Shown here piece after piece: positions 1 to 64,000 of a stretch of DNA of 64,000 bases. The stretch spans positions 124,001-188,000 of the forward strand of contig NZ_SJER01000005.1 in assembly GCF_004785955.1 (NCBI RefSeq). Reading direction: 5' to 3'. Within the stretch, counting starts at the first letter, position 1, and each line of letters opens with the position of its first letter. The DNA comes from Halostella litorea. Lineage in GTDB: Archaea > Halobacteriota > Halobacteria > Halobacteriales > Natronoarchaeaceae. Below the pieces are notes generated by a model. That model had not been told where the DNA came from and searched no databases. It worked only from the letters and a program-made list of their open reading frames with translations. Position numbers and translations under genes: made by a program.

Positions 1-19
1 GGGACCAAAAACCCCGGCG

Positions 20-964
20 TCAGAGCCGCGCCCGGAGCGACGCCGCGACGTCGTCGAACGCCTCGTCGGCGACGGCCGCGTCGTCCGCGAGGCTCAGGAC
101 GCCGTGGGGGACCGACGGGTAGTGCAGGTGGTCCACCTCGACGCCTTCCTCGGCCAGCGCCGCGGCGTAGTCGGCCCCCTCGTCGTGCAGCGGGTCGTGG
201 CCGCAGGTGACGACCGTCGCGGGCGGGAGGCCGGCGAGGTCGGTCGCGCGGGCCGGCACCGCGTACGGGTTCGCCCGGTCGACGTCGCTCCGCAGGTACT
301 GGTTCCAGAACCACGCCACGTCGCGCCGCGTCAGAAGCGGGCCGTCGGCGTTCTCCGCGTAGGACCCGCCGACGTCGCCGCCGTCGGCCGCGGCGTCGTC
401 GACCATCGGGTAGCACAGCGCCTGCGCCGCGAGGTCGGGGCCACCCACGGCCCGTGCCCGAAGCGCCGTCGCCGCGGCGAGATTGCCGCCCGCGCTCGTG
501 CCGGCGACCGCGAGGCGCTCGGGGTCGCCGCCGACCGCGCCCGCGTGCTCGGCGACCCACTGGAGCGTCGCGTACGCGTCGTCTATCGCCGCCGGGAACG
601 GGTGCTCCGGCGCGAGGCGGTAGTCGACGGCGACGACGACCGCGCCAGTTCGGCGGGCAAACCGCCGGCAGATGTCGTCCGACGAGTCCAGCGTCCCGAG
701 CGTCCACCCGCCGCCGTGGTAGAAGACGACGACCGGCACGGGCGTCTCGACGTCGGGGCGGTAGACCCGGAGCGGCAGGTCGCCGCCCGGCCCGTCGATG
801 GCCATGTCGCGGACGAGGTCGACCGGCGGCGGGTCCGCGCCGCCGAACACCTCGTCCTCGATCCGGCGCGCCGACTCGACCGACAGCGCGTGCCACTCCG
901 GGATCCCCTCCCGCTCGATGCGCTCGACGACCACCGCGACCTCGTCATCGAGTTCCGTGCGCAT
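20..964 (-). CDS. alpha/beta hydrolase, HSL/esterase type
   Basis: This 314-residue protein is a probable carboxylesterase-type hydrolase acting on small esters or amides in the cytoplasm. The oxyanion-hole motif HGGGW lies at residues 83-87, the nucleophile elbow GTSAGG has Ser157, and the likely acid and base are Asp257 (in GHDPLHDEG) and His287 (in PHGVL). There is no signal peptide. It is divergently transcribed from the kynureninase gene 62 bp away, so a role as kynurenine formamidase, an activity also carried by alpha/beta hydrolases, is possible. That is inference only, because the substrate cannot be read from the sequence. Confidence 0.85.
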   Translation of the reverse strand: MRTELDDEVAVVVERIEREGIPEWHALSVESARRIEDEVFGGADPPPVDLVRDMAIDGPGGDLPLRVYRPDVETPVPVVVFYHGGGWTLGTLDSSDDICRRFARRTGAVVVAVDYRLAPEHPFPAAIDDAYATLQWVAEHAGAVGGDPERLAVAGTSAGGNLAAATALRARAVGGPDLAAQALCYPMVDDAAADGGDVGGSYAENADGPLLTRRDVAWFWNQYLRSDVDRANPYAVPARATDLAGLPPATVVTCGHDPLHDEGADYAAALAEEGVEVDHLHYPSVPHGVLSLADDAAVADEAFDDVAASLRARL

Positions 965-1026
965 TCCTGCCGGCCCTTCCCGCCGCGGGACAAAGGTACT
1001 TGCCCCGCGCGCCCGCTGTGACGGGC

Positions 1027-2307
1027 ATGGATGAACTCGACGCCGACGCCGCGGTCGCCGAGCGCCGCGACGAGGCCGACCCGCTCGCCGAGTTCGCGGA
1101 CCGGTTTCACGTCCCCGACGACGGGCTGTACATGGACGGCAACTCGCTCGGGCCGCTGTCGACTGACGCCGAGCGGACGCTGGACCGCGTGGTCGAGGAG
1201 TGGCGCGAGATGGGCATCGAGGGGTGGACCGAGGGCGAGCCGCCGTGGTTCCGCTACGCCGAGCGCCTCGGCGACCGCCTCGCGCCGCTGCTGGGCGCGG
1301 ACGGGGACGAGGTGGTGATCGCCAACTCGACGACGGTCAACGTCCACAACCTCGTGGGGACGTTCCTCGACCGGGCCGACGGCGACGCGGTGGTCGTCGA
1401 CGAACTCGACTTCCCGACGGACCACTACGCGGTCCGCGCCCAGTTGCGCCAGCGCGGCCTCGACCCGGAGGAGAAACTCGTCGTGGTTGAGAGCCGCGAC
1501 GGCCGGACGATAGCGGCCGAGGACGTGGTCGCCGCGATGGACGAGCGCGACGACGCCGGCGTCGTGTTCCTCCCGAGCGTGCTGTACCGGAGCGGCCAGT
1601 TGCTCGACGTGGAGCGGATCACCGCCGCGGCCCACGAGCGCGGCCTGCTGGCGGGGTTCGACCTCGCACACTCCGTCGGCGTCGTCCCGCACGACCTCTC
1701 CGCTCACGGCGTCGACTTCGCGACGTGGTGTAGCTACAAGTACCTCAACGCCGGGCCGGGCGCCATCGCCGGCCTCTACGTGAACGAGCGCCACTTCGGC
1801 GAGACGCCGGCGCTGGCCGGGTGGTGGGGCCACGAGAAGGAGACGCAGTTCGAGATGAACATGACCTACACCCCGGCCGACTCCGCGGGCGCGTGGCAGA
1901 CGGGGACGGTGCCGATGCTCTCGGCCGCGCCGCTGGAGGGGTCGCTGGAGGTGCTCCACGACGCGGGGATCGACGCGGTGCGGGAGAAATCGGTCGAACT
2001 CACCGAGTACCTGATCGAACTGGTCGACGACGAACTCGCCGACTACGGCTACGCCGTCGGCACGCCCCGGGACCCGGACCGCCGCGGCGGCCACGTCGCG
2101 CTGGAACACGACGAGGCCGAACGGATCAGCGCGGCCCTGCGCGACCGCGGCGTCGTGGTCGACTACCGGCCGCCGAACGTCGTCCGGACGTGCCCGTCGC
2201 CGCTGTACACCTCGTTCCGCGACGTGTACGACGCCGCGGCGCACTGCCGTGACGTGGTCGCCTCCGGCGAGTACGAAACGTACGACGCGGAGGGGGAGGT
2301 CTCGTAG
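1027..2307 (+). CDS. kynU: kynureninase
   Basis: This 426-residue PLP enzyme should cleave kynurenine to anthranilate and alanine in tryptophan degradation. Features seen are the N-terminal YMDGNSLGPL, the PLP-binding aspartate in FDLAHS (D212), the Schiff-base lysine in CSYKYLNAGPG (K238) and the C-terminal VRTCPSPLYTSF. The length fits the family. The frame stays open far upstream, but ATG 1027 matches the kynureninase N-terminus and sits in the divergent intergenic gap. No other kynurenine-pathway gene is evident except possibly the adjacent hydrolase. Confidence 0.9.
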   Translation: MDELDADAAVAERRDEADPLAEFADRFHVPDDGLYMDGNSLGPLSTDAERTLDRVVEEWREMGIEGWTEGEPPWFRYAERLGDRLAPLLGADGDEVVIANSTTVNVHNLVGTFLDRADGDAVVVDELDFPTDHYAVRAQLRQRGLDPEEKLVVVESRDGRTIAAEDVVAAMDERDDAGVVFLPSVLYRSGQLLDVERITAAAHERGLLAGFDLAHSVGVVPHDLSAHGVDFATWCSYKYLNAGPGAIAGLYVNERHFGETPALAGWWGHEKETQFEMNMTYTPADSAGAWQTGTVPMLSAAPLEGSLEVLHDAGIDAVREKSVELTEYLIELVDDELADYGYAVGTPRDPDRRGGHVALEHDEAERISAALRDRGVVVDYRPPNVVRTCPSPLYTSFRDVYDAAAHCRDVVASGEYETYDAEGEVS

Positions 2308-2329
2308 ACCGGTTCGGGGACGCCGGGAC

Positions 2330-2980
2330 TCAGTGCTCCAGACCTTCGACGAGCGAAACGACGTTTTGCTCCTCCCGGTCGTCGATCTCCTGGGGGTAGA
2401 CGGCGATCGGGACCACGAAGTCGCCGTCGTGGCTGACCTGCCCGATGTGGATGTACACGTCGACGGAGGTGCCGTCGAGGTCCGCCTGGCCCGGGAACTT
2501 CGACAGTTCGACCGTCTCGCCGAGCGTGTCGATCTGGGTCGTCCCCTCCTCCTGCCCGACCTCCATCCCCTCGTACCTGCCCTGGACCTGCTGGATCAGC
2601 TCCCGGTTCGACATGTCGTCGATGGGGTTGAACGTCTTCCCGAAGAGGTCGACCTTCGGGGTCGAGAACGCGACGAACACCGCCGCCTGCTGCTCCATGC
2701 CGAGGAACGAGACGCTGCGCTCGTACTCGCTCATGTAGTTCGTCGCGACGACCTCGCGCTCCTGGCCGGCCGCGGAGAACGTCCGCGACACTTCCTGTTT
2801 GCTCGTCTCCTCGTCGTTCGCCTGCTCGTATCCCGTCTCGTCGAGGCTGGCGTCGCCGGCCGTCGCCGGGGACGCCGAGAACTCCTGGGCCTCGTTGCCC
2901 AGGATGAAGCCGAGACAGCCCGACCCCGCGACGATCCCCCCACTCACCAGCCCGCCGAACGCGCGTCGTGACAGCGTCAT
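2330..2980 (-). CDS. haloarchaeal Tat lipoprotein (DUF6517-like)
   Basis: This is a 216-residue exported lipoprotein. The N-terminus has a twin-arginine motif (SRRAF), a hydrophobic stretch and a lipobox (AGSGC), so it is probably anchored outside the membrane by the modified Cys. The rest is soluble and acidic with no catalytic motif that I recognise. From memory it resembles the haloarchaeal DUF6517 family, of unknown function. ATG 2980 is chosen because it directly precedes the signal peptide; the longer open frame upstream overlaps cysS antisense. Confidence 0.75.
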   Translation of the reverse strand: MTLSRRAFGGLVSGGIVAGSGCLGFILGNEAQEFSASPATAGDASLDETGYEQANDEETSKQEVSRTFSAAGQEREVVATNYMSEYERSVSFLGMEQQAAVFVAFSTPKVDLFGKTFNPIDDMSNRELIQQVQGRYEGMEVGQEEGTTQIDTLGETVELSKFPGQADLDGTSVDVYIHIGQVSHDGDFVVPIAVYPQEIDDREEQNVVSLVEGLEH

Positions 2981-3054
2981 GCCCGCCGGTTTCGCCCCTC
3001 GGAATAAAAGCTTCGTGGCTCGCGGTCCCCGCCGGCCGCCGCGCGTCGGGCGCG

Positions 3055-4539
3055 TCAGCGCCGGAACGTCGGGCCGTCGTCGGAGTCCTCGACGGTAATC
3101 CCGAGCGCTTCCAGTTCGTCGCGGAGTTCGTCGGCGCGCTCGTAGTTGCCGGCCTCGCGCTCCCGCTCGCGGAGGTCGAGCACGAGTTCGATCGCCTCCT
3201 CGGCGAGGCGCGCGTCGCCGTCGGCGGTCGCGTCGCCGAACGTCAGCCCGAGCACGTCGCCGCCGAACTCGTCGAACGCCTCGACGGCCCGCCGGAGCGC
3301 GCGGTAGTCGTAGGCGTCGCGCTCGTCGACGTGGCGGTTGACCGCGCCCGCCAGGTCGGTCAGGGCGGCCAGCGCCCCGCGGGTGTTGAAGTCGTCGTTC
3401 ATCGCCGCCGTCGCGTCCGCGCGGGCGGCGTCGACCGCATCGCGGAGGTCCGCGTCCTCGACTTTCGTGCGGGCGTCGACGCCGTCGACGGCCTCGACGG
3501 CGCGGTCGTAGGCGCGGTCCAGCCGCTCCCAGCGGTCGCGGGCCTCGCTCAGCGTGTCCTCGGAGAACGTCGCGCGGTTGTGGTACGCCGTCGACAGCAG
3601 GAACGCCCGGACGACGTTCGCGCCCTCCTCCGCGACGAGGTTCTCGACGGTCGCGAAGTTCCGCAGCGACGACGACATCTTCTCGCCGGCCGTCTCCAGC
3701 AGGCGGACGTGGACCCAGTACCGGGCGAACTGCTGGCCGGTGGCGGCCTCGCTCTGGGCGACCTCGTTCTCGTTGTGGGGGAAGACGAGGTCCTGCCCGG
3801 CGACGTGGACGTCGATCGTGTCGTCGAGGTGGGTCGTCGACATCGCCGAGCACTCGATGTGCCAGCCGGGGCGGCCCTCGCCCCACGGCGAGTCCCACGT
3901 CTCGGCGGTCGCGGCCGCCTCCTCGGCCGGGTCGGCCCCGCCGTGTTGGTGTTCGGCTATCTCGTCGGCGTCGACTCCGCCGGCCTTCCACAGCGCGAAG
4001 TCGGCGGGGTTACGCTTCTCGCCGCGGGTGCCGTCCGCGCCCTGGGCCTCCATCTCCTCTAGCTCCTGGTTCGAGAGCTTCCCGTAGTCGGGGAACTCGG
4101 TCACGTCGAAGTACACCGAGCCGTCGGCCTCGTAGGCGTACCCCTTCTCGACCAGCGTCTCGACCATCTCGATTATCTCCGGCACGTGCTCGGAGACGCG
4201 GGGGTACACCGTTGCGCGCTTCAGGTTCAGCGAGCGCATGTCGCGCAGGGTGTCGGCGACGTAGCTCTCGGCCACGTCGGCCTCGCCGTCGCCGTCCTCG
4301 CCGACGCGGGCGACTATCTTCTCGTTCACGTCGGTGAAGTTCTCGACGTGACGGACGCCGTACCCCTCGTGTTCGAGCCAGCGGTGGATGACGTCGGTGT
4401 GCACCCACGCCCGCGCGTGGCCGAGGTGGGCGGGGTCGGAGGTCGTCAGGCCACAGAGGTAGAGCAGCACGGAGTCGGGGTCCTGCGGCTCGAACGGCTC
4501 CTTCTCGCCCGTGAGCGTGTTCGTCACGCGAAGGGTCAT
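3055..4539 (-). CDS. cysS: cysteinyl-tRNA synthetase
   Basis: This 494-residue class I aminoacyl-tRNA synthetase charges tRNA-Cys. The signature HLGHARAW is at residues 38-45 and the KMSKS-type loop KMSSS at 287-291. Probable zinc ligands are Cys29, Cys230 and His255. A charged, Ala/Glu-rich insertion at about residues 186-221 lies before WDSPWGEGRPGWHIECSAM. The C-terminal helical tail ends in a DALR-like domain. It stands alone, convergent with nothing, just upstream of the lipoprotein gene at 2330-2980 on the same strand. Confidence 0.95.
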   Translation of the reverse strand: MTLRVTNTLTGEKEPFEPQDPDSVLLYLCGLTTSDPAHLGHARAWVHTDVIHRWLEHEGYGVRHVENFTDVNEKIVARVGEDGDGEADVAESYVADTLRDMRSLNLKRATVYPRVSEHVPEIIEMVETLVEKGYAYEADGSVYFDVTEFPDYGKLSNQELEEMEAQGADGTRGEKRNPADFALWKAGGVDADEIAEHQHGGADPAEEAAATAETWDSPWGEGRPGWHIECSAMSTTHLDDTIDVHVAGQDLVFPHNENEVAQSEAATGQQFARYWVHVRLLETAGEKMSSSLRNFATVENLVAEEGANVVRAFLLSTAYHNRATFSEDTLSEARDRWERLDRAYDRAVEAVDGVDARTKVEDADLRDAVDAARADATAAMNDDFNTRGALAALTDLAGAVNRHVDERDAYDYRALRRAVEAFDEFGGDVLGLTFGDATADGDARLAEEAIELVLDLREREREAGNYERADELRDELEALGITVEDSDDGPTFRR

Positions 4540-4697
4540 TGTCGACCACTACCCGCCCGCACCCTTTGAAATCGTCGGAACGCGCGCCGCCGGTCGGCGG
4601 TAACCCAACGTTGTGACGGCGTACCCGCTTACTTCCGTGCCGAACTGGCGGCAACCGTCGTCCGGGTTTATCCTCGGCTCCCCCCGAGTTGCGGGCG

Positions 4698-5642
4698 ATG
4701 ACACGGAACGACCCGACGTCGACGAGCGGCGCGTCGCGACGCGACCTCCTGCGGTACGCGGCCGCGACCGGCGCGGTCGCCGGGATCGGCGGCGTCGCGA
4801 CGGCACAGGACGGCACGGAGACGGGGGACGGACAGGACGGGACGGAATCGGGCGACGGGAACGGAACCGCCGGCGGTCAGGACGGCGACGTTCATCCGGC
4901 GTTCGGCTTCCCGGCGCTCTCCGACGACGTCGAACCGCCCGTCGAACCGGACCACGTCGTCGAGGCGCGCACCGAGCCCCGCGAGGACCGCCCGAACCCC
5001 GAGTTCTTCTTCACCCCGACGGGGCTGTTCGTGGAGCCGGGCGACACCGTCCGGTTCTCGATGGTCTCGCCGTCCCACAACGCGATGGCGTACCACCCCG
5101 GGTTCGGCCGGACCCGGCGGGTGCCGGAGGGCGTACCGCCCATCTCGTCGCCGCTGTTCGCCGAGGGGGCGTACTGGCTGTACACGTTCGACGAGCCGGG
5201 CGTGTACGACCTCTACTGCGGCCCCCACGAGTTCCTCGGCATGGCGATGCGCGTCGTCGCCGGGGAGGCGAGCGGCCCGGGCGCCGAGCCGGTGCCGGAG
5301 CCGGCGTTCACGGCCGGCGTCGAGGGCCCCGAGCCCGGCGCTGGGAACGCGGCCGACGGCAACGCCACGGCCGGAAACGACACCGCGGCCCCGGGAACGA
5401 CCGGGAACGTGACAGCCGGCGACGCGGCGGGGAACGCGACGGCTGGCAACGCGACGACGGGCAACGCCACCGCCGACGGCGCGACGGGCGGCAGTCAGGC
5501 CGACCTGACGCCGCCGACCGGGCTCGCCGCGTCGGTGCTCCGCGCCGACGCGCTCGCGCCGGAGAACGTGATCGACGCCGGGACGGTGGCCTGGGACGAC
5601 CTCCCGGCGGAGGTCAAGGAGTTCCCATCGGGCGGAGGGTGA
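4698..5642 (+). CDS. exported blue (type 1) copper protein, halocyanin-like
   Basis: This 314-residue protein has a Tat signal (SRRDLLRYAAATGAVAG) and a plastocyanin-like domain at about residues 100-190. Copper ligands expected for the family are visible: a His in SPSHNAM (H127), then Cys174, His177 and Met182 in YCGPHEFLGM. It likely carries electrons at the outer membrane face. After the domain comes a Gly/Asn/Ala/Thr-rich tail with many N-X-T sequons. ATG 4698 is preferred over the in-frame TTG at 4689 because the Tat motif follows directly. There is no lipobox, so how it is attached is unclear. Confidence 0.8.
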   Translation: MTRNDPTSTSGASRRDLLRYAAATGAVAGIGGVATAQDGTETGDGQDGTESGDGNGTAGGQDGDVHPAFGFPALSDDVEPPVEPDHVVEARTEPREDRPNPEFFFTPTGLFVEPGDTVRFSMVSPSHNAMAYHPGFGRTRRVPEGVPPISSPLFAEGAYWLYTFDEPGVYDLYCGPHEFLGMAMRVVAGEASGPGAEPVPEPAFTAGVEGPEPGAGNAADGNATAGNDTAAPGTTGNVTAGDAAGNATAGNATTGNATADGATGGSQADLTPPTGLAASVLRADALAPENVIDAGTVAWDDLPAEVKEFPSGGG

Positions 5643-5663
5643 CCCGTCGGGAGTAACGCGACC

Positions 5664-6179
5664 TTACCGCCGGCCGCTGCCGCCTTCCGCCGACGGGACC
5701 GGGACCGCGGTCAGCGCGTCCTCCATCGTCCGGACGGCGTCCGCCCCCGCCCGGCGCGGGACGGCCACGACGAGCGCGTCGCCGGCCGTCGCCGCGGCCT
5801 CAACCGACACGTCCGCGCTTTCCAGCCGACGCAGGACGGCGGCCAGCGTCGCCGCGTCGACGTCGCCCACCGCCAGCACGCCGGTGAGCAACCCCTCTCC
5901 CGGCGCGAGCGCGGTCCCGCCCGCGACGAGCAGCGCGTCGGCAGGGTCGTCGACCCGCCCGAGCCCGCTCTCCATCGTCACGCGGGCGTCCCGGCCGGCC
6001 GTCTCGTAGGCGGGCAGGTCGGCGGCGTACCGGCGGAGCGCGGTCGCGACGGCGTCCTCGTCGCCGTCCACGTCGAGGAAGCGGGCGGTGGCGGTGTAGT
6101 TGCAGACGCCCGCCCGGAGCGCGTCGACGAGGAACGGGCGCTCGGCGACCGCCCCCCGCGTTCGTTCGGCGAGTGACAT
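5664..6179 (-). CDS. conserved haloarchaeal protein, unknown function
   Basis: This soluble 171-residue protein begins MSLAERTRGAVAERPFL. It has an N-terminal helical segment containing ALRAGVCNYTATARFL and a C-terminal half that looks like a small ACT-like alpha/beta domain (GLLTGVLAVGDVDAATLAAVLRRLE). I recognise no catalytic motif. It is divergent from cbiX, with about 128 bp between starts, and from memory proteins of this kind occur near CbiX in haloarchaea. ATG 6179 is chosen over a start 24 codons upstream because the extra residues look like promoter sequence. Confidence 0.65.
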   Translation of the reverse strand: MSLAERTRGAVAERPFLVDALRAGVCNYTATARFLDVDGDEDAVATALRRYAADLPAYETAGRDARVTMESGLGRVDDPADALLVAGGTALAPGEGLLTGVLAVGDVDAATLAAVLRRLESADVSVEAAATAGDALVVAVPRRAGADAVRTMEDALTAVPVPSAEGGSGRR

Positions 6180-6307
6180 GTCCCGACGAGCGTGCGCCGG
6201 GAGCAAAAAACCCGCCGTGCGCGCGGGCCCTTCGCCCGGCCTCGCCGACACCCGCCCGCGCCGCCGGGAGCGAAGTCCCTAAGTCCGCGAAACCCCTCCA
6301 TGTTCCC

Positions 6308-7180
6308 ATGCAAGCGCTGGTCATCGTGGCACACGGCTCCCACCTGAACCCGGACTCCAGTTCCCCGACGTACCGGCACGCCGACACCGTCCGCGAGACG
6401 GGCGCGTTCGACGAGGTACGGACCGGCTTCTGGAAGGAGGAACCCCACTTCCGCGAGGTGCTGCGCACCGTCGAGAGCGACGAGGTGTACGTCGTCCCGC
6501 TGTTCGTCAGCGAGGGATACTTCACCGAGGACGTGATCCCGCGGGAGCTCCGGGTCGACGACGAGGTCGGCCTCGACGACCCCGACCCCGGCTGGGAGCC
6601 CCGCGACGCGACGCCCGACGACGTGGACAAGGAGGTCCACTACTGCGGCCCCGTCGGCACGCACGACGCGATGAGCGACGTCATCGTCCAGCGCGCCGAG
6701 AGCGTCACCGGCGACCCGGACGTGGGCGACGGCTTCGGCCTCGCGGTCGTCGGCCACGGCACCGAGCGCAACGAGAACAGCGCGAAGGCCATCGAGTACC
6801 ACGCCGACCGCATCGGCGAGCGCGGCCGCTTCGACGAGGTGCAGGCGCTGTTCATGGACGAGGAGCCGGAGGTCGACGACGTCACCGACTACTTCGAGAG
6901 CGACGACGTCGTGGTCGTCCCGCTGTTCATCGCGGACGGCTACCACACCCAGGAGGACATCCCGGAGGACATGGGGATGACCGACGACTACCGCGAAGGG
7001 TGGGAGACGCCCACCGAGGTCGACGGCCACCGGATCTGGTACTCCGGGGCGGTCGGCACCGAGGACCTGATGGCCGACGTCGTGCTGGAGCGCGCCGAGG
7101 AGGCCGGCGCGGACGTGGGCGACGCGGTCGAGCGGGTCCGGGAACTGACCGGCGGCGTCGGGACGCCCGCCGACGACTGA
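6308..7180 (+). CDS. cbiX: sirohydrochlorin cobaltochelatase CbiX, two-domain
   Basis: This 290-residue protein has two tandem CbiX/chelatase domains, each starting with the metal-binding histidine motif: VAHGSHLNPD near the N-terminus and VVGHGTERNEN near residue 146. Later segments (VVPLFVSEGYFTEDVIP and VVPLFIADGYHTQEDIP) also repeat. It should insert Co2+, or possibly Fe2+/Ni2+, into sirohydrochlorin in cobalamin or siroheme synthesis. The start is ATG 6308, just before the conserved QALVIVAHGS. A DR2241-like gene about 3.6 kb downstream supports this role. Confidence 0.9.
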   Translation: MQALVIVAHGSHLNPDSSSPTYRHADTVRETGAFDEVRTGFWKEEPHFREVLRTVESDEVYVVPLFVSEGYFTEDVIPRELRVDDEVGLDDPDPGWEPRDATPDDVDKEVHYCGPVGTHDAMSDVIVQRAESVTGDPDVGDGFGLAVVGHGTERNENSAKAIEYHADRIGERGRFDEVQALFMDEEPEVDDVTDYFESDDVVVVPLFIADGYHTQEDIPEDMGMTDDYREGWETPTEVDGHRIWYSGAVGTEDLMADVVLERAEEAGADVGDAVERVRELTGGVGTPADD

Positions 7181-7276
7181 GGCGACGCGGGCGCTCGGAC
7201 CGACCGGAGCGGCGACGTTTTTCTCGCTCGGAAGTCACGCAGGGCTTTTAAACCGGCCCCCTCCGATCGGGGGGAC

Positions 7277-7642
7277 GTGAGCGAGGATCGGGAGCTCGAC
7301 GGCGTCCTCGACGTGCTCAGCGACGAGTACGCCAGGTCGATCCTCGCGGAGGCCAGCACCGAACCAATGTCCGCGAAAACGCTGAGCGACCGGTGTGACG
7401 CGTCGCTTCCGACCGTATACCGGCGCATCGAACGGCTCAAGGAACACGACCTCGTCGAGGAGCGGACCCGCGTGAAGCCGGACGGCGGCCACCACAAGGT
7501 GTACACGGCGACGCTGGCCTCGGTCTCGATCGAACTGGACGACGGGGAGTACGAAACCAGCGTGGAGCGGACCGACCGCACGGCGTCGCTCGACGCGGAC
7601 GACGCCGCGGACCGCCTCACCTACATGTGGGAGAACCTCTGA
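7277..7642 (+). CDS. winged-helix (ArsR-like) transcriptional regulator
   Basis: This 121-residue protein has an N-terminal winged helix: DVLSDEYARSILAEAS, the recognition region LSDRCDASLPTVYRRIERL, and a wing with HHKVYTATL. The C-terminus is acidic and carries no ligand motif that I can name. The start is GTG 7277. It is followed after 2 bp by a small membrane-protein gene, a pairing that is common in haloarchaea, so the two probably form an operon and may sense something at the membrane. Confidence 0.8.
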   Translation: MSEDRELDGVLDVLSDEYARSILAEASTEPMSAKTLSDRCDASLPTVYRRIERLKEHDLVEERTRVKPDGGHHKVYTATLASVSIELDDGEYETSVERTDRTASLDADDAADRLTYMWENL

Positions 7643-7644
7643 CC

Positions 7645-7956
7645 ATGACCATCGCAACCACACCCATCGAGTGGGCCATCCTGGCCGTCTCGGCCGCCTC
7701 GACGGCCGTCGGACTGTACGTCGCCTATCAGGCGTACCGCGGCTACCGCCGCCACCGGAGCAGGCCGATGCAGTACCTCTCGCTCGGCCTGATCATCCTG
7801 CTCGGCGTGACGTTCGTCTCGGCGTTCGTCGGCTCCCTGCTGCTGCGGGGCGGGGTCGTCCCCGGCGACTACCGGCCGGGGTTCACCCTGCTCGTGCGCC
7901 TGCTCCAACTGCTCGGCGTGGCCTTCATCGCCTACTCGCTGTCGCTCCGGGGCTGA
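7645..7956 (+). CDS. small membrane protein (DUF7521-like)
   Basis: This 103-residue protein has three predicted membrane segments: AILAVSAASTAVGLYVAYQA, YLSLGLIILLGVTFVSAFVG, and the C-terminal LVRLLQLLGVAFIAYSLSL. An Arg/Tyr-rich cytoplasmic loop (YRGYRRHRSRP) separates the first two. It starts 2 bp after the HTH regulator and is probably co-transcribed. Its last 25 bp overlap the 3' end of the convergent LolA-like gene. From memory it fits DUF7521. Function is unknown. Confidence 0.7.
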   Translation: MTIATTPIEWAILAVSAASTAVGLYVAYQAYRGYRRHRSRPMQYLSLGLIILLGVTFVSAFVGSLLLRGGVVPGDYRPGFTLLVRLLQLLGVAFIAYSLSLRG

Positions 7957-9182
7957 CCGTCGCCCCCACAGTCGACGGTCGCGGCCACGTCCAGCACGTC
8001 GGAGCGGTCGACGTCCTGCCCGAACACGCTGTACCGGTGGCCGCCACACTCCCAAGAGACGGTCCGCGTCGCCCCGAACTCGGAGTACCACACCGTCCGG
8101 CCGTCGACCTCGACGCGCTCGGCGTCGTCGGCGTGGCTCCCCGGCGTCCGGTTCGTCTTCGTCACCGATATCTCCCCGGTCCCGTTGGTGTACTCGAGGG
8201 ACACGGACCGGTACTCGCCGACCGTCCTGCGGTACCCGTCGGCGGAGAACCCCGCCGGCGGGTCCGGGTCCGGAACCCGCATCTCCGCGGCCGCCGCGAG
8301 CGCCCCGCGGGAGTCGTACGTCGTCGTCTCGGGCAGCGTCTGCCGCTCGACGGTGACGTTCTCCGGCGGGTCGAACTCGAACGCCGAGTCGTCGAAGCCG
8401 GGGTCGAACGTGACGTTCTCGTAGGTCATCCGCACCTCGTAGGGGTCGCCGTTCAGCGTGAACGACTGGTGGTACTTCAGCGGGTAGAACCGCTTCGCGT
8501 CGATCCACACCGTCTGGCTCACGTTCGTCATCGAACTCGTGCTGACGTTACCCCCCGAAAGCGTGCCGTTGATCCGGACGACGTGAGTCTCGCGGCCGTC
8601 GACCGCGTCGGTGCCGAGGTAGGTGACGTCGTAGTCGGTGGCGTTGGACGGCGGTCGCTCGACCGGTCCCGTCGACGTCGCGGGCGAGGCGACGACCGGT
8701 AGCGGGGAGACGCCGCGCTCGCCGCCGTCGCCGTCCGCCACGCCGCGTTGCTCGTTGATGCGGGCGAAGATATCGTCCAGCCGTTCGCCCGTGGTCGTGG
8801 TGTTCCCAGCGTTGTCGGGCAGCGTCTGTCGCGTCGCCGTCCCGGCCCCGCGGTCGTAGATCCACATCACCGAGCCGTTGGAGTATATCTCGGTGCCGTT
8901 CGCGCTCCCCTCCAGCGTCCGCTGGTAGACGTACTGGGTCCCCGGCCGCTCCTTGACGACCATCTCGGTCCGGGAGGACGTGTTCGGCCCCTCCACCTCG
9001 CTGACCACCGTCGCCGAGACGCCGTCTATCCCGGCGTACGCGGCAGAGGCGTTCTCGCCGATCGGTTCCGGTTCCGACGCGCCGGTGTCGCCGCCGAACG
9101 CGGCGAACATCCCGGCGGAGACGAGAAACACCGCGAGGACGCCGACGGCTGCACGCTGGAGGGGGGACTCGATGAGCGGCAT
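7932..9182 (-). CDS. LolA-like exported protein (copy 1)
   Basis: This 416-residue secreted or anchored protein has a hydrophobic N-terminal segment (AAVGVLAVFLVSAGMFAAF) but no lipobox Cys. The middle part shows the LolA/LppX-like pattern of repeated beta strands (MWIYDRGAGTATRQ, VWIDAKRFYPLKYH, VRMTYENVTFDPGFDDSAFEF). A second domain ends in TVSWECGGHRYSVFG. It is paralogous to the gene at 9436-10593. The family resembles outer-membrane lipoprotein-sorting proteins, but archaea lack that pathway, so the true ligand is unknown. Confidence 0.75.
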   Translation of the reverse strand: MPLIESPLQRAAVGVLAVFLVSAGMFAAFGGDTGASEPEPIGENASAAYAGIDGVSATVVSEVEGPNTSSRTEMVVKERPGTQYVYQRTLEGSANGTEIYSNGSVMWIYDRGAGTATRQTLPDNAGNTTTTGERLDDIFARINEQRGVADGDGGERGVSPLPVVASPATSTGPVERPPSNATDYDVTYLGTDAVDGRETHVVRINGTLSGGNVSTSSMTNVSQTVWIDAKRFYPLKYHQSFTLNGDPYEVRMTYENVTFDPGFDDSAFEFDPPENVTVERQTLPETTTYDSRGALAAAAEMRVPDPDPPAGFSADGYRRTVGEYRSVSLEYTNGTGEISVTKTNRTPGSHADDAERVEVDGRTVWYSEFGATRTVSWECGGHRYSVFGQDVDRSDVLDVAATVDCGGDGQPRSDSE

Positions 9183-9435
9183 CGTTCGACAAGAAGCGGG
9201 AGCCGGGCAAAAATCCTTGCATCACGGCGCTCAACCATGGTCGGCCGGCGGTGAAAGGAGCGAGATGAACGGCGACGAATGGGGTTCCGGCGGACCGGGC
9301 GGGCGGCGAGTGAGTCGGGCGGGAGGAAGGGAGGCGTCAGCGGGACCGCAGGACGGCGGGTGTCGGGAGCGCCTGAGGCGTCAGCGGGGGAGGACGGCAG
9401 GGGATGACAGGGTGGTTCGGGACGCGTTGCCGCGC

Positions 9436-10593
9436 TCAGTCACACTCCATCGACGACGCTATCTCGACGAGGCGGTCCTCGTCGAACGGGCCGTACACCG
9501 AGTAGGTCTGGCCGTCGCACGTCCAGCTCACCGACCCGGTGTTGCCGGCCTCGTCGTAGACGCCCCGATGGTCGCCCACGGAGACGTTCTCGCCGCCCGC
9601 GCCGGGCGACTCGTAGGTGGTGTCGACCTTGGTGACGCCGAACTCGTCGGTTCCGTTCGTGTAGGTGACGAACACCCGCTCGTTGTCGCCGGCGAAGGTC
9701 CGGCCGGAGTCGAACTCGTACCCCTCCGGGACGTCCGGGTCGGGCACCGTGAGGTTCGACGCGGCCGTCAGCGCTTCGCGGGAGTCATAGGTCGCGGTGT
9801 CGGGCGTCTCGTACTGCCTGAACTCGACGTCGTCCGGGAGGTTCTCGAACGTGAACGTCGAGTCCGGGAGGTCCGGGTTCAGCGTCACGTTCTCGTAGTT
9901 CACCGTGGTCGTGACGTCGTTCTCGCCGACCTCCGCGGCGCTCTCGATCCGGGTCGGGAAGTACGTCTCGGCGTCGAGCCACCCGGTCACGTCGATATCC
10001 GTCCCGGCGGAGTTCGCCGGCGTGATCGAGACGCGGTAGGCCTTCTCGCCGTCGACCTGCTCGGTCGCCTCGTACTCGACCGTCGTGTTTTCGAGGTTGC
10101 CGAACAGGGTGCCGAACGTCCCCTGGGTCGGCTCGCTACGGTTGTACACCGTGACCGTCCCTTCGCTGCTGTCGTAGCGGAGCAGGCCGCTCTCGTTGAC
10201 GAGCGTGACGTCGCCGGCGGCCACCTCGGACGAGATCGTTTCGACGCGGGTCTCGCCGGTGTCGAGGCGCGCCCACGTCCGGGATTCGGCCGTCGTCTCG
10301 TTGCCGTCGAGGACGACGGTCCGTTCGGTGGTCATCGCGATGCTTTCGAGGCTGGACAGCCGGTTCCGGAACTGCTCCGTCAGTTCCTCGTCCGTGGGCG
10401 GTTCCGCGGCGTCGCCCCGGTCGGTCGTCGTATCCGTGGCGGCTCGGTCGTTCGGCAGTTCAGTCGTCGGGTCGTCGGTGTCGGTCTCCGTGGGTGAGTC
10501 GCCGGGGGCGACCGCGCCCAGACAGCCGCTGAGCGCGATCATCCCGACGAGCAACAGGGTGGGGAGGGAGGACCGAAGGGAGTCAGGGACCAT
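9436..10593 (-). CDS. LolA-like lipoprotein (copy 2)
   Basis: This 385-residue lipoprotein has a signal peptide (LPTLLLVGMIALSGC) with lipobox Cys and a Thr/Asp-rich linker, then a LolA-like domain (TVNYENVTLNPDLPDSTFTFENLP) and a C-terminal domain ending SVSWTCDGQTYSVYG. Order and motifs match copy 1, so this looks like a tandem duplication in which one copy is lipid-anchored and the other is held by a membrane helix. ATG 10593 directly precedes the signal peptide; the longer frame upstream is rejected. Confidence 0.75.
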   Translation of the reverse strand: MVPDSLRSSLPTLLLVGMIALSGCLGAVAPGDSPTETDTDDPTTELPNDRAATDTTTDRGDAAEPPTDEELTEQFRNRLSSLESIAMTTERTVVLDGNETTAESRTWARLDTGETRVETISSEVAAGDVTLVNESGLLRYDSSEGTVTVYNRSEPTQGTFGTLFGNLENTTVEYEATEQVDGEKAYRVSITPANSAGTDIDVTGWLDAETYFPTRIESAAEVGENDVTTTVNYENVTLNPDLPDSTFTFENLPDDVEFRQYETPDTATYDSREALTAASNLTVPDPDVPEGYEFDSGRTFAGDNERVFVTYTNGTDEFGVTKVDTTYESPGAGGENVSVGDHRGVYDEAGNTGSVSWTCDGQTYSVYGPFDEDRLVEIASSMECD

Positions 10594-10756
10594 TGCGTTT
10601 CCACGGTGTCGCGGCACCCCCATAAACCGGACAGCGCCGTTTCCGCGTCGGAAACCCGAAGAAAAATTTAAATACACCGTTCGTTCGGATCGTGCGGATC
10701 CGGCGGCCTGGCGGGGAATGGCCGGGCTTATGCCGGCGGTGACCCACGATGTACGT

Positions 10757-11827
10757 ATGCAACCCGACCAGGTCGAGGCGCTCCGCGAGGCGGCCGAGGA
10801 GGGGGTCGAGTTCGACGGGCTGGAAGCCCAGCGCGACGGCGACGGCTACCGGCTCGCCGTCCCCGGCCGGGAGTGGACGGGGCTCACGGCCGCGGCGTTC
10901 GACGACGCCGCCCGGGAGGTGCCGGCACACGTCACGAACTGGGACTTCTGGGCGCACGCGGCACCGACACACGCCGCGCGGCGGGCGTTCCTGCGCTGGC
11001 TGGAGGGGGCCGACGAACGCGACGTTCCGGCGCGGTACGAGGCGCTCGCGGACGGCGTCGCACGCGCGTGGGGCCAACTCCGAATCACGGTCTCGCTGGG
11101 CGACGACGGCCACCGCCGCTATGACCTCCGCCACGAGGCCGACGCGGGCGAGGCGGTCGACGGGCTCGACGCGTTTCACGACCCGCTCGACGCCCGGGAG
11201 ATCGTGAAGTTCGACGAGCGGGAGCGGTATCGCCCGCTGAAGACCGCGCCGTCGCTGCGCACCGGCTGGGCGTTCCCGGACCTCGACGCCGCGGCCCTCG
11301 TCGAGGCGCTCGGCTTCGTCTACCCCGCGACGGTCGAGAACTGGCACCGCGAGCGGGAGGGGGAACTCGACGTGTCCCACTGGCGCGACACCGCCGAGCG
11401 ACAGACGGGGATCTACGACATCGTCGACGAACTGGAGCCGGAGGCCGTCGACCGCATCGCCGCGACCTGCTGTGTCGACTCGCAGTGTCTCAAGCGCCGC
11501 GAGTGGGACTACGACGAGGACCACGAACTCGACGCCGAGCGCGGCGAGGGCGAGTTCCCCTGCCGCGAGCCCTGCTCGCTCGTGGTCGCGGCCGCGCGCA
11601 AGTGGACGAAACTCGAACGCGAGGAGTCCCGCACCTACGAGTTCGACCTCACGCCGAGCGAGAAGGAGCAACTGGAGGACATCGTCGACGCCGTCGCCGA
11701 CGGGCGCGTCGACGAGGTCCGCGAGGCCGACGTGTACGAGGGCGCGAACCGCTATCGGGCGCGCTACCTGCGGGAGAAGCTGTTCGACGAGGAGGGGCGG
11801 CTCTGCGGCGTCCCGACCGAGGAGTGA
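10757..11827 (+). CDS. DR2241-like Fe-S protein (CbiX-associated)
   Basis: This 356-residue protein contains a Cys pattern suited to a 4Fe-4S cluster near residues 236-275: CC-x4-C (CCVDSQC) followed by C-x3-C (CREPC). The N-terminal half is alpha/beta (EWTGLTAAAFDDA, VPAHVTNWDFW). From memory this matches the DR2241 family, which is tied to CbiX-type chelatases. The cbiX gene is 3.6 kb upstream, separated by the HTH/LolA genes. It probably helps sirohydrochlorin handling or redox. ATG 10757 is chosen; upstream in-frame codons overlap the divergent promoter. Confidence 0.7.
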   Translation: MQPDQVEALREAAEEGVEFDGLEAQRDGDGYRLAVPGREWTGLTAAAFDDAAREVPAHVTNWDFWAHAAPTHAARRAFLRWLEGADERDVPARYEALADGVARAWGQLRITVSLGDDGHRRYDLRHEADAGEAVDGLDAFHDPLDAREIVKFDERERYRPLKTAPSLRTGWAFPDLDAAALVEALGFVYPATVENWHREREGELDVSHWRDTAERQTGIYDIVDELEPEAVDRIAATCCVDSQCLKRREWDYDEDHELDAERGEGEFPCREPCSLVVAAARKWTKLEREESRTYEFDLTPSEKEQLEDIVDAVADGRVDEVREADVYEGANRYRARYLREKLFDEEGRLCGVPTEE

Positions 11828-11842
11828 CCGCCGCGGCCGACG

Positions 11843-12466
11843 TCACTCGCGGGCCAGCAACACGCCGGCCGCCGCGACGCCCGCCAGTACGATGGCGACG
11901 CCCAGCGCCGCCACGACGCCGTCGACGAGCGTGGCCGCGGCCGCCGCGACGAGGACGGCGACGCCGGCCAGCGCGGCGACCGGCGCGTTCTCCCGGGCCG
12001 ACAGCGCCGTCGGCACCGACGACGCCCCCGGGTCGTCCGGCTGCTCCACGGGGGACGGCTCGGCCAGCGTCTCGTCGACCGCGACCGACCCCTCCGAGCC
12101 GAGTTCGCCGGTGCCGGTCCGGGGGGCGTCGGGCGGCTCCGTCACGGTGACGTCGACGTACGTGGTCTCCGCGCCGTACCCGGTGACGACCTTCAGCTTG
12201 CCGCTCGCGGGGAGCGCGTCGTCGACGACGTCGACCCCCACCTGCCGGATGGCGTCCGTGTCGACGAAGTGGTTCGTCGCCTCCAGTTCGGCCCCGCGCT
12301 CCAGCCCCTCGACCAGGTTGAGGTGGACGTGGACCGCGCGGCCGTGGTTGACGAGTTCGACGTCGAACGCCCCCGCGGCCTCGAACGACGGCGGCTCCGC
12401 TCGCACCGAGTGCAGGCCGTCGTCGCTCACGTGAACCGCTAGCGTCGGGGGCACGGCTCGAAGCAC
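11843..12466 (-). CDS. membrane-anchored protein of unknown function
   Basis: This 207-residue protein has an N-terminal immunoglobulin-like beta domain (PPTLAVHVSDDGLHSVRA ... FDVELVNHGRAVHVHLNL ... TYVDVTVTEPP) and a disordered acidic/Pro linker. Two C-terminal hydrophobic helices (VAALAGVAVLVAAAAATLV and VAALGVAIVLAGVAAAGVL) end in LLARE. It has no N-terminal signal. It lies 16 bp downstream of the convergent DR2241-like gene. I do not recognise a characterised family. Confidence 0.65.
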   Translation of the reverse strand: MLRAVPPTLAVHVSDDGLHSVRAEPPSFEAAGAFDVELVNHGRAVHVHLNLVEGLERGAELEATNHFVDTDAIRQVGVDVVDDALPASGKLKVVTGYGAETTYVDVTVTEPPDAPRTGTGELGSEGSVAVDETLAEPSPVEQPDDPGASSVPTALSARENAPVAALAGVAVLVAAAAATLVDGVVAALGVAIVLAGVAAAGVLLARE

Positions 12467-12563
12467 ACAGCGCGGCAGGAAAAGCTTTCATACGATCCGT
12501 CGTCACCGGGTACGCGCCGACCCCGCGCCGGGGATATCCGGCTCTGACGTGCGTCGGCCCGAC

Positions 12564-12758
12564 TCAGGCCGGCGCTTCGTCCCGCATGTCCGGCGGCAGG
12601 AGGTTCGGGATGCCGTCCTCGATCGGGTACGTCTCGCCGCATTCCGTGCAGACGAGCACTCCCGAGACGATCTCGCCGTCCTCCCGCGTCTCGTCTTCCA
12701 GTTCGAGGTCGTGTTTGTCCATCGGGCAACAGAGTATGTCCATGAGGGTTTCCTTCAC
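12564..12758 (-). CDS. Trm112-like zinc-ribbon protein
   Basis: This small 64-residue protein has two Cys pairs forming a zinc ribbon (CCPMDKHDLEL and CTECGETYPIEDGIPNLLP). That is the pattern of Trm112/YcaR proteins, which bind and activate methyltransferases acting on tRNA or translation factors. GTG 12758 is taken as the start because GGTGAG lies at a proper distance upstream and family members begin with KE(T/S)LMD. A longer upstream frame without a ribosome-binding site is rejected. The methyltransferase partner is not obvious nearby. Confidence 0.8.
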   Translation of the reverse strand: MKETLMDILCCPMDKHDLELEDETREDGEIVSGVLVCTECGETYPIEDGIPNLLPPDMRDEAPA

Positions 12759-12865
12759 GACGAACTCACCTGATGCGCGATACAACGGCCCCCCCGAGGA
12801 AAAGCGTGCCGGGTCGCGGCGGCCCCGCCGCAACTTATTCCCGTCTCCAATGGGACCGAATTCAT

Positions 12866-13231
12866 ATGGGCGACGACTCCACGCTGTACGAGGATCTGGG
12901 CGGACGGGACGCGATAAGCGCCGTCGTCGACGAGTTCTACGACCGCGTGCTCGACGACGAGCAACTCGTCGGCTACTTCGACGACACCGACATGGACGAA
13001 CTCCGGGACCACCAGACGAAGTTCCTCTCGGCCGTCACGGGCGGCCCGGTCGACTACACCGGCGAGGACATGCGCACGGCCCACGCCGGCCTCGACCTGA
13101 CCGAGGAGGACTTCGCCCGGACCGCCGAACACCTGGACGCGAGCCTGGCGGCGTTCGACGTGCCCGAGGAACAGCGGGAGGTCGTGCTCGGCGAGGTTGC
13201 TGACCTGAAGGCGGCTATCCTGGACGAGTAA
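12866..13231 (+). CDS. group I truncated hemoglobin
   Basis: This 121-residue globin has the truncated 2-over-2 fold pattern: LYEDLGGRDAISAVVDEFYDRVLDD with the Phe-Tyr B9/B10 pair, LRDHQTKFLSAVTGGP, and the proximal histidine region MRTAHAGLDLTEEDF. It should bind heme and O2/NO and may detoxify NO or manage oxygen. ATG 12866 is supported by family length. It is convergent with purA, with only 5 bp between stop codons. Confidence 0.88.
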   Translation: MGDDSTLYEDLGGRDAISAVVDEFYDRVLDDEQLVGYFDDTDMDELRDHQTKFLSAVTGGPVDYTGEDMRTAHAGLDLTEEDFARTAEHLDASLAAFDVPEEQREVVLGEVADLKAAILDE

Positions 13232-13236
13232 CGCAG

Positions 13237-14613
13237 CTACAGCGGCCGTTCGACGACGACGGTGTCATCGCGGCCCGGCCCGACGCCCACCGCGTAGATC
13301 GGCGTGTCGAGTTCGTCGCTGACGTACTCCAGGTACGCACGCGCGTTCGCCGGGAGCGCCTCGTACCCCTCGTCGGCGACGGCGCTCCAGTCGGCGTCCG
13401 CCCAGCCGTCGAACGTCCGGTAGTTCGGCTCGCAGCGGCCCCACTCCTCGGTCGTCGCGGGGACGCTCTCGCGGGTCTCGCCGTCGAGGTCGTACGTGTG
13501 TGCGACCCTCACCTCGTCCAGTCCGGCCAGCACGTCGACGTGGTTGACCGCGAGGCCGGTGAAGCCGCTGGCCCGGGTCGCGTGCCGGAGCATCGGCATG
13601 TCGAGCCATCCGACGCGGCGCGGGCGGCCGGTGACGGTGCCGTACTCCCCGCCCTCCTCGCGGATGTAGGTCGCGGTCTCCTCGTTCTCGCCCGCGCCCT
13701 GCTCGTCGTAGCCCGGCGTGTCGCCCTCGACGCCGCCGAGTTCGGTCGGCATCGGGCCGCTCCCGACCCGCGAGAGGTAGCCTTTCACGATGCCGATCAC
13801 TTCGCCGTCGCCGATCACGCCGGGGCTGAGCCCGGTCCCCGTCGCGGCCCCGCCGGCCGTCGGGTTCGAGGAGGTGACGTACGGGTAGTTGCCGTGGTCG
13901 ATGTCGATGAGCGTCCCCTGTGCGCCCTCCAGCATCACCGTCTGTCCGTCGTCCCGGGCGTCCGCGAGGAACGCGCCCGACTCGACCGGCATCCCCTGCT
14001 CGGCCAGCCGTTGTCCGTACTCGCGGTACTCCTCGAACACCGCGTCGACGTCGAACGCCTCCGGGTCCTCCAGGTCGGCCACGTCGAGGCCGTACACGTC
14101 CTCGACGACCGCGCGCTTCTGCGGGACGACGTACTCCAGGCGCTCGCGGAGGGTGTCGGGGTCGAGCAGGTCGCCGATCCGGACCCCGCGGCGGCCGGCC
14201 TTGTCCTCGTACGTCGGGCCGATGCCGCGGCCGGTCGTGCCGACCTCCTGGTCGCTCTCGCTCTTTACCTCCTCCTCGATGCCGTCGAGGACGCGGTGGT
14301 ACGGCATGATGACGTGGGCGCGGCGGGCGACCCGCACGTCGGGGTCGAGGCCGCGCTCGCGGAGCGCCTCGATCTCCTCGAACAGCGTCCGGGGGTTGAC
14401 GACACAGCCGTTGCCGAGCACCCCCACCTTGCCACGCACCGCGCCGCTTGGCACCAGCGAAAGCTTGTACTCGGTGCCGTCCTCGACGACGGTGTGGCCG
14501 GCGTTGTCGCCGCCCTGATACCGCGCGACGACGTCGGCGGCGTCGCCGTAGAGGTCGACGACGCCGCCTTTCCCCTCGTCGCCCAGTTGGGCGCCGACGA
14601 TGGTAACGGTCAT
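13237..14613 (-). CDS. purA: adenylosuccinate synthetase
   Basis: This 458-residue enzyme converts IMP and aspartate to adenylosuccinate using GTP. The phosphate loop QLGDEGKGGVVD is at residues 9-20. Also seen are the GDNAGH substrate loop, TTGRGIGPTYEDKAGRRGVRIGDL, LEGAQGTLIDIDHGNYPYVTSS and GRPRRVGWLD. The protein is complete and of normal length. A TATA-like tttatcgggg stretch upstream (about 14638) fits a short leader. Confidence 0.96.
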   Translation of the reverse strand: MTVTIVGAQLGDEGKGGVVDLYGDAADVVARYQGGDNAGHTVVEDGTEYKLSLVPSGAVRGKVGVLGNGCVVNPRTLFEEIEALRERGLDPDVRVARRAHVIMPYHRVLDGIEEEVKSESDQEVGTTGRGIGPTYEDKAGRRGVRIGDLLDPDTLRERLEYVVPQKRAVVEDVYGLDVADLEDPEAFDVDAVFEEYREYGQRLAEQGMPVESGAFLADARDDGQTVMLEGAQGTLIDIDHGNYPYVTSSNPTAGGAATGTGLSPGVIGDGEVIGIVKGYLSRVGSGPMPTELGGVEGDTPGYDEQGAGENEETATYIREEGGEYGTVTGRPRRVGWLDMPMLRHATRASGFTGLAVNHVDVLAGLDEVRVAHTYDLDGETRESVPATTEEWGRCEPNYRTFDGWADADWSAVADEGYEALPANARAYLEYVSDELDTPIYAVGVGPGRDDTVVVERPL

Positions 14614-14814
14614 AACACCGTGCGATTCTCCCTTCCCCGATAAACCGATTACGATAACGGCACCCGTGACGCCGGAAAGAATGCACGTTCGTGTTTTTTC
14701 CAGCCGAAAATCCGCCGCCGTGGTTGCATCGCCGTGCCTACGTCGCCGGGCGGGTGGCCCTGTGGCCTGCAGGCGGGGCGAGCCGAGTACCGCGGGCCTC
14801 GACCGCGAGGCGGG

Positions 14815-15804
14815 TCACCATCGGTGGTGGACGTGTTCGCGAACGTGCTCGTCGTAGACGCGTTCGACCGTCTCGTGGCGGTCCGCCGACAGCGGATCCA
14901 GGTCGGCCGCGGCCACGTTGTCGCGGATGTGCTCGGGGCTCGTCGACCCCGGGATGACGGTCGAGACGGCGTCGTGGTCGAGGATCCAGCGGAGCGCGAA
15001 CTGCGCCATCGTCGCCGACTCGGGCACGGCGGGCCGGAGTTCGTCGACGGCGTCCAGCCCCGTCTCGAAGGGGACGCCGGCGAACGTCTCGCCCACGTCG
15101 AACGCCTCGCCGTCGCGGTTGAAGTTGCGGTGGTCGTTCTCCGGGAACTCCGCGTCCCGGGAGAGCTTCCCGGTCAGCAGGCCCGAGGCCAGCGGGACGC
15201 GGACGATGACGCCCACGTCGAGTGCCGCCGCGCGGTCGAGGAACAGTTCCGCGGGGCGCTGGCGGAACGGGTTGAAGATGATCTGCACCGTCTCGACGCC
15301 CGGGTACTCGATCGCCTTCAGCCCCTCCTCGACGCGCTCGACGGAAACGCCGTAGTGGTCGATCCGCCCCTCGTCGGAGAGCGTCGCCAGCGCGTCGAAC
15401 GTCTCGGGCTGGTAGTACGCGTCGGTCGGCGGGCAGTGCAACTGGACGAGGTCCAGCGAGTCGACGCCGAGGTTGTCGCGGCTCCGGTCGACGAACCGCC
15501 GGATGTTCGCCTCGTCGTAGCGCTCGGCGTCGTGCGGGTCCAGCCGTCGCCCGGCCTTCGTCGCGACGTACACGCGCTCGTCGGGGTCGTACTCCTCCAG
15601 CACCTCGCGGATGATCCGCTCGCTCCGGCCGTCGCCGTACACGTCGGCGGTGTCGAGGAAGTTGATCCCGGCGTCCAGGGCCGTGCGTATCGCCTCGCGG
15701 CCGGCCTCGTCCGAGACGTCGCCCCAGTCGCTGCCGACCTCCCACGTTCCCAGTCCGACCTCCGTCACGTCCCAGCCGGTCGATCCGAGCCTGCGTCGGT
15801 CCAT
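14815..15804 (-). CDS. aldo/keto reductase
   Basis: This 329-residue NADPH-dependent oxidoreductase has a TIM-barrel pattern. It has GLGTWEVG, the catalytic Asp/Tyr in NFLDTADVYGDGRSE, the Lys in VYVATKAGR, the His in LDLVQLHCPP, and the C-terminal cofactor site VSTVIPGSTSPEHIRDNV. The DADVYGDG-type motif places it with the aryl-alcohol-dehydrogenase-like AKR group. Substrate is unknown. It stands alone about 200 bp downstream of the purA start on the same strand. Confidence 0.9.
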   Translation of the reverse strand: MDRRRLGSTGWDVTEVGLGTWEVGSDWGDVSDEAGREAIRTALDAGINFLDTADVYGDGRSERIIREVLEEYDPDERVYVATKAGRRLDPHDAERYDEANIRRFVDRSRDNLGVDSLDLVQLHCPPTDAYYQPETFDALATLSDEGRIDHYGVSVERVEEGLKAIEYPGVETVQIIFNPFRQRPAELFLDRAAALDVGVIVRVPLASGLLTGKLSRDAEFPENDHRNFNRDGEAFDVGETFAGVPFETGLDAVDELRPAVPESATMAQFALRWILDHDAVSTVIPGSTSPEHIRDNVAAADLDPLSADRHETVERVYDEHVREHVHHRW

Positions 15805-15928
15805 ATCGGACGAAGGCGGCCCGACCCCGTAAGGCTACGCCCGGGGGCAACCCTCTCGCGCCGACCCAAAGTGTTAACCCGTCGCACGAGCAATTTTGAG
15901 CCCCGTTGTACCGTGCCGGCGTGATAAC

Positions 15929-15936
15929 TTTTAAAA
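15929..15936 (+). promoter_or_regulatory. TATA box for the 15964 regulator gene
   Basis: TTTTAAAA lies 28 bases ahead of the ATG at 15964, the spacing expected for a leaderless haloarchaeal transcript. It is the clearest A/T island in this intergenic region. Confidence 0.6.
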
Positions 15937-15963
15937 CCCCCCAAAGACAAGTTAACAAGTGCC

Positions 15964-16269
15964 ATGATAGACCGACTTGAGAAGGAAGTCGATATGCTCG
16001 AACGACACCTCCAGGTTCTGAAGATGGTCATCGAGAACGAGCCCATCGGGATCGTCAAGATGTCCAACGAGACGGGCTACCCGCACCACAAGGTCCGGTA
16101 CTCCCTCCGGGTCCTCGAGGAGGAGAACCTCATCGAGCCCTCCAGCCAGGGCGCCATCAAGACCGAGCGCACCGACGAGTTCGTCGAGGACCTAGACGAG
16201 AAGCTGGACGACATCGTCGGCAAGCTGGACGAGATGAAGATCGAGGAGAGCGCCGAGATCGAGAGCTAG
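15964..16269 (+). CDS. small winged-helix regulator
   Basis: This 101-residue protein begins with an amphipathic helix, then a winged helix (HLQVLKMVIENEPIGIVKMSNETGYPHHKVRYSLRVLEEENLIEPS arrangement at residues 15-60). It ends with an acidic coiled-coil tail. It is probably a transcription factor of a family common in haloarchaea. Its stop overlaps the stop of the convergent 923-residue gene by 4 bp. The TATA box 28 bases ahead of the ATG suggests leaderless expression. Confidence 0.8.
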   Translation: MIDRLEKEVDMLERHLQVLKMVIENEPIGIVKMSNETGYPHHKVRYSLRVLEEENLIEPSSQGAIKTERTDEFVEDLDEKLDDIVGKLDEMKIEESAEIES

Positions 16270-19037
16270 AGCTCCGGGACGTTGATGTGGAAGTCCGTGC
16301 CGCGGGCCTCCACGAGACACAGGTGGTAGCCGTCCTTTCTGGATAATTTCACGAAACTCTTCTTCGAGTCCCGGCTGAGGAAGCTCCCGCTGGTCGCCTC
16401 CGCGGCGGTCTCCAGCGCGCCGGGCTCGAAGAACGAGGACGTGACGACGAACGCCGCGCTGAGGCGGCCGTTGGTCTCCTTGACGCGGGAGGCGCTGTTC
16501 TCCAGCGACGCCATCCCGCTCTGGGTGACCGGCTCGCGCGAGTCGTTGAGGTCCGCGACGATCAGGGGGTTGCCCATCCGGTCGCGCAGGACGACGTCGA
16601 ACTGCTTCTGTTCGCGCACCTCGTCGCCGTTCTCCTGGTAGACGAGGCTCACCGACCCCTTCAGCTCCGCCCGGTCGATCTCTGCGATGGCGTCGTACAG
16701 GTCCTCCAGCGAGCCGGCGTGGCCCGTGTCGCGGATCTCGTAGATGAGTTCCCCGACGACCCAGTCGACGAAGTCGAACTCCAGGGTCCCCGTGAGGAAC
16801 TCGTCGAACGCCTGGCCGTCGACGGCGACGTTCCCGCTGTCGAACTGGGTGTGGTGTTCGAGCCGGAGGTTCGCGTTGACCTCCTCGGCGTCGGCGTTGC
16901 CCGCGTGGGCGTCCTCCAGCGTCGCGTCGCCTTTCGACGCGTAGCGGACGAACAGGTTCGTCCCCTGCAGGGCCTCCGCCGCGCCGATCCGGCGGTCGGC
17001 GTCCGGCGCGCCGCCCGCCGCCCGCTTGGCCTCGGTCAGTTCGCCCTCCAGCCGGTCGACCTCGCCTTCGAGGCGCTGTATCTCGGCCTCCAGTTCGGTC
17101 ACGCGCTCGGTGAGCGACTCGTTTTCCGCCCGTAGCTCGTCGCGCTCCTCGCGCAGTTCCTCGCGCTCGCTCCGCAGGTTCGTCACGGCCTGCTGGAGCT
17201 GGTCTATCTTGTCCTCGCGTTCGAGCACCTCCTGTTTCAGCGCCTCGTCGCGCCCGGCGTGGCTCCCGGTGTCCGCGGGCGATTCACTGGCCTCGCGCCG
17301 CGTCCCTCCGGCGTCGGGCGTCCGGGACGTTCCGCTCGCGCGCGCCGAGTCGGCGCTTCGTCCCCTGTCGTCCGCCCGCGACTGCTCGGCCGCCCCGTCG
17401 TCGCCCGTGCTCGTCCGGTCCGGGTCGAGCGCCGGGATGGTGCGGGCCTCCTGCCACTCGCGCTCCTCGGTGACGGTGGGTTCGGGTGCGTCGGTCCCAC
17501 TTGCCCCGGCGTCGGCGTCCGCACCGCCGGTTCCGAGGTCGGCGTCCCAGCTTCCGCCGTCCGCCGGCCCGGTCGAGTCCTCCGACGACTCCGTCGCTGT
17601 CTCGGTCGTGCGCGCCGCGGCGTCCGCCGCATCGGCCGCCGCGTCCGCGGCCGTCCGTTCCTCGACGGCGAGACCGGGGTCGGGCTCGGCGGCTCCGTCC
17701 GACGGCTCGACCGTATCCGTACGGGTCGCGGCCGCACCGTCCGCGGCCGCCGGCGCGTCGGCGGCCTCCGCGGTGGACGCCTCGGACCGCTCCGGCTTGT
17801 CGCCGCCCGTGACCGCGTCGTCGACGTTCACCGCCCCCGACTCGGTCGGATGCGCGGGGTCAACGCCGCTCGGGTCGGGCTCGGGGTCGGTTCCCACTCC
17901 CGCCGGCCCGGCGTCGCGGGCCGGTTCCGCCGGTCCGCCCGTCGGCGACCGTTCTTTGGGCTCCGGCTCGCCGGCCGGGTCGTCGGCCGGCGTTGACTCC
18001 CGGTCGGTCGCCGGGTCGCGCGGTTCCGAACGCGCGCTCCGCTCCCCGGGCGAGGGGTCCGTGGACCGCTCCGGCGTCGTCCCGGTAGCCTCCACACCGG
18101 CCGTCGGATCGGCGGCGTCGGTTGGCTGTGGCTCCGTGGCGTCGGCGGTGTCGGCCGCCTGCGGGTCGGTGGCGTCGGTCGTCGTCGGCTCGCTGGCCCG
18201 CGGGTCCGTGGTGTCGGCGGGTGCCGAATCGGCCGGCGTCGGGTCAGCGGGCGTCCGGGCGGCTTCGGTGGCCGTCGGCTCGTCCGTCGCGTCGGCCGCG
18301 TCGCTCCGTGCCGGCGACGGATCGCTCGGCGGGGTTGGGTCCGTCGGCTCGGCGGTCGCGTCCCCCGTTCCGGCGGCCGTCGTCGGGTCGCCCGCGCCTG
18401 CGGAGCCGGTGTCGGCTTCGGTTCCGCCGTTCGCCAGCCCCGTCCCCGCTTCGGCTCCGGCCGCCGCGCCCGCGCCGGCCGGCTCATCCGGCTCGTCGGG
18501 TTCGGGGACGTCCGTGACCTCGATGTCGACGTCCCGGACCTCGTAGATGCCCACCTCGTCGCTCGCGCGCTTGAACGCCTCGTCGCCGGTGATCAGTTCC
18601 TCGCGGTTGCCGACGAACGCACAGCTCATCGACTTGCCGCCGTAGTACGCGACGTAGTAGTCGCCGCTGAGGACGTTCTCGCTGAGTTCGATGTAGCCGG
18701 TGAACGAGCCGGACGACAGCGTCCCGTCGGCCTCGTCTATCGGCGTGTCCTCGGTGTAGTACTTGGCTCGCTGGTCTCCGCCCTTCTCGAGCATGGTAAA
18801 GAGGAGCGGGAGCGACGGGTCCGGGGCGACGTGTGCGGTCGCGTCGGCGGTCTCGAAGTCCTCGATGGCCCCCTCGAACACCCCCACGATCCGCCCGTTG
18901 AGCATGAACAGCGTCGTGCCCCGCGCGCGGACCGCACCGGAAAACCCGTCGTCGGCGAGGTCGCGTAACCCCTCGTACCCGGCGGCGACCGTCCGGGTGC
19001 GCCAGTCGCCGATCCGTTCCTCCGTGCGCGCATTCAT
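16266..19037 (-). CDS. large low-complexity/coiled-coil protein (DUF7527-like)
   Basis: This is a 923-residue protein. The N-terminal domain (about 1-165) looks like a sensor or adaptor (GFSGAVRARGTTLFMLNGRIVGVFEGAIEDF, YIELSENVLSGDYYVAYYGGK). About 400 residues of Thr/Ala/Asp/Pro-rich low-complexity linker follow. A coiled coil at about 600-680 contains ERVTELEAEIQRLEGEVDRL. A C-terminal globular domain ends VEARGTDFHINVPEL. From memory it resembles haloarchaeal DUF7527. ATG 19037 is used; nine in-frame codons upstream are unlikely to be translated. Confidence 0.8.
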   Translation of the reverse strand: MNARTEERIGDWRTRTVAAGYEGLRDLADDGFSGAVRARGTTLFMLNGRIVGVFEGAIEDFETADATAHVAPDPSLPLLFTMLEKGGDQRAKYYTEDTPIDEADGTLSSGSFTGYIELSENVLSGDYYVAYYGGKSMSCAFVGNREELITGDEAFKRASDEVGIYEVRDVDIEVTDVPEPDEPDEPAGAGAAAGAEAGTGLANGGTEADTGSAGAGDPTTAAGTGDATAEPTDPTPPSDPSPARSDAADATDEPTATEAARTPADPTPADSAPADTTDPRASEPTTTDATDPQAADTADATEPQPTDAADPTAGVEATGTTPERSTDPSPGERSARSEPRDPATDRESTPADDPAGEPEPKERSPTGGPAEPARDAGPAGVGTDPEPDPSGVDPAHPTESGAVNVDDAVTGGDKPERSEASTAEAADAPAAADGAAATRTDTVEPSDGAAEPDPGLAVEERTAADAAADAADAAARTTETATESSEDSTGPADGGSWDADLGTGGADADAGASGTDAPEPTVTEEREWQEARTIPALDPDRTSTGDDGAAEQSRADDRGRSADSARASGTSRTPDAGGTRREASESPADTGSHAGRDEALKQEVLEREDKIDQLQQAVTNLRSEREELREERDELRAENESLTERVTELEAEIQRLEGEVDRLEGELTEAKRAAGGAPDADRRIGAAEALQGTNLFVRYASKGDATLEDAHAGNADAEEVNANLRLEHHTQFDSGNVAVDGQAFDEFLTGTLEFDFVDWVVGELIYEIRDTGHAGSLEDLYDAIAEIDRAELKGSVSLVYQENGDEVREQKQFDVVLRDRMGNPLIVADLNDSREPVTQSGMASLENSASRVKETNGRLSAAFVVTSSFFEPGALETAAEATSGSFLSRDSKKSFVKLSRKDGYHLCLVEARGTDFHINVPEL

Positions 19038-19120
19038 ACGTACGCAAAGCCACAAGCGCCCCAAATACTTTCCGCCGCCGGTCGTGACCGCACGCTGACG
19101 TTATCCGGCGGTCGGCCCCC

Positions 19121-19399
19121 TCAGATTCGCTGTTCGGCGTCGTCCGCGAGCTCCTCCATGCGCTTGCCGATCCGGCCGGCGCTGGAGAACTCGTCCTCGC
19201 TCATCGCCGTCGCGAGCGCGTTGCCCAGCACGAACACGGCGTGTTTGTGCTCGCTCTTGGACTTGTGGACGTGGGAGGGGTCGACGTCGAGCTGGTAGTA
19301 CGGGTCGAAGAGGTCGGGGTCGACCTCCTCCCGCTCGGCGACGTTCTCCATGATCGTCACCATCTGCTCGTGCAGTTCGAGTAGCTCGTCTTTGTGCAT
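19121..19399 (-). CDS. UPF0058 family protein
   Basis: This 92-residue acidic helical protein begins MHKDELLELHEQMVTIMENV and contains DPYYQLDVDPSHVHKSKSEHKHAVFVLGNALA. The His/Lys-rich HVHKSKSEHKHA motif is the hallmark of the archaeal UPF0058 family. Function is unknown. ATG 19399 is the conserved family start; an upstream in-frame ATG 16 codons earlier overlaps the promoter. It is divergent from the RCK channel gene. Confidence 0.85.
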   Translation of the reverse strand: MHKDELLELHEQMVTIMENVAEREEVDPDLFDPYYQLDVDPSHVHKSKSEHKHAVFVLGNALATAMSEDEFSSAGRIGKRMEELADDAEQRI

Positions 19400-19548
19400 G
19401 CCAGTCCATATGGCGGGTCCGAATTTCAACCTTTTGACCGCCTGCACCCCGCCGTGAGTGCGCGTGACCGGCCCGACCGGTCCGGGAACCGGGGACCGAC
19501 GCGGGGTGACGGAACGCTTTTGTGCCAGTCCTCGGAACCCGCGGGCGA

Positions 19549-21177
19549 ATGAGCAAGTGGCGACGGCGGACCGGACTGTACCTCCTCTCGCTGGCCGGCG
19601 TCATCGTCGTCTACGCCGTCGCCTACCACACGGGCATGGTGTACGTCGAGGGGGAGCCGCGGCCCTTCCTCCGCTCGCTGCAGGTCGTCGTCGAGACGTT
19701 CACGACGACCGGCTACGGCTCCGACGCGCCGTGGTCGTCGCCGCTGATGAACGTCTTCGTCATCCTGATGGACCTGACCGGCGTCTTCCTCATCTTCATG
19801 GCGCTGCCGGTGTTCGTGTTCCCGCTGTTCGAGGAGGCCCTGGAGACGCGCGCGCCCCGGTCGGTCGAGGGCCTCTCGGACCACGTCGTCCTCTGTGAGT
19901 ACACGGCCCACGGCGCGGCGCTCGTCGACGAACTGGAGACCCGCGGGGAGCCGTACGTCGTCGTCGAGTCCGACCCCGACGTCGCCGCGGACCTCCACGA
20001 GGACGGGCTGTCGGTGATCGCCGGCGACCCCGAGTCGACGGCGACGCTGGAGCGGGCCTGCGTCGGCGAGGCGACTGCGGTCGTGGCCGACGCCGACGAC
20101 GAGCGGAACGCGACCATCGTGCTTTCGGCGCTTGAGGTCGACCCGGACGTGCAGGTCGTCAGCCTCGTCGAGGACGTCGCCAACGCCGACTACCACCGCT
20201 ACGCCGGCGCCGGGTCGGTCCTCTCGCCGGAGCGCATCCTCGGCGAGAGCCTCGCGGACAAGATCACCGCCGCGGCCGGCTCCGACGTCGGCGACGCCGT
20301 CTCGGACGACTTCGAGATAGCGGAGCTCACCGTCCGGGCCGACAGCGACGTCGCCGGCGAGCGCCTCGTCGACAGCGGCATCCGCGAGCGGACCGGCGCG
20401 AACGTCGTCGGGGTCTGGGACGGCGGCGAGTTCCGGAGCCCGCCGCCGCCCTCGTTCACGCTGGCGGAGGGGACCGTGCTGGTGGCCGCGGGGCGGGAGT
20501 CGGACTTACGCGGGCTCCGCGGGCTCACGCTCTCCCGGAAGCGCCACCCCTCGCGGTCCGACGTGGTCGTCCTCGGGGCGGGGGAGGTCGGGACGGCGGT
20601 CGTCGACGCGCTGGCGGCCGCCGACGTGGGGGCGACCGTCGTCGACATCCGCGAGGGGCCGTCGGTCGACGTGGTCGGCGACGCGACCACGGAGCCGACG
20701 CTCCGCGAGGCCGGCGTCCCGGAGGCCGACACCGTCGTCCTCGCGCTCGGGACCGACACGGAGACGACGTTCGCGACCCTCGTCGTCGCGGAACTCGCCC
20801 CGGAGGTGGAGATCGTCTGCCGGGCCAACGACGCCGAGAGCGTGCCGAAGCTCCAGCGCGCGGGCGCCGACTACGTGCTGGCGTTGACGACCGTCAGCGG
20901 CCGGATGCTCGCCTCGACGGTGCTCGACGAGGACGTGGTCTCCCTGGACACCCAGATAGAGTGCGTCCGGACGCGGGTCCCGGCGCTCGCGGGGCAGTCG
21001 CTGGGCGGCGCGAACGTCCGCGAGCGGACGGGCTGTACCGTCGTCGCCGTCGAGCGCGACGGCGAGGTGACGACGGACCTCGACCCGTCCTACCGGTTCC
21101 ACGCCGACGACGAGGTGGTCGTCGTCGGCACGGACGCGGACGTGAACCGCTTCACCGCGCTGGCGTCGGTCGAGTAG
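19549..21177 (+). CDS. K+ channel pore/TrkA-RCK protein
   Basis: This 542-residue protein has an N-terminal helix (LYLLSLAGVIVVYAVAYH), a pore loop with the selectivity filter TTTGYGS, and a second helix (VFVILMDLTGVFLIFMALPVFVFPLFE). Two RCK/TrkA-N plus TrkA-C units follow (HVVLCEYTAHGAALV and VVVLGAGEVGTAVVDALAAADVG, the latter a clear Rossmann motif). It likely mediates gated K+ flux, important for salt-in osmoadaptation. ATG 19549 places a basic cytoplasmic SKWRRR before helix 1. Confidence 0.88.
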   Translation: MSKWRRRTGLYLLSLAGVIVVYAVAYHTGMVYVEGEPRPFLRSLQVVVETFTTTGYGSDAPWSSPLMNVFVILMDLTGVFLIFMALPVFVFPLFEEALETRAPRSVEGLSDHVVLCEYTAHGAALVDELETRGEPYVVVESDPDVAADLHEDGLSVIAGDPESTATLERACVGEATAVVADADDERNATIVLSALEVDPDVQVVSLVEDVANADYHRYAGAGSVLSPERILGESLADKITAAAGSDVGDAVSDDFEIAELTVRADSDVAGERLVDSGIRERTGANVVGVWDGGEFRSPPPPSFTLAEGTVLVAAGRESDLRGLRGLTLSRKRHPSRSDVVVLGAGEVGTAVVDALAAADVGATVVDIREGPSVDVVGDATTEPTLREAGVPEADTVVLALGTDTETTFATLVVAELAPEVEIVCRANDAESVPKLQRAGADYVLALTTVSGRMLASTVLDEDVVSLDTQIECVRTRVPALAGQSLGGANVRERTGCTVVAVERDGEVTTDLDPSYRFHADDEVVVVGTDADVNRFTALASVE

Positions 21178-21742
21178 CGAGCACGCGGCGCGCCGTCCCG
21201 AGGATCCACCCCGCGAAGATCGCCGCCCCGGCCGCCTCGGCGGCCGCGAAGAACGCCGGCGCGAGCGTCACGCCCCAGCCGACCCACATCGCCACGTGGC
21301 CGACGCCGAGGCCGACCGTCCCGACCCCCAGCCGTCGGTCGCCGGCGAGCACGTCGCCCGCGCCCCAGACGACCAGCGTGACCGTGGCGAACAGATAGTG
21401 CCCGATAGCGACCGCGGCGTGGCCCGCCCGCGGCAGGTGGAAGACGCCGACAAGTCCCATGCAGGCGACGGCGACGGCGAACGCCGCGACCCCCGCGCGG
21501 TGGACCGCGTTCCGGGCCGCACTCGAGAGCGCGTACGTGAACGGCAGCCCCACGACGCCGGCGGCGACCAGCCCGCCGTTGAACAGCCAGTACGTCGGCT
21601 CGCTCGGCCGGCCCATGTCCGAGAGGGCGGCCCCGCTCCAGGTGAACGTCGGCGAGAGCGTCGTCGCCAGGGTGAACGACCCGACCGCGAGAACCGGGGC
21701 GACGAGTCCAGTCGCCGCCGCGAGCCGTCGGAAGTCCGTCAT
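21152..21742 (-). CDS. DUF998-type membrane protein
   Basis: This 196-residue protein has six hydrophobic segments: LVAPVLAVGSFTLATTL, WLFNGGLVAAGVVGLPFTYAL, AAFAVAVACMGLVGVFHL, YLFATVTLVVWGAG, VGLGVGHVAMWVG and AGAAIFAGWILG. It has the ALSDMGRPSEPTYWLFN loop typical of DUF998. No enzymatic function is known. Its last 26 bp overlap the end of the convergent channel gene. Confidence 0.75.
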   Translation of the reverse strand: MTDFRRLAAATGLVAPVLAVGSFTLATTLSPTFTWSGAALSDMGRPSEPTYWLFNGGLVAAGVVGLPFTYALSSAARNAVHRAGVAAFAVAVACMGLVGVFHLPRAGHAAVAIGHYLFATVTLVVWGAGDVLAGDRRLGVGTVGLGVGHVAMWVGWGVTLAPAFFAAAEAAGAAIFAGWILGTARRVLATRPTPAR

Positions 21743-21884
21743 ACCGTGGCCAAGCGACGCGGCCGCCATAGCCGTTGCCCCCGGCTCGGGCCCGCCGCGG
21801 CGGGGTCGACGTGGATGGGGACTCCCTACCACACGGTTTTGGCGAACCTAAAAACTCAAGTGGTCCCGACGGGAACGCCGGGTA

Positions 21885-22655
21885 ATGAGCGCGGACGCCA
21901 CCGACGACGCGGCGGACGGAGGGATCGAATCGCCCGGCGGAGGGGACGGGTCGACCGACGCGAGCGACGCCGACGGCGAGTACACGTTCGACGACGTGAG
22001 CGTCGTGATGGGGACGTACAACGAGGCCGAGGCGATCGGCACCGTGCTGTCGGACATCGACGACGTGACCGACGGCCGGGCGGAGGTCGTCTGCGTGGAC
22101 AGTTCCACCGACGAGACGCCCGAGATAGCCGAGGAGCACGGGGCACGGGTCGTCCGTCAGGCCCCGCAGGGGTACGGCGTCGCCGTGCGCGAGGCGATCC
22201 TGACGCCGGACCGCCCCGTGGTCGTGACGACGGACTGCGACGACACCTACCCGATGGAACAGCTTCCGGAGTTCTTGGAGCGGATCAACGAGGGGTACGA
22301 CGTGGTCAGCGGCGACCGGCTCTACCACGGGGCCGACGCGATGCCGGACCTCAACCGGCGGGGCAACCAGGCGTTCGCGCTGCTCGCCAGCCTCCTGATG
22401 GGCCGGCGCGTCCACGACACGACGACCGGGATGCGGGCGTACCGCCGCGAGGTGGTCGAGTCGATCGAGTGGACCGAGAACACCGGCCTCTCGGCCGAAC
22501 TGCTGATCCGGCCGCTGCTGCGGGGCTACGACGTGATCGAGGAGCCGATCGCCTACCGCGAGCGCAAAGGGCAGACGAAACTCGACCCGTTCTCCGGCGG
22601 CGCGGCCATCGCCAAGTCCATCGTCAAGGTCTGTCTGGAGGAGCGGTTCCGGTAG
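21885..22655 (+). CDS. GT2 family glycosyltransferase (dolichol-phosphate sugar synthase-like)
   Basis: This 256-residue GT-A fold enzyme has the N-terminal motif VVMGTYNEAEAIG, then VVCVDSSTDETPEIA and the metal-binding motif TTDCDDTYPMEQLPEF. The C-terminal TTTGMRAYRREV and EEPIAYRERKGQTKL are typical of DPM1-like enzymes. It probably transfers a hexose from a nucleotide sugar to dolichol phosphate. No membrane helix is seen. It is convergent with the membrane glycosyltransferase at 22688-24880, so a shared N-glycosylation or surface-glycan pathway is plausible. Confidence 0.85.
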   Translation: MSADATDDAADGGIESPGGGDGSTDASDADGEYTFDDVSVVMGTYNEAEAIGTVLSDIDDVTDGRAEVVCVDSSTDETPEIAEEHGARVVRQAPQGYGVAVREAILTPDRPVVVTTDCDDTYPMEQLPEFLERINEGYDVVSGDRLYHGADAMPDLNRRGNQAFALLASLLMGRRVHDTTTGMRAYRREVVESIEWTENTGLSAELLIRPLLRGYDVIEEPIAYRERKGQTKLDPFSGGAAIAKSIVKVCLEERFR

Positions 22656-22687
22656 CGGCGGGCGCGGGCCAGTCCCGGCCGTACTTC

Positions 22688-24880
22688 TCACTCCCGCGCG
22701 GTCAGCGTACTGTTGATCCACGTCCCGGAGACCCTGGTTTCGGGGCGGTCCGGGAGGTACGTCCCCTCACGCGCGCAGTCGAGGACCAGGTTGCAGACCG
22801 AGCGCTCGGGTGGCCACACCACCGCGACGCGCCCCTCGCTCGTCCTGACGCTCGCGTCCTCGCGGTAGGTGACCGACGCGCCGCCGCGCTGGACCATCGT
22901 CACCGACACCGCCACGTCGGCGGTCCCGTTCACCGGCACGTACGCGCGGTCGCCGGACACCCGCGTCAGGTTCTCCCCGACGGCGCGGACGCCCCGCGGG
23001 GTCAGCTCCCACGAGACGGCGAGTTCGTCGCCCGGGTCGTCGCGCTCGACGGCGTACTCGATAGCTCGCTCCTCGGCGGCGACCCGCACCGTCGCCGACT
23101 CGGCGTTCCGGATGACGCCCACGCGCGTCTCGGCGTCGAAGGCGGCCGCCTCGCGGACGTCGAGGCGGACGAGCTTCGGCGCGACCCGCTCGGTCGGGTC
23201 CGCCGTCCACTCGCCCTGGTAGGTGTACCGGTACGGCGTGCGCTCGGGGTACGCGTCGAGGACGGCGAAGTCGCCGGCGGCGTCGCGGTCCAGCGCGTAC
23301 ACGGCCGGCCCGTCGAAGCCGGGGTCGTTCCGGAGCGGCTGGAACGGGTGGTTGAGCCAGTCGCCGTAGGGGTCGGGCACGAACACGACCGCGCGCTCGA
23401 ACTCGCGGTCCTCGAACGGAGCGTACGCCCGCTCGTACTTCTCGGTGTAGGCCGCGTTGCGCTCGACCGGCGGCTCGACGACGCTCCGCTCGGCGACGCC
23501 GACGACCGGAAGCGTGACGACCAGCGCGACCAGCAAGGCGACGCGAACACCGCGCGCCGAGAGGCGGTCGGACGCGATCGCGTGCAGCCGGTCGTACCCC
23601 GCCACGACGGCGCTCGCGGCGAACGCCGACAGCGGGAGCAGCAGGTCGAAGTGGTAGAACGGGCCGAACTGCGAGATCAGGCCGTCGGTCGGGTCGGCGA
23701 ACGTCGACAGGACGTTGTAGTTCCCCCAGAAGAACACGTTGCCGACGCAGACGGTGACGAACAGCCCCGCGAGGACGGCGCGGAGTTCGCGGTCGGGGAG
23801 CGGGCCGTCGTCGGTCGCCGGGCCAGCGCCGGCGCGGTCGCCCCGGTACAGCCCGACCAGCAGGCGGGCGACGCCGGCGGCCGCGAGCAGCGTCCCGACG
23901 GGGCCGGCGACGAACCAGCGCGTCGCGAAGTACCACAGCACCCAGGCGTTGGCGCGCAGTGCGACGGCGGGCGTGTACTGCAGGTCGTGAGTCAAGATTC
24001 GGCGATAGCCGAATCCGAGGCCGTCGCGGGGCGCGAACGCCTCGTAGGGGAAGGTGAGCGGCGACCCCGTCACGGCGGCGTTGTACGCGAGCGTCGCGGC
24101 GACGAACGCCAGCCCGCCGGCGCAGACGACGGCGTACAGCGCGGTCCACTCCCGGAAGGAGCGGTCGGTCCCCCCGACGCGCCGGCGTCGGTACGCCCGC
24201 GCCAGCGTCAGGAGCGAGTGGGCGATAAACGGCGAGGCGAACAGCACGGCGGTGTAGGGCCGCGAGAAGAACGCGAGGCCGACGGCGACGCCCGCGGCGG
24301 CCGCGTAGCGACGGCTGCCGCGGCGGACCGCCCGGACGTACGCCAGCGCGAACGCCCAGGTGAGCAGGGCCGTCGGGGCGTAGGAGAGAAACACCGACGA
24401 CGACAGCAGAAAGAGCGGCGCGCCGACGAGCGCGACGGCCGCGACGACGCCGGTCCGTCGGTCGAACGCCGCGGCGGTCACGGCGTAACAGAGCGCGGCG
24501 TTGCCCGCGGCCACGGCGGCCAGCGCGACGCGGAACTCGCCGGTGAGCGTCTTTGCGGCGGCGTAGATGGCCGCGGTCACCGGCGTGTACTTGGGGTAGA
24601 GGCTGCCGCCGTCGTCGACGAAGAACCACGGACGGACGGCGTCGGGCACCGCCGGGCGGAGGTGCAACTGCCCGGCGAGCAGCATCTCGGCCTGCTGGAG
24701 GTACACCGCCTCGTCGTGGTTGCTGGAGTGGTAGGGGAACAGGTCCGTCGCGAGGACGAAGACGACGACGCCCGCGGCGGCGGCCACGAGCGCGGCGGCG
24801 TGGGCTGGCCGCAGGCGCTCGCGGAGTTCCAGGTCGCGGACCCCGTCGAGGGCACCGCCGACGCGGGGACCGTCGGCCAT
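22688..24880 (-). CDS. membrane glycosyltransferase, GT39/ArnT-like
   Basis: This 730-residue protein has about ten membrane segments in its N-terminal two thirds and an extracellular beta-rich C-terminal domain. The first loop has SSNHDEAVYLQQAEMLLAGQL, whose acidic DE pair is the expected catalytic site of PMT/ArnT (GT-C) enzymes using polyprenyl-phosphate sugars. Its ATG overlaps the stop of the ABC ATPase (ATGA at 24878-24882), which indicates translational coupling to the iron transporter operon. Acceptor unknown. Confidence 0.82.
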   Translation of the reverse strand: MADGPRVGGALDGVRDLELRERLRPAHAAALVAAAAGVVVFVLATDLFPYHSSNHDEAVYLQQAEMLLAGQLHLRPAVPDAVRPWFFVDDGGSLYPKYTPVTAAIYAAAKTLTGEFRVALAAVAAGNAALCYAVTAAAFDRRTGVVAAVALVGAPLFLLSSSVFLSYAPTALLTWAFALAYVRAVRRGSRRYAAAAGVAVGLAFFSRPYTAVLFASPFIAHSLLTLARAYRRRRVGGTDRSFREWTALYAVVCAGGLAFVAATLAYNAAVTGSPLTFPYEAFAPRDGLGFGYRRILTHDLQYTPAVALRANAWVLWYFATRWFVAGPVGTLLAAAGVARLLVGLYRGDRAGAGPATDDGPLPDRELRAVLAGLFVTVCVGNVFFWGNYNVLSTFADPTDGLISQFGPFYHFDLLLPLSAFAASAVVAGYDRLHAIASDRLSARGVRVALLVALVVTLPVVGVAERSVVEPPVERNAAYTEKYERAYAPFEDREFERAVVFVPDPYGDWLNHPFQPLRNDPGFDGPAVYALDRDAAGDFAVLDAYPERTPYRYTYQGEWTADPTERVAPKLVRLDVREAAAFDAETRVGVIRNAESATVRVAAEERAIEYAVERDDPGDELAVSWELTPRGVRAVGENLTRVSGDRAYVPVNGTADVAVSVTMVQRGGASVTYREDASVRTSEGRVAVVWPPERSVCNLVLDCAREGTYLPDRPETRVSGTWINSTLTARE

Positions 24881-26010
24881 CAGCGCTGCGTGGCGGGGAA
24901 CCAGGCCAGGTCGTGGTCGGCGTCGAGCGACACCGACACGCGCGTCCCGTTTGTCACCTGGTCGGTGTGGTTGTGCATGCACTCCAGCACGTCGCCGTTG
25001 TCGAGTACGACGCGGTAGAGGACGGTCGGCCCGAGGTAGCGGCGGTGGACCACCTCGCCGTCGCCGCCCCCGTCGACGGGCGCCGCCGACAGGTCGTCGG
25101 GCCGGACCAGCACGTCCAGTTTCGTGCCGTCGTACTCGGCGGTCAGCCCGTGGATGCGGTCGCGGTCGAGCGGGCCTAGCCCCGTCTCGACAGTGTCGCC
25201 GGAGAGAAAGCCCGAGAGGAAGCTCGCGTGGCCGAGAAAGCCCGCGACGAACCGCGACTCGGGGTGCTGGAACACCTGCTCCGGGCGGTCGACCTGCTCG
25301 ATCCGGCCGTCGTTCATCACGGCCACGCGGTCGCTGATCGACAGCGCCTCCTCCTGGTCGTGGGTGACGGAGATGGCCGTGACGCCGGCCTCCTTCAGGA
25401 TCGACCGGACCTCCTCGCGCATCTCGACGCGCAGGTCCACGTCGAGGTTGGAGAAGGGCTCGTCGAGCAGCAGCATCTCCGGCTCAGGCGCGAGCGAGCG
25501 AGCGAGCGCGACCCGCTGTTGCTGGCCGCCCGACAGTTCGTCGGGGCGGCTCTCGCGGTGGGCGTCCAGCCCCACGAGGTCCAGCATTTCGTCGACGCGG
25601 GCCTCGCGCTCGGCCTCCGGGCGCTCCTTCAGGCCGAACGCGATGTTCTCCTCGGCGGTCATGTGGGGAAACAGCGCGAACTCCTGGAACACGACGCCGA
25701 CGCCGCGGCGCTCGGGCGCGACGAACTCGCCGTCGCCGGCGACGGGCGAGCCGTCCAGCGACACGACGCCGCCGTCCGGCCGCTCCAGCCCGGCGATGAG
25801 GCGGAGCGTCGTCGTCTTGCCACAGCCCGACGGGCCGAGCAGCGTCAGTATCTCCCCGTCCGCGACGGACAGCGAGAGGTCGTCGATCACGCGCTCGTTT
25901 CCGTACGTCTTGCTGACGCCGTCGAGTTCGAGCACCGTCTCGCCCGCCGGCGCGTCGTCGGCCGTCGGGTCCGTCTCCGTCGCCGCGTCGGTGAGCGTGC
26001 TATTTGACAT
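24880..26010 (-). CDS. iron(III)-type ABC transporter ATP-binding protein
   Basis: This 376-residue ATPase has Walker A GPSGCGKTTT, Q-loop FQEFALFPHM, signature LSGGQQQRVALARSLA and Walker B MLLLDEPFSNLD, with the switch His in SVTHDQEEALSISD. A C-terminal TOBE-like regulatory domain (LDVLVRPDDLSA) follows. It belongs to the FbpC/PotA group that pairs with two-module permeases. It overlaps the permease by 11 bp upstream and the glycosyltransferase by 3 bp downstream. Confidence 0.92.
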   Translation of the reverse strand: MSNSTLTDAATETDPTADDAPAGETVLELDGVSKTYGNERVIDDLSLSVADGEILTLLGPSGCGKTTTLRLIAGLERPDGGVVSLDGSPVAGDGEFVAPERRGVGVVFQEFALFPHMTAEENIAFGLKERPEAEREARVDEMLDLVGLDAHRESRPDELSGGQQQRVALARSLAPEPEMLLLDEPFSNLDVDLRVEMREEVRSILKEAGVTAISVTHDQEEALSISDRVAVMNDGRIEQVDRPEQVFQHPESRFVAGFLGHASFLSGFLSGDTVETGLGPLDRDRIHGLTAEYDGTKLDVLVRPDDLSAAPVDGGGDGEVVHRRYLGPTVLYRVVLDNGDVLECMHNHTDQVTNGTRVSVSLDADHDLAWFPATQR

Positions 26011-27613
26011 CGTACCCCTCCTGGGAGATGATGACGAGGATCGAAGCCGCCGAGATAGCGACGAGCACCAGCGCCGGCACGGCGGCGTCGCCGTAGTAGC
26101 CGTCCTCCTGCATCTGCCAGATGTAGGTGACCAGGGTTTTGTAACCTTGCGGTCGCAGCATCAGCGTCGCCGGCAGTTCCTTCATCGTCGTCAGGAACAC
26201 GAGCGCCGCGCCCCCGAGCAGGCCGGGCGCGGCAAGCGGCAGCGTCACCGCGCGGAACGCGCCGACGGAACTGCGGCCCAGCGTCCGGGCGGCCTCCGGA
26301 AGCGCCGGGTTGATCTGGAGGAAGGAGGCCCGCGTGGACCCGACGGACTGCGGGAGAAAGCGGACGACGTACGCGAAGATGAGCAGCGGGAGCGTCAGGT
26401 AGAGGTCGGGCACCACGTTGATCCCGACGAACACGAGTGCCAGCCCCATCACGACGCCGGGCACGGCGTAGCCGACGTACGTGACGCGCTCGAACAGGTC
26501 GCCGAGGCCCGTGTCGTGCCGGGCCGACAGGTACGCGACCGGCAGGCCGAGCACCGTCGCCACGAGCGCCGCCGCCAGCGACACGTCGACGGAGTGGGCC
26601 ACGTACTCCAGTTCGAACGGGACGCCGCTCCCGGTCGCGCCGCCCCGCACAAGCCAGAGACAGAGCGTACCGATCGGCACGACCAGCGCGAACCCGACGA
26701 CCAGCGCCGGCGCGAGGACGGCGGGCCAGCGCCAGCGGCCCAGGCGGACGCGGGTCGCCGTGTGGCCGCCGCCGCCCGAGCCGTGGAGCGTGTCGTCGCC
26801 CCGGAGCCGGGACTCGACGGCGAGGATGAGCACGGTGACCGCGAGCAACTGGAGCGACAGCGTCGCGGCGAACTCGGCGCTGTCGGCCCACCGCGTGTAG
26901 ATGATCCGGGTGAACACGGAGTAGCGCATGATCTGGGGCGTACCGAAGTCCGAGAGGGTGTACAGCGCGGTGAGCAGCGACCCGGCGGCGACGGCCGGCC
27001 GGATCTGCGGGACCACGACCCGCTTGAACGCCTCCCAGCGGGTGTGCCGAAGCGTCCGGGCGGCGTCGACGAGGCTCGTATCGAGCGTCTTCAGCGACGC
27101 CCGGGTCGTGATGTACACGTAGGGGTAGGTGTACAGCGTCAGCACCAGCACCGTCCCCCACAGCCCGTAGATGCCGGGCAGCGAGTCGACGCCCAGCGGC
27201 GCGAGCAGCGACTGCACCTCCCCCTGGGGGGAAAACACCGAGACGAACGCGAACGCGCCGATGTAGCTCGGGATGACGAGCGGCAGCATCACCGCGACGG
27301 TCCAGAACCGCCGCCCCGGCAGGTCCGTCCGGACGGTCAGGTACGCCAGCGGCACCGAGATGAGTATCGACGCGCCGGTGACGCAGGCGACGAGGATGAC
27401 GCTGTTGATCAGGATCTGTACGGAGGCTGGTTCGACGAGCAGCGCGAGCGGTTCGGCGACGCCGGAGCGAAACGCCGTCTCGACGAGCCAGTACAGCGGC
27501 AGCACCGACGCCGCGGCGACCGCGCCGCTGAGCAGGGTGAGCCCGACGGGGTAGGAACCGCCGTCCGCGTCGGTGGCGTCGTCGGTCGCGGTGGTCCCCT
27601 GGTCGACCGCCAT
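26000..27613 (-). CDS. iron(III)-type ABC transporter permease, fused two-module
   Basis: This 537-residue membrane protein has two homologous halves of about six helices each, as in FbpB/SfuB. Each half carries an EAA-type loop for the ATPase: VDAARTLRHTRWEAFKRVVVPQIRP and EAARTLGRSSVGAFRAVTLPLAAPG. It forms the whole pore and imports ferric iron, or possibly thiamine-like substrates, together with its neighbours. It lies 7 bp downstream of the binding-protein gene and overlaps the ATPase gene, so one transcript is likely. Confidence 0.92.
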   Translation of the reverse strand: MAVDQGTTATDDATDADGGSYPVGLTLLSGAVAAASVLPLYWLVETAFRSGVAEPLALLVEPASVQILINSVILVACVTGASILISVPLAYLTVRTDLPGRRFWTVAVMLPLVIPSYIGAFAFVSVFSPQGEVQSLLAPLGVDSLPGIYGLWGTVLVLTLYTYPYVYITTRASLKTLDTSLVDAARTLRHTRWEAFKRVVVPQIRPAVAAGSLLTALYTLSDFGTPQIMRYSVFTRIIYTRWADSAEFAATLSLQLLAVTVLILAVESRLRGDDTLHGSGGGGHTATRVRLGRWRWPAVLAPALVVGFALVVPIGTLCLWLVRGGATGSGVPFELEYVAHSVDVSLAAALVATVLGLPVAYLSARHDTGLGDLFERVTYVGYAVPGVVMGLALVFVGINVVPDLYLTLPLLIFAYVVRFLPQSVGSTRASFLQINPALPEAARTLGRSSVGAFRAVTLPLAAPGLLGGAALVFLTTMKELPATLMLRPQGYKTLVTYIWQMQEDGYYGDAAVPALVLVAISAASILVIISQEGYDVK

Positions 27614-27620
27614 GGCGGCG

Positions 27621-28769
27621 TTAGACGTCGATTCCGGCGTCTCGCATCAGTTCGAGCGTCGGGCCGATGTCGGAGAGCTTGGTCAGGTCCAGGTCCGGCG
27701 AGTCGAGTTCGTCGACCGTCGGGAGCTCCCCGACGGGTTCGACCTCCGGAATGAGCGGGTACTCGAAGGTCGTAGTCGCGAAGTACTCCTGGGCCTCGGC
27801 CGAGAGCAGGTGGCGCACGAAGTTGGCGGCCAGGTCCTGCTGGTCGCTCGCGCTCACGACCGCTGCTCCGGCGACGTTGAAGATCGCGCCGGCGTCGCCC
27901 TCGGTAAACGCCGTGGCGATCGGCGGGTCGTCGCGGTTGTCGACGACACGCTGGATGTAGTAGTGGTTCGTAAAGCCCGCGCCGAGTTCGCCGTCGGCGA
28001 TGCGGCGCGCGACCGTGAACTCGTCGGAGTACGGCTCGATCCCCTGGTCGAGCATCCCCTCCAGCCACGACTGCGTGGCGTCCTCGCCCTCGAGGATCCG
28101 CATCGCCGTGACGAACGCCTGGAACGAGCCGTACGAGGGGGCCCACCCCATCACGTCCTCGAACCGGTCGGCGTCGGGGAAGGCGCCGATGTCGCTTGGG
28201 ATGTCGTCCTCGGAGAACTGGTTCGTGTTGTACGGGATGGTCCGCGCGCGGCCGGAGGTGCCGACCCACTCGTTGTCGTCGTCGCGGTAGGCCGAGTCGA
28301 CCATCGTGGCCACCTCGTCGGGCAGCGTCGCCGCGAGCCCCTCGTCGGCGAGGACGCCGAGCGCCCCGGAGTTGACGGAGAAGAACACGTCGGCCGGGCT
28401 GGCCTCGCCCTCCTCGCTGAGCTGGTTGACCAGGTCCGTGGAGCTGTTGTACCGGGGCTCGATCTCGAAGTCGTCGTAGAGGTTCTCGATGTAGCTGACG
28501 AGTTCGCCGACGAGCGGTTCGCCGCGCCCGGAGTACAGCGAGAGGGTCCCGCTCAGGTCGGGCATCTCCGCCATGGGCGTGCCGCCGGGCGGGTCCCGCC
28601 CCTCCCGGCCGGAGCCGATCAGGCCCGGGCCGTCGCCGCCGCCGTCGTCCTCGTCGCCCGAGAACGCGTCCAGCACCGCGCTACAGCCGGCAGTAGAAGC
28701 GATGCCAGCGGCACCCGTCGCCGCGAGAAAGCGTCGCCGAGTCGAGGGGGATCCGTCGTCTTCGCTCAT
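27621..28769 (-). CDS. iron(III)-type ABC transporter substrate-binding lipoprotein
   Basis: This 382-residue protein has a Tat signal (TRRRFLAATGAAGIAS) with lipobox TAGC, so it is lipid-anchored outside the cell. The mature part matches ferric-binding proteins: LSGTLSLYSGRGEPLVGELVSYIE, ADVFFSVNSGALGVLADEGL, and conserved Tyr/Asn sites such as TIPYNTNQF. A palindromic operator lies 8-23 bp before its ATG, between it and a TATA-like GTATAAGTG. This suggests iron-repressed expression. Confidence 0.92.
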   Translation of the reverse strand: MSEDDGSPSTRRRFLAATGAAGIASTAGCSAVLDAFSGDEDDGGGDGPGLIGSGREGRDPPGGTPMAEMPDLSGTLSLYSGRGEPLVGELVSYIENLYDDFEIEPRYNSSTDLVNQLSEEGEASPADVFFSVNSGALGVLADEGLAATLPDEVATMVDSAYRDDDNEWVGTSGRARTIPYNTNQFSEDDIPSDIGAFPDADRFEDVMGWAPSYGSFQAFVTAMRILEGEDATQSWLEGMLDQGIEPYSDEFTVARRIADGELGAGFTNHYYIQRVVDNRDDPPIATAFTEGDAGAIFNVAGAAVVSASDQQDLAANFVRHLLSAEAQEYFATTTFEYPLIPEVEPVGELPTVDELDSPDLDLTKLSDIGPTLELMRDAGIDV

Positions 28770-28776
28770 ACCTTGA

Positions 28777-28792
28777 TTTAGGCCTGCCTAAA
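28777..28792. promoter_or_regulatory. DtxR/IdeR-like palindromic operator (site 1)
   Basis: The perfect 7-2-7 palindrome TTTAGGC-CT-GCCTAAA lies immediately upstream of the iron-binding-protein gene. Read on the minus strand, a TATA-like GTATAAGTG (about 28797-28805) precedes it, so the palindrome covers the likely transcription start. The sequence resembles DtxR/IdeR boxes. Haloarchaea have DtxR-family iron regulators, so iron-dependent repression is inferred. Confidence 0.75.
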
Positions 28793-28811
28793 ACACTTAT
28801 ACCTGCCGATA

Positions 28812-29981
28812 TCAGTCGTCCGCGGCGGCCACCTGTGGCCGGGTCGCGACGCCGTCGAGTTCGTCGAGACAGGCCAGCCAGTCGTGCATGTACTCCCCGA
28901 CGTGGGCGAAGAACTCGCCGTTCTCGTAGGCCGACCAGTCGCCCTCGGCGAGCGCGGTCGCCATCGCCTCGAAGACGCCGGCGTAGGAGTCCGCGTCGCC
29001 GCCAACCTCGTCGACGACGCGCCAGAGGTGCTCGTTCAGTTCGAGGCCGGGCACCTCGTTGTGCAGGTCGTCGAACGTCGAGCGCGGGGCCTTGTTGTGC
29101 TCGCACAGCGGCGCACCGTTGTAGATGCGCTTGCCGAGCACGTCGCAGGCGCGCTTGAGGAACACGCCGCTCCAGATGTCGTCGAACCGGCCGACGTCCC
29201 ACGGGTTCTCGTCCATCGGGCACTGGTAGAACGCGGGGATCACCTCGCGGCGGAACGCGAGGTTCATCGAGCAGACGGTGAGGTAGTTGCCCCGCTCGGC
29301 GACGAAGTCGCCGTCGTAGTCGTCGGCGCTCGTCCGCGTCTGGGCCTGCCCCTGCAGGTCGCCGTCCATCAGGATACGGACGGCGTCGAGGTCGGGCACG
29401 TTCGTCCAGAGCCCCTGCGAGGCGACGACGTCGCCGGCCGCCACCTCGGCGGTGTCGGTTTCGACCGTCTCGCCCATCGCGGAGTAGGGGTAGCCGCGCG
29501 GGTAGAGGCCGTGTTCCTCGGCGTTCTGGTAGAGGACGTTCACCCAGTTCTCGTCGGAGGCGACGGACTCCACCTCGCCCGCGAACGCCAGGTTCGCCAT
29601 GTGGCGGCCGAAGAAGTCGTACTCCTCGTGGGGGAGCGTGTCGTCGTCGATGAAGACGCCGTAGTCGAAGTCGCCGGCCCACATGTACAGCAGGCCGAAG
29701 CTCGTTTCGGCGTGGCTCGCGGCCGGCACGACGTGGGCGTACTCGCTCACGCCGCGGGCCTCGTACCACTCCTCGCGGCGGCTCCCGTCGAATACCTCGC
29801 CGGAGACGCCCTCCTCGTCGAGCATCGCGCGCATCTCGTCGGTGTCACAGAAGTCCTCGGTCACCAGCACGACGTGGAGCCGGTCCAGGTCGAAGCCGTG
29901 CTCGCGGGCGTTGTCGAAGTACGACCGCATACACCCGTACTCGCGGATGGTCGGAACGATAACGCAGATGTCGCCGCTCAT
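28812..29981 (-). CDS. reversibly glycosylated polypeptide / UDP-arabinopyranose mutase-like protein
   Basis: This 389-residue protein resembles the plant RGP/UAM family (GT75) throughout. Shared-type segments are IVPTIRE, the metal-binding FIDDDTLPHEEYD, GYPYSAMGE, QGLWTNVPDLDA, CSMNLAFRREVIPAF, GRFDDIWSGVFLKRACDVLG and the EHNKAP region. Known relatives interconvert UDP-arabinose forms or self-glycosylate; here the nucleotide sugar is unknown. It begins an iron-transporter gene run and has its own copy of the palindromic operator overlapping its promoter. It is soluble, with no signal peptide. Confidence 0.8.
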   Translation of the reverse strand: MSGDICVIVPTIREYGCMRSYFDNAREHGFDLDRLHVVLVTEDFCDTDEMRAMLDEEGVSGEVFDGSRREEWYEARGVSEYAHVVPAASHAETSFGLLYMWAGDFDYGVFIDDDTLPHEEYDFFGRHMANLAFAGEVESVASDENWVNVLYQNAEEHGLYPRGYPYSAMGETVETDTAEVAAGDVVASQGLWTNVPDLDAVRILMDGDLQGQAQTRTSADDYDGDFVAERGNYLTVCSMNLAFRREVIPAFYQCPMDENPWDVGRFDDIWSGVFLKRACDVLGKRIYNGAPLCEHNKAPRSTFDDLHNEVPGLELNEHLWRVVDEVGGDADSYAGVFEAMATALAEGDWSAYENGEFFAHVGEYMHDWLACLDELDGVATRPQVAAADD

Positions 29982-30000
29982 TGTTCGGTGCCCGGACCTA

Positions 30001-30016
30001 TTTAGGCGAGCCTAAA
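30001..30016. promoter_or_regulatory. DtxR/IdeR-like palindromic operator (site 2)
   Basis: TTTAGGC-GA-GCCTAAA has the same 7-bp arms and 2-bp spacer as site 1 and lies 19 bp ahead of the ATG at 29981. On the minus strand it overlaps the A/T-rich TTATTTTA that is the likely TATA box, so binding should block transcription of the RGP-like gene. Confidence 0.75.
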
Positions 30017-30085
30017 ATAACTGCCTATCCCGCGCTGTCCCGCCCGAACCGGGAAAATCGCCCGACTCGCCGGCCGTCACGCCGG

Positions 30086-30733
30086 TCACTCGCCGGGCAG
30101 GTCGTCGATCAGCACCACCGCCTCGCCCTCGACGACGACGCGGTCGGCGTCCTCGTCCGTGACCTCCGTCGAGAGGCGGAACTGGTCGTCGCCCAGGTCC
30201 TCGGTGACCTCGACCGTCGCGGTGACGCGGTCGCCGACCGACACCGGCGCGGCGAACTCCAGGTCCTGGGACAGGTAGATCGTCAGCCCCGGGAGCCGCG
30301 CCAGCGCCGCGCTGATCAGCCCCGAGACGAGCGTCCCGTGGGCGATCCGGCCGCCGAAGCGCGTGGTCTCGGCGAACGCCTCGTCCAGGTGGAGGCGGTT
30401 GGTGTCGCCGCTGGCCCGCGCGAAGTCGCGGACGTCCCCGTCGTCGACCGTCTTCGAGAAGCGCACCGAGTCCCCGACCGCTATCTCCTCGGAGCGCTCG
30501 ACGGAGCGCTCGAAGGTCCAGTCGTCCTCCTCGTAGTCCAGCGAGGGGATCGACGGCTCGCGTCGGTTGACCTCCCCGTCGCCGGCGTCGGCCGACTCGA
30601 CCTCGCCGTCGAACGCCGACAGCGCCGCGCTGTTTGCCGCCGTCGCGCTCCTGATGAACGACCCCGTCATCCGCGCCCACGCGTTCGTCATTGCCGACAT
30701 CGGCGTCGCCGTCTCCCGCGAGTGCTCACTCAT
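30086..30733 (-). CDS. MaoC-like (R)-enoyl-CoA hydratase, PhaJ-type
   Basis: This 215-residue protein has a helical N-terminal extension of about 90 residues followed by a hot-dog fold hydratase domain. The catalytic motif FARASGDTNRLHLDEAFAETTRFGGRIAHG carries the Asp and His of R-specific enoyl-CoA hydratases. It is divergent from phaR and next to the PHA operon, so it likely supplies (R)-3-hydroxyacyl-CoA from beta-oxidation. ATG 30733 (MSEHSRE) is preferred over the GTG two codons earlier. Confidence 0.88.
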   Translation of the reverse strand: MSEHSRETATPMSAMTNAWARMTGSFIRSATAANSAALSAFDGEVESADAGDGEVNRREPSIPSLDYEEDDWTFERSVERSEEIAVGDSVRFSKTVDDGDVRDFARASGDTNRLHLDEAFAETTRFGGRIAHGTLVSGLISAALARLPGLTIYLSQDLEFAAPVSVGDRVTATVEVTEDLGDDQFRLSTEVTDEDADRVVVEGEAVVLIDDLPGE

Positions 30734-30910
30734 GAACACTCGGCTTTGGCGGTAGACCCCTATGACTTCTTTGGCTGTTCACCCCCGTAGCGGGTACTTG
30801 CCCGCCGGTCCGGCCCGGAACCGGCGGCCGCTCCGCGGTTCGACCGGGTCGCGTCCGGGCCTTCCGATCCTTCCTATGTCATTGAATGGTAGCAGATGGT
30901 ATTCAGCGGA

Positions 30911-30919
30911 ACACTTATC
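30911..30919 (+). promoter_or_regulatory. probable phaR-phaP promoter (TATA region)
   Basis: The A/T-rich ACACTTATC lies about 30 bases before the ATG of phaR at 30945, the usual TATA-to-start spacing for a leaderless transcript. No ribosome-binding site precedes the ATG. Confidence 0.5.
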
Positions 30920-30944
30920 CGTTCCGGGGTGGTATACTGTATCG

Positions 30945-31268
30945 ATGACGGAGGACGACGACCGCGGTGGGATGCCGTGGACGCCAGCGGATTTCGCACG
31001 CCAGCTTCAGGCGGCCAGCGAGGACGCCGTCGAGTCCCAGCAGGAACTGTTCGAGCAGTTCCTCTCGGCCAACGCCGGGGGGATGGACGAGCTGTCCAAG
31101 CTCGGTCCCATGAGCATGGGCACCGCGACGTTCAAGACCCGCGTGCAAAGCGGCGGCCGCATCAGCATCCCCGACGCGGAGCGCGAGGCCCTCGACATCC
31201 AGGAGGGCGACATCGTGCAGACCGTCGTCGTCCCCGTGAAACGCAACAGAAGTGATTCCGATGAGTGA
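30945..31268 (+). CDS. phaR: AbrB-type PHA regulator PhaR
   Basis: This 107-residue protein has an acidic helical N-terminus. Its C-terminal AbrB/SpoVT swapped-hairpin domain is FKTRVQSGGRISIPDAEREALDIQEGDIVQTVVVPV. Haloarchaeal PHA operons carry such a regulator ahead of phasin PhaP, and it is known there to control phaRP expression. Its stop overlaps the phaP start by 8 bp, so the two genes are translationally coupled. Confidence 0.85.
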   Translation: MTEDDDRGGMPWTPADFARQLQAASEDAVESQQELFEQFLSANAGGMDELSKLGPMSMGTATFKTRVQSGGRISIPDAEREALDIQEGDIVQTVVVPVKRNRSDSDE

Positions 31269-31734
31269 CACCACCAACCCCATCACGACCGCATTCGAGT
31301 TCCAGCGCACCGCCGTCGAACAGACCCAGAAGGCCACCCACGACGCCCTGTCGGCCCAGAAGGCCGCCGTCGAGACGCTCGCCGAGAGCGTCGAGACGGT
31401 CAAGACCATGCAGGCCCAGACCGCCGAGATGAGCCAGGAGGCCGCCCACGCCTACCTCGACGCCCTCGAGAGCACCCTGCCCGAGGACGCCGCGGACTTC
31501 TCGGAGCTCCGCGAGGCCGTCGACGACGGCTTCGAGAGCGCCGACGAGTTCCAGGCCGACGCCTGGGAGGCGCTCGACGAGGTCATCGACGAGAACGTCG
31601 CCGCCTTCGACGAGTACGCCGACAACTACGTCGACGCCGTCGACACCGCGTTCGACAGCTTCCTCGACGCCCACGAGCAGGTCGAGGGGACCGTCGAGAG
31701 CGCCGCCGACGAGTTCGACGCCGCGGCGAACTGA
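31261..31734 (+). CDS. phaP: PHA granule-associated phasin PhaP
   Basis: This 157-residue, almost entirely helical and Ala/Glu-rich protein contains FEFQRTAVEQTQKATHDALSAQKAAVETLAE heptad-like repeats. That is typical of phasins that coat polyhydroxyalkanoate granules. It has no signal or membrane segment. It lies inside the phaRPEC cluster and overlaps phaR by 8 bp. A short T-rich run (ctttttc, about 31741-31747) follows its stop and may end some transcripts or act as the phaE promoter. Confidence 0.88.
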   Translation: MSDTTNPITTAFEFQRTAVEQTQKATHDALSAQKAAVETLAESVETVKTMQAQTAEMSQEAAHAYLDALESTLPEDAADFSELREAVDDGFESADEFQADAWEALDEVIDENVAAFDEYADNYVDAVDTAFDSFLDAHEQVEGTVESAADEFDAAAN

Positions 31735-31772
31735 GGCTACCTTTTTCAGGTCACGAACCCATTCTTTCCACA

Positions 31773-32324
31773 ATGACGGATTCACACACACCGAGCGCGA
31801 CCGCCGAGGGCTGGAACCAGTTCGTCGAACAGATGAACCAGCAGTTCATGGACGCCTTCGAACAGAACGTCGAGGCCCAGGCCGAGTTCGTCGAGTCCTG
31901 GACCGAGACGATGGAGGCGAGCGTCGACGACGACGAGATGTCCGAGGGCGTCAAGGGCTACGCCCGCGCCTACGAGGCGTGGATGGACGCCGCCCAGCGG
32001 ATGGTCGACCGCGTCAACGACGCCGCGCAAGGCGAGGAAGTCGAGGTCGAGGAGTTCCGCGACATCTGGCTCAACACCGCCAACGAGGCGTTCAAGGAGG
32101 CGATGAGCACGACGGCCTTCGCCGCCGCCACCGGCGAGTCGGTGAGCGAGGCGCTCGACCTCCGCCAGCAGGCCGACGAGGTCGCCGAGTCGACGCTGCA
32201 CGACCTGGGCTTCGCCACCGAGGGTGACGTCGTCGAGATCGGCGAGCGGCTCGTCGAACTGGAGCGCCGCCAGCACGCCGTCGAGGGGAAGCTGGACCGG
32301 ATCATCGAGGAACTCGAAGAATGA
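31773..32324 (+). CDS. phaE: PHA synthase subunit PhaE (class III)
   Basis: This 183-residue helical protein begins with [26 protein letters not shown] and contains [26 protein letters not shown]. It ends with a coiled coil ([28 protein letters not shown]) that likely binds PhaC. Haloarchaeal PhaE is required with PhaC for polymerisation. The stop overlaps the phaC start by 4 bp (ATGA), giving tight 1:1 coupling. Confidence 0.88.
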
Positions 32325-33691
32325 ACCCCTTCGCCGACGCGATCGACCTCCAGCGTCGCACCTGGGAGAACGCGGCGGAGATAGTCGAGAAGGCCGGTGC
32401 CGCGCCCGACGCCGGCGAGACGATCGCCGACGTGGAGGTCGGCCAGACCCCGAAGGAGGTCGTCTACGAGGAGAACAAGCTCCAGCTCTACCACTACGAG
32501 TCCCGGACCGAGGAGCAACACGACGTGCCGATCCTCATCGTGTACGCGCTGATAAACCGGCCGTACATCCTCGACCTCCAGCCGGACCGCTCGGTCGTCC
32601 AGACGCTGCTGGACAACGGGTTCGACGTGTACCTCATCGACTGGGGCGAGCCCTCGAAGCTGGACGCCTCGCTCACGCTCGACGACTACGTCAACCGCTA
32701 CATCGACAACTGCGTCGACGTGGTGCGCGAACGTTCCGGGCTGGACAGCATCAACGTGCTCGGCTACTGCATGGGCGGCACGATGAGCGTCATGTACTCG
32801 GCGCTCCATCCCGAGAAGGTCCGGAACCTCGGGCTGATGGCGGCCGGGCTCTGCTTCACCGGGGGCGGCGGCGTCCTCGAACTGTGGGGCGACGAGGCGT
32901 ACTACGACCCCGAGAAGGTCACGGAGACGTTCGACAACGTCCCCGCGGAGTTCCTAGACGTCGGCTTCGCGCTGATGGACCCCGTCGCCAACGGCGTGAC
33001 GAAGTACGTCCGCTTCTACGAGAACATGGAGGACGAGGACTTCGTCGAGAACTTCGCCCGCATGGAGGAGTGGCTCGGCGACGGCATCGACGTGGCCGGC
33101 GAGACGTACGTCGAGTTCCTCCGGGACATCTACCAGAAGAATAAGCTGTACGAGAACGAACTCGAACTCGGCGGGAAGCACGTCGACATCGGGAACCTGG
33201 AGATGCCGATCCTCCAGATCGTCGCGGAGTACGACCACCTCATCCCGCCAGAGGCGTCCAAGCCGTTCAACGACGTCGTCCCGAGCGACGACGTGACGAC
33301 GATGGAGGCCTCGACGGGCCACATCGGGATGTCCGTCTCCTCCAGTTCCCACGCGGAGCTGTGGCCGGACGTCTGCGAGTGGTTCGAGGAGCGCTCCGAC
33401 GTCGACGATTCCGACGCCGAGGATTCTGATTCCGACGATGAGGCGGCCGCAAACGCCGACTCATCCGAGGACACGGAGCCGGACGACTCCGACGCGACCG
33501 CCGACCGCGACCTGGAGGACATCGACGGGGTCGGCCCGTCGTACGCAGACCGCCTCCGGAGCGCCGGCGTCGACAGCGTCGCCGACCTCGCGGCCGCGAC
33601 CGCCGAGGACCTCGCGGACGACGCCGACGTGCCCGTCAGCGCTCTGGAGGACTGGATCGCGCAGGCGCGGTCGATAGTCGACGACAGCTAG
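32321..33691 (+). CDS. phaC: PHA synthase catalytic subunit PhaC (class III) with HhH tail
   Basis: This 456-residue alpha/beta hydrolase-fold polymerase has the nucleophile in the lipase-like box GYCMGG (Cys150), the catalytic Asp in [13 protein letters not shown] and the His in STGHIGMS. It joins (R)-3-hydroxyacyl-CoA units into polyester. After about residue 355 comes an Asp/Ser/Glu-rich linker. The final 60 residues form a helix-hairpin-helix-like domain ([28 protein letters not shown]). Long C-terminal extensions are known for haloarchaeal PhaC; the HhH character is notable. Confidence 0.93.
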
Positions 33692-33820
33692 GGCGGGCCG
33701 CTCCGGTGACCCGGCCACCGCCCCCGCCGGGGGAATCCTTATGCCGTGACTAGTTGAAAGTGCAACCAGATCCGGAACGGGTAGCCGGCGGACCGACCCG
33801 CGTCCGTTCCGGAACCAACC

Positions 33821-34564
33821 ATGAACATGGACGACCGCACCTGTCTGATCACGGGATCGGGGCGAGGCATCGGCCGCGGCATCGCGGAACACCTGGGCAG
33901 CGAAGGTGCGAACGTCGTCGTCAACTACCGCTCGTCGGAGTCGTCGGCGCTGGATGCCGTCGACGCCATCGAGGACGCCGGCGGTGACGCCATCGCCGCG
34001 CAGGCCGACGTGACCGACCGCGACGAGGTCGACGCGATGCGGGACCTGGTCCACGACGCCTTCGGCCCCGTCGACGTGCTCGTCAACAACGCCGGGATCA
34101 CGAAGGACACCCGTTTCACGAAGATGACCCGCGAGGAGTGGGACCAGGTGATGAACGTCAACCTCGGCGGGACGTTCAACTGCACGCAGGCGTTCTACGA
34201 CGACATCTGGAACGCCGACGAGGGCCGACTGATCAACATCTCCAGCATCGTCGGCAAGCAGGGCAACTTCGGGCAGGCCAACTACGCCACCGCCAAGTCC
34301 GGGCTCTTCGGCTTCACCCGCACGATGGCGCTGGAACTCGCCGACGGCGGCTCGACCGCCAACTGCGTCGCGCCGGGCTTTACCCGCACGGACATGCTCG
34401 AAACCGTCCCCGACAAGGTGCAAGAGCAGATCCTCGCGGAGATCCCGCTGGGCCGCTTCGCCGAGATCGAGGACATCGCCTGCACGGTGCGTTTCCTCGC
34501 CAGCGAACACTCCTCGTACATCACCGGCGAGGTGCTGGACATCAACGGCGGGATGGATCTGTAA
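33821..34564 (+). CDS. SDR-family 3-ketoacyl-CoA/ACP reductase, PhaB-like
   Basis: This 247-residue short-chain dehydrogenase has the NADP-binding motif TGSGRGIG, NNAG (in VLVNNAGITKD) and the catalytic Ser and YxxxK in ISSIVGKQGNFGQANYATAKS, ending VLDINGGMDL. Its position downstream of phaC makes it the likely acetoacetyl-CoA reductase feeding PHA synthesis. A role in general fatty-acid reduction cannot be excluded. ATG 33821 or 33827 may be used. It has its own 129-bp upstream region. Confidence 0.87.
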   Translation: MNMDDRTCLITGSGRGIGRGIAEHLGSEGANVVVNYRSSESSALDAVDAIEDAGGDAIAAQADVTDRDEVDAMRDLVHDAFGPVDVLVNNAGITKDTRFTKMTREEWDQVMNVNLGGTFNCTQAFYDDIWNADEGRLINISSIVGKQGNFGQANYATAKSGLFGFTRTMALELADGGSTANCVAPGFTRTDMLETVPDKVQEQILAEIPLGRFAEIEDIACTVRFLASEHSSYITGEVLDINGGMDL

Positions 34565-34566
34565 CG

Positions 34567-34638
34567 CGAGCTTTTGCGCTGCGTAGCGCGAAACACGGCG
34601 CTATCGCGCCGCGTTTCGCTTGACTCGGCAAAAGCTCG
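34567..34638. repeat. nested inverted repeat A (intergenic cruciform/hairpin)
   Basis: An outer 11-bp perfect inverted pair (CGAGCTTTTGC at 34567-34577 and its complement at 34628-34638) encloses an inner hairpin. The inner arms (34588-34601 and 34606-34619) match at 13 of 14 positions around a TATC loop. It directly follows the reductase stop and may act as a terminator or as a mobile palindromic repeat. Confidence 0.7.
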
Positions 34639-34644
34639 ACCAAA

Positions 34645-34743
34645 ATCACAGCGTCACCACCTCGGGGCGGCATCGCCGCCCCTCGATGGTTCCTCGGACC
34701 GCTCGCTCGTTCGCGCCGCTCACTCGCTCGCGGATGCTGTGAT
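34645..34743. repeat. nested inverted repeat B
   Basis: ATCACAGC (34645-34652) pairs with GCTGTGAT (34736-34743). Inside is a perfect 8-bp GC hairpin, GGGGCGGC-ATC-GCCGCCCC (34664-34682). It sits 6 bp after repeat A and has the same nested design. No coding frame is convincing in the 308-bp gap before the thiolase gene. Confidence 0.65.
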
Positions 34744-34872
34744 CGCGGACAGCCTGCCCTTCCCCGGGTCGGCGGATGGAACCGCCTCCCGGCCGGACGT
34801 CAGTCGTCGGTCCCGCCGCCGCCGCGCGCCCCATCACCGAATTATAAACCGGTCCACCATGACAGGGTTCGT

Positions 34873-36024
34873 ATGGAACGCGTAGCGATCATCGGCGCGT
34901 CGATGACCCAGTTCGGGCAGCGCGACGCCTGGGTCCGCGAGCTGCTCGCGGAGGCGGGCGAAGCCTGCCTGGACGACGCCGGGGTCTCCGGCGACGACCT
35001 GGACCACCTGTACGTGTCGAACATGGCGAGCGGGGAGTTCGAGGGCCAGACCGGCGTCCCGAACGCGCTCGCCCACGACCTCGGTGCGATGCCGGCGTAC
35101 ACGCAGCGCGTCGACCAGACGAGTTCGAGCGGCGGCGCGGGCACCTACGCCGCCTGGCAGTCCGTCGCCAGCGGGGCCAGCGACCTCACGATGCTCGTCG
35201 GCGGCGAGAAGATGACCCACCGGACGACGCCGGAGGCGACCGACGTGATCGCGTCGCTGACCCACCCCGTCGAGTACAAGCACGGCGTCACGCTCCCGAG
35301 CTTCGCGGGGCTGACCGCGCGGCACTACCTGGAGAAGTACGACGCCCCCCGCGAGAGCCTCGGGAAGGTCGCCGTCAAGAACCACGCGAACGGCGTCGAC
35401 AACCCCCACGCCCAGTTCCGGAAGGAGGTGGACCTGGAGACGGTGCTCGACTCGCCCATCGTCGCCGACCCGCTCCGGCTGTACGACTTCTGCCCCATCA
35501 CGGACGGGAGCGCCGCACTTCTGCTCTGCCCCGAGTCGGAGGCCGAGCAGTACGTCGACGACTACTCCGTGATCACCGGCATCGCCGGCGCGACGGACAC
35601 CCACGTCGTCCACGAGCGCGACGACCCGACGACGATGGGCGGCGTCGTCGAGAGCGGCGAGCAGGCCTACGAGATGGCCGGGCTCGGCCCGGACGACGTG
35701 GACGTGGCGGAGCTGCACGACATGTTCACCATCCTCGAGTTCCTCCAGATGGAGGGGCTCGGCTTCGCGGAGCCCGGCGAGGCGTGGCAGGCGGTCGAGG
35801 ACGGCCGCACCGAGCGCGACGGCGAACTGCCGATCAACACCTCGGGCGGCCTGAAGTCGAAGGGCCACCCGCTCGGCGCGAGCGGCGTCGCACAGGCGTA
35901 CGAGATACACAAACAGGTCACCGGCGACGCCGGCCCGCGGCAGGTCGACGCGGAGGTCGGCCTCGCGTGCAACGTCGGCGGCTTCGGCAACTGCGTGACC
36001 ACCACCATCCTGGAGGAACCATGA
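34873..36024 (+). CDS. thiolase, catalytic-type (alpha) subunit, Ser at the Cys position
   Basis: This 383-residue thiolase-fold protein is probably the beta-ketothiolase condensing acyl-CoAs for PHA. The usual nucleophile motif ACASGG reads TSSSGG at residues 83-88, so Ser84 replaces Cys. The His motif GGLKSKGHPLGASG and the C-terminal CNVGGFGNC region are present. Haloarchaeal two-subunit ketothiolases (BktB/PhaA type) are reported with a Ser-based active site, as I recall. It overlaps the OB-fold partner gene by 4 bp. Confidence 0.88.
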   Translation: MERVAIIGASMTQFGQRDAWVRELLAEAGEACLDDAGVSGDDLDHLYVSNMASGEFEGQTGVPNALAHDLGAMPAYTQRVDQTSSSGGAGTYAAWQSVASGASDLTMLVGGEKMTHRTTPEATDVIASLTHPVEYKHGVTLPSFAGLTARHYLEKYDAPRESLGKVAVKNHANGVDNPHAQFRKEVDLETVLDSPIVADPLRLYDFCPITDGSAALLLCPESEAEQYVDDYSVITGIAGATDTHVVHERDDPTTMGGVVESGEQAYEMAGLGPDDVDVAELHDMFTILEFLQMEGLGFAEPGEAWQAVEDGRTERDGELPINTSGGLKSKGHPLGASGVAQAYEIHKQVTGDAGPRQVDAEVGLACNVGGFGNCVTTTILEEP

Positions 36025-36383
36025 GCTTCGACGCACACCGATGTCCGAACGGCCACGTCACGTACCCGGGCCACACCGTCTGTCCGGAGTGTGGCGAGGA
36101 ACAGACCGAAACGGTCGACCTCTCGGACGAAACCGGCGAGGTCGTCACCTGGACGAAAAGCACCGCGACGCCGCCCGGCGTCCGCGAGCCGAACACGCTC
36201 GCTATCGTCGAGTTCGACGTGGCGGACGCTTCCGTCCGCGCGCTCGGCCAGGTGACCACCGACGAGGTCGAAACCGGCGACGCGGTCGAACCCGTCCACG
36301 TCGATGAACTCCGCAACCCCGACGCCGGTATCCGGGAGCGGGAGAGCCAGGCGTGGGACGGGTTCCGCTTCGATCCGGTCTAA
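36021..36383 (+). CDS. OB-fold/Zn-ribbon thiolase partner (beta subunit)
   Basis: This 120-residue protein has a rubredoxin-like zinc ribbon (RCPNGHVTYPGHTVCPECGEE) followed by an OB-fold (EVVTWTKSTA ... LAIVEFDVADASVRALGQV). That is the DUF35 architecture. Such proteins form complexes with archaeal thiolases and shuttle acyl-CoA. The ATGA overlap with the thiolase gene supports a two-subunit enzyme. The final codons lie in a 16-bp direct repeat. Confidence 0.87.
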   Translation: MSFDAHRCPNGHVTYPGHTVCPECGEEQTETVDLSDETGEVVTWTKSTATPPGVREPNTLAIVEFDVADASVRALGQVTTDEVETGDAVEPVHVDELRNPDAGIRERESQAWDGFRFDPV

Positions 36384-36434
36384 GCGGCGTTTTATCGTCG
36401 CTGCGCGGATCGGAATAGTTCGATCCGGTCTAAG
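36369..36434. repeat. 16-bp exact direct repeat at convergent gene ends
   Basis: TTCGATCCGGTCTAAG occurs at 36369-36384 and again at 36419-36434, 50 bp apart. The first copy holds the stop of the plus-strand OB-fold gene and the second holds the stop (TAG, minus strand) of the convergent gene. The sequence between is unrelated. Confidence 0.8.
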
Positions 36435-37047
36435 TGTCGCCCGCACCGCCGCCACCGTTCCCGTCCCCGCCCTCGTCCTCGTCGCCGTCCTCCCGATACT
36501 GGTCGCGCAGCGAGTCGAGTTCCGCGTCCACGTCGACGTTCACGCCCTTCCCGGAATCCTCGTCCTCGAACTCGTCGAGCGTGCGCTCCTCGGCGGTCGC
36601 GTCGCGGAGTCGGCGGTCGATCTCCCGGCGGAGTTCGCGGGCGTCCTCAAGCACCGGCGCGGCCGGCGAGTCGTCCGGCAGCCCGCCCGATTCGACGGCG
36701 CGCTGGAACTCCTCCAGGGCGCTGTCGACCCGCTGGAGGGTGGCGCGGCTCAGGTCGGCGGCGCGGTCCCGGGCCTCGCCTCCCTGCTGTCGCGCGTCCT
36801 CGCCCCGTCGCGCCAGCCGGATCGCCCGCTGGAGCGCTTCGAGCGCGCGGACGTTCGCCTCCAGCACGGCGACGAGCGCCGGGATGGCGGCCTCGTCGGC
36901 GAAGCGCAGGAGTTCGTCGGGCCGCGGCGGTCGCGGCAGCCCCAGGGGGCCGCGCCGCGGCTCCACGTCCCCGCGCAGTTCCCGCAGCGAATCGGCGAGG
37001 TCCCCGGCGGCGCGGGCAAACTCGTCGTCCGGCGTTGCGTCGCTCAT
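36430..37047 (-). CDS. conserved haloarchaeal helical protein
   Basis: This 205-residue protein, mostly charged helices, contains DELLRFADEAAIPALVAVLEANVRALEALQRAIRLARRG, predicted coiled-coil segments (LQRVDSALEEFQRAVE, RELRREIDRRLRDATAEERTLDEFE) and a Gly/Asp-rich C-terminal tail. No membrane or signal segment is seen. From memory it resembles DUF7547. Function is unknown. ATG 37047 begins MSDATPDDEFARAAGDL. Confidence 0.65.
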   Translation of the reverse strand: MSDATPDDEFARAAGDLADSLRELRGDVEPRRGPLGLPRPPRPDELLRFADEAAIPALVAVLEANVRALEALQRAIRLARRGEDARQQGGEARDRAADLSRATLQRVDSALEEFQRAVESGGLPDDSPAAPVLEDARELRREIDRRLRDATAEERTLDEFEDEDSGKGVNVDVDAELDSLRDQYREDGDEDEGGDGNGGGGAGDT

Positions 37048-37150
37048 ACCCGGCCCTTCGAGCGGACGGACAAAAACGGTCACGACCGGCGAAGCCCGAA
37101 CCGCCCGGGCCGCAATACTTATTGTATCCTCAACCCGTGTTCCCGAAAGA

Positions 37151-37807
37151 ATGCGACGAGAGTACGGCGGCGGCCCGTCCGAGGGGACGGAGTTCTCCCA
37201 GTCGCTCGCAGCGCTGAAGCGGGACGGCTGTAACGTCCTGCTCGTCGGCGACGCGCTGCGGCGGGCCGACCGCCGTGCGTGCAGCCGCCTGCTTGGGGAT
37301 GACGCGGACGACGACCGGTGCCGACTGTTCGTCTTCACCGACGCGGACGGCGCCCGCGAGCGCCTGCCCGAGGCCGTCGGCGTGGGAACGCGGGCGCTCG
37401 TCCAGCACGACGGCGACGGCAACCTGCCCGCCGGGGCGACCGCCGTCGACGCGCGCATGCTCTCGGTGCTCTGCCGGGAGTTCGTCGCGGTCGTCGACGA
37501 GTTCGAGGCCGAACGCGGCGGATTAGCGCCGGGGGAGCTACGGGTCTGCGTCGACTCGCTCCGGCCGCTGCTGAACGGCTACGCCTCGGAGAACGTGTTC
37601 CGCCTGCTCCACATGCTCTCGGCCCGGGTCAGGGAGGCCGACGGGCTGGGACACTTCCACCTGCCGGTCGCCCGTGACGCCGACGCCGTCAACCTGCTCG
37701 AACCGCTGTTCGACGCCGTCGTCGAGGTCAGGGCGGACGGTGGCGGGGCGGAGCACCGCTGGCACCTCCGCGAGTCCGGCGTGTCGAGCGACTGGATCGA
37801 CCTGTGA
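37151..37807 (+). CDS. RecA-like-fold protein lacking Walker A (DUF7504-like)
   Basis: This 218-residue protein follows the haloarchaeal pattern of a degenerate RecA/KaiC-like domain: CNVLLVGDAL, CRLFVFTDADGA, a central regulatory-looking strand, LRVCVDSLRPLLN, and NVFRLLHMLSARVREADGLGHFHLPVARD. There is no GKT/S loop, so ATPase activity is unlikely. It may be a signal or binding module. It is preceded by a TATA-like atacttattg stretch (about 37115). Confidence 0.65.
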   Translation: MRREYGGGPSEGTEFSQSLAALKRDGCNVLLVGDALRRADRRACSRLLGDDADDDRCRLFVFTDADGARERLPEAVGVGTRALVQHDGDGNLPAGATAVDARMLSVLCREFVAVVDEFEAERGGLAPGELRVCVDSLRPLLNGYASENVFRLLHMLSARVREADGLGHFHLPVARDADAVNLLEPLFDAVVEVRADGGGAEHRWHLRESGVSSDWIDL

Positions 37808-37879
37808 CCGTCACCGCGGTGCCGTCGCTACCCGGTGTAGAAATACTGTGTTCTATCGCCGATACCCTGCGGCTGCGGC

Positions 37880-38074
37880 CTACAGGCGCTCCAGGTTCTT
37901 CGCCCGGGGGCCCTTGTCGGCCTGCTCTATCTCGAACTCGACCTCCTGACCCTCCTCCAGGTCGGGACCGCCGACGTCTTCCATGTGGAAGAACACGTCC
38001 TCGTCCGCGTCCTCTGTGTCGATGAAGCCGTAACCGCCAGTGTCGTTGAAGAAATCGACCGTACCTTTCGCCAT
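37880..38074 (-). CDS. cspA: cold-shock domain protein
   Basis: This 64-residue OB-fold RNA/ssDNA-binding protein has the two RNP motifs in slightly altered form (GGYGFID and DVFFHMED), the start MAKGTVDFFND and the end KGPRAKNLERL. It is complete. It likely acts as an RNA chaperone. The strong TATATAATAG (minus strand TATTATATA) about 27-36 bp upstream of ATG 38074 fits a leaderless, well-expressed gene. Confidence 0.95.
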   Translation of the reverse strand: MAKGTVDFFNDTGGYGFIDTEDADEDVFFHMEDVGGPDLEEGQEVEFEIEQADKGPRAKNLERL

Positions 38075-38100
38075 TGCAGTTCCAACTGTGACGACCCGCG

Positions 38101-38110
38101 TATATAATAG
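38101..38110 (-). promoter_or_regulatory. TATA box of the cold-shock gene
   Basis: CTATTATATA on the minus strand lies about 27-36 bp before ATG 38074 and is one of the strongest A/T islands in the GC-rich part of the window. Confidence 0.7.
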
Positions 38111-38191
38111 TTTCCTGCCGGGCGGATGTGGCGCTCGATGCCGGGAGTCCGGGGGTTCATTACGCTGGGGGGAGAGCCCTCCCACGAGCGA

Positions 38192-40003
38192 ATGAGCGAC
38201 ACCCAACACGTCACCGTCGGCGAACTCCGGGCGACCGACGGGGAGGCGGCCGACGGCCCGGTCGAGCTTCCCGTGGTCCAGTTGCTCACCGGCCGCGGGT
38301 TCGTCACGGGGAAGTCGGGCAGCGGCAAGTCCAACACCGCGAGCGTGGTCGGCGAGGAACTGCTCGAAGCGGGCTACCCGCTGCTGATCGTCGACACGGA
38401 CGGCGAGTACTACGGCCTCAAGGAGGAGTACGAACTGCTGCACGCGGGCGCGGACGAGGAGTGTGACATCCAGGTCGCCGCCGAGCACGCCGAGAAGGTC
38501 GCGGCGATGGCCCTAGAGGAGAACGTCCCGGTGATCCTCGACGTGTCGGGCTACCTCGACGAGGACGAGGCCGACGAACTCATCCGGGAGACGGCCCGGC
38601 ACCTGTTCACCAAGGAGAAGAAGCTGAAGAAGCCGTTCCTGCTGGTCGTCGAGGAGGTCCACGAGTACATCCCGGAGGGCGGCGGCCTCGGCGAGACCGG
38701 GAAGATGCTGATCAAGATCGGCAAGCGCGGCCGCAAGCACGGCCTCGGCATCCTCGGCATCAGCCAGCGCCCGGCCGACGTGAAGAAGGACTTCATCACG
38801 CAGGCGAACTGGCTGGTCTGGCACCGGCTCACCTGGGAGAACGACACGAAGGTCGTCGGCCGCATCGTCGACCGGGAGTACGGCGAGAAGGTATCGGACC
38901 TCGGCGACGGCGAGGCGTTCCTCCAGACCGACTGGACCGAGGCCGACGTGCGCCGCATCCAGTTCCGGCGCAAGCGGACGTTCGACGCCGGCGCGACGCC
39001 CGGGCTGGACGACTTCGAGCGCCCTGAACTGAAGTCGGTCAGCGACACGCTCGTCGAGGACTTACAGGACATCACCGAACAGCAGGAACAGCAACGCGAC
39101 CGCGTCGCGGAACTGGAGTCGAAAGTCGAGCGCCGGGAGGAGCGCATCGCAGAGCTGAAAAGCGAACTGGAGTCGGCCCGCGACGTCTCCGCCGCCGCCC
39201 GGAAGATGGCGAACGCCCTCCGCCACGGCGACGTGGAACCCGCCGAGACGGAACAGACCACCCTCCCGACGGACGAGGCGGCGGAACGGGAGCGCGAGCG
39301 GGTCCAGGAACTCGAAGCCGAACTGGAGGCGGCCCGCGACCGGATCGAGGAACTGGAGGCCGAGGCCGAGCGGCTCCGGGCGGAGAACGAGCGCCTCGCC
39401 GCCCGCGCGGAGAACGCCGAGGTGGCGGCCTTAGAGGAGCGCGTCGAGGAACTGGAGACGGCGCTGGCACAGAAGGAGGTGAAACTGGAGCACTACCGCG
39501 ACGTGGCGTCGACCCAGTGGGGCGACGACGCCCCGAGCGACGCCGAACCCGCCGGGGCGACCGCCGACGCCGGTGCGACGCGCGCCGGAGCGGCCGGGGA
39601 CGCCGAGGCGGCGGACTCCGGGCCGGCGGCGTCGAGCGACGCGACCGGAACCCGTGCGAACGGCGGCGCTGCCGGGACCGACGCCGGGGCCGGTCGGGAC
39701 GGCGCAGCCGCGGGCGCGGACGACGACATGGCGCTGCTCCGGTCGGACCCCGTCAGCCGGCGCATCGCCCTCGCACGGCGGGAGTCGCTGTGCAACGCCG
39801 ACTACGCCTGGGACGTGCTGACCGTTCTGGCGAGCGACGGCCCGCTCCGCCCCCGCGCAATCGAACCGCGCGTCGACGCCCCGCTCGAATCGGTCCGGAG
39901 CCTCCTCACCGAACTCCGGTCCGACGGGCTCGTCACGCGGGACGACGACGGCGCGTACGACTTCGACCGGCCGCGGCTGCGGCGGCTCCGCCGGGACGCC
40001 TGA
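38192..40003 (+). CDS. HerA-like (DUF87) ATPase with coiled coil and C-terminal winged helix
   Basis: This 603-residue ATPase has Walker A TGKSGSGKSN near residue 40, Walker B LLVVEEVHEY near 155 and the sensor/arginine region GISQRPADV. A long coiled coil follows at about 290-440 (VAELESKVERREERIAELKSELE), then an Ala/Asp/Gly-rich linker and a C-terminal winged-helix domain (DYAWDVLTVLASDGPLRPRAIE). It resembles HerA-type DNA translocases but without a NurA neighbour. Its role may be in DNA processing or segregation. Confidence 0.83.
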   Translation: MSDTQHVTVGELRATDGEAADGPVELPVVQLLTGRGFVTGKSGSGKSNTASVVGEELLEAGYPLLIVDTDGEYYGLKEEYELLHAGADEECDIQVAAEHAEKVAAMALEENVPVILDVSGYLDEDEADELIRETARHLFTKEKKLKKPFLLVVEEVHEYIPEGGGLGETGKMLIKIGKRGRKHGLGILGISQRPADVKKDFITQANWLVWHRLTWENDTKVVGRIVDREYGEKVSDLGDGEAFLQTDWTEADVRRIQFRRKRTFDAGATPGLDDFERPELKSVSDTLVEDLQDITEQQEQQRDRVAELESKVERREERIAELKSELESARDVSAAARKMANALRHGDVEPAETEQTTLPTDEAAERERERVQELEAELEAARDRIEELEAEAERLRAENERLAARAENAEVAALEERVEELETALAQKEVKLEHYRDVASTQWGDDAPSDAEPAGATADAGATRAGAAGDAEAADSGPAASSDATGTRANGGAAGTDAGAGRDGAAAGADDDMALLRSDPVSRRIALARRESLCNADYAWDVLTVLASDGPLRPRAIEPRVDAPLESVRSLLTELRSDGLVTRDDDGAYDFDRPRLRRLRRDA

Positions 40004-40045
40004 GTCGGCCAAGCGCTTTGTGCCGCCGGGGCCGTAATGGGGGGT

Positions 40046-40336
40046 ATGACGACCGACGTCGACCCGGACGCTCTGCGGGCGCGTGCGCAGGTCACCCACG
40101 TCGAGCCGCCGGTGTACGGGCTGGACGAGGCGCTCTGGTCGGCCGAGGACCCCGAGACGGACTGCGTCGGCTACGGGCGCGTCGAGGCCGAGGCGGTCGG
40201 CAACCTGGTCGCCGTCGTCGTCGAGCGCGGCGGCGACTCGGCGGTCGGCCACGTCAAGCTCCCGGGCGAGGTGGTCGAACGCACCTGGGAGCGGGAGGAA
40301 AACGGCGTGCTTTCGCGGCTCGGCGACCTGCTGTAG
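40046..40336 (+). CDS. small conserved protein, unknown function
   Basis: This 96-residue protein starts MTTDVDPDALRARAQVTHVEPPVYGLDE. Its beta-rich middle contains DCVGYGRVEAEAVGNLVAVVVERGGDSAVGHVKLPGEVVERTWER, which looks like a DUF7473-type or PRC-like small fold, but I cannot name it. It lies 42 bp after the HerA-like gene on the same strand and may be co-transcribed. Codon use matches neighbours, supporting a real gene. Confidence 0.55.
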   Translation: MTTDVDPDALRARAQVTHVEPPVYGLDEALWSAEDPETDCVGYGRVEAEAVGNLVAVVVERGGDSAVGHVKLPGEVVERTWEREENGVLSRLGDLL

Positions 40337-40378
40337 GCATTCGAAACCTTTGTCAGGCGGCCGCGTCGGCGGTGAGAT

Positions 40379-41326
40379 ATGTCGCTGCTCTCGGCGCTGA
40401 CGTCCTCCATTCTCCCGGTGCTGTCCGTCGCCGGCGTCGGCTACGCGCTCGGCACGGTCCGCGACGTCGACGTCGACCCGCTCGCGGTCGTCTCCCTGTA
40501 CGTCCTCTCGCCCGCCCTGGTGTTTCACAGCCTCGCGACGACGCCCATCGCCGGCGGCACCGCGGCGACGCTGTTCGTCGCGGTCGGTGCCTTCACCGTC
40601 CTGATGATGGCCGCCGCGGAGGGGTTGGGCCGCGCGAGCGGCGAAGGTCGGCCGACGCTCGGGTCGCTGGTGCTCACCAGCAGCTTCCCGAACGCGGGCA
40701 ACTTCGGCATCCCGCTGTCGGCGTTCGCGTTCGGGGCCATCGGCCGGAGCACCGCGGTGCTTTTCATCGCCGCCCAGTCCGTCCTGATGTACACGCTGGG
40801 GGTGTACGTCGCCTCCCGAAACGGGGTCGGGTCGACCCGGGAGGCGGCGCTGAAGGTGTTCAAGCTCCCGCTCATCTACGCGGTCGTCGCGGCCGTCGCG
40901 GCCCGGGCCGCCGGCGTCGTTCCCGCGGCCGGGACGCCGGCGATGGAGACGCTCAAACTGACCGGCGACTCGGCGATCCCCGTAATGTTGCTGTTGCTCG
41001 GCATCCAGCTCGCCAACACGTCCTCCGGGACGCCCACGCGGCGCGTCTCGCCGGCGGTCGCGCTCAAGCTGTTCGTCGCGCCGGTCGTCGCGCTCGGGGT
41101 GGCGCTCGCCGTCGGGCTCGACGGCTCGATCGGCCGGGTGTTCGTCCTCGAGTGTGCGATGCCCGCCGCGGTGACGCCGCTGATGCTCACCGTCGAGTTC
41201 GGCGGCGACGCCGACGGCCTCTCGGCCGCCGACTACGTCAGCACGGCCGTCCTCGTCACGACGCTGCTGGGCACCGTGACGCTCACCGTGCTGATCTGGC
41301 TGTTGCAGTCCGGCGCGGTGCTGTGA
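40379..41326 (+). CDS. AEC-family (auxin efflux carrier-like) transporter
   Basis: This 315-residue membrane protein has about ten helices in two halves: LPVLSVAGVGYALGTV, VVSLYVLSPALVFHSLA, TLFVAVGAFTVLMMAAAEGLG and so on. The conserved SSFPNAGNFGIPLSAFAFG motif near residue 100 and LKLFVAPVVALGVAL near 235 fit the AEC/Mem_trans fold. It probably exports or exchanges small organic anions; the substrate is unknown. Confidence 0.88.
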   Translation: MSLLSALTSSILPVLSVAGVGYALGTVRDVDVDPLAVVSLYVLSPALVFHSLATTPIAGGTAATLFVAVGAFTVLMMAAAEGLGRASGEGRPTLGSLVLTSSFPNAGNFGIPLSAFAFGAIGRSTAVLFIAAQSVLMYTLGVYVASRNGVGSTREAALKVFKLPLIYAVVAAVAARAAGVVPAAGTPAMETLKLTGDSAIPVMLLLLGIQLANTSSGTPTRRVSPAVALKLFVAPVVALGVALAVGLDGSIGRVFVLECAMPAAVTPLMLTVEFGGDADGLSAADYVSTAVLVTTLLGTVTLTVLIWLLQSGAVL

Positions 41327-41470
41327 AACGGTAGCCGTCCCCGGCTGGAGGCGAGAAGAGCCGGAGCGGGGTTTCGGATCGGTCAGAGCTTCGGGTTCGA
41401 GTTTGGAGCGGCTGTCGCTCCCGGCACGAGAAGGGTGACGAATATACAGGGCCGGGGTCAACAGTCGGGC

Positions 41471-42319
41471 ATGACTGACGGATCTACGGACGCCGGCTGG
41501 TTTCGCGACGTGGACCCCGGCGACCCGGAGGCCGCCCGCGACGCCATCGAAAACGGAAGCGCGGCGACGCCCGACGACTGGCCGGCCCTGGCCGTCGAGG
41601 CGGGCGTCGCCGCCGACGAGGCCGAGTACTACGACCGCCTCCGAGACGCGACGCTCTCGGCGACCGCGGCGGCGGTCGAGACGGCCGAGCGCGCCGACGA
41701 CAGGCAGCTCGCCCACGCGGTCCGCGCGATGGACGACTGCGAGCGGACGGCGAACGAGCTCGCCGAGCGCGTCGCGGAGTGGGCCGGCACGCTGTTCGAG
41801 GACGCCGAAGCCGGCGTCGACGGCGCGCTCGCCCTCGTCGAGCGGGAGCCGGACGGCCCCGCCGAGCGGCGCGTGGTCGGGCTCGCCGAGCGCGTCGCCG
41901 GGCTGATAGACGAGCGCGACGCGCTCCGGGAGTACGTCGAGCGACAGGCCGGCGTCGTCGCGCCGAACCTCGCGGCGCTGGGCGGCCCGGTGCTGGCGGC
42001 GCGGCTGATCGCCCTCGCCGGCGGGCTGGAGTCGCTGGCGAAGATGCCGAGCGGCACCGTGCAGGTGCTCGGCGCGGAGGACGCGCTGTTCGCCCACCTC
42101 CGCGGCCGGGCCAGTTCGCCGAAACACGGGATCATCTACACCCACGAGTACGTCCGCGGCACCGCGCCCGACGAGCGCGGGTCGGCCTCGCGGGCGCTGG
42201 CCGGGAAGCTGACCATCGCCGCCCGCGTCGACCACTACTCCGGCGAGCGCAAGCCGGAACTGGACGAGCAACTGGACGAACGCATCCGGACCATCCGGGC
42301 CCGGGGTGACGGCGAATGA
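41471..42319 (+). CDS. nop5: NOP5/NOP56-like box C/D RNP protein
   Basis: This 282-residue core protein of archaeal box C/D RNPs binds fibrillarin and L7Ae-sRNA and guides 2'-O-methylation of rRNA/tRNA. The N-terminal fibrillarin-binding part is followed by a coiled coil (DDCERTANELAERVAEW ... VVGLAERVAGLIDERDALREYVE). The Nop domain has GGPVLAARLIALAGGLESLAKMPSGTVQVLGAEDALFAHLRG. It overlaps flpA by 4 bp (ATGA), so the partners are co-translated. Confidence 0.93.
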   Translation: MTDGSTDAGWFRDVDPGDPEAARDAIENGSAATPDDWPALAVEAGVAADEAEYYDRLRDATLSATAAAVETAERADDRQLAHAVRAMDDCERTANELAERVAEWAGTLFEDAEAGVDGALALVEREPDGPAERRVVGLAERVAGLIDERDALREYVERQAGVVAPNLAALGGPVLAARLIALAGGLESLAKMPSGTVQVLGAEDALFAHLRGRASSPKHGIIYTHEYVRGTAPDERGSASRALAGKLTIAARVDHYSGERKPELDEQLDERIRTIRARGDGE

Positions 42320-42945
42320 CGCTCCCCGACGGCGTCGAGCGGCGCGCGTTCGACGGCGAAGAGCGGCTCGCCACCCGCGGACCGCCCGTCTACGGCGAGC
42401 CGACGGACGGCGACTGGCGGCTCTGGGACGCCCGGCGCTCGAAGCTCGGCGCGATGCTGGAGGAGGGGATGGACGTGGGGCTGGCCGGCGGCGACGCGGT
42501 GCTGTACCTCGGGGCAGCCAGCGGGACGACGGTCAGCCACGTCGCGGACTTCGCCGGCCCGACCTACGCCGTCGAGTTCGCCGCGCGGCCCGCCCGCGAC
42601 CTGCTCGACGTCGCGCGGGCGCGGGACCGCCTGTTCCCGCTCCTGAAGGACGCCCGCAAGCCGGAGACGTACGCCCACGTCGTCGAGAGCGGGCTCGACG
42701 CCATCGTGCAGGACGTCGCGACCCGCGGCCAGGCCCGCGTTGCGTCGGAGAACCGTCGGTTCCTCGCGGACGACGGCCGCCTCGTCGCCGCTGTCAAGGC
42801 CCGGAGCGAGGACGTGACCGGCGAACCGGCCGACGTGTTCGACGCGGTGGTCGCCGAGCTAGAGAAGACGTACGAGATACTGGAGACGGCGCGGCTGGAG
42901 CCGTTCCACGACGACCACCTCGCCGTGGTCGCGCGGCCGCGGTAA
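42316..42945 (+). CDS. flpA: fibrillarin-like rRNA/tRNA 2'-O-methyltransferase
   Basis: This 209-residue SAM methyltransferase has the SAM motif VLYLGAASGTTVSHVADF, the acidic strand YAVEFAARPARDLLDVA, and DAIVQDVATRGQARVAS. It ends FHDDHLAVVARPR. It is the catalytic unit of the box C/D RNP with the upstream NOP5 protein. It is complete and of normal archaeal length. Confidence 0.95.
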   Translation: MTLPDGVERRAFDGEERLATRGPPVYGEPTDGDWRLWDARRSKLGAMLEEGMDVGLAGGDAVLYLGAASGTTVSHVADFAGPTYAVEFAARPARDLLDVARARDRLFPLLKDARKPETYAHVVESGLDAIVQDVATRGQARVASENRRFLADDGRLVAAVKARSEDVTGEPADVFDAVVAELEKTYEILETARLEPFHDDHLAVVARPR

Positions 42946-42949
42946 GGGA

Positions 42950-43729
42950 CTACTCCTCGGGCCGGGCGTCGCCCGCCACGCCGGCCGGGCCGTCGGCGTC
43001 GCCGGCCGCATCGCTCGCCTCGTCCCGGATCGCCGGGTGGCTCGGGTCCCGGTACGGCGACCGCCCGAGAACCGCCCCGTGGAGATCCTGCTCGTCGAGC
43101 TGGTCCCGGAGCGTCCGGTGGAGCCGGTTGACGCCGATCGTGTCGAGGCCCTGCGCGTCGAGCAGCTTCTCGTACTCGGGGTCGTCCGTGATCGACTCGA
43201 AGCGGTCGTACAGCGACTCCAGTTCGTCGGGCGAGCGCTCGCTCACCCACTCGTCGTCGTGGAGGCCGAGGCGACGCTGGCGCTCCTCGTCGACGACGTG
43301 GCGGATGACGACCAGCGCAACCTTGCCGATGGCCCGTTGGCTCCCGAACGCCGTCAGGTCGAGTTCGGTCATGATCCCGAGCGCGCGGTCGCGCTCCCAG
43401 GCCGTCAGCGACAGCGTGTTGCAGAACGCCTGGGTGATGCGCGCCTTCTCCAGGCGGTGCATGCGCGCGCTGTGGCCCTGCATCGCGGGGTGTTGCTCGT
43501 CGTGGAGCCGGCGGAGGTTCTCGCTCACGTCCCCGCTGCCCCCGTCCCCGCGCCCGATCAGGGTCGCGCTCGGGGAGACCACGTCCCAGCGGCGGAACCG
43601 CTCGTCCTTGACCGCGTCGACGCGCGAGAGCGCGCCGTCGCCGGGGCCGGCGCTCACGTCGCGGCGCGGCCGTGACGTCTGTCTGTCGCGGTCCGTGGGA
43701 GGTCCCGTCGAGGGGCGGCCGCTCATCAT
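42950..43729 (-). CDS. haloarchaeal RNA polymerase subunit epsilon-like protein
   Basis: This 259-residue protein has disordered acidic ends and a conserved core with DVVSPSATLIGRG, RRLHDEQHPAMQGHSARMHRLEKARITQAFCNTLSLTAWERDRALGIM, LDLTAFGSQRAIGKVALVVIRHVVDEERQ and HGAVLGRSPYRDP. From memory this core is that of the haloarchaeal protein annotated as RNA polymerase subunit epsilon. It has a TFB-like helical pattern. ATG 43729 follows a GGTGG element; a GTG at 43738 is also in frame. Convergent with flpA. Confidence 0.7.
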   Translation of the reverse strand: MMSGRPSTGPPTDRDRQTSRPRRDVSAGPGDGALSRVDAVKDERFRRWDVVSPSATLIGRGDGGSGDVSENLRRLHDEQHPAMQGHSARMHRLEKARITQAFCNTLSLTAWERDRALGIMTELDLTAFGSQRAIGKVALVVIRHVVDEERQRRLGLHDDEWVSERSPDELESLYDRFESITDDPEYEKLLDAQGLDTIGVNRLHRTLRDQLDEQDLHGAVLGRSPYRDPSHPAIRDEASDAAGDADGPAGVAGDARPEE

Positions 43730-43832
43730 CACGTCCACCCTTCGTTCGCGGAGCTATACAAACCTGTGGCCTGACCGGCGACTAGCGAGTCAACGTACGC
43801 GAAAACGAAACCGGGGACCGTCCGCGTCCTCC

Positions 43833-43867
43833 TCACTACGAACCCTTGTGACGAGAAGCACTTAAAG
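43833..43867 (+). promoter_or_regulatory. promoter-like repeat, copy 1
   Basis: This 35-bp unit ends in the TATA-like GCACTTAAAG, with a purine-rich GAGAA just upstream where a BRE would lie. It matches copy 2 (43942-43976) at 28 of 35 positions, 109 bp apart. It points rightward toward gshA but lies 243 bp before that start. Confidence 0.6.
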
Positions 43868-43941
43868 GACCGCGGGCGAACCACCTTCCGCGGTCGTTCG
43901 ACGAAGCCAGCGCTCGCCGGTCGAGACCCCGCAGAACTCCT

Positions 43942-43976
43942 TCACTATGACCCGTTATCGCGAGACGCACTTAAAG
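43942..43976 (+). promoter_or_regulatory. promoter-like repeat, copy 2
   Basis: This is the second copy of the 35-bp promoter-like unit, again with TCACTA near its left end and GCACTTAAAG at its right end. Between it and gshA (44018-44043) lies a hairpin with TGCGTG/CACGCA arms. The 380-bp gap holds no convincing coding frame. Confidence 0.6.
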
Positions 43977-44078
43977 CGACGGCGGCGGAGCGAGGGCGAC
44001 GCCCACGGCGGCGACGGTGCGTGACCGCCGAAGGCCGCACGCAGACCCCGTCACAGCTACCCTGCCGACTCCGTTCCC

Positions 44079-44086
44079 TATTTATT
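44079..44086 (+). promoter_or_regulatory. gshA-proximal TATA box
   Basis: TATTTATT lies about 24-31 bases before the ATG at 44110, so gshA has its own near-leaderless promoter independent of the two upstream promoter-like repeats. Confidence 0.55.
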
Positions 44087-44109
44087 CGCGGGTTCCGAAC
44101 GCCCGTGCG

Positions 44110-45207
44110 ATGGACCAGGGCGACGCCGAGACGTTCGACGAGCTTGGGACGCTTGGGATAGAGGAGGAGTTCTACGTCGTCGACGAGGACGGTCGCCCTA
44201 CGTCCGGGACCGACGACCTGGTGTACCGGTACGACCCGCCCGAGATACTGGCGGACCGGCTCGACCACGAGCTGTTCAAGTGCGTCATCGAGACCCAGAC
44301 GCCGGTCATCGAGTCGCCCGACGAGGCCGCGGAGTCGCTGGTCGCCGTCCGCGACGCGCTCGTCGAGCACGCCGAGCGCCACGGCTACCGGATCGCCGCC
44401 GCGGGGCTCCACCCCGCCGCGAAGTGGCGCGAGCTGGAACACGCCGAGAAGCCACGCTACCGGTCCCAGCTCGACCGCATCCAGTACCCACAGCACCGCA
44501 ACACGACCGCGGGGCTGCACGTCCACGTCGGCGTCGACGACGCGGACAAGGCGACGTGGATCGCAAACGAGGTCCGCTGGTACCTGCCGCCGCTGCTCGC
44601 GCTGTCGGCCAACTCGCCGTACTGGAACGGGTTCGACACGGGCCTCCAGTCGGCCCGGGCGAAGATATTCGAGGGGCTGCCGAACACCGGCATGCCGACC
44701 GCGTTCGAGGACTTCGCCGCCTACCGGGAGTTCGAACAGCGGATGATCGAGACCGGGTCGATCGAGGACCGCGGCGAACTGTGGTACGAGGTCCGGCCCC
44801 ACACCGCCCACGGCACCGTGGAGGTCCGGACGCCCGACGGGCAGGCCGACCCGGACCGCGTGCTCGCGTTCGCCGAGTACGTCCGCGAACTCGTGCTCGA
44901 CCTGGCGGCGCGCTACGAGGACGGCGAGGCCCGCGACGGGCCGGACGGACGACTGCGCCGCGAACTGCTGGACGAGAACAAGTGGCGCGCGATCCGCCAC
45001 GGCCACGACGCCGCGTTCGTCACCCGCGACGGCGACGGCACGGTTTCCCTCGGCGAGGTCGTCGACCGCGAGGCCGACCGCCTCGGCGTCGACGGGATAC
45101 GGGACCTCTACGACGCCGAGAGCGGCGCGGCCCGGCAGCGCCGCCTCCGCGAGACCGAGGGGCCGGCGGCGCTGCGCGAGTCGCTGGTGATCGGGGACGC
45201 CGGGTGA
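44110..45207 (+). CDS. gshA: glutamate-cysteine ligase, GCS2 family
   Basis: This 365-residue enzyme forms gamma-glutamylcysteine, the main thiol of haloarchaea. It has the N-terminal [30 protein letters not shown], the active-site strands [49 protein letters not shown] and [21 protein letters not shown], and the late [13 protein letters not shown]. These are GCS2/YbdK landmarks. ATG 44110 is supported by its TATA box; the longer upstream frame is non-conserved. Confidence 0.92.
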
Positions 45208-45253
45208 GCAACGCTTTTCACCGCCCGGGTATTTCGTCCTTCACGAAAGGACA

Positions 45254-45793
45254 ATGTCCGACGAGAGCGAACACACGGACGTCGAGGACGTAGCGACGGG
45301 CGAGAGCGGGGCGGACGGCGACGCGACCGCCGACCGCGAGACGACGAGGGACCGCGCCGTCGAGGGGTTCGACCAGGGGATCGTCGACCTGCTCTCCTGG
45401 GTGCTGGACACGGAGACGCGGGCGCGGATCTTCGTCTACCTCCGGCAGAACCCCGGGAGCACGAGCGAGGAGATAGCCGAGGGGACCGGCCTGTACCCGA
45501 GCACCGTCCGGGAGGCGCTGGCCGAACTCCACGACGAGGAGACCGTCACGCGCCGGAAGCGCCAGAGCGAGGGCGCGGGGAACAACCCCTACGAGTACAC
45601 CGCCATCGCGCCGAGCGAACTCGTCTCCGGCGTCGTCGAGCAGGTCCAGAGCGAACTCAACACCGTGTTCAACCTCGACGACCACCTCGACGGCGCCGGG
45701 AACGGCGTCGACGACGATGCCGACCCGGTGACGATCACCGTCGAGGACGGCGACGCCGACGAGGACGCCGAACCGGACGGAGCCGAATCGTAA
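45254..45793 (+). CDS. winged-helix transcriptional regulator
   Basis: This 179-residue protein has a disordered acidic N-terminus of about 40 residues. A winged helix then follows: SWVLDTETRARIFVYLRQNPGSTSEEIAEGTGLYPSTVREALAELHDEETVTRRK, with the wing NNPYEYTAIAP. The acidic C-terminal tail has VTITVED. The target is unknown. It stands between gshA and coaD, 46 bp after gshA, and could be co-transcribed with it. Confidence 0.82.
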   Translation: MSDESEHTDVEDVATGESGADGDATADRETTRDRAVEGFDQGIVDLLSWVLDTETRARIFVYLRQNPGSTSEEIAEGTGLYPSTVREALAELHDEETVTRRKRQSEGAGNNPYEYTAIAPSELVSGVVEQVQSELNTVFNLDDHLDGAGNGVDDDADPVTITVEDGDADEDAEPDGAES

Positions 45794-45801
45794 CCCGACT
45801 C

Positions 45802-45808
45802 TTTTAAG
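45802..45808 (+). promoter_or_regulatory. coaD TATA box
   Basis: TTTTAAG centred about 28 bases before ATG 45833 is typical of a leaderless haloarchaeal promoter. Confidence 0.5.
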
Positions 45809-45832
45809 CACCGGGCACCGCTTTGGGTGGGT

Positions 45833-46321
45833 ATGAAGGTAGCGCTGGGTGGGACGTTCGACCCGGTGCACGACGGGCACCGGTCCCTGTTCGACCGCGC
45901 GTTCGAACTGGGGGACGTAACCGTCGGTCTCACCAGTGACGAACTCGCGCCGAAGACCCGCACGGAGGACCGGTACGTCAGGCCGTTTTCCGAACGGAAG
46001 GCCGACCTGGCGGCGGAGTTAGACGAGTTCGCGGAGCGGTACGACCGCGAGTACGAGATCCGCCGGCTGGAGAAGCCGACCGGCATCGCCTCCGAGGAGC
46101 CGTTCGACTACCTCGTCGTCTCCCCCGAGACGGCCGACGGGGCCGAGCGGATCAACGAGATCCGCCGCGAGCGCGGGTTCGAACCGCTCTCGATCGAGGT
46201 GGTCGACTACGAGCGCGCGGCGGACGGCGACGTCATCTCCAGCACCCGCATCGTCCGCGGCGAGATAGACAAACACGGCAACCTCACGCCCGAGCGCGAC
46301 GGGCGCGAGCGCCGCGACTGA
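45833..46321 (+). CDS. coaD: archaeal phosphopantetheine adenylyltransferase
   Basis: This 162-residue nucleotidyltransferase has the motif VALGGTFDPVHDGHRSLFDRAF (T/HxGH class) and the second signature VISSTRIVRGEIDKHGNL. It transfers AMP to 4'-phosphopantetheine in CoA synthesis. Archaeal-type features are EKPTGIASEEPFDYLVVSPET. It is convergent with the TFB-like gene, only 3 bp apart. Confidence 0.9.
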   Translation: MKVALGGTFDPVHDGHRSLFDRAFELGDVTVGLTSDELAPKTRTEDRYVRPFSERKADLAAELDEFAERYDREYEIRRLEKPTGIASEEPFDYLVVSPETADGAERINEIRRERGFEPLSIEVVDYERAADGDVISSTRIVRGEIDKHGNLTPERDGRERRD

Positions 46322-46324
46322 CGC

Positions 46325-46633
46325 TCACCACCCGGGCGGCTCCAGTCCGGCGGTCTCCAGCACCGACTTCCAGCGCTGTTGAATGCTCAGCCGCGAGACG
46401 TCGGCCGCCGACGCGACGGCCCCCTGCGACCGCTCCTCGCCGGCGATGAGCGACCCGGCGTAGAGGCTGGCCGCCAGCACCGTCCGTTTCTCCCCGCCGT
46501 CCTCGCCGATGGCCGTCAGGAACAGGTCCGTCGCCGTCGACCGCGCCTCCGCACCCAGGTCGAGTCGGTCCGCGACCGCGTGGAGGTCCTCGATGTGCTC
46601 CTCGTTGTCCACCCGGTCCCGCGCTCGGTACAT
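46325..46633 (-). CDS. short TFIIB-like protein (single cyclin repeat)
   Basis: This 102-residue helical protein resembles one TFIIB cyclin repeat: HIEDLHAVADRLDLGAEARSTATDLFLTA, VLAASLYAGSLIAGEERSQGAVASAADVSRLSIQQRWKSVLE. It lacks the N-terminal zinc ribbon, B-finger and second repeat of full TFB (about 320 residues). It may modulate transcription rather than initiate it. It lies just before the tRNA-Leu gene on the opposite strand. Confidence 0.75.
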   Translation of the reverse strand: MYRARDRVDNEEHIEDLHAVADRLDLGAEARSTATDLFLTAIGEDGGEKRTVLAASLYAGSLIAGEERSQGAVASAADVSRLSIQQRWKSVLETAGLEPPGW

Positions 46634-46716
46634 GGCCCGCCGTACGGCGGGTTCGGTCTTAAGCCTCCGGTTCGGAACGACAGGTATTTTTCGGGGACGG
46701 GGGTACGTGGGACCGA

Positions 46717-46800
46717 GCGCGGGTAGCCAAGCCAGGAAACGGCGCAGCGCTTAGGACGCTGTCTCGTAGGAGTCCGCCGGTTCAAATCCGGTCCCGCGCA
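46717..46800 (+). tRNA. tRNA-Leu (anticodon UAG)
   Basis: The acceptor GCGCGGG (46717-46723) pairs with CCCGCGC (46793-46799), with discriminator A at 46800. The anticodon stem is CAGCG/CGCTG with loop CTTAGGA, so the anticodon TAG is at 46752-46754 (codon CUA). A long variable arm with stem CTC/GAG (46763-46765, 46770-46772) and loop GTAG fits a class II Leu tRNA. The T arm is GCCGG-TTCAAAT-CCGGT. CCA is not encoded. The 3' 54 nt are the left att of an integrated element. Confidence 0.97.
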
Positions 46801-46837
46801 CTTTCTACCTCCCGTTTTCGGTCTGTCAGGACCACCA

Positions 46838-47932
46838 ATGAGCCTCGAAAAACCAAATACGCTGAAACGCTGTGACGGTTTTGATTCGGATATGATGGAG
46901 CCGAATAGAACGATTACAATAGTCCGGAAGGACCAACGCGAGTTTCTAAACGATAAGGCCGTCGTGGACTACTACGAATACCGCAAACCGTTCCTAACGT
47001 ACCTGCTTCGAATGGGCAAGAACCCAGAGAAGGCGAAGGGGTACTCCCCCTATACGGTCAGTAACACAGCAAACCGGACTGCACGCTTCGATAAGTGGGT
47101 GTGGGATAACCGTGGCGGCTACAAAACACCCCCTGACGAAGATGATGCTAAAGCCTACATGGAGAAAGTCGCGTTCCGAGACGTTACTGAATCCACGAAG
47201 GGGAAAACGCTCGGAGCGCTCGGGCGATACTCGAAGTGGCTTCAACACAAGTACAGCCGAGATGAGTGGGAGTTTAGCTGGAACTTCCAGTCTGGCGGAG
47301 GTAATAACGGCCCGCGCGACTACTTGACGAAGCCGGAACGTCGGAAGATTCGGCAAGCTGCACTTGGGAAAGACGGCACTCCCAACTACGGGATTGACAG
47401 CGACCTTCTCGAAGCCGACCCAAACAGTTGGAAATTCACGTCTCTCGTCTGGACGAGTCTCGATGCCGGCCTTCGCCCGGTGGAAGTTGGTGACGCTCGG
47501 GTAGGGTGGTGTGAACCCGAGAACGGTCTGCTACGCATCCCGAGAGAGGATTCAGCCAAGAACGAGGGGAACTGGACGGTGGGTATTACCGACGGGACAG
47601 CAACCGCCTTGGCACAGTGGATAAATGAGAGAGCGGACCACCCAAGATACGAAGACACCGACAAACTCTGGCTTACACGTCACGGCAACCGCTATGGTTC
47701 TAACGAACTGAGCCGGATACTCAAAGATTTGTGTGACCGCGCTGAAATCAGTTACAAGAACCGGCAGATGTCGTGGTATGCAATCCGTCATTCGGTTGGG
47801 ACTCACATGACAAAAGAGCGAGACCTTGCCGCTACTCAGGCACAATTACGACATGAGTCGGTGAAGACCACACTCAAGTACGATAACGTGCCTGTCGAAG
47901 ACCGACGTGATGCATTGGATAACATGGGCTAA
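46838..47932 (+). CDS. int: tyrosine recombinase/integrase
   Basis: This 364-residue phage-type integrase has an N-terminal SAM-like DNA-binding region (VDYYEYRKPFLTYLLRMGKNPEKAKGYSPYTVSN). The catalytic half has Arg213 (DAGLRPVEVGD), the WYAIRHSVGTHM box in which Arg317 is present but Tyr314 stands where His is usual, His339 (LRHES) and the nucleophile Tyr348 (LKYDNV). It starts 37 bp from the tRNA-Leu end, the usual position for an archaeal integrase using that tRNA. Confidence 0.92.
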   Translation: MSLEKPNTLKRCDGFDSDMMEPNRTITIVRKDQREFLNDKAVVDYYEYRKPFLTYLLRMGKNPEKAKGYSPYTVSNTANRTARFDKWVWDNRGGYKTPPDEDDAKAYMEKVAFRDVTESTKGKTLGALGRYSKWLQHKYSRDEWEFSWNFQSGGGNNGPRDYLTKPERRKIRQAALGKDGTPNYGIDSDLLEADPNSWKFTSLVWTSLDAGLRPVEVGDARVGWCEPENGLLRIPREDSAKNEGNWTVGITDGTATALAQWINERADHPRYEDTDKLWLTRHGNRYGSNELSRILKDLCDRAEISYKNRQMSWYAIRHSVGTHMTKERDLAATQAQLRHESVKTTLKYDNVPVEDRRDALDNMG

Positions 47933-47963
47933 ACCGCCAACTCGACTACATCACTCTCGTATC

Positions 47964-47973
47964 AAAAAAAAAA
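47964..47973 (-). terminator. T-rich terminator for the R-M genes
   Basis: Ten consecutive A residues on the plus strand (T10 on minus) lie 2 bp beyond the stop of the minus-strand gene at 47976, typical of archaeal oligo-T termination. The convergent integrase ends 31 bp away. Confidence 0.65.
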
Positions 47974-47975
47974 TC

Positions 47976-48719
47976 CTACATCATCTGTTTTAACGTTACT
48001 AATTCGTTAACTAATAGCGGATACAACTGTTTCAGTAATTCATCCTGGTGGTTTTCGGAGATACCAAGAACGGACAGAATTTTGCGGTCAATTTTTCTCC
48101 TCGGTTCGAATCCGTCACCAATCTTCTCGTATGCGGCCGGGTACTCTTTCTCAAGTGCGTTCTCCTCTTCTTCGGATAGGAGGTTGTTATCTATGTTCCT
48201 CGTGATTTGTTCAATTAACGCAGGAAACTCAACGTTTGAGACCTCCTCGAACACTTCAAGTAGTGCGTTTTCCTCCTCTTCATCGAGTTTACCCGGTTCA
48301 ATTAGGTTGAACTCAGAGACCAAGTAGCCCTGATAACTTGTCCAGCCGCCACCGCCGGGGAGTCGTGATGATAACATTTGTATGAGGTGGAAGGAACTAT
48401 CAAACCAAATAGAAGATAGTTTGGCTTCCCTATCAGATAGGTTATCCACACACCACATACGGTGGAAGACTCTTTTTGGGTCAGTATAGTACGCGAGATG
48501 CCGCGTTCCAGGTGCAGTTAGATTAATTCTGTAGTGCAGACCGAGAGATGACTGAGTTCCTTTGATATGTTTCTTCCATCCATCAGGCATATCATCACCA
48601 TCCGCCCACGTAATAAAGTTATTATATCCATTAAATCCATTATCAATAATTGTAAATTCATTTAAGTTGCTTACATCAAGTTTATTCTTCTCAGCATACC
48701 TCAAAAAGTAGTTTTCCAT
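47976..48719 (-). CDS. C-terminal (specificity) fragment of type IIG-like R-M protein
   Basis: This 247-residue protein has no catalytic motif. Segments such as TAPGTRHLAYYTDPKRVFHRMWCVDNLSDREAKLSSIWFDSSFHLIQMLSSRLPGGGGWTSYQGYLVSEFNLIEP match the target-recognition and C-terminal part of TaqI/Eco57I-like N6-adenine methyltransferases. Its reading frame continues upstream of the ATG without a stop as ...NGKTINIPLHS, and joins the upstream gene by a one-base shift. The fragment is therefore probably the detached end of that protein. Confidence 0.7.
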   Translation of the reverse strand: MENYFLRYAEKNKLDVSNLNEFTIIDNGFNGYNNFITWADGDDMPDGWKKHIKGTQSSLGLHYRINLTAPGTRHLAYYTDPKRVFHRMWCVDNLSDREAKLSSIWFDSSFHLIQMLSSRLPGGGGWTSYQGYLVSEFNLIEPGKLDEEEENALLEVFEEVSNVEFPALIEQITRNIDNNLLSEEEENALEKEYPAAYEKIGDGFEPRRKIDRKILSVLGISENHQDELLKQLYPLLVNELVTLKQMM

Positions 48720-48736
48720 AGAATGAAGGGGTATAT

Positions 48737-50890
48737 TTATTGTTTTTCCATTTTGCGATGCTTTGCTGTTAACGTATCTTCATCTACTTCCGCAGTAACC
48801 CAATGGTCAGATGGTTGTTTGAAACTCGATGGGTCAATAATTGCACCACTCTGCCAAGGGGTACTACTCCCGCCACGAGAGAAGTCTAGCCCTTTCTCGT
48901 CTATAGTGGTGATTTTATCTGAGTCCGTGATTTCGTACCATATATTAAACAGGCCGTGGTTCTCGATTGAAAGAGGTGAGAAGAGATTATTCGGTGTGAG
49001 CGTGTCTTGTGGGAACTTTCGGAGAGTGAAATTATGACCACTCTCCTCGGTCATACCGCCGTCGGATGGCGAAGTCAACCGGGTGTCTACTGAACGGATT
49101 TCTTCGGGGTCTACGTCCAGACTATCGAGGTACACATAATCGGTAACTGGCGACTCTTGTGTTCCTTTCTCGGCCACCAATAGAATTTCACGCATATCTG
49201 TATCTTCTGATAGGTTGATTTCGTCATGTCGGGCGATAATATACTGGATATTGTATTCCTGAAGTAGCATCTCACGGACACCGGAATCGGACGATTTCGT
49301 GAGAATTGAGGCCGGGAGGACAGCGGCAAGGGTCCCGCCACTCTTGAGAAATTTGTCTGCGAGGAACATAAAGTAGGAACAGAAACTCATCTTCCCATGA
49401 AGTTGGCCCTTGCTGTCGCGACGGGAGAATCTGTTACTTAGGTCGCTCTTATAACCATCAGAGAAGCGGGCGATAGATTCCTGCCGAGAGTACGGAGGAT
49501 TCATTATAACCGTGTCCACCAGTTTGAGTTCCATTTCTCGCCCCGCTTGAGCGTCCATAGCGATACTTCCTGCCTCAATTTGTTCGTCTGATGTGTCGGA
49601 CGAACTTCCACCAGCAAAGTCTCCAAGACCCCGCTGACGGCTCGATTCTGGAAGGACAAAAGAAAGTTGGTCAATTGTGTCGCCGGGATTGAGCGTGGTG
49701 CTGTCTTCAATACCAATGTTGACCTCATCTGTCTCGTAGACCGGTGCTTGAAGGGCGAGATGGATACACGAGAGGTGGGCGGCAAACGGCATCACGTCGA
49801 TGCCAGTTAGGTCATGTTCAACGAAGCGGCGATGGTCTTCTTCAGTAAAGTTGTCCATCAGTCCCCGTTTCCTCATATACGATGCGGCGAGAAGCGTGCC
49901 GCTCCCGCAGGCTGGCTCCAAAACAGTCTCGTCAGAACTGTCTATTGCGAGTTCTGCGAGAATTTCTGCGGGCTTACTTTTAGTATAGTAAGCCGCGACC
50001 TTCTTTCGAGCCGAGACTGGAATAAGTTCGTGGAAGACCTTGCCAAGCACGTCGTGATTGATTCTCTCAGGACTTAGCGCATAGATTGATTTGATTGCAT
50101 CTTTGAGGATGGTGAGCGAGTCAGGAGGAAGTTCCTCGGCTATTCGAAAACTGTAAACTGGGGTGTAGTCATCTTCGAGTACCCTATCGAAGTAATCAAC
50201 CAAATCAGACGGCGAAGTCAGGTTGTCGATGTCAATATCTGGGTATGGCTTGTTGGCACTCAGAACTCTATAGAACGTAATCTGATTAACCAGCAGAAAC
50301 CCCGCCGCTTCCCGAGCCGCTTCTTGTTCCTCTTTCTCGTCAGGTTCGGCCCCCAGTACGTTTCGAAACAGATTCTCTTCCGGGGCAGTCTCGAGTTCTT
50401 TATTAAGCGTATAGGCGGCCTGTCGAAGAACGTCCACAACCTGCTCAGGGTCTGCCTCGGGTGTCTTATGCTGGCCTATATTAGAGTTAATCCAGACAGG
50501 GATTTCCTCCAGAGACAGGGTATCCATATCTGTCTCTTCCCCACGGCGTAGGAACGCAACTTCATATTTATGACCGCCAAGGATGGATTCAGTTTTGTTT
50601 TCTCCCAGCCGCGACTGAGCACCTTCGTCCTTTAATTCATTGGGGTAAGAGATTAAAAATGACCCCTCAATTCCCGCTAGTTGGCTGTAATCACGGGCTT
50701 CGCCAAAGCCTTTCCACTTGTTGTCTTCCCACTTACTCTCTCCAACGAACGTCCCTCCATTGGATATTTGTAAATCCGGTTGAGAGCGGGTTGATGGTCC
50801 AGAGATGGAAATCTGGGTACGGGCATCAATCCCATTGTCCCGTAGATATTCCGCCATAAGGTCAGTTATACTGTCTTCGGTAGCCGACAT
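48737..50890 (-). CDS. type IIG-like restriction-methyltransferase, N-terminal and MTase part
   Basis: This 717-residue protein begins with a PD-(D/E)xK nuclease-like domain (QPDLQISNGGTFVGESKW; Asp39, Glu51, Lys53). A helical connector and an N6-adenine methyltransferase with motif I VLEPACGSGTLLAASY and motif IV VIMNPPYS follow. The end (WVTAEVDEDTLTA then KHRKMEKQ) breaks off where the recognition domain should begin. A TATA-like element about 25-30 bp upstream supports ATG 50890. The full ancestral protein would be about 971 residues. Confidence 0.85.
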   Translation of the reverse strand: MSATEDSITDLMAEYLRDNGIDARTQISISGPSTRSQPDLQISNGGTFVGESKWEDNKWKGFGEARDYSQLAGIEGSFLISYPNELKDEGAQSRLGENKTESILGGHKYEVAFLRRGEETDMDTLSLEEIPVWINSNIGQHKTPEADPEQVVDVLRQAAYTLNKELETAPEENLFRNVLGAEPDEKEEQEAAREAAGFLLVNQITFYRVLSANKPYPDIDIDNLTSPSDLVDYFDRVLEDDYTPVYSFRIAEELPPDSLTILKDAIKSIYALSPERINHDVLGKVFHELIPVSARKKVAAYYTKSKPAEILAELAIDSSDETVLEPACGSGTLLAASYMRKRGLMDNFTEEDHRRFVEHDLTGIDVMPFAAHLSCIHLALQAPVYETDEVNIGIEDSTTLNPGDTIDQLSFVLPESSRQRGLGDFAGGSSSDTSDEQIEAGSIAMDAQAGREMELKLVDTVIMNPPYSRQESIARFSDGYKSDLSNRFSRRDSKGQLHGKMSFCSYFMFLADKFLKSGGTLAAVLPASILTKSSDSGVREMLLQEYNIQYIIARHDEINLSEDTDMREILLVAEKGTQESPVTDYVYLDSLDVDPEEIRSVDTRLTSPSDGGMTEESGHNFTLRKFPQDTLTPNNLFSPLSIENHGLFNIWYEITDSDKITTIDEKGLDFSRGGSSTPWQSGAIIDPSSFKQPSDHWVTAEVDEDTLTAKHRKMEKQ

Positions 50891-51225
50891 ATTAGAGAAT
50901 CTTACTCTTAGGCCTCATAAATGGTGGTAGTCCATAACGTCAACTGGAGAAGAACCCGGTCAGGATACAGTAATACTCCGACTGGCGCAACACCCAACGT
51001 AAAACAGTCCCGATTGCTGTTGCAGAGCGAAATTTCCGAGCGCGACGTACATCTTGACCTGCAAACTATTGATTTCCCAACCAACCGTTACCTTACACCG
51101 AATTTCGAAACTGACGGCCCGCGACCCACCCTTATTTGTGTTTGCACACCTCCCAACGTTCATGTGTTCTTACTTGGAACGAACCTACCGCAATGAGCGA
51201 TGACCAGGAATCTGGTACAGAATAT
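50891..51225. other. intergenic region without convincing gene
   Basis: This 335-bp stretch holds the probable R-M promoter (minus-strand TTTATGA near 50915-50921) at its left edge. Short open frames exist on both strands (for example plus 50921-51196 and minus 50960-51163), but neither has acidic composition, a clear start signal or a family resemblance. I see no RNA gene. Confidence 0.5.
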
Positions 51226-51423
51226 CTAAGTGAATCGTTCGGGTAGCTTGTCGGTATCCTTCAGGACAAAGACGTACTGTCCGATGAAGAGGTAGAGTAC
51301 ATTACCGAGGGTGAGTGGCCCGACGAAGATTAACGGTAGAGCAATGCCGAGATGACTATGCGCTACACCACAGAAACCAACCTCCCGGCTATCAGCCGTC
51401 TCTCTACTCCGTGATATGTACAT
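51226..51423 (-). CDS. small single-helix membrane protein (tentative)
   Basis: This is a 65-residue frame starting at ATG 51423. The C-terminal part has a strong hydrophobic helix (IALPLIFVGPLTLGNVLYLFIGQYVFVL) followed by a charged tail. The N-terminal part is Arg/Ser-rich and not obviously structured. A longer version of the frame runs under the next gene and is rejected. Small membrane proteins of this kind are common on haloarchaeal elements, but coding is not certain. Confidence 0.35.
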   Translation of the reverse strand: MYISRSRETADSREVGFCGVAHSHLGIALPLIFVGPLTLGNVLYLFIGQYVFVLKDTDKLPERFT

Positions 51424-51526
51424 CCCAGTTACCAACCTGCTGGTAGGCCGGGGAACAGGCAAGCCGGTGGGTCGGTAAAGTGGTGGTTTTCTGCTTCGTA
51501 GCACATAGTCATCTCCCCCCGCTCCG

Positions 51527-51841
51527 CTACGCGGGCACACCCCGACCGGCCCGGAACCAGTCGCGCGCGCTGGCCCACGCAAGCGCCGCACCTTCAAACA
51601 ATGCCTGCGGTGGGTCGGGCTGTCCCTTCGCGTAGAAGTCACCAACTGGTAGGTGTGCCAGTTGCGAAGCGAGATACTGCGCTCCCCTGGTATTGTGCAA
51701 CACCGTTCCCGTATCCTCGTAGGTCGGACTGTTCTCAGCGATGCTGAAGAACTCGTCAGGGACAGAGTCGATAAGGCCGGTAGAGAGTAGAAGAGTAATT
51801 AAAGCGGGAGGAAAACCCGTCTCTGGCCCGCAGACTATCAT
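51527..51841 (-). CDS. hypothetical protein of the element
   Basis: This 104-residue protein begins MIVCGPETGFPPALITLLLSTGLIDSVPDEFFSIAENSPTYED and continues with GAQYLASQLAHLPVGDFYAKGQ and ALFEGAALAWASARDWF. Composition is protein-like (mixed helix, mildly acidic) and unlike the shadow frames. I do not recognise a family. A small GC hairpin (CCCGC/GCGGG, about 51517-51534) overlaps its stop and may aid termination. Confidence 0.5.
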   Translation of the reverse strand: MIVCGPETGFPPALITLLLSTGLIDSVPDEFFSIAENSPTYEDTGTVLHNTRGAQYLASQLAHLPVGDFYAKGQPDPPQALFEGAALAWASARDWFRAGRGVPA

Positions 51842-52116
51842 TGCTGATTGCGGAATTTTAGTACCGACAACAGCAACACACTGGCCCTTATCGCTTTCAT
51901 TCCTACCTGATACTGTTCCGGGCTGATTCCCGCGAAAATCTGGCGAAATCCACCCTGTGTTGTGCGCGGATGGCTACTAAAGATACATGGAGGGAGGTGT
52001 CCTGGTGTAACAACCTCCCCCGTTTCTGGACGCTATTATTTCACGGGTAGAGAGCCGTTCATGGCCCCCGTTTTCGAATCTTAGGCGGTAATATCACAGA
52101 AAGGCCGTAAAGTAAC

Positions 52117-52347
52117 TTAGTTGCCCGGTATCCACCAGATTGTATTCCGACCACCTATGTCCTTGTCGGTCAACTGTCCATCATCACGGAGAGCAGATAA
52201 CCGCTTATAGGTAGCACTCCGTTTGATGGGCAGTTGTTCGGTCACTTCAGCAGTCGAGAGGACGGGGTCGTCTGTCTCCCGAAACAGTTGCAGAATCTCA
52301 TCATCGGTCACTCGCGGCTTTCGTCCGGGTGTTGTGTCCTTTCCCAT
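52117..52347 (-). CDS. small winged-helix protein
   Basis: This 76-residue protein has a basic start (GKDTTPGRKPRVTDDEIL) and a winged helix of the haloarchaeal element type: LFRETDDPVLSTAEVTEQLPIKRSATYKRLSALRDDGQLTDKDIGGRNTIWWIP. It probably regulates element genes. The upstream region (52348-52400) contains repeated AGTTA/GTTAC-like words that could be its own operator. It is divergent from the SWIM gene. Confidence 0.8.
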   Translation of the reverse strand: MGKDTTPGRKPRVTDDEILQLFRETDDPVLSTAEVTEQLPIKRSATYKRLSALRDDGQLTDKDIGGRNTIWWIPGN

Positions 52348-52508
52348 GCCCTGGTGATGTAACTCCGGTACTTTAACTCTTTACCTTAGAAGTTACTAAC
52401 TGTTGTTTGTGTGCGTGTTAGTGTCTTTCCGGTGGTTTTATTATGATACCGTCTAAGGTAGAAATACGAAGGTCAGTGTCCCTGGGGGCGTTGCGGTTCA
52501 GAAAACGC

Positions 52509-52557
52509 CCGGCGTTGGAGCGCCGGACGGTGGCCTTCAATTGGAGTCCGAAAGGCC
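52509..52557 (+). promoter_or_regulatory. double-hairpin leader of the SWIM gene
   Basis: Two hairpins precede ATG 52558. Hairpin 1 is CCGGCG/CGCCGG (52509-52526) with loop TTGGAG. Hairpin 2 is TGGCCTT/AAGGCCA (52531-52537 with 52552-52558), whose loop again contains TTGGAG and whose last paired base is the A of the ATG. The ribosome-binding GGAG is thus in the loop and the start codon at the stem edge. The TATA-like TTTTATTA near 52437 gives a leader of roughly 90 nt. Confidence 0.6.
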
Positions 52558-53097
52558 ATGACCGACTACAACACGGCGGAAGGTGAATCTTCCGTCACGG
52601 ACGAACGTACCGAACTTGAGAAACGAGACGTGCGCGCCTTGACAGAGTATATGACGGTTCTTCCACAGGGAGGAGACATCTACGAGGTAGTATCTGAAAG
52701 CGGTAACAGCTATTCTGTGGACGGCATAGAGGGACGCTGTACCTGTCCCGATAAACAGTATAACCTCGAAGATGGCGAGATGTGCAAACACGAACGCCGC
52801 GTTCGTTTTGCTACAGGACAGTGGGCGGTCCCTGCTTGGACTGACCCCGATGCTATTGACCCTCAACTCGGGGACCAAGTCACTGGAACACCGCGGATAG
52901 CCGCGACGGATGGCGGCGTTATCGAAGCTGGCGAAGACTGCGAGGTTTTGCGAGACACTGAGGACAGCGATAAGGGTCGGGAGCGACCGGACGACTGTGA
53001 CTGTGCCAACTGGAATGACGGAGTTGAACTTCCCTGTTGGCCCTGTTATCGTGACGGCTTCGAGGTTCCTATGCGGAAGGCCACTGACGCAAAATAA
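52558..53097 (+). CDS. SWIM zinc-finger protein
   Basis: This 179-residue protein has a SWIM finger at residues 61-78 (CTC ... CKH; ligands Cys61, Cys63, Cys76, His78) inside YSVDGIEGRCTCPDKQYN. A second Cys cluster near the C-terminus (DDCDCANWNDGVELPCWPCYRDG) may bind another metal. SWIM domains bind DNA or proteins and are frequent in haloarchaeal mobile elements. There is no integrase or transposase motif. Its leader contains two hairpins. Confidence 0.8.
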   Translation: MTDYNTAEGESSVTDERTELEKRDVRALTEYMTVLPQGGDIYEVVSESGNSYSVDGIEGRCTCPDKQYNLEDGEMCKHERRVRFATGQWAVPAWTDPDAIDPQLGDQVTGTPRIAATDGGVIEAGEDCEVLRDTEDSDKGRERPDDCDCANWNDGVELPCWPCYRDGFEVPMRKATDAK

Positions 53098-53239
53098 ACC
53101 CAATTCTGTTTTCCCTTGCTGGCGCGGGTGTGCAAAGACAGCCCACTTACCCGGCCTTATCGGTGAGGACATGACCGGCCCCAAAGACTGAGAATTAGTC
53201 GGGTAGCGTGACTCGCGCTTAACGCTGTCCCGGTCGGGG

Positions 53240-53249
53240 TTTTATATAC
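53240..53249 (+). promoter_or_regulatory. orphan TATA box near the right end of the element
   Basis: TTTTATATAC is a strong archaeal TATA-like sequence facing the right att. No coding frame follows before the att copy; a T5 run (53292-53296) lies about 26 bp after the predicted start point. A short RNA or a fossil promoter is possible. Confidence 0.4.
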
Positions 53250-53313
53250 AAGGCGGCCATTTGTGCCGGTAGACAGGCGAAAACGGAGTAGTTTTTGCCG
53301 GGAACGAGGCGGT

Positions 53314-53334
53314 GCGAGTGCCACAGGCACTCGC
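53314..53334. repeat. perfect hairpin abutting the right att
   Basis: GCGAGTGCC-ACA-GGCACTCGC forms a perfect 9-bp stem with a 3-nt loop and ends exactly one base before the att copy at 53335. It could be a terminator or an accessory recombination site. Confidence 0.6.
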
Positions 53335-53388
53335 GCGCTTAGGACGCTGTCCCGTAGGGGTCCGCCGGTTCAAATCCGGTCCCGCGCA
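53335..53388 (+). repeat. right attachment site (copy of tRNA-Leu 3' end)
   Basis: These 54 bases match tRNA-Leu positions 46747-46800 with two differences (C53352 for T46764, G53359 for A46771). They lie opposite each other in the variable-arm stem, so CTC/GAG becomes CCC/GGG. The copy ends with the full acceptor 3' strand and discriminator A but has no tRNA 5' half, as expected of a displaced attachment site. Confidence 0.95.
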
Positions 53389-53443
53389 TTCTCACGGCGA
53401 ACGACTCCGTGAGCCGTGAGAACCGTCGGCCGATTTGAACCCC

Positions 53444-53506
53444 GCAAGACGCAGCGCGAACGAAGTGGGCGACCGTCTTGCTCCGGTTCGAATCCGGTCC
53501 CACACA
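53444..53506 (+). pseudogene. degenerate tRNA 3'-end-like remnant
   Basis: An 8-bp perfect hairpin (GCAAGACG at 53444-53451, CGTCTTGC at 53474-53481) is followed by CCGG-TTCGAAT-CCGG and CCCACACA, which read like a T arm plus acceptor 3' strand with discriminator A. No matching 5' half is present. It may be the scar of an older integration at another tRNA. Confidence 0.45.
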
Positions 53507-53574
53507 CTCTCGTCTCGGACAACTCCGTGAGAGGAATACGTACAAAAGACCCGCCGACGAGAAGGAGAGCCGCG

Positions 53575-54912
53575 TCAGTTCGGAGCCGACGACCCGCCGA
53601 GCTGTGCCGACGTGGAGCCGTCCGGGCTCGTCCAGACGACGGCGACGTAGCCGCCGGCCTCGACGAGCGCTTGGATGGTGCTTCCGGCGACGACGTCCCC
53701 GTTACTGGTGTTGGTCCACGAGGACTGGCCCAGGACGTCGCCTTCCAGCGAGAGGCGTTCGGCGGGGATCGACGCGCCGCCCCGGTGGGTGATCGTCACC
53801 TCCTTGCGGTCCTCGTCGTAGTCCTCCCACTCGGTCCCGAACGAAGCCTGGGGCGGGGTGGAGGCCGAGCCGCTCGCGGTGGCGGCGTCGGCGACGCCGG
53901 TCGGGCCGAGGCCGCTCTCCTCCCAGAGCCGCTGGGTATCGACCTCCGTGGTGAGCCGGAGCGTGCGGTCGCCGCTGGAGATGCTGACGTCCTCGAACTG
54001 CTCGAACGCCTCTGGCTGCGAGTTGCGGGCCTGGTCGAGCAGGTCACGGGCGGTGTCCTCGGGCACCTCGGCGTCCTCCTCGTACACGAGCAGGATCTCG
54101 TTGGTCGCGGTCTCGCCGTTGATCGTGGCGGCCATGCCGGCCGCGCCGAGGCCGCTCAACACGAGGCGGACGCTGTCGTTCTGGATCTGGTCGCGGATGA
54201 GCGTGCCGAGGTCGAACTCGACGCCCATCGACATCGTCGTGCCGCTGAACTCGTTGACGAGGCGTTCGGCGTAGTCGCTCCCGTTGTAGTAGCGGGTCTG
54301 GTTGCCGTTGTTGGTGTCGATCATCGTCTCGACGGCGTCCCGGCCGCTCATGGCGTCGGAGTTGGACCCGCCGACGACGACCTGCTCCTCGTTGATGGCG
54401 AACGCGAAGGAGTTCGTCGTCCCCTGGAACTCGTTTTCCTGCTCGCCGTAGTACAGTTCGTACCCCTCGTAGGAGCCGGTCTGATACTGGCTGCTGTCGC
54501 CCGACGAGGCGATCTCGTCGGTGATCGTCTCGACGTCGAACGAGCCTTCGAGGACGACCGAGCCGCCGGCCTCCGGGTTGTCGGCGTCGAGCGTGCTCCC
54601 GCCGACGGCCGTCATCCGGGAGAACTCCTCCAGGTCGACCTCGTCGATCTCCTCGTTCGCCTGTTCCAGCCCCTCGAAGGGGTCCGACGGCAGCGAGTCG
54701 CGCTGTGCGAGGACGCTCTCGATGTCGAACGTGGCGTACCCCCGCGTCTCGACGCCCAGCAGGTCCCGCGGGTCATACATCCAGGAGGTGTAGCCCGGCG
54801 GGCCGTCGCTGCCGAGCCCGTCGTCGCCGTCGAGCATCCCCGTACAGCCCGACAGGCCGAGGAGCGCGGCCGCTCCACTCGCCTGTAGAAACGTGCGTCT
54901 CGAATGAGTCAT
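53575..54912 (-). CDS. Tat lipoprotein with pilin-like C-terminal domain
   Basis: This is a 445-residue exported lipoprotein with Tat motif SRRTFLQASGAAALLGLSGC and lipobox Cys. A large alpha/beta domain follows (YATFDIESVLAQRDSL, GTTNSFAFAINEEQVVVGGS). The last 80 residues (KEVTITHRGGASIPAERLSLEGDVLGQSSWT ... VVAGSTIQALVEAGGYVAVVWTSPDGSTSAQL) match the beta domain of archaeal type IV pilins. Surface adhesion or binding is likely, but no partner is visible. It is the first host gene beyond the element. Confidence 0.75.
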   Translation of the reverse strand: MTHSRRTFLQASGAAALLGLSGCTGMLDGDDGLGSDGPPGYTSWMYDPRDLLGVETRGYATFDIESVLAQRDSLPSDPFEGLEQANEEIDEVDLEEFSRMTAVGGSTLDADNPEAGGSVVLEGSFDVETITDEIASSGDSSQYQTGSYEGYELYYGEQENEFQGTTNSFAFAINEEQVVVGGSNSDAMSGRDAVETMIDTNNGNQTRYYNGSDYAERLVNEFSGTTMSMGVEFDLGTLIRDQIQNDSVRLVLSGLGAAGMAATINGETATNEILLVYEEDAEVPEDTARDLLDQARNSQPEAFEQFEDVSISSGDRTLRLTTEVDTQRLWEESGLGPTGVADAATASGSASTPPQASFGTEWEDYDEDRKEVTITHRGGASIPAERLSLEGDVLGQSSWTNTSNGDVVAGSTIQALVEAGGYVAVVWTSPDGSTSAQLGGSSAPN

Positions 54913-55029
54913 ACACCCCATTTGGCGACCGAACGATATAAATGTACGGAAGGAAACCAGTCTCGGATCTTACCGTAGCCGGCGCGTCACGGCGGCCGGA
55001 GTTGCTGACGCGGGCGTTCCGGGACGCCC

Positions 55030-56085
55030 CTACGGGGCCGCCGGGAGCTGGATCGAGACCCGGCCGCCGCCGTTCTCCCTGTTGGCCAGCCTGAGGGAGC
55101 CGCCGTACGTCTCCGTTATCCAGGTCGCGAGCCAGAGCCCGAGGCCGCTGCTGTGTCGGAGCTGCGTCTCGGACTTGTCCCCGTTGATGAGCGCCAGTTC
55201 GTGGTCCGGGAAGCCGTCGCCGGCGTCCAGGATCTCGACGTCGATCCGGTCGCCGTCGCGTTCCCCCGTGATCCGGACCGTCGGCGGGTCGCCGCCGTGT
55301 TCGAACGCGTTCTCGAGCAGTTCCCCGAACGCCGGGTCGATACGCTCGCCGGCCAGCGCGGGCAGCGACTCGGGGAGCGCGGTCTCGACGGACGCCTCGG
55401 GGTACTGCTCTTCCAGCGCCGCCCGGTGCTTGTCGATGACCTCGGTCAGTTCGACCGCCGTCCGGTCGCCGTCGGTCCCGATCATCTCCTCGAAGAGCTG
55501 GATCTGTTCCTGGGTCTCGCCGAGGTCGGTGCCGATATCGAGCAGTTGCTCGCCGATGGTGTGGTTCGCCCCACCCCCGTCGGTGGCGGTGAGTTGCTCC
55601 CCGTAGCCCAGCAGCATCTGGGCGACGTGTTTCAGGTTGTGGCGGACGAACCGGTGTATCACGCCCGCCTTCTTGCGCTGTCTGGCGACGGTTCGCGCCC
55701 GGATCCGCCGGACGTCGTTGAAGCCGATGAGGACGTGCGCGAACGCGCTCACGCCCACGATGAGCGCCCCGGACAGCAGCGGCGCGGACGGCGTAGCGCC
55801 GGTCGCCACCTGAAACAGGTACACCAGGAGCAACACCGCGGTCGTGACGACGACCCCGAGCGTGTTCCAGCCGGCGATACGGAGCAGGTGGCGCGAGCTG
55901 ACGCCGGTTCGGTACGCCGCGGGGCCGGCCACCGTGAACGCGACGCCCAGCAGCAGCGTCGCGCCGGTGACGACGATGCCGGGGAGCCCGGAGACCCCCT
56001 GAAGCAGCTGTCGGGCGGCTATCGCTCCCAGCCCCACGCCCGTCGCACTGAGGACGACCGCCGCGGTGAGACGTCTCGTATCCAT
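55030..56085 (-). CDS. membrane sensor histidine kinase
   Basis: This 351-residue protein has four to five N-terminal helices (VVLSATGVGLGAIAA, GIVVTGATLLLGVAFTVAG, TLGVVVTTAVLLLVYLF, ALIVGVSAFAHVLIGF) with no extracellular domain. The H-box is RFVRHNLKHV, typical of haloarchaeal kinases. The ATPase part has N-box ELLENAFEHG, G1 DAGDGFPD and G2 SSGLGLWLATWI. No response-regulator gene is adjacent. ATG 56085 is used rather than the TTG two codons before it. Confidence 0.87.
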   Translation of the reverse strand: MDTRRLTAAVVLSATGVGLGAIAARQLLQGVSGLPGIVVTGATLLLGVAFTVAGPAAYRTGVSSRHLLRIAGWNTLGVVVTTAVLLLVYLFQVATGATPSAPLLSGALIVGVSAFAHVLIGFNDVRRIRARTVARQRKKAGVIHRFVRHNLKHVAQMLLGYGEQLTATDGGGANHTIGEQLLDIGTDLGETQEQIQLFEEMIGTDGDRTAVELTEVIDKHRAALEEQYPEASVETALPESLPALAGERIDPAFGELLENAFEHGGDPPTVRITGERDGDRIDVEILDAGDGFPDHELALINGDKSETQLRHSSGLGLWLATWITETYGGSLRLANRENGGGRVSIQLPAAP

Positions 56086-56296
56086 ATACAATATATTTCA
56101 GCCACGATTCATAACAGTAGCGCACGACGGCGGCCCGCGTCGAGAGCGCCGCGATCTCCGGGACGCATTAACTATAAACGTGCTGAAAGATGGTATCGGG
56201 TCGTCACGGAGGCCTGCGATCACGGCGGATCCGGGCACGGGGCGGCCGCCGGGACGGCCTGTGAACTTTTGTCGGTCCGAGCCAAAGAGGGGGTGA

Positions 56297-57370
56297 ATGA
56301 ACCGCCGAAGGTTCCTCGCTGCGGGCGCATCGACCACCCTCCTCGCCGGTTGCCTCGACGGTGCCGACGGATCGGACGACGACACGACCGACGCGACCGA
56401 CGGGTCGACGGCGACGACGACCGCCGACGGTTCGGGCGACGCGGACGGTATCTACGTCCAGCCGTTCGTCGAGAACATGATCATGGCCGGGACGGCGTCG
56501 GCCGGCGACTACCGGTTCGGCGTCTTCTACACGTTCCCCCACCAGTTCTGGACGGTGACGGGGACCGAGCGGTCGGCGCAGCCGCGACGCGACGACCACA
56601 CGGCCCACCTGATGGCGACAGTATGGGACCCCGAGACGGGGACGGTCCTCCCCGACACGGGCCTCTCCGTCGAGATAACGCGTGACGGCGAACTCGTCTC
56701 CGAGGAGGTCATCTACCCGATGTTCTCCCAGCGGATGGGGTTTCACTACGGCGCGAACTTCACGCTCGAGGGGAACGGGACGTACGACGTCGGCGTCAGC
56801 GTCGGCGGGCTGTCGACCCGGCGCACCGGGTCGTTCGAGGGCCGGTTCGCGGACCCGGCGACGGCGACGGTTTCGTTCGAACTGGACGACGCGACGCGCG
56901 AGCAGTTGACCACACAGGAGATAGACGCCGCGGGCGAGGCCGGCGCGGTCGAGCCGATGGAGATGGACGGGGTGCCGCTCGGGCGGGCCGCGTCGCCGGA
57001 GTCCCTGCCGGGGACGGTCCGCGGGGAGGCGACCGCCGACGGGGTCCGGTACGTCGTCACGACGCTGTCCGACGACCGGTTCGGCGACGGGACGTACGTC
57101 GCCGCCTCGGCCCGGACGCGGTACAACGGCCTGCTGGTGCCCGAGATGTCGCTCACCGGGACGATACGGCGCGACGGCGAGGCGACGTACGACGGCGCGT
57201 TCGAACGCACCCTCGACCCCGAACTCGACTACCACTACGGCGCGCTGGTCGACGGCGTCGAGTCCGGCGACACGCTGGAACTGGCCGTCGAGGTGCCGCC
57301 GCAGGTCGCCCGCCACCAGGGGTACGAGACGGCGTTTCTCGGCACGCCGACCGTCGAACTGGAGCTATGA
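56297..57370 (+). CDS. P19/Tp34-like iron-transport lipoprotein
   Basis: This 357-residue lipoprotein has Tat signal NRRRFLAAGASTTLLAGC and an Asp/Thr-rich linker. The first domain resembles periplasmic Fe2+-binding P19/Tp34 proteins (YVQPFVENMIMAGTASAGDYRFGVFYTFPHQFWTV; Glu, Met and His candidates for metal), and a second beta domain follows. Such proteins feed FTR1-type iron permeases. It overlaps the next gene by 4 bp. From memory it corresponds to haloarchaeal DUF7350-containing iron transporters. Confidence 0.8.
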   Translation: MNRRRFLAAGASTTLLAGCLDGADGSDDDTTDATDGSTATTTADGSGDADGIYVQPFVENMIMAGTASAGDYRFGVFYTFPHQFWTVTGTERSAQPRRDDHTAHLMATVWDPETGTVLPDTGLSVEITRDGELVSEEVIYPMFSQRMGFHYGANFTLEGNGTYDVGVSVGGLSTRRTGSFEGRFADPATATVSFELDDATREQLTTQEIDAAGEAGAVEPMEMDGVPLGRAASPESLPGTVRGEATADGVRYVVTTLSDDRFGDGTYVAASARTRYNGLLVPEMSLTGTIRRDGEATYDGAFERTLDPELDYHYGALVDGVESGDTLELAVEVPPQVARHQGYETAFLGTPTVELEL

Positions 57371-58359
57371 GCCGGGGGCGTCGCGCCGCGGCGGCGCTGC
57401 TCGCGGTCGCCCTGGTGCTCCCGCTGGTCGGGGTCGCGGCCGTCCCGGCGGGCGGCCACGGCAACCACCTCACGGCCAGGGCGCAGGTGTCCGGGGACGG
57501 CAGCGTCGTCGTCGAGCAGCTGTTCCTGCTGGAGCGGGGCTACCTCGTGATCCACGAGAGCGACGGCGGCGACCCCGGCGCGGTCGTCGGACACGTCGCC
57601 CTGGAGTCGGGGTATCACCGCGACGTGCCGGTCGAAGTGGCCGACGCCTGGTGGGAGTCGGCGTCGGACAACGAGTCGCTCGTGGCCGTGCTCCACGACG
57701 ACGCGGAGGCGGGCGACGAGTTCGACCCCGAGACCGACGGGCCGCTGTACAGCCTCGGCACCCTCGCGGCCGACGAGTTCCCGGTCCGGGCCGGCGACGG
57801 GTCGGTCAACGTCGTCGCGATGTCGCTGACGGGCCGCACGGTCGACGACTCGCTGACGGTGCCGACGGCGCGGCTCGCCGATGACGGCCACCTCGTCGTC
57901 AGGCGGGCCGACGACGAGACGGGCGACCCCGCCGAAGTCGTCGGGAGCGCGCCGCTGGCGGCCGGCAGCCACAACAACGTGAGCGTCCCGGTCGACCGGG
58001 AAGCGCTCCCCGGCAACGACACCCGCGTGTCGCTGTGGGTGACCGTCCACCGCGACGACGGCGACGGCGCGTTCGACCTGGCGAGCGACGACCCGGTTCG
58101 CGTCGGCGGGTCGCCGGTCCAATCGCGGGTGTCCGCGACGCTGGGCGAGGCCGGCGACGGCGGCGGCCTCGACGTGGGGGTGAACACGGCGACGCCGGAC
58201 CCCGGCACGACCGACGCCGCCGGGTCCACGACCGGCGGGACGACCGCGGACGGATCGGGCGACGGGGACACGAGCATGCCCGCGGTCGGCGTCGTCGGGA
58301 CGCTGGCGGCGGTCGCCGCCGGCGCGCTGCTGGCGGCGCGCCGACGGGCGGAGCGATGA
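57367..58359 (+). CDS. surface protein with C-terminal sorting helix (DUF7282-like)
   Basis: This 330-residue secreted protein has a signal peptide (AAAALLAVALVLPLVGVAAV) and two similar beta domains (AQVSGDGSVVVEQLFLLERGYLVIHES and the later SLTVPTARLADDGHLVVRRADD). A Thr/Gly linker and a terminal helix (VVGTLAAVAAGALLAARRRAER) resemble PGF-CTERM archaeosortase signals, though the PGF triplet reads PAV. It is co-translated with the P19-like gene. Function unknown, perhaps a surface scaffold for metal uptake. Confidence 0.72.
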   Translation: MSRGRRAAAALLAVALVLPLVGVAAVPAGGHGNHLTARAQVSGDGSVVVEQLFLLERGYLVIHESDGGDPGAVVGHVALESGYHRDVPVEVADAWWESASDNESLVAVLHDDAEAGDEFDPETDGPLYSLGTLAADEFPVRAGDGSVNVVAMSLTGRTVDDSLTVPTARLADDGHLVVRRADDETGDPAEVVGSAPLAAGSHNNVSVPVDREALPGNDTRVSLWVTVHRDDGDGAFDLASDDPVRVGGSPVQSRVSATLGEAGDGGGLDVGVNTATPDPGTTDAAGSTTGGTTADGSGDGDTSMPAVGVVGTLAAVAAGALLAARRRAER

Positions 58360-58414
58360 GCGTTCGAGAGCCACACCAGAACCCCCATTTCGGGGGGGTC
58401 CCAACGGGGGATCG

Positions 58415-59740
58415 ATGACGCCCCTCCCAGACGAGTCGCGGCGCGAGTTCCTGAAGGCGGCCGTCGCCGCCGGCGGGGTGAGCGCGCTGAGCGCCTGCCT
58501 CGACCTCGGCGGCGACGGCGACCCGGCGGACGGCAGTTCGACGCCGACGACCGGCGGCCCGGTTCCGGACGGCGTCGACGACCCGGCGTCGCTGCCCGAC
58601 CGCCAGCACGGCTGGAACGACCTCGTGCCGACCGACGACTACGGCAACACCGTCCTCCCCCGCCACCAGGTCCTGCTGTACCTGACCCTCGACGGGTCCG
58701 GGCCGCCGGACGGGAGCGCCCGGGAGACCGTCGAGTCGGCCCTGGCGACGCTCGACCGCGCGTACGAACGCTCCAACGAGGGGCTGATCCACTCGATCGG
58801 CTACTCGCCGGCGTACTTCGACCGGTTCGACGAGTCGCTTCCGCCGAGCGTGAACCTCCCGGCCCCCCGCTCGCTCTCCTCGTTCGAGGACCCCGACCTG
58901 GACGAGCAGGACGCGCTCATCCACCTGGCGAGCGACCGCGCCGACGTGGTGCTGGAGGCCGACGAGGCGCTCCGGGGCAACGTCGAGGCCAACGGGATCG
59001 CGGTGGAGACGCCCCTGACCGACGCGATGACGGTCGACGACCGCCGGACGGGCTTCATCGGCGACGGCATGCCCGCCGAGCGCCAGGACGTCAACGGCGT
59101 CCCCGACGGCGACCCGGTGCCCGAGGAGTCGCCGCTGTTCATGGGCTTCGTCGCCGGCTTCGCCGGCAACCAGGCCAGCGAGGACTACGTGACCATAGGC
59201 GAGGGGCCGTTCGCCGGCGGGACGACCAAACACGTCGCGAACATCCGCCAGCGGCTGGAGGACTGGTACGTCGAGCAGGACTTCGAGGAGCGCGTGATGG
59301 AGATGTTCAGCCCCACCCACGCCGAGGAGGGGATGGTCGAGGGGGCCGGCCACAACCTCGGCGACCACAGCGGGGTCACCGACGAGATCATGGACCGGGT
59401 GGCGGACGACGCGCGGGAGCACGGCCGGGTGGGCCACGCGCAGAAGGCCGCCCGGGCGAACCGCGACGAGGACGGGAACGTCCTCCTGTTGCGCCGCCAC
59501 TTCGAGTCGACCGACGACGACGTGGCGAGCCTCCACTTCCCGTCGCTCCAGCGCGACCTCGCGCAGTTCGAGCGGGTGCGCGAGGCGATGAACGGGAGCG
59601 ACATCGACAGCCCCGCCGTGAAACAGCGGGTGAACAACGGCATCCTGGAGTACATCTTCGTCAAGCACCGGGGCAACTTCCTCGTGCCGCCGCGGCGACA
59701 CCGCGCGCTCCCGACGCCGCGGCCGGAAGGCGAAACGTGA
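58415..59740 (+). CDS. exported DyP-peroxidase/deferrochelatase-like protein (DUF7405-like)
   Basis: This 441-residue protein has a Tat signal SRREFLKAAVAAGGVSALSAC. The body has DyP-like order: LYLTLDGSGPPDG ... LIHSIGYSPAYFDRF ... DALIHLASDR, then a GFIGDGMPA segment like the family's GxxDG box. A His-rich stretch follows (THAEEGMVEGAGHNLGDHSGVTDEI), then LLRRHFEST. EfeB-type relatives take iron from heme outside the cell. Residue-level heme assignment is uncertain. It is the third gene of the iron/heme group. Confidence 0.72.
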   Translation: MTPLPDESRREFLKAAVAAGGVSALSACLDLGGDGDPADGSSTPTTGGPVPDGVDDPASLPDRQHGWNDLVPTDDYGNTVLPRHQVLLYLTLDGSGPPDGSARETVESALATLDRAYERSNEGLIHSIGYSPAYFDRFDESLPPSVNLPAPRSLSSFEDPDLDEQDALIHLASDRADVVLEADEALRGNVEANGIAVETPLTDAMTVDDRRTGFIGDGMPAERQDVNGVPDGDPVPEESPLFMGFVAGFAGNQASEDYVTIGEGPFAGGTTKHVANIRQRLEDWYVEQDFEERVMEMFSPTHAEEGMVEGAGHNLGDHSGVTDEIMDRVADDAREHGRVGHAQKAARANRDEDGNVLLLRRHFESTDDDVASLHFPSLQRDLAQFERVREAMNGSDIDSPAVKQRVNNGILEYIFVKHRGNFLVPPRRHRALPTPRPEGET

Positions 59741-59768
59741 TAACCGACACGCCACAACACTCGACACG

Positions 59769-60626
59769 ATGAAACGACGAACGTACCTCGCGGGCGTCGC
59801 GGCGGCGGGCGCGCTGGCCGGGTGCCTCGGGAACGGGGGCGGCGACGGATCCGACGGGGCGACCGACGGCGACGGGTCGTCGACCGACCTCGAAACCACG
59901 GCGTCGGCCGAGTACGAGACCAACGGCGAGTTCCCGCCGGACGGAGATTCGGCCGACGGCTACCCCCCTGAGTTCGACGAGGTCCCCGACCAGCGGGAGA
60001 TCGACACGTCCGCGTTCGAGACGGTGACCCAGGACGGCGTCGAGGTGCCGCTCGCGCCCGCGGACGCGGTCCACTACTGGTACCGCCGCGGCGAGGCCCG
60101 CATAGCCGACGCCCGCGGCCGGGAGCAGTACGACACCTCCCACGTGTTCGGCGCGGTGCTCAGCCCGGCGGGGCGGGGCGGCAGCGACGGCGACCCCGTC
60201 GTCGAGTGGCCCCAGGACGACCGGATCGTCTGCTACTGTGGGTGCCCGCACCACCTCTCGTCGATCCGCGCGGCGTCGCTCATCGACGCCGGCTACGAGA
60301 ACGTGTACGTCATCGACGAGGGGTTCTGGGAGTGGCACGCACAGGACTACCCCATGGCCGGCACCGACCTGTCGGTCTCGCCGTACGGACACGTCGTCCG
60401 CGGGCGGGCCGACCCGGGCTTCGCGGGCGAGACGGCGTGGGCGCGCCACGAGCCCTCGGGCCAGCGGGAGGCAACGACCATCGGCGACGACGGCGGGTAC
60501 AGCATGACGCTGCGCTTCGTCGACGTCGACCGCGACTCGCCGATCCGCGTCGAGACGCCCGGCTACGAGGTCGAAGCGCCGCTCGGCCGACTCGTCGACA
60601 CGACCGTCACCGCCGACCTGGGCTGA
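59769..60626 (+). CDS. exported rhodanese-domain lipoprotein
   Basis: This 285-residue lipoprotein has signal MKRRTYLAGVAAAGALAGC. A rhodanese domain at about 90-200 has RIADARGREQYDTSHVFGAVLSP and the active-site loop VCYCGCPHHLSSIRAASLIDAGYENVYVIDEGFWEW, with the catalytic Cys in CYCGC. A C-terminal beta domain (AWARHEPSGQREATTIGDDGGYSMTLRFVDVD) looks carboxypeptidase-regulatory-like. It may handle sulfane sulfur or thiol redox outside the cell next to the DyP-like protein. Confidence 0.82.
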   Translation: MKRRTYLAGVAAAGALAGCLGNGGGDGSDGATDGDGSSTDLETTASAEYETNGEFPPDGDSADGYPPEFDEVPDQREIDTSAFETVTQDGVEVPLAPADAVHYWYRRGEARIADARGREQYDTSHVFGAVLSPAGRGGSDGDPVVEWPQDDRIVCYCGCPHHLSSIRAASLIDAGYENVYVIDEGFWEWHAQDYPMAGTDLSVSPYGHVVRGRADPGFAGETAWARHEPSGQREATTIGDDGGYSMTLRFVDVDRDSPIRVETPGYEVEAPLGRLVDTTVTADLG

Positions 60627-60699
60627 GCCGACCGTCCGCCGCTCACGCCGCCAGGGGGCGACGCAAACCTTTTTCGTAGGGGATGAGTTGCGTTTATCA

Positions 60700-61512
60700 A
60701 TGGCGGAGGCAAGCGAGTTGTTCGCGGAGCTGGTGCCCGACGTCGACGCGATCCTGTTGTTCTCGCCCAGCGGCTCCTACTACGAGGGCGTGGCCGCCGA
60801 CGCCGAGGACCCGATAATCGTCGTCGCCGGGGAGAACGACGTCGGGGCCGACGAGTTCGTCGAACTCCCGCTGAAGTTCGACGACGTCGCCGACCGGATA
60901 CGCTTCGGGATCGAGGGGGCGGTCGACGAGGGGTACATCGGGGACGGGGACGTCCTCGCCTGCGCCGTCGAGATGTTCGGCGACGGGATAGACACCGTCA
61001 GCCGGGTCCGCGTCGACGAGTCCATGGAGTCGGGGATCTACGGCCTGTTCTCGGACTCCCGGGCCGACCCCGACGTCATCCGGGCGGTGCTCGAACTGGT
61101 GATCGAACTGGGGAAGAAGGGCCAGAAGGGCAAGCCCGTCGGCGCGCTGTTCGTCGTCGGCGACGCCGGGAAGGTGATGAACAAGTCCCGGCCGCTCTCG
61201 TACAACCCCTTCGAGAAGTCCCACGTCCACGTCGGCGACCCCATCGTCAACGTGATGCTGAAGGAGTTCTCCCGGCTCGACGGCGCGTTCGTCATCAGCG
61301 ACTCCGGGAAGATCGTGTCGGCGTACCGCTACCTCGAACCGTCCGCCGAGGGCGTCGACATCCCGAAGGGGCTGGGCACCCGACACATGGCGGCGGGCGC
61401 GGTCACCCGGGACACGAACGCCACGGCCATCGTGTTGAGCGAGAGCGACGGGCTCGTGCGGGCGTTCAAGGCGGGCGAACTGGTGCTCGAACTGGACCCG
61501 GAGGATTACTGA
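60700..61512 (+). CDS. dacZ: diadenylate cyclase DacZ
   Basis: This 270-residue protein has an N-terminal regulatory pyruvate-kinase-like region and the DAC domain. The DGA motif lies in RLDGAFVISDSGKIVSAYRYL and the RHR-type loop in GLGTRHMAAGAVTRDTNATAIVLSES. It makes c-di-AMP from ATP; in Haloferax DacZ is essential and linked to osmoregulation. ATG 60700 has a T-rich TATA-like stretch about 30 bases upstream. The stop TGA overlaps the next ATG (TGATG), coupling it to an ion channel. Confidence 0.9.
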   Translation: MAEASELFAELVPDVDAILLFSPSGSYYEGVAADAEDPIIVVAGENDVGADEFVELPLKFDDVADRIRFGIEGAVDEGYIGDGDVLACAVEMFGDGIDTVSRVRVDESMESGIYGLFSDSRADPDVIRAVLELVIELGKKGQKGKPVGALFVVGDAGKVMNKSRPLSYNPFEKSHVHVGDPIVNVMLKEFSRLDGAFVISDSGKIVSAYRYLEPSAEGVDIPKGLGTRHMAAGAVTRDTNATAIVLSESDGLVRAFKAGELVLELDPEDY

Positions 61513-62279
61513 TGGTCGAGTGGAGCCTCGTCACCGGGCAGCCGGCGGCGCTGGCCGCGGCGGTGCTCGCGGTGGGGATCCTGCTCGGCTACGTCGTCGG
61601 GAAGCTCAACAAGCGGCTGCTGACGGCCGCCGGCGTCCCGGACGCGGTCGAGGGGACGCCGTTCGAGCGGACCGCCCGGAGCCTCGGCACGTCGACGGTC
61701 ACCATCGTCGCGCGGCTCTCCTCGTGGTTCGTGTACGGCGTCGCCCTGCTGACGGCCGTCCACATCGCCCAGCTGTTCAGCGCCGAGCGGTTCTGGCTCC
61801 GGGTCACCGAGTTCGTCCCCCGACTGTTCGTCGCCGCGCTCGTGCTCGTCGTCGGCTTCGTCGTCGCCGACAAGGCCGAACTGATGGCCAGCGAGCGGCT
61901 CCGCGGGGTCAAGCTCCCCGAGGTGGGGATCCTGCCGCGGGTGATCAAGTACAGCGTCCTCTACATCGCGTCGCTGGTCGCGCTGGACCAGATCGGCGTC
62001 AACACCGACGCGCTCATCGTTCTGCTCGCGGTGTACGCCTTCGCCCTGGTCTTTCTCGGCGGCCTCGCGTTCAAGGACTTCCTCGCCTCGGGCGCGGCCG
62101 GGGTCTACCTCCTCCTCAACCAGCCGTACAGCATCGGCGACGACGTGCGGATCGGCGACCACGAGGGGATCGTCCAGGAGGTCGACGTGTTCGTCACCCA
62201 CATCGAGAACGACGAGGAGGAGTTCATCGTCCCGAACAGCCGCGTGCTGGAAAACGGGATCGTCCGGATGCGGGAGTAG
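61512..62279 (+). CDS. MscS-like mechanosensitive channel
   Basis: This 255-residue protein has four hydrophobic segments (ALAAAVLAVGILLGYVVG, TVTIVARLSSWFVYGVALL, LFVAALVLVVGFVVAD, SVLYIASLVALDQIGVN). The pore-lining TM3-like helix is rich in Gly/Ala (LVFLGGLAFKDFLASGAAGVYLLL). The beta domain has PYSIGDDVRIGDHEGIVQEVDVFVTHI and ends NSRVLENGIVRM. The cytoplasmic alpha/beta vestibule of canonical MscS is short or missing. It is translationally coupled to dacZ. Confidence 0.85.
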   Translation: MVEWSLVTGQPAALAAAVLAVGILLGYVVGKLNKRLLTAAGVPDAVEGTPFERTARSLGTSTVTIVARLSSWFVYGVALLTAVHIAQLFSAERFWLRVTEFVPRLFVAALVLVVGFVVADKAELMASERLRGVKLPEVGILPRVIKYSVLYIASLVALDQIGVNTDALIVLLAVYAFALVFLGGLAFKDFLASGAAGVYLLLNQPYSIGDDVRIGDHEGIVQEVDVFVTHIENDEEEFIVPNSRVLENGIVRMRE

Positions 62280-62349
62280 CGCGAGCGCCGGCGCGAGTTC
62301 GCTTGCCGCGAAGTGACCGGAGCGGCCGTACGCCCGGCAACGGGCCCGG

Positions 62350-63192
62350 TCAGACCACGACCTCGCCGTCGGCGACGAGGTCCCGCTTCACGCGCTCGAA
62401 CTCGGGGCCCGCCGGGACGAGGCCGGGCGTCGCGGCGTCGTCGTCGAACCGGTCCGGGTCCGGGTCGACGGAGTCGAGTACCTCGGCGAACGTCGGTCCC
62501 GACCGCCCGGTGATGTGGACGAACCCCCCGTATCGACGCCGCTCGAACGGCGTCGTATCCGGGTCCGGGAACGCCTCCCTGATGTGGTCGACGTTCCCGC
62601 GGACGTACGCCGCGGCCTCGTGCTGGGAGTACTGGCAGTCCGCGTAGTACTGTTCCCGAGCGGCGTCGTCGAGTTCCGCCCCGCCGTGCTTCGAGGACTC
62701 GTATCGAACCCCCTCCGGGCCGACGTCGCCGTCGAGGAAGGTCAGGTTCACGGTGAAACAGTCGGGATAGCGCAGGATCACCAGACAGAAGACGTCCTCC
62801 CCGACGGTGTAGCGCTCCTGCAAGCGGTAGTAACACTCCAGATAGTACGCCGCGAGCGCCCCGACCCAGTCGTCCCGGTCGCCGTCGATGTAGGCGGTCG
62901 CGACGTCGTAGTAGTCCTCGCCGGCGACCTGTCGCAGGCGGTGTTCGAAGCTCCGGCGCATGTCGTCCAGTTCGTCCTCGTACACCTCCGTCAGCGGGAC
63001 GTTCGGGTCGTCGAGCAATTCGCTCTTTCGCTCGCCGGCGGCCGCGATCCGCATCATGTTCTCGTGGAGGGACCGTTCGGCCTCGGCGTCCGGCAGCGGG
63101 ATCCGGACCGCCCGGCCGTACAGAACCTCGGACCCGGTGTGCATGCGCTCGCGGCCGGTTTCCATGGCGTGTGGCTGATCGCAGACCGACAT
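62350..63192 (-). CDS. conserved hypothetical protein
   Basis: This 280-residue soluble protein starts MSVCDQPHAMETGRERM. Its helical parts include RMMRIAAAGERKSELL-like segments, YEDELDDMRRSFEHRLRQVAGEDYYDVATAYIDGDRDDWVGALAAYYLECYYRLQERY. It has a C-terminal segment YGGFVHITGRSGPTFAEVLDSVD. No catalytic motif is clear. ATG 63192 is preferred because ACCATTAATG lies across it; ATG 63165 is also possible. The long upstream frame to 63648 is antisense to the acyltransferase and rejected. Confidence 0.6.
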   Translation of the reverse strand: MSVCDQPHAMETGRERMHTGSEVLYGRAVRIPLPDAEAERSLHENMMRIAAAGERKSELLDDPNVPLTEVYEDELDDMRRSFEHRLRQVAGEDYYDVATAYIDGDRDDWVGALAAYYLECYYRLQERYTVGEDVFCLVILRYPDCFTVNLTFLDGDVGPEGVRYESSKHGGAELDDAAREQYYADCQYSQHEAAAYVRGNVDHIREAFPDPDTTPFERRRYGGFVHITGRSGPTFAEVLDSVDPDPDRFDDDAATPGLVPAGPEFERVKRDLVADGEVVV

Positions 63193-63302
63193 TAATGGTT
63201 TGGTAGATACGTCCCCCGCGTGCCGGCCCGACGTGGGAGTTCGGCCGTCGCTCCGGGGGTGTCGCGCCGGAGAACGGGGGACGCCGGACCGTGGCCGCAG
63301 TG

Positions 63303-63824
63303 CTACGAGTCGGCCGACATCGGACGCGCTGGGACGCCGGCGACCGTCTCGCCCGGCGGCACGTCCTCCGTGACCAGCGAGTTCGCGGCGACGCTCGCGC
63401 CCTCGCCGATCCGGACGCCGGGCAGGACGACCGCGCCCGCGCCGATCATCGCCCGCTCGCCGACGACCACCTCGCCGGTGCGGTACTCGTCCTGCAGGAA
63501 CTCGTGGCACAGGAGCGTCGCGTCGTAGCCGACGATGGCGTGGTCCTCGACGGTGATCAGTTCCGGCCAGAACACGTCCGGCGTCGACTCCAGCCCCCAC
63601 GAGACGCCCGCGCCCAGCGTGACGCCGATCCGCCGCAGGAGCCAGCACTTCAGGCGGAGGCTCGGGGAGACGCGGGCGAGGACGATGACGACGTAGTTCA
63701 GCGCGACCCGCAGGGGGTGTTTGGCGTCGGGCCAGTGCCGGAGGGAGTTGGCCGCGCCCGGCGTGGGGTGGGCGGCGACGCGGTCGTGGCGGGAGCCGTC
63801 GGCCGGCGGGTCGTCGTCTGTCAC
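63303..63824 (-). CDS. hexapeptide-repeat acyltransferase
   Basis: This 173-residue left-handed beta-helix protein has an N-terminal helix (LNYVVIVLARVSPSLRLKCWLLRRIGV). The hexad repeats VTLGAGVSWGLESTP, ITVEDHAIVGYDATLLCHEFLQDEYRTGEVVVGERAMIGAGAVVLPGVRIGEGASVAANSLVTEDVPPGETVAGVPA follow, including the catalytic-type His in CHEF. It is related to the LbH acetyltransferases of polysaccharide and amino-sugar metabolism. Acceptor unknown. Confidence 0.87.
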   Translation of the reverse strand: MTDDDPPADGSRHDRVAAHPTPGAANSLRHWPDAKHPLRVALNYVVIVLARVSPSLRLKCWLLRRIGVTLGAGVSWGLESTPDVFWPELITVEDHAIVGYDATLLCHEFLQDEYRTGEVVVGERAMIGAGAVVLPGVRIGEGASVAANSLVTEDVPPGETVAGVPARPMSADS

Positions 63825-63875
63825 GGCACGGCGTTCGGGGCGGGAGCTAATAAACGCTCCCGGCGCGGGGCGCGC

Positions 63876-64000
63876 TCAGTTCCCGCGCAGTTCGTCCACG
63901 TGGTCGATCCGCGACTGGACGAGGTCGGGCTTGCCGATGTCGTGGCGGACGCGCAGGCCCTCCTCGCCGGCGAGCGCGAGCGCCGCCTCCGCGGTCTCCT
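63876..64000 (-). CDS. purD: 3' end of phosphoribosylamine-glycine ligase (probable)
   Basis: Reading the minus strand to the stop at 63876-63878 gives about 41 codons ending EEGLRVRHDIGKPDLVQSRIDHVDELRGN. The RHDIG...RIDH..ELRG ending resembles haloarchaeal PurD, which joins glycine to phosphoribosylamine in purine synthesis. The rest of the gene lies beyond the window. Confidence 0.55.
   Translation of the reverse strand, partial: ETAEAALALAGEEGLRVRHDIGKPDLVQSRIDHVDELRGN

Follow-up and report, generated by a model that had tools for sequence, protein, structure and literature searches.

The window analyzed here, i.e., a stretch of 64,000 nucleotides from the Halostella litorea genome (positions 124001-188000 of contig 4), carries a predicted ferric-iron importer set among genes for candidate sugar enzymes, with three copies of an iron-type palindrome at their promoters. 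In order of position, the features are as follows:

21837..21852, unstranded: third palindrome, two mismatches, before the dolichyl-phosphate hexose transferase gene (window scan; conserved in orthologues)
21885..22655, plus strand: predicted dolichyl-phosphate hexose transferase of family GT2, 256 aa, convergent to the GT-C gene (NF041391 score)
22688..24880, minus strand: predicted GT-C membrane glycosyltransferase with a C-terminal DUF7846, 730 aa (Pfam DUF7846, motif, model)
24880..26010, minus strand: predicted ABC ATPase with a TOBE domain, 376 aa (Pfam ABC_tran 1.3e-36, TOBE_2)
26000..27613, minus strand: predicted two-domain ABC permease, 537 aa (Pfam BPD_transp_1, two stretches)
27621..28769, minus strand: predicted FbpA-type ferric-binding protein, 382 aa, with a Tat-like signal and lipobox, the signal judged by eye (7w3w, NHYY)
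28777..28792, unstranded: perfect iron-type palindrome before the ferric-binding lipoprotein gene (window and genome scans; conserved in orthologues)
28812..29981, minus strand: RGP-like protein, a predicted GT75-type NDP-pyranose mutase homologue, 389 aa (Pfam RGP, MtdL likeness, active-site residues)
30001..30016, unstranded: perfect iron-type palindrome before the RGP-like gene (window and genome scans; conserved in orthologues)

An earlier note on this DNA had described the two perfect palindromes, and the window scan recovered both with exact arms and no mismatch: TTTAGGC-CT-GCCTAAA at 28777-28792, with 7 bases between its end and the binding-protein ATG (28769, minus strand), and TTTAGGC-GA-GCCTAAA at 30001-30016, with 19 bases between its end and the RGP-like ATG (29981, minus strand). 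That note had noticed no other copy in the window; a third, weaker box at 21837-21852, with two mismatches and conserved in orthologues, ends 32 bases before the start of the 21885-22655 gene on the plus strand. Overall, four window sites had ≤3 mismatches, compared to a mean of 0.42 and a maximum of 3 across 100 shuffles (0/100 reached 4). Genome-wide (3.75 Mb), 7 perfect sites were detected, along with 14 at ≤1 mismatch and 22 at ≤2, the last figure compared to only 2 for a reversed-palindrome control; TTAGGNNNNCCTAA occurred at 19 sites and its control at none. On the other side of the RGP-like gene, the genes at 30086-33691 include one for a MaoC-domain protein (Pfam) and others that look polyhydroxyalkanoate-synthesis-like by eye, and the window scan found no box with ≤3 mismatches among them.

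Elsewhere in this genome, boxes adjoin a FeoA gene (with a FeoB-like gene, assigned by eye, behind it) and precede three FhuD-type binding-protein genes confirmed by Pfam and one more recognized by eye, while at several positions the flanking gene has no confident name. These neighbors support an iron-type regulon, as the likeness of the palindrome arms to DtxR/IdeR boxes had suggested: the set fits a DtxR-type iron-box regulon in being located at promoters, above chance, conserved, and common to known iron genes. Judged from sequence, the boxes belong to an iron-type regulon, with iron as the metal suggested by the regulon members; five DtxR-family proteins in this genome scored above the Pfam cut-off. 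Leyn and Rodionov reportedly described a haloarchaeal "ferR regulon" in 2015, as cited in PMC11349517.

Other boxed genes were observed along the way. Two boxes, at C3:69387 and C3:69423 with 0 and 2 mismatches, lie upstream of the gene for a large DUF5059 protein that ends in a cupredoxin domain (L053:2388-4909, own genome). Another box stands directly before a gluconate-2-dehydrogenase-subunit-3-like gene, behind which a GMC oxidoreductase is encoded (L060:2243-4412, own genome C1:21742); the same boxed order occurs in Haloferax profundi (L119:1500-3013), and the boxed pair adjoins glycosylation genes in several further loci. This pair may constitute an iron-controlled outer sugar oxidase.

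We next consider the individual proteins. The RGP-like protein matched Pfam RGP at 1.3e-16 (61.2 bits, curated cut-off 23.8), and its AlphaFold model (pLDDT 83.1) aligned to the bacterial mutase MtdL by Foldseek with an E-value of 4e-20 and TM-scores of 0.76/0.79, at ~23% identity in the structural alignment. Both results agree with the RGP family assignment made initially. The accompanying name "UDP-arabinopyranose mutase" was too specific, as MtdL is nearer than rice UAM both by sequence (phmmer against solved enzymes: 5e-26 for MtdL, the closest, and 2e-4 for rice UAM) and by fold (E-value 1e-11 for rice UAM2). Excerpts of PMC9937993 list the metal and active-site residues of MtdL as D109-D111, R159, D195, S228, R257, D260, and H287, for which the phmmer alignment gives D112-114, R162, D197, S238, R265, D268, and H295 as equivalents here; all of these were invariant in 28/28 RGP-like orthologues, which thus keep the DDD + His metal site (D112-114, H295) and the catalytic, autoglycosylated Arg (R162). 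Two sugar-site residues differ, with D87 and Q229 of MtdL corresponding to H90 and M239; in the same excerpts, MtdL needs both, and active plant enzymes have Ser at the D87 position. The protein is best described as a predicted intact GT75 (RGP/MtdL-type) NDP-pyranose mutase homologue, with a furanose as the presumed product. GT75 includes archaeal entries, and its characterized members are given as all plant except MtdL and hyg20 (PMC9937993, excerpts). A second, true RGP/UAM-type protein was found in one haloarchaeon (L064:1492-2472, genome G010, minus strand; Pfam RGP 1e-135), encoded without a box and adjoined by other glycosyltransferase-like genes.

The binding protein, permease, and ATPase together form a predicted FbpA-type ferric ABC importer. 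The binding protein matched its solved relative 7w3w at 3e-64, and its NHYY motif was invariant (19/19); we take the Tyr pair in this motif to be the iron ligands. A conserved stretch near the N-terminus of the binding protein (GSG...R...LPDL) was considered as a glycosylation-only tag and rejected, since L094 and L095, loci from two RGP-lacking genomes, carry a form of it. The idea that RGP-lacking genomes would be without a boxed ferric importer proved wrong, with a box at 16 of 19 FbpA-type binding-protein loci from such genomes. As these boxed proteins are encoded in genomes that lack the module, ferric import does not need it. At L097, L100-L110, L112, and L113, RGP-lacking genomes encode a different FbpA-type binding protein, in many cases behind two or three boxes.

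Downstream, the GT-C gene probably starts within the ATPase stop codon: its likely ATG at 24880 overlaps that stop by one base, in line with the coupled membrane glycosyltransferase suggested earlier. Its product matched Pfam DUF7846 (8e-51), with a PMT_2 match just below cut-off, and an Asp-Glu motif in the first outer loop was conserved in 25/25 sequences, which is presumably the catalytic motif. A sequence search against solved structures returned no match, and we therefore turned to a structural model and a fold search. The model (pLDDT 87.3) matched AglB/OST, ArnT, ALG9/12, Emb, and Pmt4 by Foldseek, with low to moderate TM-scores; its multi-helix fold, together with the acidic motif, identifies the product as a predicted GT-C glycosyltransferase. 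In two genomes, the GT-C match contains one stop codon (G002:C1:302211-304292 and G273:C1:1763977-1766070), reflecting either decay or sequencing error. The GT2 protein scored 404.7 bits against NF041391, above the cut-off of 375; we take this to be the family of HVO_1613.

To evaluate conservation, we scanned with the RGP-like protein and obtained 38 haloarchaeal loci, i.e., 39 with the window, a set that favors close relatives. A gene was counted as boxed when a site with ≤2 mismatches lay between 160 bases before and 120 bases after its first possible start, and genes with too-short flanks were left out (reducing GT2 from 29 to 28, GMC oxidoreductase from 15 to 14, and epimerase from 8 to 7). 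Boxes were found for 36/39 RGP genes, 32/35 binding-protein genes, and 26/28 GT2 genes. Inside the same loci, they were found for 0/37 GT-C, 0/22 ATPase, and 5/32 permease genes and, among accessory genes, for 6/10 UPF0104, 5/11 gluconate-dehydrogenase subunit 3, 0/14 GMC oxidoreductase, and 0/7 epimerase genes. By comparison, 200 permuted palindromes averaged 0.005-0.04 matches per gene set; with the shuffles, the reversed control, and the TTAGGNNNNCCTAA control, this rules out a chance origin of the palindromes. Among 30 further loci selected by Pfam score, the RGP-like start could be placed in 24, 20 of which had a box with ≤2 mismatches; the remainder comprised five with unplaceable starts and the unboxed UAM-type enzyme of L064. 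RGP genes without such a box thus numbered 3/39 in the main set and 4/24 in the further set.

Gene order was likewise conserved as RGP, binding protein, (permease, ATPase), GT-C across haloarchaeal loci, and even in the 13/39 loci with no permease or ATPase between binding protein and GT-C, the other three remained together. The conservation of boxes and gene order in relatives, which had been put forward as a check on the original proposal, was supported in these loci. A flippase-like UPF0104 gene was present in 10/39 loci, and a recurrent variant box, TTTAGGTGGGCTTAAA, lies before or over the UPF0104 start, upstream of RGP, in L009, L010, L013, L018, L019, and L026, in each case near 7.7-7.8 kb.

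In nine genomes, the GT2 gene and the RGP locus are separated by ≥33 kb or sit on different contigs. All nine GT2 genes have a box 47-51 bases upstream of a possible start, with ≤2 mismatches in 8/9 and 3 mismatches in the remaining one. These distant boxed genes rule out linkage alone as the cause of the GT2 box.

Across the class, RGP (PF03214) was detected in 305/391 genomes (296/377 good genomes, 66/86 genera), and the figures for GT-C were the same, the two genome lists being identical. In a 130-genome sample of the phylum, the RGP alignment gave 18 matches at 1e-20, all within the class and none outside it. For comparison, we used 20 of the 86/391 RGP-lacking genomes (those listed), spread over 15 genera (5 of which also have positive genomes), and 20 hand-picked RGP-positive genomes. 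GT-C was found in 20/20 positive and 0/20 sampled lacking genomes, as was the GT2 orthologue (≥417 bits), while no other GT2 protein in these 40 genomes exceeded 143 bits, or 131 bits in the RGP-lacking ones. The binding protein scored ≥532 bits in 20/20 positive genomes; among the 20 lacking, 2 reached 500 bits, 15 fell at 268-455, and 3 had no real match. The co-inheritance of RGP, binding protein, and GT-C is partly linkage, since these are neighbors, and because neighboring genes can be lost together it says less for RGP and GT-C than for GT2.

Given that the putative mutase and charging enzyme share their box type with the ferric-binding protein, and that the transferase lies in the same cluster, we propose that this module is a glycosylation pathway active under iron starvation and coupled to the import of ferric iron, a reading we consider somewhat probable. 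What had looked like two co-regulated genes becomes a likely pathway once the third box and the dolichyl-phosphate hexose transferase behind it are added. Boxes, families, catalytic residues, gene order, and the co-inheritance of RGP, GT-C, and GT2 are supported by the sequences themselves; iron repression, the furanose product, the identity of the sugar, its acceptor, and the benefit to iron uptake are what we infer from them. Specifically, a DtxR-family repressor bound to the TTTAGGCNNGCCTAAA boxes would block all three promoters when iron is sufficient and free them as iron falls. The RGP-like enzyme would then convert an NDP-pyranose to an NDP-furanose, and the GT2 enzyme would transfer hexose to dolichyl phosphate. 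The lipid-linked sugar would reach the outer face, perhaps moved in some species by the co-localized UPF0104 protein, a family with predicted flippase activity (PMC5898192, in part). GT-C would pass it to an outside acceptor, most likely the ferric-binding lipoprotein or a nearby surface glycan, and the glycosylated lipoprotein or glycan would help supply Fe(III) to the ABC importer. The acceptor is the weakest step. More tentatively, we suggest glycan-assisted ferric uptake, i.e., that under iron shortage a dolichol-borne, possibly furanose, sugar is placed on the ferric-binding lipoprotein or adjoining glycan, where it could help to capture or retain Fe(III) in high salt. Several observations count against the pathway: boxed FbpA-type binding proteins are found in genomes without the module, 86/391 genomes lack it, the co-inheritance is partly linkage, and some RGP genes have no box with ≤2 mismatches. 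In addition, no RGP, DolP transferase, GT-C, or FbpA-type protein is named among the 19 proteins changed ≥10-fold in the Haloferax volcanii iron-starvation table (PMC11349517, section 3.3). The table does report the UPF0104 protein HVO_1859 as up 11.6-fold and the GalE-like HVO_0655 as up 12.7-fold; their resemblance to this module is at the family level only.

The same boxes and enzymes would be predicted if the product of these enzymes were instead a polysaccharide or glycolipid of the cell surface that has a separate role when iron is low (in adhesion, biofilms, or protection), with only the regulator and the neighborhood in common with iron uptake. A DolP-sugar transferase, AepG, serves exopolysaccharide synthesis in Haloarcula hispanica (PMC9943897, in part), and boxed ferric-binding proteins do exist without the module. 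However, such a product would leave the constant FbpA-type neighbor unaccounted for, as this gene stays in place even where permease and ATPase have moved (13/39 loci) and its type (≥532 bits in 20/20 RGP-positive genomes) reached 500 bits in only 2/20 lacking ones; we regard this explanation as rather unlikely. It seems very improbable that the RGP-like gene has a housekeeping role unrelated to the iron operon next to it, with its box serving the operon behind. In most of the 39 loci, the genes for RGP, binding protein, and GT-C lie next to one another, and order alone could be inherited, but the binding-protein gene has its own box in 32/35 loci besides the RGP box, and the GT2 box is kept when GT2 is distant. 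Moreover, because RGP, GT-C, and GT2 are absent together, RGP does not appear to be a general housekeeping gene.

An importer and iron-type control within one cluster would also suit a secreted, glycosylated iron chelator made by the module and taken up by the ABC importer, and the boxed GMC oxidoreductase/gluconate-dehydrogenase-type pair near some loci might make sugar acids. Yet a GT-C enzyme using lipid-linked sugar acts at the membrane (general knowledge of the fold), the conserved gene set includes no chelator-synthesis gene, and the binding protein, which has the Tyr pair, belongs to the FbpA rather than the FhuD type, all of which makes a chelator improbable.

Taken individually, haloarchaeal DtxR-type iron regulation, FbpA importers, GT75 mutases, DolP transferases, and GT-C enzymes are each of a kind already known. 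Our literature search for iron-controlled glycosylation in haloarchaea found none among the titles and abstract openings listed; an earlier mention of these genes under iron control, for instance in the 2015 regulon paper, is possible. If the proposed pathway is correct, one environmental signal and one transporter are now tied to the haloarchaeal sugar-mutase branch, a dolichyl-phosphate hexose transferase, and an uncharacterized GT-C, in a module spanning, by RGP and GT-C, 305 of the 391 sampled haloarchaeal genomes. If the ferric-binding lipoprotein proved to be the acceptor, metal uptake in archaea would come to include glycosylation, and glycan-assisted uptake, if true, would provide a function for the haloarchaeal GT75 branch and a use for DolP-hexose outside N-glycosylation. 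The enzyme roles are directly testable in the genetically tractable Haloferax volcanii, which has a PF03214 match and an NF041391 match above cut-off.

Several known systems come closest to the parts of the module. The importer resembles FbpA/SfuA ferric ABC importers in its binding protein with a Tyr pair, two-domain permease, and ATPase, but its binding protein carries an additional conserved N-terminal stretch ahead of the FbpA domain, and its genes are clustered with glycosylation genes. The RGP-like protein shares with the GT75 mutases, Marinactinospora MtdL and plant RGP/UAM, the fold, the metal-binding DDD + His, the Arg autoglycosylated in plants, and the equivalents of D195/S228/R257/D260, whereas its gene differs from both in its iron-type box and glycosylation neighbors. 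GT-C has the fold and Asp-Glu motif of AglB, ArnT, Pmt, and Emb, although it carries a DUF7846 outer domain and its TM-score to each solved enzyme is low. The GT2 protein scores above the NCBIfam cut-off for NF041391, but has an iron-type box upstream. Finally, the boxes resemble those of the haloarchaeal DtxR-type iron regulon (Idr/SirR/TroR), with a TTAGG-CCTAA-type palindrome before FeoA and FhuD-type genes, whereas here they also cover a putative sugar mutase and dolichyl-phosphate hexose transferase.
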